Part shown: piece by piece, positions 1 through 26,238 of the stretch
Position numbering within the stretch: the first letter of the stretch is position 1
How the letters are laid out: each line of letters starts with the position of its first letter
IMG/VR virus record: IMGVR_UViG_3300042542_002003
Span: 1-26,238 of that record
From: a virus
Length of the DNA stretch: 26,238 nucleotides
Strand: one strand, 5' to 3'
Position numbers and translations under genes: made by a program
Notes under the pieces: generated by a model
The model's input: only the letters and a program-made list of their open reading frames with translations
Database searches by the model: none
What the model was told of the DNA's origin: nothing

Positions 1-3000
1 CCCAGCCCCTGCGCCTTCTTCTCCTGCAGCGAGAGCAGGTCGTAGCCCTCGGCCTCCCGTGCCGCCTTCTCCGCTGCCCAGGCGATCTCGGCATCCTGTC
101 GGGCGTACTCCGCGGCCAGCCGCAGCTCATCGGCCGCTGCCTGCCGGGTGGCGGGCATGTTCGGCAGCTGGTCCTCCAGCGGCAGGGTGGGGTCCATGGC
201 GGCCAGCTCCCGCTGCACCGCCCTGATGTCCGCCGATGGGGCCGGGGGGAGCTCCAGCGGCTGCATCTCGGTGGGCCGGACCTCGCCGTTGGCGATCGCC
301 CGCTGAATGGCATGGGCCTCCAGCGTTGCCCGATCGGGTTCGGGGATCGGTGGCGGCGCCGGCGGCGGAGGGGCCAGCTCCTGTGGGGTGGCCTTCATGC
401 CACTGCTGGCCAGTTCCCGCTCGATGCTGTCGCCGATCTCCCGTTGGATCTGCTTGGCCACGATCGAAGCGTTCTCGCCCTGCGCGATCCGCTCGGCTCC
501 CTGGCTCAGCAGCTCCCCCACGGGGCCGGATTGGTTCTTGAGGGTGTCGAACAGGCCCAGGGCCTGTTGCGCATCGGCCACCCGCTGGCCGGCGGCGGCC
601 GTGTCGATCGTGGTGGCGCCGGCCTCGCTCAGGGCATCGGCGTTCCGGGTGGCGAACCCGAACAGGCGTCGGTCCTTGGCCAGGCCCGACCGGACATCGG
701 CGACCAGCTCGGCCCGCTGCAGCATCGGGTTCAGCACTTCATCGCCGAACAGGCCGCCCTGCGCCGACGGGGCCACCACGTTGCCCTGCTGCTTGGCCTG
801 GTCCAGCACCTCGCGGAAGGTGTCCTCGGTCATCTTCGGCCGCTGCTTCAGCACCTGATAGGCGCCGCGCATCCCCGGCTCATCCAGGCCAGATTCCCCC
901 AGGGCCACGAAGCGGCCCAGCCGCTGCTCGCCGTTTATTGCCTGCTGGAAGATGTCATCCGGCAGTCGGCTCAGGGCCAGGCCCTGCCGCCCCCAGCCCT
1001 TGTCGAGGGGGATGCCGGCGGCTTGCAGCTGCGCCTGATCGGTCAGCCCGGTGGATCGGATGAACTTCGCCGCATCGAACGGGGTGCCGTTGCCTGCGCT
1101 GATGTTGCTGATCGCCCCGGCCGCCCGTGCTCCCGCGGGGGTGGTGGCGTTCACTTCCTCCACCCGCAGCGATGGGATGCCCAGCCGCTTGGCCAGGGCC
1201 AGGCGATTGTGACCGTCCACCGCCTTGGTTTTCCCGTCGCGGGAATCCGGAAACACCTTCAGGACCCCCTCAGCGTTGGGGTCCCACCGCTCAACGCCGC
1301 CCAGCGACTGGCCCATCTGCTCGCCTTGGGCGTTGACGCCTTCCTTGTACTGGAGCTCCTTAGGCGCCGCGTAGATGTCCTCGGTTCGCATTGTGCGGAT
1401 GTCACCCCGCAGCCGGTTCGGCACGATCGTGGTGCCATCAGCGGACAGGGCCTGTATCCCGTTGATCACCTCCTCGCGGGAGAAGGGCCACTCCTTGCCG
1501 GTGTCGTCGCTGATCCGCTGCGCCAGGGCGGGGCTGGCGTCCGGGTGTGACAGCTCCTCCAGGGTGGTGGCCGGAAGCCTGTCGAGCTGCGCCGACCACG
1601 GCTGCAGGTCGCCAGCGCCATTCAGGTAGATGTCGCTGAGCCGATCGGTGGGAATGCCGGCCCAGGCCTCGCTGATCTCCTCCCGTGGTTGCGGCATCGG
1701 CCGGGAGGCGATGACCTCCTCGATCTGCTGGAGCACCGGGCCACCATCGGCGCCGACGGTCGCCAGCGCATGGAGCTCGGCCGGGTCCAGCTGGCTGACC
1801 AGCTTCTGAGCATCCGCCACTTCTGGCAGGGCAGGGTCGTAGGACCACGGATCAGGCAGGGGATCCATCTCGGCCGCCGCTGCCGCGGGCGGCTCGGCGG
1901 CAACCTGTAAGGGATCCTTACCAGTTGCCGCCGCGGGTGCTGGTGCCTCCACGGGGGTGGTGACCGGAACGGCCTCTGGAGCGACCGGCGCGGCATCGGC
2001 CGCAGTTGCCGCAACGGGCTTCGGCTCCACGGGGGTGGTGCCCGGCTGCTGCCCACCACGACCCCAGCGGGCCAGCACTGCATCGCGGGCTTGGTCGGGG
2101 GTCTGCGGGACCGGGACCGGGGCCGGCTTCTCCAGCGCCTGCTCGGTGAAGCGCTGCTGCCCCTCGATGTCCTCCACCAGGCCCCTGGCCTTCAGCTTCT
2201 CCCCGGCGGTGGTGTGGGCGGTGTTGGCGCCGGCCGCCCGCTGGTATCGGCGGATGTTGCCAAAGCCTTTGCCCACGGCCCTGGCACCAGCCGATCCGGC
2301 CAGGCCCAGCAGCTCGCCGCCGACGATGTTGGGGATCAGGCTCTTGACGGCCGCCGTCACCCGGTCGTCCTTGGTCGGGTCCACCGCCAGCGGGACGCCT
2401 TGGATGCCGGTGAAGGCCTCCACCATGTTGCTCATGTTGCCCTGGGTCGAGTCCTGCAGCAGGGCGCTCAGCCCTTGCTGCACACCCAGCGCGGTGCCCC
2501 AGCGCAGACCCCTGGCGGCCCAGCCCGTGCCGCCAGTGGCGAGGCGGCTCCCGACAGCTCCGCCAACCGGCAGGGTGCCGATCTCGATCCCAGCCATGCG
2601 GCCCGTGTTGTCGATCACACCGCGCTGGCCCTCGGTCAGATCCTCCGGTTGCTTGGCTCCGAGGGCCCGGTAGCCGGCCCTGGTGAAGGCATTCAGCGCA
2701 CGGCCCGGCGGGGAGCGGCGGGGATCGGCGTATCTGCCGGGAGCCAGGATCTTCTGGCCCAGGGAGATCACCCCTTCCCCTGCCGTCTGGATGGCGCCGT
2801 AGACACCTGAAGCCCCCAGCTGCCGCGCCACGGGGGAAGCCCTGAGGATCAGGTTGGCCACGGGGTCTTGGACCCCGGCCAGCCACGGGCTCACGCGCTG
2901 GGCCGTCCCCGGCGTTTGCGTTGCCTGGAGGCTGCTGATCTGCTTCCCGGCATACCGCAGTTCATTCAGGATCGGATGCCACCACGGTTTCTGCGCGGCC

Positions 3001-3122
3001 TTGGCTTTTGGCTTGGCCTTCGGCTTAGGGCCGGGGGTCGGCGGCGGCGGGGTGTGATCCTGCGAGTGGTCGTCGCCGACCAGCTGCCAGCGGCCATTCT
3101 TCTCGACGAGTGTTTGTGGCAT
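1..3122 (-). CDS. Giant internal virion (gp16-position) protein with ParB-like motif, 3' end outside window
   Basis: One open frame runs from an ATG at 3122 to the window edge, at least 1040 codons with no stop, so the C-terminus is missing. It is the last ejection-protein gene in the T7 order, so I infer a large protein injected with the DNA. Residues about 20-45 form a Pro/Lys-rich linker. Residues about 80-300 are Ala/Gly-rich with short hydrophobic stretches. A Pro/Ala-rich linker sits around 330-420. Residues 635-648 read VDGHNRLALAKRLG, which fits the ParB/sulfiredoxin-type box (DGHxR followed by a helix). The rest is charged and helical. The start overlaps the upstream stop as TGATG. 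Phage polyvalent proteins are known to embed ParB-like domains. Whether this one is active cannot be told from sequence. Confidence 0.8.
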   Translation of the reverse strand, partial: MPQTLVEKNGRWQLVGDDHSQDHTPPPPTPGPKPKAKPKAKAAQKPWWHPILNELRYAGKQISSLQATQTPGTAQRVSPWLAGVQDPVANLILRASPVARQLGASGVYGAIQTAGEGVISLGQKILAPGRYADPRRSPPGRALNAFTRAGYRALGAKQPEDLTEGQRGVIDNTGRMAGIEIGTLPVGGAVGSRLATGGTGWAARGLRWGTALGVQQGLSALLQDSTQGNMSNMVEAFTGIQGVPLAVDPTKDDRVTAAVKSLIPNIVGGELLGLAGSAGARAVGKGFGNIRRYQRAAGANTAHTTAGEKLKARGLVEDIEGQQRFTEQALEKPAPVPVPQTPDQARDAVLARWGRGGQQPGTTPVEPKPVAATAADAAPVAPEAVPVTTPVEAPAPAAATGKDPLQVAAEPPAAAAAEMDPLPDPWSYDPALPEVADAQKLVSQLDPAELHALATVGADGGPVLQQIEEVIASRPMPQPREEISEAWAGIPTDRLSDIYLNGAGDLQPWSAQLDRLPATTLEELSHPDASPALAQRISDDTGKEWPFSREEVINGIQALSADGTTIVPNRLRGDIRTMRTEDIYAAPKELQYKEGVNAQGEQMGQSLGGVERWDPNAEGVLKVFPDSRDGKTKAVDGHNRLALAKRLGIPSLRVEEVNATTPAGARAAGAISNISAGNGTPFDAAKFIRSTGLTDQAQLQAAGIPLDKGWGRQGLALSRLPDDIFQQAINGEQRLGRFVALGESGLDEPGMRGAYQVLKQRPKMTEDTFREVLDQAKQQGNVVAPSAQGGLFGDEVLNPMLQRAELVADVRSGLAKDRRLFGFATRNADALSEAGATTIDTAAAGQRVADAQQALGLFDTLKNQSGPVGELLSQGAERIAQGENASIVAKQIQREIGDSIERELASSGMKATPQELAPPPPAPPPIPEPDRATLEAHAIQRAIANGEVRPTEMQPLELPPAPSADIRAVQRELAAMDPTLPLEDQLPNMPATRQAAADELRLAAEYARQDAEIAWAAEKAAREAEGYDLLSLQEKKAQGL

Positions 3123-6100
3123 CAGGGTCTCCTCGTGATGGATTGGCGGGCCCTGATCAGCGCCTGCCGGATCTTCGCGGCGCCAAGTGACGCCATGTTC
3201 CCGGCGCTGTCGCCGTCGTAACTGCCGCGACCGCTGGGGCCCTGCACCGCGGCCCACTCATCGGCCAGTGCGCGATGGGCGGCGTTGAGGTTGTTGCTGC
3301 GTCCTGCCAGGTAATCGCGGAGCGCCGGCCGCTTGTCGCTGTTGAGCACGTAGGCCCAGAACATCTTCTGTTGGTTGGCGGGGCTCATCGGGGCGCCAGG
3401 GGGCAGCCCGGCCGCCATCCGCGCCTTCGTGAGGTTCCCCGGTATCCACTGAGCGAATCCGACGGCGAAAACCTGCCCGGCGGACTGCATCCGCTCAACC
3501 TGTCCGATCGACATCGAGGTGAGCTTGATCTGTCGGCCCGACCCAGTGGTGCCGTAGTTGACGGAATTGAAGCCGCCTTCACCGCTGCTGATCAGGGCGG
3601 CCAGGCCCCCGTGGTCGCCGGACCACCCGCCACCGCCACCGCCGCCCATGGGGAGGGGGCGGCTATCCCAGTTGCCCCCTCCCATGACAGGGCCTCCGCC
3701 ACCACGGGCACGCATCGAGATCGTGAACTGGCCGGGTGTCGCGCCGCGGGCCCCAAACGATGGCCACTCGGCGGCCGATGCTGGCCTTGCCCCCGTGGCG
3801 GCATCCATCGCCCAGCGGCCGAAGCTGCCCAGCGCTGACTGCCCCTGCGAGGCCATTGAAGTCAGATAGCGCTGCGGTGTCGTGATGGCGCTGCTCTGGT
3901 CCTCTAGGCGCTTCTTCGCTTCCGGTGGCACGTTGATCCCGTAGCGGGCCGCCTGGATCCGCAGGAACTCGGCTGGCGATGGTGCCAGCGCATCCGCGGC
4001 GGCACGCCTGATCTGGGGGGAGAAGCCGCCACCGTTCGCGGCGTTCACAAGCTCGCGGCCGATCGCCTCCTTGCTCAGGATCGACTCGTTCTGGTAGTTC
4101 CGCAGCCGCTGCTGCCGGTTGGGCATCGTGTCGAGCTGCCTGGTGTCGAAGGTCGGCGGCGCGGGAGGCCCTGCTGGCTTGCCGCTGGGCTTGGGTGCGT
4201 TGGGATCCGGCGCCATCGCGTTGAGCCCTGGCAACGAGGGCGCACCGGAGACGCGCCCGCCGGGAAACAGGCGATTGAATGCCGCCTGGTTCTTGGCTGC
4301 GAACTCTGCGGCGGCACGGCTCGCCACCTCGTAGGTCTCGCCAGGGTCCAGCGGCCCCCCTTTCTTCGCAGCGGCTGCAGCGACAGCGCTATTCACCGCC
4401 GGGTACATGGCCGCGTTGAACCGCCGGACCGACTCGGCCACGTTGGCGGCCCGCTCGGTCCTGGCGTTGGCGCTGCCGGCCCGCTGAAGCTCCTTGTAGT
4501 CGGCCCCGTAGTTGGCGGCCAGGCCCGCATCCTTGGCCGCTTCCACCGCCCGGTTCACCTCAGCAGAAGCGAGGGTGCTGGCCTTGGAATCCTTGCTGCG
4601 GATGATCGATTCGAGCTTCGATGCCGTCTCCCCGAACTTTGCCGGGTTGATCTGCCCGCGCATCGCCGCCAGCTCCCGCCGCAGGGCCGCCGGGTTGAAG
4701 TCGGCGCCCCAGCTGTCGCGGGCCTGGGCCAGCACCTCCTCGCCGGCATCCGGGGCATAGCTCTTCCCCTTGATGTCGATCTGGAGACCCAGCTGGTCAT
4801 TGATCGCCTTGAGCAGCGGCGCCACGGGGGCGCCCGGGTTCTCCTGCCGGAACCGCGCCAGGATCTGGTCGGCCCGCTGCACCATGGCGGCCTGGTCGAG
4901 GGGGCCTTCGTTGCCGGGCTGGTAGATGCCCCCCAAGGCTGGCAGGTTGCCGGCGGCCGGGGCGCCGTTGATCAGCATGTCCGAGAAGTTCTGGACCCCC
5001 TGCTCCTCCAACTGCTTCTGCCTCGCATAGCCGTACTTCATCTCGATGTCGATCGATGCCTCGGGGAACATCTGCGCCAGCGTCTGCTGCACCGCTCGCT
5101 TGGCCACCGGATCCCAGTACGTGGGCCCCGCCTTAATCCGGTCCACAATGTTCTTGAACACCGGATCTTGCCCATAGGCCGCTTCAGTTCGCAGTGCTTT
5201 GTAGACCGTTTCCGCCAGCTTCAGCGGCTGCCCGCCGTTCCCCATCAGGCCGGAGTGGTAGGCCAGGATCTTGGCCGCCTGGGTCATCACCTCGGCCTGT
5301 GCGTCCTCGTTGAAGGTGGGGCTTTTCCGGTCGAGCATCACCCCTGGGCTGCCGATCGTGATCTGGGGTGCCTTGCTCAGCGCCTGCCGCTGCACATCCA
5401 TGACCAGGCTGCGGATCTGCCCGGCGGCCACCCCCGGCAGGGTGCTGTCGAGGAACTTCACCCGGTCCTCGCGGGCCCGGTTGTCGACCTTCTCCTCGGC
5501 CGCCGTGATCTTCGGCAGGGCGTAATTCAGGAAGCCCGGCGATGTGATGTCCAGTCCAAACTTCTCGGTGAGCTGCTTGATGTAGCCCGCCTTCAGCTGC
5601 GCCAGGGCCCCCTGCCCCTTGTCGGGCGAGAGGAACATGGCTGGGCCCATCTCCTCGTAGGCGCCCAGCATCCCCGCCTCGGCCTCGGCACCGGCCAGCT
5701 TCGCCAGCCCCCGCTGCACCCCCTGCTCCCGGTAGGGGTTCAGCAGGTTCATCAGGATGCCGCCTTCCGGGTCGCGTTTGCCCAGTTCGCGGTTGGCCTT
5801 GGCGTAATCGAAGGCGCCCGCCTCGTTGGTCGCATCCGCCTGGCTGAGGGCCCGCAGCGCCATGTTCTTGGCGAAGACCTGCGCCTCCCCCTGCCGCGAT
5901 GCCCAGCCGGCGGCAGCTTCCCCCGCGCCCTGCAGCACGCTGGTGATGTTGGCGTTGAATGGCGCCAGCGCTTGCGCCAGCTCCTGGAATCGGTTGACGC
6001 CGCCGTAGCTGGCCTGGTCCGGGCCTCGAAGCGTGGTGATCCCCTGCAGCTGGGGCAGGGCCGGCGGCCCCGCAATGGCGCCCGCCTGGATCTGCGCCGG

Positions 6101-6166
6101 CTGGATGAAGGCCTGCACCGGCCGGGCTTCCGGGTTGACCTGACCCAGGGGGAGATTCGTTTCCAT
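3122..6166 (-). CDS. Internal virion protein, gp15 position, with C-terminal lysozyme-like domain
   Basis: This 1014-residue protein follows the gp14-like gene with a TGATG overlap and precedes the giant protein with another. The first 660 residues are Ala/Gln-rich and helical without a motif I recognise, as in T7 gp15-type core proteins. A Pro-rich linker lies near 660-690 and a Gly-rich linker near 830-855. The last 160 residues look like a lysozyme/lytic transglycosylase: LISSGEGGFNSVNYG, with E863 as the likely catalytic acid, then VGFAQWIPGNLTKAR and a conserved-looking SPANQQKMFWAYVL helix. The inferred role is local cell-wall cutting during DNA ejection. In T7 this activity lies at the N-terminus of gp16, so the domain here is on the other side of the gene boundary. 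The domain call is by eye. Confidence 0.85.
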   Translation of the reverse strand: METNLPLGQVNPEARPVQAFIQPAQIQAGAIAGPPALPQLQGITTLRGPDQASYGGVNRFQELAQALAPFNANITSVLQGAGEAAAGWASRQGEAQVFAKNMALRALSQADATNEAGAFDYAKANRELGKRDPEGGILMNLLNPYREQGVQRGLAKLAGAEAEAGMLGAYEEMGPAMFLSPDKGQGALAQLKAGYIKQLTEKFGLDITSPGFLNYALPKITAAEEKVDNRAREDRVKFLDSTLPGVAAGQIRSLVMDVQRQALSKAPQITIGSPGVMLDRKSPTFNEDAQAEVMTQAAKILAYHSGLMGNGGQPLKLAETVYKALRTEAAYGQDPVFKNIVDRIKAGPTYWDPVAKRAVQQTLAQMFPEASIDIEMKYGYARQKQLEEQGVQNFSDMLINGAPAAGNLPALGGIYQPGNEGPLDQAAMVQRADQILARFRQENPGAPVAPLLKAINDQLGLQIDIKGKSYAPDAGEEVLAQARDSWGADFNPAALRRELAAMRGQINPAKFGETASKLESIIRSKDSKASTLASAEVNRAVEAAKDAGLAANYGADYKELQRAGSANARTERAANVAESVRRFNAAMYPAVNSAVAAAAAKKGGPLDPGETYEVASRAAAEFAAKNQAAFNRLFPGGRVSGAPSLPGLNAMAPDPNAPKPSGKPAGPPAPPTFDTRQLDTMPNRQQRLRNYQNESILSKEAIGRELVNAANGGGFSPQIRRAAADALAPSPAEFLRIQAARYGINVPPEAKKRLEDQSSAITTPQRYLTSMASQGQSALGSFGRWAMDAATGARPASAAEWPSFGARGATPGQFTISMRARGGGGPVMGGGNWDSRPLPMGGGGGGGWSGDHGGLAALISSGEGGFNSVNYGTTGSGRQIKLTSMSIGQVERMQSAGQVFAVGFAQWIPGNLTKARMAAGLPPGAPMSPANQQKMFWAYVLNSDKRPALRDYLAGRSNNLNAAHRALADEWAAVQGPSGRGSYDGDSAGNMASLGAAKIRQALIRARQSITRRP

Positions 6167-6984
6167 CAGTTGCCCTTGGGCTCAGCGGCCTTCTTCATCC
6201 CGGCCGCGCTGTTCATGTAGGTGCCCACACCACCCAGCAGGGCCGACCCGATCCGCAGCGCCGCCGGGCCGCCGCCGGGCCTAGGGCCGGTCATCGACGG
6301 GGCCGCCGGCTGCATCAGCGCCGGCATAGGCGCAAACGGCTCCATCGGCTCGATGTAGACCGTTGGCGTGTAAAACTGCTGGCTGTTCCACTCGCTCAGA
6401 TACCGGCCCACCAGGGCGGTCTGTTCCCGGTTGAACTGGTTGCGCTGCAGGCCCTCGTTGATCCGGGCGATCGTGTTGTAGTCGCCGGCCTGCTTGGCAT
6501 AGTTGTTGATCAGTTGATCGACGGACAGGCCCTCGGCATCCATGGCCTGCACCGAGGCCCTGGCCTGCAGCGTCCGCCAGCCGTACTGCTGCTGGGCCAC
6601 CGCCGCCTGCATCGACACCTCCTGCAGGCGATCCGATGCCGCCTGCGAGTTGCCGATGAACTCCGCGCCGGCGGCGGCCCGGTTGTCGCGCACCAGGTTG
6701 GCCTGGTTGATCTGCTTCGCCAGCTCGAAGCTCTGCAGCTGATGCACATAGCCCAGCTGCTGCTGGTACTGCACCTGCTGCCCCCAGAACTGATACCGGG
6801 CATTCGCATCGCTGAAGCGCTGGTTCTGATCGGCTTGCCACTGCGCGAACCGATTGGTCGCCTGCTGGAAGGCGCTCTGATTCAGGTAGTCCTGCTTTGC
6901 GGCCGCGCTTTGCTGCCCGGCCCCGAACAGGTTCAGCGCCGTGCTGACACCCGCAACGCCTGCGCTGATCGGATCGATGATCAC
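6166..6984 (-). CDS. Internal virion protein, gp14-like
   Basis: A 272-residue protein starting at a GTG (6984) that overlaps the previous stop as GTGA. The N-terminus (MIIDPISAGVAGVSTALNLF) is a Gly/Ala-rich hydrophobic segment. A long Gln-rich helical region follows (about residues 30-200) with repeated QQ and YQ pairs, then a Pro/Gly-rich tail. Size and composition match T7 gp14-type core proteins (about 196 residues in T7), which are ejected and associate with the outer membrane. Position between the gp13-like gene and the gp15-position gene supports this. The assignment rests on order and composition more than on a sharp motif. Confidence 0.82.
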   Translation of the reverse strand: MIIDPISAGVAGVSTALNLFGAGQQSAAAKQDYLNQSAFQQATNRFAQWQADQNQRFSDANARYQFWGQQVQYQQQLGYVHQLQSFELAKQINQANLVRDNRAAAGAEFIGNSQAASDRLQEVSMQAAVAQQQYGWRTLQARASVQAMDAEGLSVDQLINNYAKQAGDYNTIARINEGLQRNQFNREQTALVGRYLSEWNSQQFYTPTVYIEPMEPFAPMPALMQPAAPSMTGPRPGGGPAALRIGSALLGGVGTYMNSAAGMKKAAEPKGN

Positions 6985-7436
6985 TTCGGCACCCCTTCAA
7001 ACCTGCAGAACAGAGCGCAGCTGGGGCCGAACTGGGCCGGCGGGTGAACCGTGAACCCCAACGATTTCAACCACCGAATCGAGCCCATGTTTTTGGCAAA
7101 AACCCAGTTACTGAGCGGACCATAGCGCTGGAGGCAGCGGCCTACCCAGCCCTGCCCCTCCCGGATGAACTGCCGCCGGTTGGCAGCAGTGGCCAGAAGT
7201 CCATCAGTGCAAAGCAGCCAGATCACGCCGCCTTCGCAGACCCCGCACAGCGCCACTGGCACGCCGCCGTCGTCAATCACGGCATGGCATTCGTGGTCGA
7301 GACTGGCCTGCCAGCTCTGCCGCACGGCTTCGAGGGGGCTCAGGCGATCGCTCAGCCACACCTCGCGGCGGTCCGCTTCCCGCAGGTTGTGGCCGATGAA
7401 GTCCACCACATCGCTGGTGGCCATGGCCCATCTCAT
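6981..7436 (-). CDS. Internal virion protein A, gp13-like with acetyltransferase-like fold
   Basis: A 151-residue protein starting at ATG 7436, which overlaps the tail tube B stop as ATGA. A longer in-frame reading extends upstream, but it would run deep into the tail tube gene and its extra sequence is shadow-like. The C-terminal half has the GNAT-like pattern VFAKNMGSIRWLKSLGF (N..S..WL..LGF), as in the T7 gp13 family, whose members resemble acetyltransferases but act in the virion. Length matches T7 gp13 (138 residues). It sits exactly between the gp12-like and gp14-like genes. Acetyl-CoA binding is not evident. A structural role in head/core assembly is the likely one. Confidence 0.83.
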   Translation of the reverse strand: MRWAMATSDVVDFIGHNLREADRREVWLSDRLSPLEAVRQSWQASLDHECHAVIDDGGVPVALCGVCEGGVIWLLCTDGLLATAANRRQFIREGQGWVGRCLQRYGPLSNWVFAKNMGSIRWLKSLGFTVHPPAQFGPSCALFCRFEGVPK

Positions 7437-9874
7437 TGCTGCACCGCCCGGCCCTTGCCGGTAATCAGCCCGGTCCATTCCATGCTCGAGAATTTGCATG
7501 GGTGCGCGGTGTCGTTTTCGATCGTGACCGTGATGTTCTCCCCCCGGCCGAACATTGGGATGCGGAACACCCCCTCCTGGCCCTGATCCACACCCTGCAG
7601 CAGGCCCACCGTGCTGCCCGGGAAGGTGTAAACGGCCTCGTCGCGGTTGCCGGTGGGCGTGACCCGCACCTGGAAATAGCCGGTTTCGTGGTATCTCAGC
7701 CGGGCCTGGCGGATCTGCGCCCGCAGCGTGTTGCTGGCCACCTGCCCGCCGCCCTGGGTCCGCATCGCCTTGAACCGCGAGGGCCGGTAACGGAACGGGT
7801 AGAGCTCTCCGAACCAAACCTGCGCTGCCGACCAGTCGCCGCGGGCCGTGATCGTGTTGCCGCTGCTGGCAGCTCCCAGCAGCACCCCGCCCTGGTAGCC
7901 CGGCTGGTAGGCGGACCATGCCTGGGTCGCGGCTCTGATGGTGAACGGAAGGGTCCAGGTCGTCACCTTCGTCACGGCGTTGTAGGTGCCGGCTGGCACC
8001 CGCACGGCGGCCGGGCTGGCGGTGGTGGTGCTCACCCAGCGATCAAGCAGCAGCGGGTACGGCGCCGCGGCGATCGACTGCCGATCGAGCACCGGCATCT
8101 TCTCCAGGAACACCTCCGGCCCGCGCTGGACCAGGAGGTAGAGCGTTTCCTGGATCGCCACGATCGACAGGATGCCGTCAGCACCAGGCAGCTCCCAGTG
8201 GCCCCAGCTGGACTGGGCACGCTCTACCCCGCTGCCACTGTTGCGGTACAGGAACTTGTAGGTGTAGATCCTGTTCGTGTAGCCGGCCTTGCTGCTGATG
8301 CAGTACAGCGAATTGCCGGTATCGTTTGCCGCAAGCTGAAAAATCCCAGACGGGATGTAGCTGCTTACGTGATCAGTAATGCTGTCAGCGTCGCCCACCA
8401 GCGCAGTGCCGGCGCCGCGCACGGAGAACTGCCGCAGCTGGCTCCAGTCGCCGTTGGACTGGCAGAACACAACCGACCCGCCCATCTGGATTGGCCGCAC
8501 CCCTGTGTCAATTTCATAGCTTGTCAGGATCGTAATCGCATCCGTTGCTGGCGTTAGCGCGGCATCAGTCGCATAGGATCTGAATTGATAATCATCGCTG
8601 AATAGCAGCATCTCCCCCTGGAACGGCACCGCATACCGCAGCACACTCACCTTCGAGCTGCTGGCGGTCTTATCGATCGGGTCCGAATCCAGAACCGTTG
8701 TCACGGTCTCCGGGAAGAACGAGAAGAAGTCCTTCGCTCTGCTGAAGATTCGCTTCTCGTCCGCCAGGATCCCCAGTCGCCCGCGATGCACGAAGATGTC
8801 GTTCACCGTTTGGTCAACGAAGCTCGGGTCCGGGGCCGATTCGCTGTCGCCGGCTGTCCGCTGCCCCCACGTCGGAAGCGTCAGGCCCGTCAACGCCGCA
8901 CCGTTGAGGGGCCCGAAGTACCACGTTCCCGCCGGCAGCCGCACCAGCACCTGCGGCATGGTGGCGGGATCCAGCTTGTACCGAGTCCCCGGCGCCACGG
9001 TCTCCTCCCAGGCGCCCTCGCCGAAGGTGCCGGCGCCAGAGCGGGGCGCGAACTTCAGGTAGTAGCCGTCGAAGTTGTTGGTCGGGTCGCCCGTCACCTC
9101 CACCTGGTAGCCCTGGGGTGCAATCGCCGGAAGACTGGTGAACGACTGCACCGAATTGGTGATCGCGGTGATGTCCGCGTTGGCCCGGGCATCGGTGGCG
9201 CTGATCGTGATTGTGCTCGCGCTGGTGAGGTGCAGCACCGATCCGGCTCGGGCGATCGAGACACCAGCCACGCCGGCCAGGGCCGTCTTGATCTGTTCGG
9301 CGATGTCTGCCGTGCTGATCGCCGTGCCGGCCGTCGTCGTCGTCGTCACCGTGGCCAAGGTGCCGTTCACGTTCACCCGGTAGGACTGGCCGTAATTGGC
9401 GGCCTTCACCCACACCAGGGCTTCATTGGCCGCCGGCCTGGCCACAGCGGGGGCCACCGCCGCGTCCATCGCCACCACCTTCAGTGAGCTGGCCACGAAG
9501 GTGTAATCGGCCACGGTGCCGCACCGGATCTGCCGCTTGGCGTCCGTCACACCGGAGAGGTAGCCGTAGCCGCTGGGGGCGCTGACGGTCTGCGCCACGC
9601 CGTCGAGATCGAACACCTTCACGCTGCTGCTGCTGATCACCGCCAGATACCGCTCGCTGCGGTCGCGCAGGATCGCGTGAACGAACACATCGCCCAGGCT
9701 GGTGGAGCTCACCCTGGCCAGGGTCTGCGTGGGATCCCGCTTGCGTAGGCCCTCGGCGCTGCTGCTGACCGCGTTGATCTGTAGCTCCGCCTGGGTGGGA
9801 TCCCGCTGCGCGTCCGGTTGCTGGCTGACCCCCTGGATCAGGTTCGGAACCGTGGAGGTGAAGAGTTCAGCCAT
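7433..9874 (-). CDS. Tail tubular protein B (nozzle), gp12-like
   Basis: An 813-residue protein, close to the 794 residues of T7 gp12. It opens with MAELFTSTVPNLIQGVSQQP, the signature N-terminus of this family, followed by a region starting with NAV that leads to GLRKRDPTQTLA. The body is beta-rich with many Thr/Ser/Val runs and motifs such as VNDIFVHRGRLGIL and QFRSYATDAALTP typical of podovirus nozzle proteins. In the virion it forms the hexameric distal tail tube that contacts fibres and host surface. ATG at 9874 overlaps the tail tube A stop as TAATG, and its own stop overlaps the gp13-like start. No truncation or frameshift is seen. Confidence 0.95.
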   Translation of the reverse strand: MAELFTSTVPNLIQGVSQQPDAQRDPTQAELQINAVSSSAEGLRKRDPTQTLARVSSTSLGDVFVHAILRDRSERYLAVISSSSVKVFDLDGVAQTVSAPSGYGYLSGVTDAKRQIRCGTVADYTFVASSLKVVAMDAAVAPAVARPAANEALVWVKAANYGQSYRVNVNGTLATVTTTTTAGTAISTADIAEQIKTALAGVAGVSIARAGSVLHLTSASTITISATDARANADITAITNSVQSFTSLPAIAPQGYQVEVTGDPTNNFDGYYLKFAPRSGAGTFGEGAWEETVAPGTRYKLDPATMPQVLVRLPAGTWYFGPLNGAALTGLTLPTWGQRTAGDSESAPDPSFVDQTVNDIFVHRGRLGILADEKRIFSRAKDFFSFFPETVTTVLDSDPIDKTASSSKVSVLRYAVPFQGEMLLFSDDYQFRSYATDAALTPATDAITILTSYEIDTGVRPIQMGGSVVFCQSNGDWSQLRQFSVRGAGTALVGDADSITDHVSSYIPSGIFQLAANDTGNSLYCISSKAGYTNRIYTYKFLYRNSGSGVERAQSSWGHWELPGADGILSIVAIQETLYLLVQRGPEVFLEKMPVLDRQSIAAAPYPLLLDRWVSTTTASPAAVRVPAGTYNAVTKVTTWTLPFTIRAATQAWSAYQPGYQGGVLLGAASSGNTITARGDWSAAQVWFGELYPFRYRPSRFKAMRTQGGGQVASNTLRAQIRQARLRYHETGYFQVRVTPTGNRDEAVYTFPGSTVGLLQGVDQGQEGVFRIPMFGRGENITVTIENDTAHPCKFSSMEWTGLITGKGRAVQQ

Positions 9875-10533
9875 TAGAAGAACAAACCTGGATAGCCGCG
9901 ACCCGCTAACCCAGCAGCAGGGTTGAAGGTGCCGAACGGCAGCACCCCACGCTGCCCGCTCAGGCTGTTGGGCTGGAGCTGCTGCAGCTCGTTCCGGTCC
10001 AGCTCGGTCCTGGCCATCAGCAGGTCCTGCTGGGTGTAGCCCTCGATCGAGTCGGACCCCAGGAATCGATTGGCAAAGGCCCTGGCGCCCAGGATGCTGA
10101 TGTACCGATTGAACACCTCCGGGCAGTCATCCCACGGCAGCGTCCACACCACGTCGGCGGTGAGCTGCGTGACGGCGGCACCCGTCAGCACGTAGGTGCG
10201 GTTCACCCGGTCGTAGACCCGTTGGCCCCGGAGGATGAAGCGCCCGTCCCACTGGAATGGGTCGGGGGCAAAGCGGGTGAGGTTCGATGGCACGGTGATG
10301 GTGCCGTCCGTGGCCACGGCGAAGGGGTAGTCCTGCTCGCTGTTCCAGCTCCAGCCGCGGGTCTGCTCCTGCTTGTGGAACTCCAGCAGGGTGCGCTCGG
10401 CGATGCTGGATTCCGCCATCACCGGGTCGTCGAGGCTGTTGACCGGGGCCTCGCCGATCACGGCCAGCAGGATGTTGACGGCATCCAGCAGGGTGGTGCG
10501 GCCTGGCGTCGCTGACTGGTTGGCCAGGCCCAT
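9874..10533 (-). CDS. Tail tubular protein A (adaptor), gp11-like
   Basis: A 219-residue protein with the family core TTLLDAVNILLAVIGEAPV near the N-terminus and the pattern EFHKQEQTRGWSWNSEQDYP in the middle. T7 gp11 is 196 residues. It forms the 12-subunit ring joining portal and nozzle. The ATG at 10533 is preferred because family members begin just before the LLDAVN segment and a GGA lies at a fair distance upstream. An in-frame GTG at 10557 would add eight residues and cannot be excluded. The gene lies directly downstream of a strong terminator, so its expression depends on read-through or on an internal start. The following gene is coupled by TAATG. Confidence 0.92.
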   Translation of the reverse strand: MGLANQSATPGRTTLLDAVNILLAVIGEAPVNSLDDPVMAESSIAERTLLEFHKQEQTRGWSWNSEQDYPFAVATDGTITVPSNLTRFAPDPFQWDGRFILRGQRVYDRVNRTYVLTGAAVTQLTADVVWTLPWDDCPEVFNRYISILGARAFANRFLGSDSIEGYTQQDLLMARTELDRNELQQLQPNSLSGQRGVLPFGTFNPAAGLAGRGYPGLFF

Positions 10534-10575
10534 GAGCGATCCAGCGGTGCAGAGCACATGCTATCGGCTGCCATG

Positions 10576-10602
10576 AAAAAGGCCCCCGGCAAACCGAGGG
10601 CC
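10576..10602 (-). terminator. Intrinsic terminator after the capsid gene
   Basis: Read on the minus strand the element is GGCCCTCGG, loop TTTG, CCGGGGGCC, then TTTTT. All nine stem positions pair, one as G-U. It lies 24 bases after the capsid stop and before tail tube A. This matches the location of T-phi in T7, which follows gene 10 and lowers transcription of the downstream tail genes. The same role is inferred here. Confidence 0.88.
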
Positions 10603-10625
10603 AAGTCGCTCCGTCAGGCCAAACC

Positions 10626-11642
10626 TTAGGGGATCACGATGCAGGCAGCGCATTCATCCCGCAGCCGGCCGATGCCGATCGACTGCGAGGCCACGCCAAG
10701 GGTGGCCTGGTATTGGATGTTGAAGGTGCTGTCCGCAGTCGTCATCTGGAACCTAGGGGCCCGCAAGGTAAGCATGCCCACGGCTTCCCTGTTGAAGATC
10801 AAGGCCCGGCACTTGGTCAGGTCCTGGGCATAATCAGGGTTCTTGTCAAGCGGGTTCAGCGTGTAAGCGGGCTGGATCAGGTGGTTGGATTCGTAAATAG
10901 GGATTCCTTTCACCCGGCCAACCGCGCCACTGGCGATGGCGCCGTTACTCTGCCCGCCGTTGAAGTCCGTGTTGATGACACGGGTCCCCTCATTGAGGAA
11001 ATCGTATTCATCGGGCGGCACCACGCAGACCAGGCCGGCAGTGGGTACGTCCTTTTTCCTCATGGCAACCTTGACGTCACCGATGGCGGATGCCAGCTCA
11101 TCGCCTTTGGCCTGCTTTGATGCGGCGGCATAGCCAGCCGTCAGGGTCCTTTTGAAGCCGGTCCGGCCAGTGTTGATCGTTCGGGCCAAGGGCTCGACGG
11201 TGCTGTTGGCTGCGGCAAAGAGGATGCGAGCGATGCGCCTGTCGGTCTCCCAGGACAGGGCGATGCCCAGTTGCTCGAAGTACTCGGATGCCACATCGGC
11301 GTAGCTCATCAGCTGATCAAGGTCGGCGATCACTTGGTCGGCGACCATGAGACCATCGACAGCAATGTTCCGGACGTTGCTATCGCTGGGGGAGTTGCCG
11401 GCCAGGCCACCCAGTAGCGGCACGCCAGGGGTCATGTAGGAGGCGGCGGCGCGACCAGTAACTTGGAAGTCAAACGACTTGCCTCCCTTGATGTTCCGGG
11501 TCTTCACGAATCTGGTGAAGACGCACTCGCGTTTCATCGCGTTCAGAATCTCGGATTGTCCGAGTTTCTGGAAAATAGCCTCAACATCGCCAGCCCCGCG
11601 AATCTGGCCAAGCCGGGCCAGCAAGGCATTGTTTACTGCCAT
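10626..11642 (-). CDS. Major capsid protein, gp10-like
   Basis: A 338-residue protein (T7 gp10A is 345) placed between scaffold and tail tube A, the invariant podovirus order. It starts MAVNNALLARLGQIRGAGD, followed by a region with FVKTRNIKGGKSFDFQVTG, matching the N-arm and E-loop of HK97-fold T7-like capsids. Later segments (AIGDVKVAMRKKDVPTAG and VVPPDEYDFLNEG) fit the peripheral domain. The C-terminus ends with SIGIGRLRDECAACIVIP. No frameshift-extended minor form is obvious. The ATG has no Shine-Dalgarno sequence. A 46-base hairpin ends directly at the start codon, so initiation may be unusual. A strong terminator follows. Confidence 0.95.
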   Translation of the reverse strand: MAVNNALLARLGQIRGAGDVEAIFQKLGQSEILNAMKRECVFTRFVKTRNIKGGKSFDFQVTGRAAASYMTPGVPLLGGLAGNSPSDSNVRNIAVDGLMVADQVIADLDQLMSYADVASEYFEQLGIALSWETDRRIARILFAAANSTVEPLARTINTGRTGFKRTLTAGYAAASKQAKGDELASAIGDVKVAMRKKDVPTAGLVCVVPPDEYDFLNEGTRVINTDFNGGQSNGAIASGAVGRVKGIPIYESNHLIQPAYTLNPLDKNPDYAQDLTKCRALIFNREAVGMLTLRAPRFQMTTADSTFNIQYQATLGVASQSIGIGRLRDECAACIVIP

Positions 11643-11688
11643 GGTTGCAAAAAGCGTTTGGGTTGTTTGCCCGTGGCTTCTTGCAACC
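11643..11688 (-). promoter_or_regulatory. Long mRNA hairpin abutting the capsid start codon
   Basis: In the mRNA strand GGTTGCAAGAAGC pairs with GCTTTTTGCAACC, giving 13 pairs including one G-U. The loop is 20 bases, within which GGG can pair with CCC. The 3' arm ends at the base before the capsid ATG, leaving no room for a ribosome-binding site. It could be an RNase III processing site, an mRNA stabiliser, or a translation control element. Confidence 0.65.
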
Positions 11689-11741
11689 TGTGTTTAGCAA
11701 TCCCCCCTTGAGGGGCCAAACGATGCAATGAGGCTGTAGCT

Positions 11742-11823
11742 GCAGCAACTGACTTGACCGGTGGACGGTGTGCGGGCCTCTCCCGCAGGGAGGCCAGCAC
11801 TACACAGGTGTAGCAGTTGCTGC
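11742..11823 (-). repeat. Nested inverted repeats in the scaffold-capsid gap
   Basis: A 10-base inverted repeat (GCAGCAACTG at 11742-11751, its complement at 11814-11823) flanks two smaller hairpins: ctacac/gtgtag at 11800-11813 with a two-base loop, and a GGCCTC-type stem at 11775-11795 with a small bulge. Together with the 11643-11688 hairpin, most of this 196-base gap can fold. No T-tract follows, so a terminator is unlikely. I infer a structured capsid leader or a processing region. Confidence 0.5.
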
Positions 11824-11838
11824 GCTGAGGTTACACCT

Positions 11839-12858
11839 TCATGCCCAATCTGGCGAGTTGGCGATGGCCGCCCTGACGCGCTTGGCATAGGCGGGATCGA
11901 CGTGCATCAGTCGGTCGCCCTGGGCGTTGCGCCGATCGACGGCCGCGTTCTGTTGCTCGATCGAGGTGAAGCGCATTGTGCCCTGGCTCCGTCCGCCCCT
12001 GGCCAGCTGCGGCTCGCTGCGCTGCCGTGGATTGCTACCGGCAGCCGCCCGCGCCTGGATCGCCTTCACCGCGAAGGCGGCCAGCTCCTTGTTGCCGGAG
12101 TCGATGGCTGCGTTGTAGCCAGCCAGCTCCCCCTCGCTCAGGTTGGCAAGGGCCCAGCCGCTCAGCGCCCGGAACTTCTCATCGCCTCCGACCGATTGCC
12201 GGATCGCCGCGCCATCCTCTGCGCTCAGCTGGGGGGCGGCAGCCGGCGAGCTGGCCTTGACCCCATCGAGATAGGTCTGCACCACGGCCCTAGGCAGGCC
12301 AGCCTTGGTGGCCAGCGACTCCACTGCTTCGCTCACGTCGCCCCCGGCACGCAGGGTTGCATCGAGCTGCAGGGGGTTCACCTCGGCGGCGGTGAACAGA
12401 CCGGTCAGCGCCTCGCCGTACAGCGCCTTGCCCAGCTCGGGGGTGTAGGCCTCTGGGGGAAGCGTGTTCCCGGTGGCGGGCGCCTTGGCCTTGCCCTCTG
12501 CCAGGGCGATGACCTCCTTGAGCGACTTGCCCCGGTATTCCTCCGGGATGTCGTCGTCGGCGGCCTGGTCGTCGTCGGTGGTGGTGTCGTCCTCGGCCGG
12601 GCTGAGCAGATCGGCCAGCGGGTCGTCGGCGTCCTCGCCCTCGGCTGGCGCGGGGGCAGTGGGCCGCCGGGGGGGCGTGGCCTGCTTGCGCTCGGCCCGC
12701 TCCTCGGCCGCCAGCATCCGATCGAGGGGGTGGGACATATCCCATTCCTCGCCGGACGGCTGGCTGCCTTCCGCTTCAAGCTCGTCCAGTGCAGCGACGA
12801 GGCGACCCTCCTCGCCTGGGCGCACCAGGCTGAGGAGCTGTTCGGTGGTGGTGCTCAT
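11839..12858 (-). CDS. Scaffold (capsid assembly) protein, gp9-like
   Basis: A 339-residue protein (T7 gp9 is 307) between portal and capsid. The N-terminal third is very acidic, with a Glu/Asp-rich stretch near residues 75-110 typical of scaffolds. The middle has EEYRGKSLKEVIALAEGKAK and a helix-rich segment. The C-terminus has the short basic helices (VDRRNAQGDRLMHVDPAYAK) that in this family contact the capsid shell. It assembles inside the prohead and leaves before DNA packaging. Its ATG at 12858 overlaps the portal stop as ATGA. It is followed by a 196-base structured gap before the capsid gene. Confidence 0.9.
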   Translation of the reverse strand: MSTTTEQLLSLVRPGEEGRLVAALDELEAEGSQPSGEEWDMSHPLDRMLAAEERAERKQATPPRRPTAPAPAEGEDADDPLADLLSPAEDDTTTDDDQAADDDIPEEYRGKSLKEVIALAEGKAKAPATGNTLPPEAYTPELGKALYGEALTGLFTAAEVNPLQLDATLRAGGDVSEAVESLATKAGLPRAVVQTYLDGVKASSPAAAPQLSAEDGAAIRQSVGGDEKFRALSGWALANLSEGELAGYNAAIDSGNKELAAFAVKAIQARAAAGSNPRQRSEPQLARGGRSQGTMRFTSIEQQNAAVDRRNAQGDRLMHVDPAYAKRVRAAIANSPDWA

Positions 12859-14543
12859 GGTTCAGTGGGTTGTTGAGTGGGCGGCGGTTCGCCCTGCATC
12901 TGCTGGGCGGTGGCCGCAGCGGTGGCCAGCTTTGCCGGGTCCGCCATGGAGGATCGCATCAGCTGTTCCTGCTGCGCCGCCTGCGCCTGCTGCGCCTTGA
13001 TTTGGTTGACCTTCTCCTCCGTGCGCACCAGGTCGATCGCTTCGAGGCCCAGCCCGTTACTGAGCCTGGTGATGGCAGCGCTCACATCGACGCGGGCGGC
13101 AACCTCCGCGGGACCCACGATGTTGGCCAGTGCATCGAGGCCCTGGATCCAGCGCATCGTCTTGTCGAGGTCGTTGCCACGGCCAACGGCAGCCAGGCCA
13201 ACCGATACCACCGGCTTCACCAGATCCTTGGGCAGCTGGACCTTTCCCTGGCGGGTCAGGACGTGCAGCTTGCGGGTGATGTAGGGGTTCTGGAACTCAG
13301 TCGTGAGGATGCTGTAGATCCCGACTTGCCCCTCGTCCATCTGCTGCGCCACCATCCGGATTTCCTCGGCGGTGGTCCGCTCCGAGTCTCGGACGTTCGA
13401 CATCATGAAAGCCCGCTTCAATGCGGCCTCCACCCGCTGCAGGCGGGCTTCCGCCACCACCAGGCCCTGCCCCCTGCGGCCATCGGATCCCAGCTCCTTC
13501 ACATCGTCTGGGTGGCCGATCACATAGCCGCCGTTGCGGCAGGCCACCAAGTCCTTGATCGAAGTGACCCCGCCAGGGCGTACCACGTACTTGGATTCAG
13601 CGGCGATCATCGCCCCCTCGGTGAGCGCCTGGCTCAGGGATTCGGCGGTCTGCAGGTCGGCCAGGCACCGGGCTTCGATGTAGCCGGGGCCGTAGTCGCA
13701 GCTGTCGATCCTCGTTGCCCGCAGCGGCATCCAGGGGGAAATCTCAAGGCCGACTTCCTTCTCTTGCCCCTCGATCTCCTGCCCTTTGCATTCCTGGCAC
13801 CATTTGACCTTCTTCGCCCTGTAGTCCCATTCCACGTGGGTGTAAACCTTGATCACCTCCTCCTCGTCCAGCACCTTGTTGGGGGCTAACGGATCGGGGC
13901 TGTAGCCCTCGCTCCCCTCGTCCTCGAGGAGGCCCAGGTGCTGAGCCACCGCATTCGGCAGGCTGTCCTCGGTGAAGCTCTCGCAGATCACCAGCTCCAG
14001 CGGCCGGCCCATCGGATCCCGCCTGATGCAGTAGCGGTTCAGGTGGTAACAGGTGAGCCCATCCTCCTCGTCGTCATAGAGAACGACGTTGCCGGGGCCG
14101 ATCAAATGGACCATCGCCTCCAGCACCACGGCGCGATCGGCGGTGCTGTTGATCTCGCGGAGCACCGCCTGCTCCATCGCTAGCAGGCTGCGGTCGAACT
14201 CCACCATGGACCTGGCGATTTCATCCTCGGCCGTTCCGGCCTGCCGGGCATCGCTAATCAGAGTGGCCCGCTCCCGCTCGTCAATCGTGTACTTAAAGAA
14301 CGACTCGGAGGCCGGCATTACCGCCAGCAGCCAGCGGCTGGCGAGGTGCTGGTGACCTTCCTGGCCGATGCCATTCCAAGGCAGCGGGTAGGTCTCGGGT
14401 TGCCCCTGGTCCGGGTCATTGGCGGCCGGCACCAGCCAGGGCAGCGTCAGCCGGCAGGACCGCCGGGCACGCGACAACCAGAGATCACGATCGGATCGGA
14501 GCTTCTCGTAGAGCTGTTCCGCTGGGCCCTGAGTGGTGTCCAT
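12855..14543 (-). CDS. Portal (head-tail connector) protein, gp8-like
   Basis: A 562-residue protein (T7 gp8 is 536). The N-terminus, MDTTQGPAEQLYEKLRSDRD followed by SRARRSCRLTLPWLVP, is the classic podovirus portal opening. HQHLASRWLLAVMPASESFF follows and matches the NNLASKLMLALFP segment of T7. The ATG at 14543 lies one base after the stop of the previous gene and fits the family start. An in-frame upstream extension to 14600 would overlap that gene and is rejected. A Gln-rich C-terminal tail (about residues 520-562) is likely the flexible crown end. It forms the 12-fold channel for DNA entry and exit. Confidence 0.95.
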   Translation of the reverse strand: MDTTQGPAEQLYEKLRSDRDLWLSRARRSCRLTLPWLVPAANDPDQGQPETYPLPWNGIGQEGHQHLASRWLLAVMPASESFFKYTIDERERATLISDARQAGTAEDEIARSMVEFDRSLLAMEQAVLREINSTADRAVVLEAMVHLIGPGNVVLYDDEEDGLTCYHLNRYCIRRDPMGRPLELVICESFTEDSLPNAVAQHLGLLEDEGSEGYSPDPLAPNKVLDEEEVIKVYTHVEWDYRAKKVKWCQECKGQEIEGQEKEVGLEISPWMPLRATRIDSCDYGPGYIEARCLADLQTAESLSQALTEGAMIAAESKYVVRPGGVTSIKDLVACRNGGYVIGHPDDVKELGSDGRRGQGLVVAEARLQRVEAALKRAFMMSNVRDSERTTAEEIRMVAQQMDEGQVGIYSILTTEFQNPYITRKLHVLTRQGKVQLPKDLVKPVVSVGLAAVGRGNDLDKTMRWIQGLDALANIVGPAEVAARVDVSAAITRLSNGLGLEAIDLVRTEEKVNQIKAQQAQAAQQEQLMRSSMADPAKLATAAATAQQMQGEPPPTQQPTEP

Positions 14544-14544
14544 T

Positions 14545-14958
14545 TCAGGTGCCGATGTTGAGGCCAGCGCCGGCCGCTGCCGCCGCGCCAGCCGGCGCAA
14601 TCGTGAGCCCGGACGCCGGCTTCTTCTTCTTCTGCTGCTGGGCTGGATCAGTGGTCAGGGCGAGCCCAGCGGCGGGCGCCGCGTAGGTGGTGGCGGTGGC
14701 ATAGGGCGCTGCTTGCGCCACCACGGCCGCCGCTTCCGTGGCCATGGCGGCGGTCTGCTCTGCCAGCGAGGCACGGGACCGCTCGCTCTCGGCATTGGCA
14801 GCGGCGATCTGCTGGTCCAGCTGGGACTGCATCCGCAGGCTGGCCTCCTCCGCCTGCCGCCGGGCCGCTTCCATCTGCTGGCTCTGCGCGTCGATCTGGG
14901 CCTGGCTGGGGCCCTGGTAGACGATTTGCGGTGCCCGCGCCCTTCTCCCTGAACACAT
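14545..14958 (-). CDS. Small virion-associated protein, gp6.7/gp7.3-like (paralogue B)
   Basis: A 137-residue protein directly upstream of the portal gene. It starts MCSGRRARAP, has a Gln/Ala/Glu-rich coiled coil at about 20-70, then an Ala-rich linker and KKKK. It ends GAAAAAGAGLNIGT. The upstream neighbour shares the MCxG start and the GAGLNI end, so the two are likely paralogues or share targeting motifs. T7 genes 6.7 and 7.3 occupy this place and encode small virion proteins ejected to the host envelope. I recall that T7 gp6.7 also begins with Met-Cys. No lipoprotein signal peptide precedes the Cys. The role is inferred from position and ends. Confidence 0.75.
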   Translation of the reverse strand: MCSGRRARAPQIVYQGPSQAQIDAQSQQMEAARRQAEEASLRMQSQLDQQIAAANAESERSRASLAEQTAAMATEAAAVVAQAAPYATATTYAAPAAGLALTTDPAQQQKKKKPASGLTIAPAGAAAAAGAGLNIGT

Positions 14959-14960
14959 GA

Positions 14961-15368
14961 TCAGTACCCCGTGGTGATGTTGAGTCCGGCGCCAGGGCCG
15001 GCGGCAATCGTTGCGGCCGCTCGATCGATTCGCAGCGCCGCCTTACCGGTCGGCCGCTTCTCGCCAGTGCGGTCGCTGCCGATCACCGGGGCCGCAGCCG
15101 GCTTCTCTGGTGGCGGTGCGCCGACCAGTGCCGCGAGCCTGGCTGCTTGGGCGGTCGTGTTGTTGGCGCGGGCCGTGGCCACCGCCTGCTCCTGGGTCTG
15201 CAGTGCGATCCGGTCACGCACCAGGGCATCCAGCTGGCGCTGTTTGGCCAGCACATCAGAGCTTTGCGCCTGCTGCATCAGGCCGAGCTGCTGGCTCGCC
15301 ATTGCGTCGTAAGCCCTGGTGTCGGGCGCGTAGATGGTTGACCGGGATCCCCCGCCGCCCGCGCACAT
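14961..15368 (-). CDS. Small virion-associated protein, gp6.7/gp7.3-like (paralogue A)
   Basis: A 135-residue protein starting MCAGGGGSRSTIYAP, with a Gln-rich coiled coil at about 22-75, a Pro/Ala linker, a basic patch (TGEKRPTGKAALRIDR), and a final GPGAGLNITTGY. Start and end motifs match the next gene, two bases downstream. The middle regions are similar only in composition. I infer an ejected or head-associated small protein in the place of T7 gp6.7/7.3. The Cys at position 2 could be modified or membrane-linked, but there is no signal sequence to support a lipoprotein. Confidence 0.75.
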   Translation of the reverse strand: MCAGGGGSRSTIYAPDTRAYDAMASQQLGLMQQAQSSDVLAKQRQLDALVRDRIALQTQEQAVATARANNTTAQAARLAALVGAPPPEKPAAAPVIGSDRTGEKRPTGKAALRIDRAAATIAAGPGAGLNITTGY

Positions 15369-15371
15369 GGC

Positions 15372-15581
15372 TCAGTCCCTCCCGGTATCGAAGGAGGGCG
15401 GGTAGACCGTGGGCGCATCGGCGTCGCTGGTCAGCAGCTCGATACGCAGCCATCGGACCACCTGAACCGCGCCGATCTGCTGCTGGATCTCGCGGTCCGT
15501 GGCCTCTGGGTGCGGGGCGATGTCGGGCCACAGCGCTTCAGCCTGCTCGACCAGTTCCTCCGCATTGATGGGCTTCGGCAT
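15372..15581 (-). CDS. Unknown small acidic protein
   Basis: A 69-residue frame starting MPKPINAEELVEQAEALWPD, three bases upstream of the next gene. It is acidic in its first half, contains a helix (DREIQQQIGAVQVVRWLRIE) and ends in a Pro/Ser/Asp tail. I do not recognise it. A 49-base gap precedes it, which can form only a short CCCC/GGGG hairpin. Its position at the start of the head gene cluster suggests a minor structural or assembly role, but nothing in the sequence proves this. Confidence 0.6.
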   Translation of the reverse strand: MPKPINAEELVEQAEALWPDIAPHPEATDREIQQQIGAVQVVRWLRIELLTSDADAPTVYPPSFDTGRD

Positions 15582-15630
15582 TACACGGCTGCAGAGTTTG
15601 CCCCATGCTACGGGGTGCCGTCAGGTGGGG

Positions 15631-15894
15631 TTAGTCATCGGACCAAAGGCCCGCAACCCTTTTTCGCACCGACTCCGGCGCATCGTCGGCATGGACCCAC
15701 GCAGCTTCGCTGGCATAGAGGCCGTCAGCTTCCGGTAGTCGGCGGGCGCGCCAATCGATGTAGTTGTCATCTTCACCGCTCGGCCCTGCGCGGAAAGCCA
15801 GCAAGCGGGCACGATTGGCAGTGGCGGCAAACACGACTAGGTGCCATTCAGCCCCAAATGGGCGACATGAGTAGGCGCGGATGGTGCCGGACAT
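15631..15894 (-). CDS. Unknown 87-residue protein
   Basis: The ATG at 15894 overlaps the exonuclease stop as TGATG. A GTG three bases earlier (15897) would give GTGA overlap and one more residue. The sequence starts MSGTIRAYSCRPFGAEWHLV, then reads like a compact alpha/beta protein with charged surface and ends RKRVAGLWSDD. No cysteine cluster, membrane segment or known motif is visible. It is probably translated together with the nuclease. Function unknown. Confidence 0.6.
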   Translation of the reverse strand: MSGTIRAYSCRPFGAEWHLVVFAATANRARLLAFRAGPSGEDDNYIDWRARRLPEADGLYASEAAWVHADDAPESVRKRVAGLWSDD

Positions 15895-16655
15895 CACCGC
15901 TCCTCCGCGTCAGGTGGGTTCCACAGGATCGGCAACTTCCGGTCCGGGTCGTATTCACTAGCTCGCAGAATGCGAGCTAGGCGCACCTGGGTGATGGCGT
16001 CCCGTCGGGTGAGGCCCGCCTTCTCAAAGGCCTTCAGCACGGCCGCCCACATCGCCGCCTCGTCGGACTGCCCGGCCAGGATGACCTCCGCCTTCACCTT
16101 GCCGATACCAGGGCAGCCGGGGTAGTTGTCCGTGGTGTCGCCGATCAGCGCCTGCGAGAACACATTCAGATCGGCCTGGTGCTCGGAAACCTCCACGAAC
16201 TCGGTGCCTCGAAGGTGCCGGCCGGGGATCCCCAGCATGTCCTTGTCCTCCGAGACGATCACATCACCCGGGCGGTAGAGAATGCCCATCACATCGTCGG
16301 CCTCGACCTCGGCGAGCATGGCGATGTTCCAGCCGCGCAGCTCCCCGGCTGCGATGGCCCACTGGATCAGCTGGCTGTAACCGGCCGGCTTGCGGGATGC
16401 CTTGCGGTTCGCCTTGTAGGCGCTGAAGAGGCTGTAGCGGAAGCTGGCAGCAGTGCCAAGGCATAGGTGCAGCTGGTGGTCGGGCAGCGCATCACGGACG
16501 GATGCCAGGAAGTCTTGGAAACGGGCCTTCGCCTCGCCGTGCCGGCACACGTAGGTCCAATCATCTGGCGCCCACTCGATTTCGTATTCGGACACGGCGG
16601 TGCAGCGGCGGAGATAGAGCTCCGCATCCACCAGGGCCCTGGGTTGGTCGGTCAT
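15894..16655 (-). CDS. 5'-3' exonuclease / flap nuclease, T7 gp6-like
   Basis: A 253-residue 5' nuclease of the FEN family (T7 gp6 is 300). Metal-binding positions are visible in order: VDAEL with D10, FSAYKANRK (the YKxxR arch motif), EVEADDVMG, SEDKDML, and IGDTTDNYPGCPGIGKVKA, the last containing the GDxxDNxPGxPGIG helix-hairpin signature. In T7 the enzyme removes RNA primers and degrades host DNA. The start chosen is the ATG at 16655 overlapping the previous stop as ATGA. A longer in-frame reading to 16778 would overlap the upstream gene with unlikely sequence. It is the last replication-type gene before the head genes, as in T7. Confidence 0.93.
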   Translation of the reverse strand: MTDQPRALVDAELYLRRCTAVSEYEIEWAPDDWTYVCRHGEAKARFQDFLASVRDALPDHQLHLCLGTAASFRYSLFSAYKANRKASRKPAGYSQLIQWAIAAGELRGWNIAMLAEVEADDVMGILYRPGDVIVSEDKDMLGIPGRHLRGTEFVEVSEHQADLNVFSQALIGDTTDNYPGCPGIGKVKAEVILAGQSDEAAMWAAVLKAFEKAGLTRRDAITQVRLARILRASEYDPDRKLPILWNPPDAEER

Positions 16656-16858
16656 GGTTGTCGTTGCTCCAATCGGGATAAAGCCTCCAGTAGAGGCCGG
16701 GCCTTTTCTTTGTACTGTGGCCAAGAATTGAGGCACCTGCTGGTATAGATGCCGTACTCCTCTGGCACCCCTGGCCACCGGTAGCAGGGGTATTGGCAGC
16801 CAGCGCTTACGGGATCAATGCAGGAGCGGACAAGATCAAGATCATCCTGATAGCTCAC
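16652..16858 (-). CDS. Unknown small Cys-containing protein
   Basis: A 68-residue frame starting from GTG 16858, which overlaps the previous stop as GTGA, and ending as ATGA into the nuclease. It has four cysteines within the first 45 residues (SCIDPVSAGCQYPCYRWPG and later RCLNSW), possibly a metal site, then a basic/acidic helix. I do not recognise a family. The perfect coupling at both ends and sensible residue composition support a real gene despite the small size and GTG start. Confidence 0.62.
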   Translation of the reverse strand: MSYQDDLDLVRSCIDPVSAGCQYPCYRWPGVPEEYGIYTSRCLNSWPQYKEKARPLLEALSRLEQRQP

Positions 16859-17130
16859 AACGTCACATCCGCCGGCACCGGGCGGCCCCGCAGCCAGTCC
16901 TGAACCCGCTGCAGCACGTCGGGCGGGACGAACCGGGAGCGATACGGAAGCCAATACGTCCCGGCCCATTTGCCATCGGGTATCCATGCGGCAATTTCGT
17001 CCAAAATCGTTTCCCTGCTGTTGCGGCGAACAAAGGTCACGAGCCAATAACGATTGGCCCCAGGGCGGGCGGTCACGATGATGCGGCCCATGCCGATCTG
17101 TTCATCCAGGATTGTGTGGGTGTCAGGCAT
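16855..17130 (-). CDS. Unknown 91-residue protein
   Basis: The ATG at 17130 lies four bases after the previous stop. The in-frame upstream extension to 17202 would overlap the neighbour and is not favoured. The protein begins MPDTHTILDEQIGMGRIIVT and has a beta-rich middle with many aromatic residues (YWLVTFVRRN, KWAGTYWLPYRSRFVP). It ends in a short helix and a Pro/Val tail. No known motif. It belongs to the run of small genes between the zinc-ribbon gene and the exonuclease. Confidence 0.62.
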   Translation of the reverse strand: MPDTHTILDEQIGMGRIIVTARPGANRYWLVTFVRRNSRETILDEIAAWIPDGKWAGTYWLPYRSRFVPPDVLQRVQDWLRGRPVPADVTL

Positions 17131-17134
17131 GGCT

Positions 17135-17374
17135 TCAAAGAATGGTGGAAACAAAGCCGACGTGATCGGCGGCTGTGCGTTTGTGAAATGCTTCCATATC
17201 ACGGAAGAACATGTCGGCGAATCGTGGGTGAGCGTCTAGGAAATCCCACGTGGGCAAGCAAAGCTCGGTGTTCGGCGGCAGGTCGTGATTGAAGTCTTTG
17301 ACCGACCAATACCCAGCAAGAAGACCGCGCTGCAGGACAATTCGGCGTTTCAGCATTCTTTCTTCAGGGAGCAC
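17135..17374 (-). CDS. Unknown 79-residue protein
   Basis: The GTG at 17374 has a GAGG ribosome-binding sequence seven bases upstream and overlaps the previous gene by 11 bases. An ATG at 17356 would drop six residues. The sequence is basic at the start (MLKRRIVLQRGLLAGYW) and then has aromatic residues around PTWDFLDAHPRFADMFFRDM. It ends VGFVSTIL. No family recognised. The coding reading is supported by neighbour spacing and natural composition. Confidence 0.58.
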   Translation of the reverse strand: MLPEERMLKRRIVLQRGLLAGYWSVKDFNHDLPPNTELCLPTWDFLDAHPRFADMFFRDMEAFHKRTAADHVGFVSTIL

Positions 17375-17897
17375 GTGACCCCCTCTTCGCCTGCTTCCTC
17401 AGCTGCGCCTGTTCCCGCAGGTGCTGGCGCCACTGCTCCGCCGTCAGGCCTCGGCTGGCATCAGCAGCCGGCAGCAATCGCCGCCCATCGCAGGCGCCTA
17501 CCACCAGGTTGTAGGCGGCGGGGTTTTCGGCGCCATCCGGCGGGAGGGAAGCCGATCCCTTCGGCAGCATGGCCAGCTGCTGGTGCGTTGGCCGGAGCGA
17601 TCGAGGCAAGTCTTCTTTGAACCCCCACACTCGGATCGGCATGCCCCCGCTGCACCGGTACAGCGGCACCATGAGCTGCTGCCACGTCGGGAAGCGCAGG
17701 AACTCCCCGGTGGCCCCCTGGATCCAGCGCTCGCAGGCCCAGAGGAACTGCGGTGCGCTGACCTCCGGGAAGTCGCTGCTGAAGCTGATGAACTTCAGCT
17801 TGAAGTCCTCGGTGCTCCAGGCTGCTTCGGCCCGGATCCTGATGTGCCGCTCGATCATGCGGCAGCCACGGGTGAAGGCCTCCGGATCAAGCAGCAT
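17364..17897 (-). CDS. Unknown 177-residue protein, possibly a replication accessory protein
   Basis: Starts at ATG 17897, overlapping the zinc-ribbon gene by 11 bases. The upstream in-frame extension to 17942 is shadow sequence. Visible features are an N-terminal helix with RMIERHIRIRAEAAW, then FKLKFISFSSDFPEVSAPQF, CERWIQGATGEFLRFPTWQQ, and a basic C-terminal helix (EQWRQHLREQAQLRKQAKRG). The layout (helical N-terminus, W/F-rich centre, then an LP/FPTW-type segment) loosely recalls phage helicase-loader or replication proteins, but I cannot name the family. Its neighbours handle ssDNA, recombination and flap cutting, so a DNA replication role is a fair guess and no more. Confidence 0.68.
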   Translation of the reverse strand: MLLDPEAFTRGCRMIERHIRIRAEAAWSTEDFKLKFISFSSDFPEVSAPQFLWACERWIQGATGEFLRFPTWQQLMVPLYRCSGGMPIRVWGFKEDLPRSLRPTHQQLAMLPKGSASLPPDGAENPAAYNLVVGACDGRRLLPAADASRGLTAEQWRQHLREQAQLRKQAKRGSRAP

Positions 17898-18507
17898 CAG
17901 CCTTCTCCAGCATGTCCCGGATAGCCGCGGCGGCCGGGTCACCTGCGGGGGCGGCGGCCGGCGGGGCTGCTGAAGTGGTGCCGCGCAGGTACTCAGGCTT
18001 CAGTGCCTGCCAGCCGTGCTCGATGCCGGCTTCCACCAGGGCGCGGGCCGTGTCGTGCTGGCCCTGCTGGCACAGAAAACACACCCGACCGGCCGACAAA
18101 GTGAATGCCACTCGAGTCCATGCGGCTTGGGTCCGGTGCTTGCCCCAGCGGCTTTCGTTCCACCACGTCAGCATTTTGTCGAGAAGGTCCGGCGGCAGGC
18201 CATCGCGCTCGATGTCCGCGAGCCAGGGCTCGCCGCCAGTAATCGGATGCAACCGATCCGGGGCGGGGCTGGCGGCCCGCCTCCGTGGTGCGACCGGTGC
18301 CGGCGGGGCCACCGGCTTCGGATCGGGCACGGCGGCCAGGGCCACCGGCTGCCACGCGCCATCCTGGTAGACCTCGACCCGTTGGACGGTGGTGAACGAC
18401 TTGCCGCACCCCCGGCAAGCGTGGCGGCGGCGGACGGCGTTTTCGCTCGCGCTCTCGCGGGTTTCGAGCACCCGATTACCCCAGTGGCCGCAGTGAGGGC
18501 AATTCAT
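17887..18507 (-). CDS. NrdR-type zinc-ribbon protein with replication-like C-terminal region
   Basis: A 206-residue protein. The first 46 residues match the zinc ribbon of the NrdR repressor closely: CPHCG with C3 and C6, RETRES-type linker, RRRHACRGCGKSFTT with C31 and C34. NrdR normally continues with an ATP-cone. Here there is none. Instead a Pro/Ala/Arg linker (about 58-92) leads to WWNESRWGKHRTQAAW and EHGWQALKPEYL. Those two patterns resemble the C-terminal parts of DnaD-like phage replication proteins (W..W...GK..A..AW and a late GW..L.P.Y). A second CxxC pair sits at about 143-146. The start overlaps the coiled-coil gene stop as TGATG. A DNA-binding role in replication is inferred. 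Repression of ribonucleotide reductase genes is the alternative. Confidence 0.8.
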   Translation of the reverse strand: MNCPHCGHWGNRVLETRESASENAVRRRHACRGCGKSFTTVQRVEVYQDGAWQPVALAAVPDPKPVAPPAPVAPRRRAASPAPDRLHPITGGEPWLADIERDGLPPDLLDKMLTWWNESRWGKHRTQAAWTRVAFTLSAGRVCFLCQQGQHDTARALVEAGIEHGWQALKPEYLRGTTSAAPPAAAPAGDPAAAAIRDMLEKADAA

Positions 18508-19676
18508 CAGACCTTGCTCCAGTCGATCGTGATGGCCGGGTGCAGGGTGCCGGCGATCAGGGCATCGACGACAGCCAAGCGCGTGCAGATGCTGGCCAGG
18601 CTCGCTGCCAACTCACGCCGCAGCTTGTGCTCTGCGTCGGCGACCGCTGCTGTCGCCTCGGCCTCGGTTGCGATGGAGCCGACGGCAGCCTCCAGCTCTT
18701 CGAGGCACTGGGCCCGACCTGTTTCCATGGCCTCTTCCTCGTCGCGAGTCAGCCCAGTCCCGAGGCTTCGGCAGGGGCGGGGCTGGTAGGTGATGGCGAT
18801 TTCCGGGGGCATCGCCACCGGCATCTCCGCCGGCTTAATCGCCAGCAGGGCCTCTCCCTCCAGCAGGGCAACCACCGCATCGGAGTCGGCGGCCCTGGCC
18901 TCCGCCGCTGCGGCCCTTGCCTCGGCATCGGCCGCCTTCTGCTCGGCCTCCTGGATCGCCTGCAGCGCGGCGGCATCGGCCTCCTCCTGTGCCTTGCGGG
19001 CCGCTTCGGCGATGGCTTCCTGCTGTGCCTTGAGCCGCGCGTCCTCGGCGTCCCGCTCCTGCTGGATCCGCTGCTGCTCGCGCAGCTGGGCCAGTTCGGC
19101 GGCGGCGGCCTCGTCGGCCAGGGCCTTGGCGTGGGCGGCTTCGAGGGTGCGGATCGTTTCCAGCAGGGCAGCGGCAGCCTCCTCCTTGAACTCCTCCAGT
19201 CCGTCGATGTCGGCGGCCTTAGCGCTTTCGAGCCTGGTGGCCAGGGCCTCGGCGCTGGCGCCAAACGGCACCTGGCCATTTTCCGTGATGACCTTGATCA
19301 CATCCCGGTGCCGCTGCACCCGATCGGCCTCGGCCTTGGTGATGGCATCAAGCGCATCCTGGTGCGGCTTGATCAGCGCCTCCACCTGCTCCTTGAGTTC
19401 GCCGGCCTGCTCATCGACCTTGCGGCCATAGGCCAATGCGTAGGACTTGGCATCGGTGCGGGCCGATTCGATCCGGCTCTTGAGCTTGCGCTGGGCAAAC
19501 ACATAGGACCGGGCTTCCTTGTTGCCAGCCTTGGTGCTGTAATCGAAGACTGCCTCGGCAGCCTTCTCCCTGGCTTCCTTGATGTCACCCATCAGCACAT
19601 CGAACTGGCTGATGACAATGGCCTTGGGCGCCGTGGCCAGGGCCTCGGCTTCGGGGGGTGGTGCGGTGGTGGTCAT
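18507..19676 (-). CDS. Long coiled-coil protein next to recombination genes
   Basis: A 389-residue protein starting at ATG 19676 (ATGA with the resolvase stop). The longer in-frame reading would run into the resolvase gene. After a short Thr/Pro/Ala leader, residues 30-130 contain FDYSTKAGNKEARSYVFAQR, then KLKSRIE and GRKVDEQ, ending in LIKPHQDALDAI. Residues about 165-300 are an almost unbroken Ala/Glu/Gln coiled coil with heptad character. A globular C-terminus holds the motif EIAITYQPR and later helices. Similar phage proteins lie beside ssDNA annealing and nuclease genes. Their biochemical role is not established. I infer a structural or adaptor part in DNA metabolism. Confidence 0.75.
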   Translation of the reverse strand: MTTTAPPPEAEALATAPKAIVISQFDVLMGDIKEAREKAAEAVFDYSTKAGNKEARSYVFAQRKLKSRIESARTDAKSYALAYGRKVDEQAGELKEQVEALIKPHQDALDAITKAEADRVQRHRDVIKVITENGQVPFGASAEALATRLESAKAADIDGLEEFKEEAAAALLETIRTLEAAHAKALADEAAAAELAQLREQQRIQQERDAEDARLKAQQEAIAEAARKAQEEADAAALQAIQEAEQKAADAEARAAAAEARAADSDAVVALLEGEALLAIKPAEMPVAMPPEIAITYQPRPCRSLGTGLTRDEEEAMETGRAQCLEELEAAVGSIATEAEATAAVADAEHKLRRELAASLASICTRLAVVDALIAGTLHPAITIDWSKV

Positions 19677-20140
19677 TTCGGTTGATTGAGAACGTGATGG
19701 GCGTAAATGGCAAGGGCAAGCGCTGCCCACATGTCCTTTTTGATCCCGTAGGTTGGGCCGGGGTTCTTCTTGGTTCCAGGTGGGCCGAGGTAATCGATCA
19801 ATGCCTGGCGAACATTGGAATCCCTGGCCCGGTTGCTGCCGCATAAATGCAGCTTGATGTCCTTGCGGAATTGGCGGGACATCAGATCCTTGTGGACATA
19901 GGCTTCCTCGAAGCGACCGATCCAGCAGCAGGTCTCGAAAACTTCGGCCCCCACGGGCATCCCGTAGGAGGCAATCATTTCGATTGCTACGTGGGGAAAG
20001 CCGAAGGCGCAGGGGCCGACCCTCAAGAGATGGGCAACCTTTTCATTGCTCTCGATGCTGGCGTCAAGGATCTTGCGATCAGGGCCAAGCAGCACAAGGG
20101 CCGATTGCACCGGGCCTGGATCAATCGCCAGGATGTTCAT
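19673..20140 (-). CDS. RuvC-like Holliday junction resolvase
   Basis: A 155-residue RNase H-fold nuclease of the RuvC type. It starts MNILAIDPGPVQSALVLL with D7 in the first beta strand. E54 is in VAIEMIASYG. An acidic/basic C-terminal helix includes KKDMWAALALA, with D136 the likely fourth carboxylate, and D107 in RARDSNVRQAL is the other candidate. HLCGSNRARDSN matches phage members of this family. It probably cuts branched DNA before packaging, the job done by endonuclease I (gp3) in T7, in a similar place downstream of the ssDNA-binding gene. Both ends overlap neighbours as ATGA. Confidence 0.88.
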   Translation of the reverse strand: MNILAIDPGPVQSALVLLGPDRKILDASIESNEKVAHLLRVGPCAFGFPHVAIEMIASYGMPVGAEVFETCCWIGRFEEAYVHKDLMSRQFRKDIKLHLCGSNRARDSNVRQALIDYLGPPGTKKNPGPTYGIKKDMWAALALAIYAHHVLNQPK

Positions 20141-20466
20141 CCATCCTCCCCCAGGTTGTAGAACAGGTCGCCTTGCTGGTGCTGGGCAAAGCCCTCCAGC
20201 TCGTCAGTGAACCTGCGGGAATAGGCCACCTTGGCCTTGATGGATGTCCGGCCGGACAGCCGGTCGAAGGTCAGCGACAGGCCCATGGTGAAGCGGCCCG
20301 CGATGCTGGTCTTTGCCGCTTCGGCCAGGTGTTCCTTGAGCATGTAGCTCGTCAGCTCCTGCGCCTTGGTCAGCTCCCGCTGTTCGGCGGCCAGCTGATC
20401 AGAGGCTGCCGTGCAATCGACACCGTTGATTTCGACGGTTGTTTTGCCCACGGATGATTTAGGCAT
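20137..20466 (-). CDS. Unknown 109-residue protein
   Basis: Starts at ATG 20466 inside the end of the previous gene (8-base overlap). The upstream extension to 20574 is a shadow of that gene. It begins MPKSSVGKTTVEINGVDCTA, then has a Glu/Leu-rich helix (LAAEQRELTKAQELTSYMLK) and a basic beta-like part (FDRLSGRTSIKAKVAYSRRF). It ends in an acidic tail. No family recognised. Placed between the ssDNA-binding gene and the resolvase, it is probably part of recombination or replication. Small basic/acidic layout could suit a DNA-binding partner. Confidence 0.65.
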   Translation of the reverse strand: MPKSSVGKTTVEINGVDCTAASDQLAAEQRELTKAQELTSYMLKEHLAEAAKTSIAGRFTMGLSLTFDRLSGRTSIKAKVAYSRRFTDELEGFAQHQQGDLFYNLGEDG

Positions 20467-20668
20467 TGCCGCCACCCTTGCGACGCTTGATTGCCTCGAC
20501 CTCCTTCCGCACTTGATCGCGGCAGAAGTCTCCGAGAAAAGCGCTTTGCTCGGCCATTTGTTCTTCGGGCCCAATCGCTTGGGCCGCGCAACCGATGTCC
20601 ACGTTTTCGTAGTTGCCTAGGTTGACCTTGGCGGAGAATGACCGCGTGATCTGGATTTCTTGGCTCAC
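20459..20668 (-). CDS. Unknown 69-residue protein downstream of ssDNA-binding gene
   Basis: The start is GTG 20668, overlapping the ssDNA-binding protein stop as GTGA. The sequence MSQEIQITRSFSAKVNLGNY followed by ENVDIG resembles a small, common phage protein type found beside ssDNA-binding and recombination genes (pattern SFSAKVNLGNYEN), though no function is known to me. The second half is helical and basic (RDQVRKEVEAIKRRK). Compact and complete. Confidence 0.68.
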   Translation of the reverse strand: MSQEIQITRSFSAKVNLGNYENVDIGCAAQAIGPEEQMAEQSAFLGDFCRDQVRKEVEAIKRRKGGGNA

Positions 20669-21312
20669 CAGGGCACCTCTTCAGTACTGGCGAAACCCTC
20701 GGCAGCATCGAACCCAAACGGATCCGCGGCAGCAGGGGCCAGGGTGGTGGCGTCCGTGCCCTCCTCGGGCGCACCGAAGACACCGGGATCCACGGCTCGC
20801 ATGGAGTAGGGGACGTGATTGAGAACGCGCACGCCAAGTAGCTGCAGGGTTACACCTTTGCCGCCTTTTTCGTTGTTCCAAAGGTAAGTGGAATAAGCAA
20901 TCTTGCAAACCGAGCCGTTGCCGATCGCGACATCAACAGGCCACGGGTTCCCCTTGGCGTCTTGCACCATAGGGGGCGGTAACTCGGTCCCACGGCTGGT
21001 TCTCGTATCGCGAGCGAATGTAATCCGATAAAGCCCGGTAGGAGTCTCGACGCCGTTGTCGCCAACGGTCGTTTCACGCTTCCACGGCTTGCCATTCGGC
21101 CCGTACTTTGCATTGCCGCCAAAGTGGGCCATGAAGGCGTGATGAAGAGATCCAATGAAGGCCTTTGCCCCGGAATCTTGATCGGGATCAGCTTGAAGCA
21201 GCACGATTCCGTACTGCATCTTTTCGCCTGAATCGTTCTTGATCAGCTTGGGCTTGAGGACGTTTGCAAACAGGACCTCGCCGGCCGGAGTGACCAGCTC
21301 TTCGGATGCCAT
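20665..21312 (-). CDS. ssDNA-binding protein, T7 gp2.5-like
   Basis: A 215-residue protein (T7 gp2.5 is 232). The ATG at 21312 is chosen because MASEELVTPAGEVLFANVLK begins the OB-fold like its relatives. The upstream extension to 21354 would run through the palindrome after the polymerase gene. Features are YGIVLLQADPDQD, then KAFIGSLHHAFMAHFGG, DTRTSRGTELPPPMV and GVTLQLLGVRVLNH in the OB-fold core. The last 35 residues form the typical acidic, flexible tail ending ASTEEVPW with an aromatic C-terminus, which in this family recruits replication partners. Such tails normally bind DNA polymerase and primase-helicase, yet neither gene is in this window. Confidence 0.88.
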   Translation of the reverse strand: MASEELVTPAGEVLFANVLKPKLIKNDSGEKMQYGIVLLQADPDQDSGAKAFIGSLHHAFMAHFGGNAKYGPNGKPWKRETTVGDNGVETPTGLYRITFARDTRTSRGTELPPPMVQDAKGNPWPVDVAIGNGSVCKIAYSTYLWNNEKGGKGVTLQLLGVRVLNHVPYSMRAVDPGVFGAPEEGTDATTLAPAAADPFGFDAAEGFASTEEVPW

Positions 21313-21351
21313 GCTCTGCAGGGGTGTAGGGCTCCCGGATACTAGGGCATC

Positions 21352-21371
21352 CACTAGCGCTGGCGCTAGTG
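21352..21371 (-). repeat. 20-base perfect inverted repeat between RNA polymerase and ssDNA-binding genes
   Basis: CACTAGCGC and its exact complement are separated by two bases. The repeat begins one base after the polymerase stop codon and ends 39 bases before the ssDNA-binding start. A nine-pair hairpin with a two-base turn would form in RNA, but no T-tract follows. It may be an operator, a weak attenuator or an RNase site. Confidence 0.6.
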
Positions 21372-21372
21372 C

Positions 21373-23793
21373 CTAGCTGAACAGATACGGGTTACTGCCG
21401 ATCTCGCCGATCTCCAGCGCTCCCCGTGGTGGCGGCAGCGGCAGCGCCTTAAGCCCTGCGTTGCAACGGATCTCCTCGGCGATGGCCTCCAGCCAGTCGG
21501 TGGCATAGAGGGCCCGAAACTCGTCGAGCAAGGTCTTCTGCAACCAGCTGGCGTTGGCCGGATCAGTGGCGAAACAGTCGTGGTTGGTCAGCAACGGCAC
21601 ACCTTGTTCTCCAGCCCTGTAGGCCACGGCATGCACCAGTGCCGCGTCGAAGGAATGCACCAGGTTGGCGGTGATGCTGCCGTTGGTCCGCCGGGCGCTC
21701 AGCTCGCCTTCCGGCGGGTCCTCCTCGAAGGTGACGGCTGCGAGCTTGCCGAGGAGGTGCGTGCGGATCACGGATTTACTGGGTGTCGGCCGGCCTACCT
21801 GCATGGGCCACCCCATCGGCGTGGTCCACCTGATCTGTTGCTGGTGGCGGCCGACCACCTCGCGGCCCACATCGCAGAGCCAGCGGCGGAGCTGCATCAG
21901 GGATGCGGTTTCGGTGCCGAGCACCACCCGCAGCCTGGATTCCAGGTAGCTGCTGGGCCGGTAGATCCGGCCTGCCCAGTCATCCACGGGCCCCAGCCGC
22001 TGCTGCAGTTGATCCCGGATGCCATCGGCCACGGTGCGGGAGGTGCTGCCGAACGGTGTGTGCATCACGGCGGCCTTCACCCAGCTGCGATCGATGCCAA
22101 GTTCCAGCCAGCCGGCGGCCAGCTGGTGGGTCCGCGCATCCCCGCAATGCAGATCGATCTCCAGCTGCTGCTGCAGTCGCTTCACCACGACGGAATAGAG
22201 GTCGTTCGGCCCGGTGCCACAGACGTTGCAGAGCTCGGCCATCGCTCGATCCCGGAGCAGGGTCGCGATAATCCCGGCGCCGGAGCAGGTTTGATCCAGG
22301 CGGATGGGAACCTTGTGTCTGCTGCTCCTGCCGATCGGCTCCGCCCAAGCTTTGGCCATTTGCAGAAACTGCCAAGGCTGCTTGGCTTGCCGCCATTGGT
22401 CGGCGTTGCCGATTGGATCGTCCGCGATTGCTTTCAGCCGCCAAATTTCCTGTAAGCCCCACTCCAGCCGAGCACTCCATTCGTGGCGCGTCAGACCCCA
22501 GTGCCCCGCGGCAGCCTTCAAGATCCAGTCGAACCCGTCGACTCCAACGCTTTGGCTTGAGGCAAACCGCAGCAGTGCCTTCTGGTGGTCGGGGCCCTGG
22601 TGCGTGAGACCCCGGTTTGCGGTGAAGGCCCGGCCACGGAAGTCGAGGAAATGGGCCTGATAGATCGGCCTGCCAGCCAGCGCCTCACCTGTCTGGAGTG
22701 CCCGCTCGATCGCCAGCCGCTTGGAGCTGTTGTCCCTCAGATCCTGGTGGTGCCGGGCCTGGTCGCGCCGCCAGGCATCCTGCACATCCGGCGGTTCGCT
22801 GGTGGGGAACGGCCCCGCATCGGGGACAGGATCCCGCTCGACCGGAAACAGGCCGGGGATGTTCCGGTCCCACGCCTCCCGCTGCACCCGCAGCATCCAC
22901 GGGTCTACCTCCAGCTGCTGCCGCTGCAGGACGTTGACGGCTGCCAGCTGCGGACCGATCCGGCCCGACAGGTAGCTGATGGCCATGTGGCCTCGCGCCG
23001 CCCGGATCTGCACCACCGGGGAGGTGTTGGCCAGGTGGCCACCGCCTACCAGCCCCTCCCAGGGGATCGGCTCGATCACCATCGGCCCCCGGTTCGGCCG
23101 GAGACTGCGGGGAGGGTGGCGCCGGATGAAGTCCAGGGCCTTGGCTGATGGCAGCACCCGCCACTGGGCCCGCCGGTTGGGCTGGTCGCTCTTGTCGATA
23201 ATCACCAGCCCGGTTTCGCGTCGCACCACCTCGAGCAGCAGCAGGCCCACCGTCGCCCGCTCCAGCCGCGTCCAGATCGGGTTGGATCCCTCGATCGGCC
23301 GGGCGGCGATCGCCAGCACCGCTTTGCGCTTCTCCGCTGTGGTCCTCTCAAGCAGTCGATCCAGGCTGGCCGGGGATCGCTTGCCAATCTCGCCGGCCTT
23401 CACCTCGGCATCCACGGCCACACCGATGGACAAGGCGAGCCCCTGGAAGCTGACGGCGTGGGAGAGGCGGTCAAGGATCGTGACCAGGGCCACCGCCGCG
23501 ATGCGTTGCGGGCTGCCGAGGGCGGCCACCAGCGGCAGAGCCCCATAACCAGGGCCACCCAGCTGGGGGTTCTCGCCCCAGCGATAAAGAATCGCCTCGA
23601 TCTCTCGGCTGACGGGATCAGCGAACTGCTGAAACAGGGCGGTTCCGTATTCGGTGCAGCTTTCCCGCCGATACCGGCGAAGCGCCTGCCGCATCACCAG
23701 CGCTCGTTGCTCGGCGTTGGTGGCTTCCTGCCATTCCAGCCGCTGCTGGAGGTCCCTGTCCACCGTGGTGGATTTGCTGCTTGGCGGATTCAT
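21373..23793 (-). CDS. T7-type single-subunit RNA polymerase with natural Tyr-to-Phe at the 639 position
   Basis: An 806-residue polymerase (T7 is 883). Conserved parts in order: an N-terminal helical domain; AHFLDFRGRAFT (T7 DWRGR); motif A IRLDQTCSGAG with catalytic D500 (T7 D537); motif B DRSWVKAAVMHTPFGS with K573 (T7 K631); LVHSFDAALVH; and motif C TNHDCFATDPA with D739 (T7 D812). The tyrosine of motif B that discriminates ribo- from deoxyribonucleotides in T7 (Y639) is F581 here, by correct spacing of eight residues from the lysine. The C-terminus NPYLFS ends with an aromatic pair near the end, comparable to the T7 FAFA end. The enzyme should transcribe the leftward middle and late genes. 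A host promoter would be needed for its own expression. The ATG at 23793 lacks a strong ribosome site. Confidence 0.95.
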   Translation of the reverse strand: MNPPSSKSTTVDRDLQQRLEWQEATNAEQRALVMRQALRRYRRESCTEYGTALFQQFADPVSREIEAILYRWGENPQLGGPGYGALPLVAALGSPQRIAAVALVTILDRLSHAVSFQGLALSIGVAVDAEVKAGEIGKRSPASLDRLLERTTAEKRKAVLAIAARPIEGSNPIWTRLERATVGLLLLEVVRRETGLVIIDKSDQPNRRAQWRVLPSAKALDFIRRHPPRSLRPNRGPMVIEPIPWEGLVGGGHLANTSPVVQIRAARGHMAISYLSGRIGPQLAAVNVLQRQQLEVDPWMLRVQREAWDRNIPGLFPVERDPVPDAGPFPTSEPPDVQDAWRRDQARHHQDLRDNSSKRLAIERALQTGEALAGRPIYQAHFLDFRGRAFTANRGLTHQGPDHQKALLRFASSQSVGVDGFDWILKAAAGHWGLTRHEWSARLEWGLQEIWRLKAIADDPIGNADQWRQAKQPWQFLQMAKAWAEPIGRSSRHKVPIRLDQTCSGAGIIATLLRDRAMAELCNVCGTGPNDLYSVVVKRLQQQLEIDLHCGDARTHQLAAGWLELGIDRSWVKAAVMHTPFGSTSRTVADGIRDQLQQRLGPVDDWAGRIYRPSSYLESRLRVVLGTETASLMQLRRWLCDVGREVVGRHQQQIRWTTPMGWPMQVGRPTPSKSVIRTHLLGKLAAVTFEEDPPEGELSARRTNGSITANLVHSFDAALVHAVAYRAGEQGVPLLTNHDCFATDPANASWLQKTLLDEFRALYATDWLEAIAEEIRCNAGLKALPLPPPRGALEIGEIGSNPYLFS

Positions 23794-23910
23794 GCTGCAG
23801 GAACAGGGCCGTTCGGCAGAAAATCCACCGGGACCCTGTAGAGGTGAGTCCCCCTATCCTCGCCCCAGTCACGGGAACTGTTCTGCAGGGTCGTAAGGGT
23901 GGGCAGCGGT

Positions 23911-23948
23911 TTTTAAGTCCGCTGCGTATACCATTCCGCCATGCCCCC
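23911..23948 (-). pseudogene. 5' half of tRNA-Leu(UAA), candidate attP
   Basis: On the minus strand the 38 bases form a tRNA front half: acceptor 5' strand GGGGGCA, TG, D-arm GCG-GAATGGTATA-CGC, A, anticodon 5' strand GCGGA and loop CTTAAAA with anticodon TAA. The next bases (ACCGC) pair four of five positions of the anticodon stem, with an A-A at the loop end. After that no variable arm, T-arm (GGTTCRANTCC) or TGCCCCC acceptor strand is found. No group I intron is present. Some integrase-bearing cyanopodoviruses carry a 42-base match to a host tRNA-Leu gene, so an attachment site is the best guess. A decayed phage tRNA is the alternative. Confidence 0.6.
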
Positions 23949-23971
23949 GGTTAGTCCTGGCCTGGGTTCTC

Positions 23972-24029
23972 GGTTTTTCGGCTGCTGCTTCTGCTGCTTG
24001 GGAAAGCAGCAAGTCGGCAGCAAAAAACG
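23972..24029. repeat. Long CAG-type hairpin downstream of the KilA-N gene
   Basis: Plus-strand TGCTGCTT and AAGCAGCA pair around a short loop (about 23991-24010). Outer GCTGC/GCAGC and TTTTT/AAAAAA segments extend the fold with two internal loops. Because both ends carry A/T runs, the element could stop transcription in either direction, most plausibly leftward transcription leaving the KilA-N gene that ends 31 bases before it. Confidence 0.5.
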
Positions 24030-24059
24030 GCAACCAGAGAACGGGTGGACGCATCCACA

Positions 24060-24668
24060 TTACGGGGTCTGCAGGACCACCACGGCGGACGGCATGGCGC
24101 CACCTCGGCCCATCGGCTGAACGATGGACAGCAGGCTTTGGATCACGGCCGCTCGCCTCCTGATCAGGGCCAGGCACTCGGCCGCTGTGGCCAGGGATCC
24201 CCGCGTTGGCCATCCAGTCATGGCCGCCAGCCGTTCGGACTCCCTGCTGAGATCGGCGCAGAGAACGCTGATCACCTCCGACACGTCTTCGCCCGGCAGC
24301 ACCATGAAGGGCCGCGACGGGCTGGGCTTGGCTTTGGCCTCCAGCTCTTCGAGGAACCAGCCATCCATCCACACCGCGAACTGCGGTGAGATCCAGCGGG
24401 CCAGGTCCACGGCGAGACGTGGATGGATCCAGGTGCCACGGAAACGGTTGGGGCCGGTGGTGGTGGTGAGCACCAGCCGATCGGCGGGGATGCCGAGGGA
24501 GTCGGCCAGGGCCTGGAGGTAAGCGGCGGAGGTGTCGAGCCGTTCGTAGTTGTGCCACCGTTTGCCATTGGCCTGGCACATGGTCGTGGCATCGGCGTAA
24601 CCGTCGCTGTCGCGGCGGCTGATGGGTGCGTCATTCCACGTGCGGACGCTGAGGCCTGAGGCGTTCAT
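24060..24668 (-). CDS. KilA-N domain protein
   Basis: A 202-residue protein starting at ATG 24668. An in-frame extension to 24875 would cross the hairpins and promoter-like region and is rejected. Residues about 20-110 match the KilA-N domain: GYADATTMCQANGKRWHNYE, then the LTTTTGPNRFRGTWIHPRLA segment leading into WISPQFAVWMDGWFLEEL. KilA-N proteins are DNA-binding phage proteins, some toxic and some regulatory. The remaining 90 residues are helical (EVISVLCADLSRESERLAAM) and end in a Met/Gly/Pro-rich tail. It stands alone between two hairpins and has its own candidate promoter with repeated half-sites, which fits a regulator controlling itself. Confidence 0.92.
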   Translation of the reverse strand: MNASGLSVRTWNDAPISRRDSDGYADATTMCQANGKRWHNYERLDTSAAYLQALADSLGIPADRLVLTTTTGPNRFRGTWIHPRLAVDLARWISPQFAVWMDGWFLEELEAKAKPSPSRPFMVLPGEDVSEVISVLCADLSRESERLAAMTGWPTRGSLATAAECLALIRRRAAVIQSLLSIVQPMGRGGAMPSAVVVLQTP

Positions 24669-24714
24669 GGTTGTTTCTGCTGTAGGGCGCCGGGCATCGC
24701 TGCCTGACGTCTGC

Positions 24715-24770
24715 AGCATAAGCACACCAGCCCGCAACGCGTCAAGCACTGGGGGTCTGCGCAGATCTGC
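24715..24770 (-). promoter_or_regulatory. Candidate sigma70-like promoter with TCTGC/GCAGA half-sites for the KilA-N gene
   Basis: Reading leftward, TTGACG (24745-24740) and TATGCT (24720-24715) are separated by 19 bases, longer than ideal. Just upstream, at 24756-24770, plus-strand TCTGC, GCAGA, TCTGC follow each other, forming two overlapping 10-base palindromes. Further TCTGC copies lie at 24710-24714 and 24676-24680. The arrangement suggests an operator, perhaps bound by the KilA-N protein. Inference only. Confidence 0.4.
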
Positions 24771-24789
24771 ACGGACCCAAAACAGCAGC

Positions 24790-24823
24790 AAGGGGGTCAG
24801 CTCAGATGTGAGCCGACCCCCTT
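24790..24823 (-). terminator. Strong hairpin ending the integrase transcript
   Basis: On the minus strand AAGGGGGTCGGCTCA pairs with TGAGCTGACCCCCTT around loop CATC: 15 pairs, one of them G-U. A TTTT tract follows after seven bases. It lies about 105 bases after the last gene of the integrase group and before the KilA-N promoter region, so it probably separates the two transcripts. Confidence 0.7.
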
Positions 24824-24831
24824 GCCTGGAA

Positions 24832-24858
24832 TGAAACCGGGCCTCCGATACGGTTTCA
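24832..24858 (-). repeat. Second hairpin upstream of the terminator
   Basis: TGAAACCG and CGGTTTCA form a perfect eight-pair stem with an 11-base loop. It is only eight bases from the 24790-24823 hairpin, so the two could stack as a tandem terminator. No T-tract of its own. Confidence 0.5.
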
Positions 24859-24928
24859 GGCCGCCGCCTACGCAACAGCGGCCACCGCGTCCAGCCTTAC
24901 GGGTAGGACCGACCCGGCGGGGAGCAGG

Positions 24929-25192
24929 TTATCCGCTCTCCAGCAGCGAGAGCTGGCCCGGGGCCTCCTGTGGCACAGCCGGCACACGGGGCCGGCGGTA
25001 GGTGGTTGCCGGCGGGTTCAGTTGGCGCCGGATCTCGTCGCGCCATATCTTGTAGGGGTGCATGCTGCGCTGGCCATAGGGGTATGCCTCCAGCAGCGCC
25101 TTCCTCAGGGCCTTGGGATCTTCGGTGCCGACCCGCTGGATCACCTCGGCGATGATCGGGCGGCAGTGGTTTCGCCAGGTGGTCCAGGCCAT
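24929..25192 (-). CDS. Unknown 87-residue early protein
   Basis: Starts at ATG 25192, overlapping the previous stop as TGATG. The sequence MAWTTWRNHCRPIIAEVIQR is followed by DPKALRKALLEAYPYGQRSM and HPYKIWRDEIRRQL, a compact basic helical protein rich in Trp and Arg. It ends with a Pro-rich tail and QLSLLESG. This W/H/Y-rich pattern looks like a conserved small phage protein, but I cannot name it. Last gene of the integrase transcript. The 260 bases that follow hold only hairpins and the KilA-N control region. Confidence 0.72.
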   Translation of the reverse strand: MAWTTWRNHCRPIIAEVIQRVGTEDPKALRKALLEAYPYGQRSMHPYKIWRDEIRRQLNPPATTYRRPRVPAVPQEAPGQLSLLESG

Positions 25193-25533
25193 CAGGAGGC
25201 CTCCCTGCCGGGCATCGGCATGCTTCTCGCAATCGTTGATTTCACCGTTGTGGTGGCCACCATTTTGAGGTTCGGTCCATCTTTATGCGTTTCGATGACG
25301 GTTTTTACCTCTGCCAAACAGATTTCATCCCAGAAGAGGAACCAGCGGCGACCATGCTGAAAATTGCCTCGAACATAAGGGTTGTAGGCGCGTCGAAGAT
25401 GAGTCAACGCCTCTTCCATCGTCCAGTTGTTGGGACCATGGAACGAATCAAGGATCGAGCGGACCGCAGCGTCTTCAGCTCTGGCCACAGCCGTTGCCAT
25501 CTCATCGGCCGCCCTGGATGTTGGGTCTTCCAT
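25192..25533 (-). CDS. Unknown 113-residue protein after the integrase
   Basis: Starts at ATG 25533 with a GGAGG about nine bases upstream and a TGATG overlap with the integrase stop. An in-frame extension far upstream lies within the integrase and is discarded. The protein has an acidic/Ala-rich N-terminus (MEDPTSRAADEMATAVARAE), then NNWTMEEALTHLRRAYNPYV and an aromatic basic segment (GRRWFLFWDEICL). No known motif. Because it is coupled to the integrase it could be an excision or directionality factor, but it has no clear winged-helix signature. Confidence 0.7.
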   Translation of the reverse strand: MEDPTSRAADEMATAVARAEDAAVRSILDSFHGPNNWTMEEALTHLRRAYNPYVRGNFQHGRRWFLFWDEICLAEVKTVIETHKDGPNLKMVATTTVKSTIARSMPMPGREAS

Positions 25534-26238
25534 CACCCTGCCTCCAGCGCTTCCACGCATGCCGAGAGGGCATCGGTGGAGAGGTGCAGGTAGCGCTTCA
25601 CGGCAGCCAGGGAGCTCCAGCCCCCGAAGGTCATCAACTGCACCAACGAGATCCCCCGGCTCGCCAGCTTCGAGGCACACGTGTGCCGGGTGGTGTGGAT
25701 GGTCAGGCTCGGGTCGTGCGCGAGGCCCATGTGCTCCTTGGCTCGATCGAACAGGCGGCGGTAGCGGTCGTAGGAATAGGGGAACACCCTGGCGCTGGGC
25801 ACCGGCACACCGGCCGCCTTCACTGCATCCATGGCCCGGGCGGTCAGAGGCACGGTGCGGGGATGGCGGTTCTTCGTCTTCCAGAAGGTCACCCTGCTCC
25901 GCTGGAAATCCACATCGCTCCAGCGCAGCCTCTCCACCTCTCCCCAGCGGGCGCACGATTCCAGCAGGAACACCAGCACAAGGGCCGCGGCGGGCTCCTC
26001 GATCGCCTGGAAGTGCTCGCAGAACTGGTCCCGTTCGCGGTCGCTCATCACTCTGTCCTTGTCACCGCCGGCCCTCAGCTGCTTGGGCATCGCCGGCCTG
26101 GTGGTGATGCGTCCGTGCAGATGGGCATCGCTGAACATCGCTTTGAGGGCGGAGACCTTCCGGTTGATGGTGGCCGGCCGGTTGCCCTGGGCCCGCAGCG
26201 CGGAGCGCCACTCCTCCACCGCTGTGGCGCTGATTGCC
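25533..26238 (-). CDS. int: Tyrosine recombinase (integrase), N-terminus outside window
   Basis: An open frame continues to the window edge, so the N-terminus is missing. A GTG at 26219 is in frame but the coding continues above it. About 234 residues are visible. They begin with part of the SAM-like core-binding domain (VEEWRSALRAQGNRPATINR and KVSALKAMF). The catalytic domain follows: CARWGEVERLRW with the first Arg (near 25948), KTKN with the Lys, HTTRHTCAS with His and the second Arg, FGGWSS with Trp in the last His/Trp place, and VKRYLHLS with the Tyr nucleophile (near 25591). All key residues are present, so it is likely active. It should recombine phage and host sites. The tRNA-Leu half at 23911-23948 is the best local candidate. 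Confidence 0.93.
   Translation of the reverse strand, partial: AISATAVEEWRSALRAQGNRPATINRKVSALKAMFSDAHLHGRITTRPAMPKQLRAGGDKDRVMSDRERDQFCEHFQAIEEPAAALVLVFLLESCARWGEVERLRWSDVDFQRSRVTFWKTKNRHPRTVPLTARAMDAVKAAGVPVPSARVFPYSYDRYRRLFDRAKEHMGLAHDPSLTIHTTRHTCASKLASRGISLVQLMTFGGWSSLAAVKRYLHLSTDALSACVEALEAG

Follow-up and report, generated by a model that had tools for sequence, protein, structure and literature searches.

A natural phenylalanine at the sugar-selecting position of a T7-type phage RNA polymerase

We propose, with a probability of roughly 0.7, that the T7-type RNA polymerase encoded on a linear IMG/VR virus record of 26,238 bases (the window, meaning the whole stretch of DNA that was analysed) is a working phage transcriptase with a natural and recurrent counterpart of the Y639F replacement, which would weaken sugar discrimination while RNA is still made in the cell and which would be no by-product of DNA polymerase loss. 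Phenylalanine occupies the position equivalent to T7 Y639, is conserved in a clade whose polymerase gene is under purifying selection, recurs in other phage lineages and is present whether or not the phage has a DNA polymerase of its own.

The enzyme and its residue at T7 position 639

The 806-residue protein matches Pfam RNA_pol (E 2.7e-46) and RPOL_N (E 8.5e-08) as well as the phrog_414 RNA polymerase profile over residues 16-806 (E 1.4e-127), and thus has the profile match over the catalytic domain that marks the PF00940 / phrog_414 family. A confident AlphaFold model built from a 39-sequence alignment (pLDDT 88.8) has T7 elongation complexes as its best structural matches (1s77, Z 39.7, rmsd 4.0 over 763 residues), and in this model comparison the predicted fold is that of T7 RNA polymerase. 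The catalytic aspartate pair (D500, D739), the O-helix residues R569 and K573, the counterpart of T7 His784 (H713) and that of T7 Gly542 (G505) are all present. The tyrosine that the family carries at T7 position 639 is missing, its place being taken by F581. The enzyme is kept in the family despite this residue, because profile, fold and catalytic residues agree and Phe mutants engineered from other members still work as RNA polymerases.

The motif, DRSWVKAAVMHTPFGS (residues 568-583), includes K573 and F581. An earlier note on this DNA had read F581 as the equivalent of Y639, and this is confirmed by (i) phmmer against T7 RNA polymerase (1aro), which pairs R569 with R627, K573 with K631, F581 with Y639 and G582 with G640 in an ungapped alignment; (ii) MAFFT alignment with T7, SP6, Syn5 and P-SSP7, which again sets F581 against Y639; and (iii) the AlphaFold model, in which a helix of residues 569-581 carries R569 and K573 and has F581 as its final residue. 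No other tyrosine occupies this position; the flanking residues are P580 and G582. The coordinates of the gene, of the key codons and of two further genes are collected in Table 1.

Table 1 Features of the window discussed in the text, with the evidence for each
Feature	Coordinates	Strand	Evidence or conservation
T7-type single-subunit RNA polymerase, 806 aa	21373..23793	(-)	open frame, Pfam, phrog_414, fold
D500 codon, metal-binding T7 D537 equivalent	22294..22296	(-)	D in 154/154 representatives
G505 codon, T7 G542 equivalent	22279..22281	(-)	Gly 152, Ala 2 of 154 representatives
R569 codon, T7 R627 equivalent	22087..22089	(-)	R in 154/154 representatives
K573 codon, T7 K631 equivalent	22075..22077	(-)	K in 154/154 representatives
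H578 codon, T7 T636 position; candidate co-change	22060..22062	(-)	H in 5/154 representatives, only this Phe clade
F581 codon TTC, T7 Y639 equivalent	22051..22053	(-)	alignment; ends predicted helix 569-581
H713 codon, T7 H784 (2'-OH contact) equivalent, retained	21655..21657	(-)	H in 149/154, 5 gapped
D739 codon, metal-binding T7 D812 equivalent	21577..21579	(-)	alignment; kept in 18/18 F representatives
gp2.5-like single-stranded DNA-binding protein, adjoins RNA polymerase	20665..21354	(-)	phrog_112 E 1.5e-16
5'-3' exonuclease (gp6-like)	15894..16778	(-)	Pfam 5_3_exonuc_N E 2e-10; phrog_107 E 9.5e-45; no DNA_pol_A match

A sequencing error, a misalignment or a decayed gene might produce such a reading, and nothing was found in its favour. 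The same phenylalanine is present on nine other IMG/VR contigs (L006-L012, L015, L016) and on a contig assigned to a Cyanobium MAG (L101, 90% identity); the alignment is ungapped and consistent with the fold; and the frame is open. The F581 codon is TTC or TTT in all ten Phe rows of the clade tree (window, L032, L023, L031, L024, L101, L025-L028), and dN/dS lies at 0.14-0.26 in the seven pairs of Phe rows computed, so the RNA polymerase gene of the window clade is under purifying selection. Together with the recurrence of Phe on other contigs, which refutes an artefact, these values identify the site as genuine and the gene as selected, and error or decay can for practical purposes be dismissed.

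Recurrence and retention of phenylalanine

The survey of column 639 across phage homologues that the earlier note had called for finds phenylalanine as a minority residue among enzymes that mostly have Tyr, which is present in each of the 11 named phages covered (T7, SP6, Syn5, P-SSP7, S-SRP02, S37-C6, S31-C1, S38-C3, P-SCSP1h, S28-C10, S30-C28). Homology queries were the window protein and a 13-row alignment; with eight named phages they gave 85 rows, one of which repeats the window protein, and one of the searches contributed the best 80 of 187. The resulting 84 distinct RNA polymerases (named references included) comprise 74 with Tyr and 10 with Phe, all of the latter in the window clade.

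Exact motif scans of IMG/VR reach further. With the R627 codon written as CGN, the Phe motif occurs in 47 stretches, of which nine belong to the window clade, 32 to a second lineage and six have no RNA polymerase match; the AGR-codon variant occurs in 45 (41 from the second lineage, one here called L309, and three with no such match), and a variant with Thr at 636 occurs in seven, none of them an RNA polymerase. The motif of the second lineage is mostly DRSFTKKIVMCKPFGMNGY and that of L309 is TRDMIKPLVMTRPFGSRAY. The second lineage is represented by 73 contigs, though several fragments of one phage may be counted among them, and is diverse: its 41 AGR-scan members are about 51-59% identical to L120. 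It has no close named isolates; its RNA polymerase matches 2,637 phage records, all of them below 60% identity (at most 31% among the 30 matches listed), and the nearest Tyr relatives found are ~31-38% identical. A search with the L120 protein, in which one of the six search peptides contains the Phe, returned 52 loci; those that were new yielded 44 motifs, each with Phe, while the Tyr version of this lineage's motif had no match in the scan. The window-type motif with Tyr was found in at least 120 stretches, with an RNA polymerase frame in 118 of those 120 loci.

From 303 frames of at least 600 residues (repeat fetches included), 154 representatives were taken at 92% identity. They divide into 136 with Tyr and 18 with Phe, in a set that the motif scans enriched for Phe, so that 18/154 is no prevalence figure. 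In a quick tree of these representatives Phe needs four changes, at least three of them forced by starred branches, and a careful tree of 35 rows gives the same counts. Placing all Phe rows in a single clade is rejected (p-AU 0.0002), as is joining the second lineage and L309 in one clade (p 0.012). The trees thus argue firmly for two origins, in the window clade and in the second lineage. A third, in L309, is probable on the same grounds, and less certain because L309 is a long branch. Some wild phages carry naturally the swap that laboratories have engineered into T7 RNA polymerase so that it takes nucleotides with altered sugars.

Within the window clade two relatives, L013 and L014 (L029 and L030 in the trees), have Tyr at 83% and 82% identity to the window enzyme. 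In the careful tree, computed with the motif columns omitted, they nest among the Phe rows beside L026 and L028 on starred branches, while forcing the Phe rows together is not rejected by the AU test (p-AU 0.108). The simplest reading of these sequences would be that Phe was acquired once, at the base of the clade, where a Tyr-to-Phe direction is suggested by the outgroups all having Tyr, and that a single return to Tyr followed. Local replacement may have brought this return about, as the Tyr and Phe groups are distinct at each of residues 578, 581 and 583. The return is likely although not proven, and as these two relatives lie inside the clade the site may switch back to Tyr; their nesting hints that Phe is not always kept. 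Local DNA exchange was considered as the source of their tyrosine: identity between L026 and L029 (amino acids) averages 0.88 and dips to 0.72 near residues 561-595, but a few other intervals along the protein are equal or lower, and the proposal was set aside.

Expected sugar selection and the replication genes

The window RNA polymerase would be a DNA-dependent enzyme that transcribes the phage's own genes. At the end of its O helix, the tyrosine with which T7 senses the 2'-OH on each nucleotide that enters is replaced by a phenylalanine, which keeps the aromatic ring and lacks the hydroxyl used for sugar selection. With the hydroxyl lost, less discrimination against dNTPs and 2'-modified NTPs than in a Tyr enzyme is expected. 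RNA would still be made in the cell: the remaining residues that contact the sugar are intact, and a host cell contains more rNTPs than dNTPs. At least two, and probably three, independent origins and the retention of Phe within lineages suggest that the residue is tolerated or mildly favoured.

The expectation draws on engineered enzymes as they are described in passages of the published work. Replacing Tyr639 of T7 RNA polymerase by Phe greatly reduces discrimination (PMC4538805), and the same swap relaxes 2' selectivity, to a varying degree, in T7, Syn5, KP34, VSW-3 and SP6 (PMC4538805, PMC9624206, PMC6834552, PMC13286181). KP34 Y603F uses NMPs much as the wild type does and accepts almost all dNTPs (PMC6834552). 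Syn5 Y564F and VSW-3 Y578F lose some native RNA yield (PMC4538805, PMC9624206), and Phe therefore need not be cost-free. Wild-type Syn5 has Tyr and even so discriminates only weakly against 2'-F (PMC4538805), and hence this residue is not the sole determinant. By analogy with these five mutant enzymes, transcription with a looser choice of sugar is to be expected of the window enzyme, and we infer that it is active and that the relaxation would be harmless in the cell. The suggestion in the earlier note that a wild enzyme with Phe may incorporate dNTPs is in that sense reasonable, for dNTP and 2'-modified NTP use in vitro; the tie that it drew to absent replication genes fares worse, as set out below.

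Two ways in which the phenylalanine might matter less than this have to be weighed. In one, another change of the lineage (for example H578, S583 or Y378) supplies a polar contact, and ribose selection equals that of a Tyr enzyme. Across all ten Phe rows, residues 578, 581 and 583 change jointly relative to L029, L030 and five outgroup rows (at 578, His in every Phe row, Phe in L029 and Val in L030), and Y378 stands in place of a Trp kept by the same Tyr relatives and outgroups; the T7 H784 equivalent is also retained. All five window-clade Phe representatives have His at T7 position 636. Elsewhere the partners differ: the second lineage has C or T at 636 and M at 641, and L309 has T and S, which argues against a shared compensator. 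T7 position 415 is Tyr in many Tyr enzymes too (56/136), and linked changes in one short motif may amount to one local replacement. A compensating residue common to the Phe lineages was sought across the columns of the 154 representatives and none is evident; besides 639, only T7 columns 167, 221, 645 and 795 passed the shared-residue filter, with L309 sharing 221 only, and we know of none of these four as a sugar contact. Compensation is thus unlikely. In the other, the phage enzyme can do without the hydroxyl in these hosts, and drift or local gene conversion swaps Tyr and Phe back and forth to no functional effect. The Tyr pair inside the Phe clade, its motif altered as a patch, and the identity dip described above (other intervals being similarly low) would suit such toggling, while the prevalence of Tyr across the family (most representatives even in a sample enriched for Phe) and the failure to find any Tyr member in the second lineage, at identities down to ~51% and sampled largely by Phe motifs, speak against it, and we hold it to be about as improbable as compensation.

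With regard to the remaining active-site residues, the equivalents of T7 D537, R627, K631, H784 and D812 are kept in all 18 Phe representatives and that of G542 in 16. Both representatives with Ala at 542 belong to the second lineage, where Ala is found in 5 of 20 near-complete aligned sequences; L110 and L114 are members that carry it. H578 lies three residues before F581 on the helix. The co-changes at H578, S583 and Y378 could restore selectivity and would then count against the relaxed enzyme that we favour.

The window does lack a DNA polymerase and a primase gene, as the earlier note had observed: this linear fragment has no match to DNA_pol_A, DnaB_C or Toprim_3, nor have five relatives of 42-47 kb, perhaps incomplete, that include both Phe and Tyr enzymes. 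DNA_pol_A is also absent from the window's 11 IMG/VR relatives and from S-SRP02, S37-C6, S31-C1 and S38-C3, with Syn5 and T7 positive as controls; in the Cyanobium MAG a DNA_pol_A match lies on contig 59 and the phage RNA polymerase on contig 17. DnaB_C and Toprim_3 are absent in S-SRP02 and S38-C3 and present in S37-C6, S31-C1 and Syn5 (the Toprim matches below the family cut-off). The window does carry a gp2.5-like single-stranded DNA-binding protein, a Holliday-junction resolvase and a 5'-3' exonuclease. A 192-residue protein at 17364-17942 occupies the site that holds the primase-helicase in two relatives; it has no match in Pfam, PHROGs or NCBIfam, and its model has a pLDDT of 54.

These absences had been thought to make the phenylalanine meaningful, and a dual-use polymerase can be imagined, whose relaxed sugar choice lets it build deoxynucleotide or mixed RNA/DNA strands during infection; durable primers used by the host replisome, in place of the missing phage primase, would be one such product. 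The gene gaps in the window and the five relatives would suit it, as would the ability of Y-to-F mutants to take dNTPs and the L309 record (36.7 kb, maybe incomplete), which has Phe and no DNA_pol_A match. However, the Tyr relatives L013, L014, S-SRP02 and S38-C3 lack both genes as well, and P-SCSP1h, an MPP-C phage with no DNA polymerase, has Tyr. The second lineage has Phe together with its own DNA polymerase (DNA_pol_A in 13 of 16 records, 9/12 and 4/4; the three that lack it are only 10.5-15 kb long and are pieces). The single genome inspected for this has a T7-type primase-helicase, a DNA polymerase, an exonuclease and a weak T7-SSB match beside the RNA polymerase. Since the same absences occur with Phe and with Tyr, gene loss is not tied to the phenylalanine; Phe as a by-product of losing the phage DNA polymerase was rejected, and dual use is very improbable. 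The L309 record is the sole result outside the window clade that favours a link between Phe and DNA polymerase loss.

Only slightly less remote is the broader proposal that the RNA polymerases of several wild lineages build deoxynucleotides, or nucleotides that vary at 2' in another way, into transcripts often enough to make a difference during infection. If true, partly DNA-like, hydrolysis-resistant RNA or primers would be formed. Such relaxed sugar choice is known to us only as a laboratory trick, and dNMP use in vivo would be its natural counterpart.

We return to the reading that we prefer, a working transcriptase with weaker sugar discrimination. What is surprising is the repeated replacement by Phe of a residue that a passage of PMC7862312 describes as conserved, and the presence of this Phe throughout a diverse lineage. 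Titles and abstract openings from a part of the matching open-licence PMC papers contain no report of a natural Phe at 639, which is weak evidence of absence. The natural and recurrent Phe suggests that phages in the wild can do without the Tyr hydroxyl. These are ready-made enzymes in which evolution has kept Phe, and they may be better starting points for the production of 2'-modified RNA. The cost or benefit of sugar selection is directly testable with natural pairs, L013 and L014 (Tyr) and L010 (Phe), which are 82-88% identical to the window enzyme.

Comparison with known systems

The closest annotated relatives are Synechococcus phage S-SRP02 and MedDCM group G9 (S37-C6, S31-C1, S38-C3), at 34-41% RNA polymerase identity. 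All four share integrase, RNA polymerase, SSB and exonuclease genes with the window and, unlike it, all have Tyr; S37-C6 and S31-C1 keep a T7-type primase-helicase, which the window clade lacks. The window RNA polymerase groups with that of S-SRP02 (41% identity) on a starred branch of 54 rows, which also includes the rest of the window clade. By tblastn the window contains the S-SRP02 genes for integrase, KilA-N, RNA polymerase, SSB, an NrdR-like protein, p029, exonuclease, portal, capsid and tail tube B; RusA of S-SRP02 was not found in it. The RNA polymerase grouping and the shared early and structural genes would place the window in the S-SRP02 / MedDCM-G9 cyanopodovirus lineage.

The MPP-C cyanopodoviruses (P-SCSP1 group) are described in a passage of PMC9860041 as lacking a DNA polymerase and keeping a primase-helicase. 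They resemble the window in the first respect and differ in the second; their P-SCSP1 RNA polymerases are ~27% identical to that of the window, and P-SCSP1h has Tyr. Membership of MPP-C was considered for the window and rejected, DnaB_C and Toprim_3 also being absent from it and from its five relatives.

With T7 RNA polymerase the window enzyme has in common the fold, the motifs and the equivalents of R627, K631, D537, D812, H784 and G542, but identity is ~21%, and it has His at T7 position 636 (Thr in T7) and Arg at the position of T7 F644. It shares Phe at 639 with the laboratory mutant T7 Y639F, the residue being natural in the window. KP34 Y603F, Syn5 Y564F, VSW-3 Y578F and SP6 Y631F are the same swap at the same position and have relaxed 2' selectivity in vitro; whereas these variants are man-made point mutants of Tyr enzymes, the phenylalanine of the window enzyme is natural.

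Phe and Tyr at the position of T7 Y639

Phe occupies this position in all members read of a second, T7-like lineage, which is diverse (73 contigs) and has no close named isolates; most of its records also encode a DNA polymerase. The position of T7 G542 is another site of sugar contact, and Ala is found there in part of this lineage (L110, L114, L119, L121 and L141). The RNA polymerase of a further contig, L309, carries the motif TRPFG, with Phe at the Y639 position, and is separate from the other Phe enzymes; DNA_pol_A had no match in its 36.7-kb record.

Tyr enzymes are nested within the Phe clade on L029 and L030, which are the same contigs as L013 and L014. Their motif differs from that of the Phe enzymes as one patch, and the Tyr may possibly have arisen by reversal or local replacement.

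Replication genes of the cyanophage relatives

In S-SRP02 and in S37-C6, the annotation 'DNA polymerase I' sits on a gene for a protein of ~245 aa that matches the window 5'-3' exonuclease, and neither genome contains a DNA_pol_A match. The concatenated tree of the S-SRP02 paper included 'DNA polymerase'. S-SRP02 also has a gene annotated as a sliding clamp; tblastn (E 1e-4) detected copies of it neither in the window or four relatives nor in S37-C6, S31-C1 or S38-C3.

Features compared between the window and its relatives
Feature	Location	Strand	Source
'DNA polymerase I'	L002:22389-23129		S-SRP02
'DNA polymerase I'	L003:20750-21481		S37-C6
'DNA polymerase III beta subunit' (sliding clamp), as annotated	L002:10903-11607		S-SRP02
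Unknown-family protein and NrdR-like zinc-ribbon protein	17364-17942 and 17887-18507	-	window
KilA-N domain protein, upstream of RNA polymerase	24060-24875	-	window
Second Phe lineage, T7-like	L108-L154 and L294-L338, e.g. L120:1690-4029, L129, L303, L310		

Primase-helicase locus and KilA-N gene

Where S37-C6 and S31-C1 encode a T7-type primase-helicase, the window clade holds the NrdR-like zinc-ribbon protein and its unknown-family neighbour, a pair that, as a guess, perhaps recruits the host replisome. S-SRP02 and S38-C3 share this pair at the same place, and the S-SRP02 counterpart of the window KilA-N protein is 52% identical.
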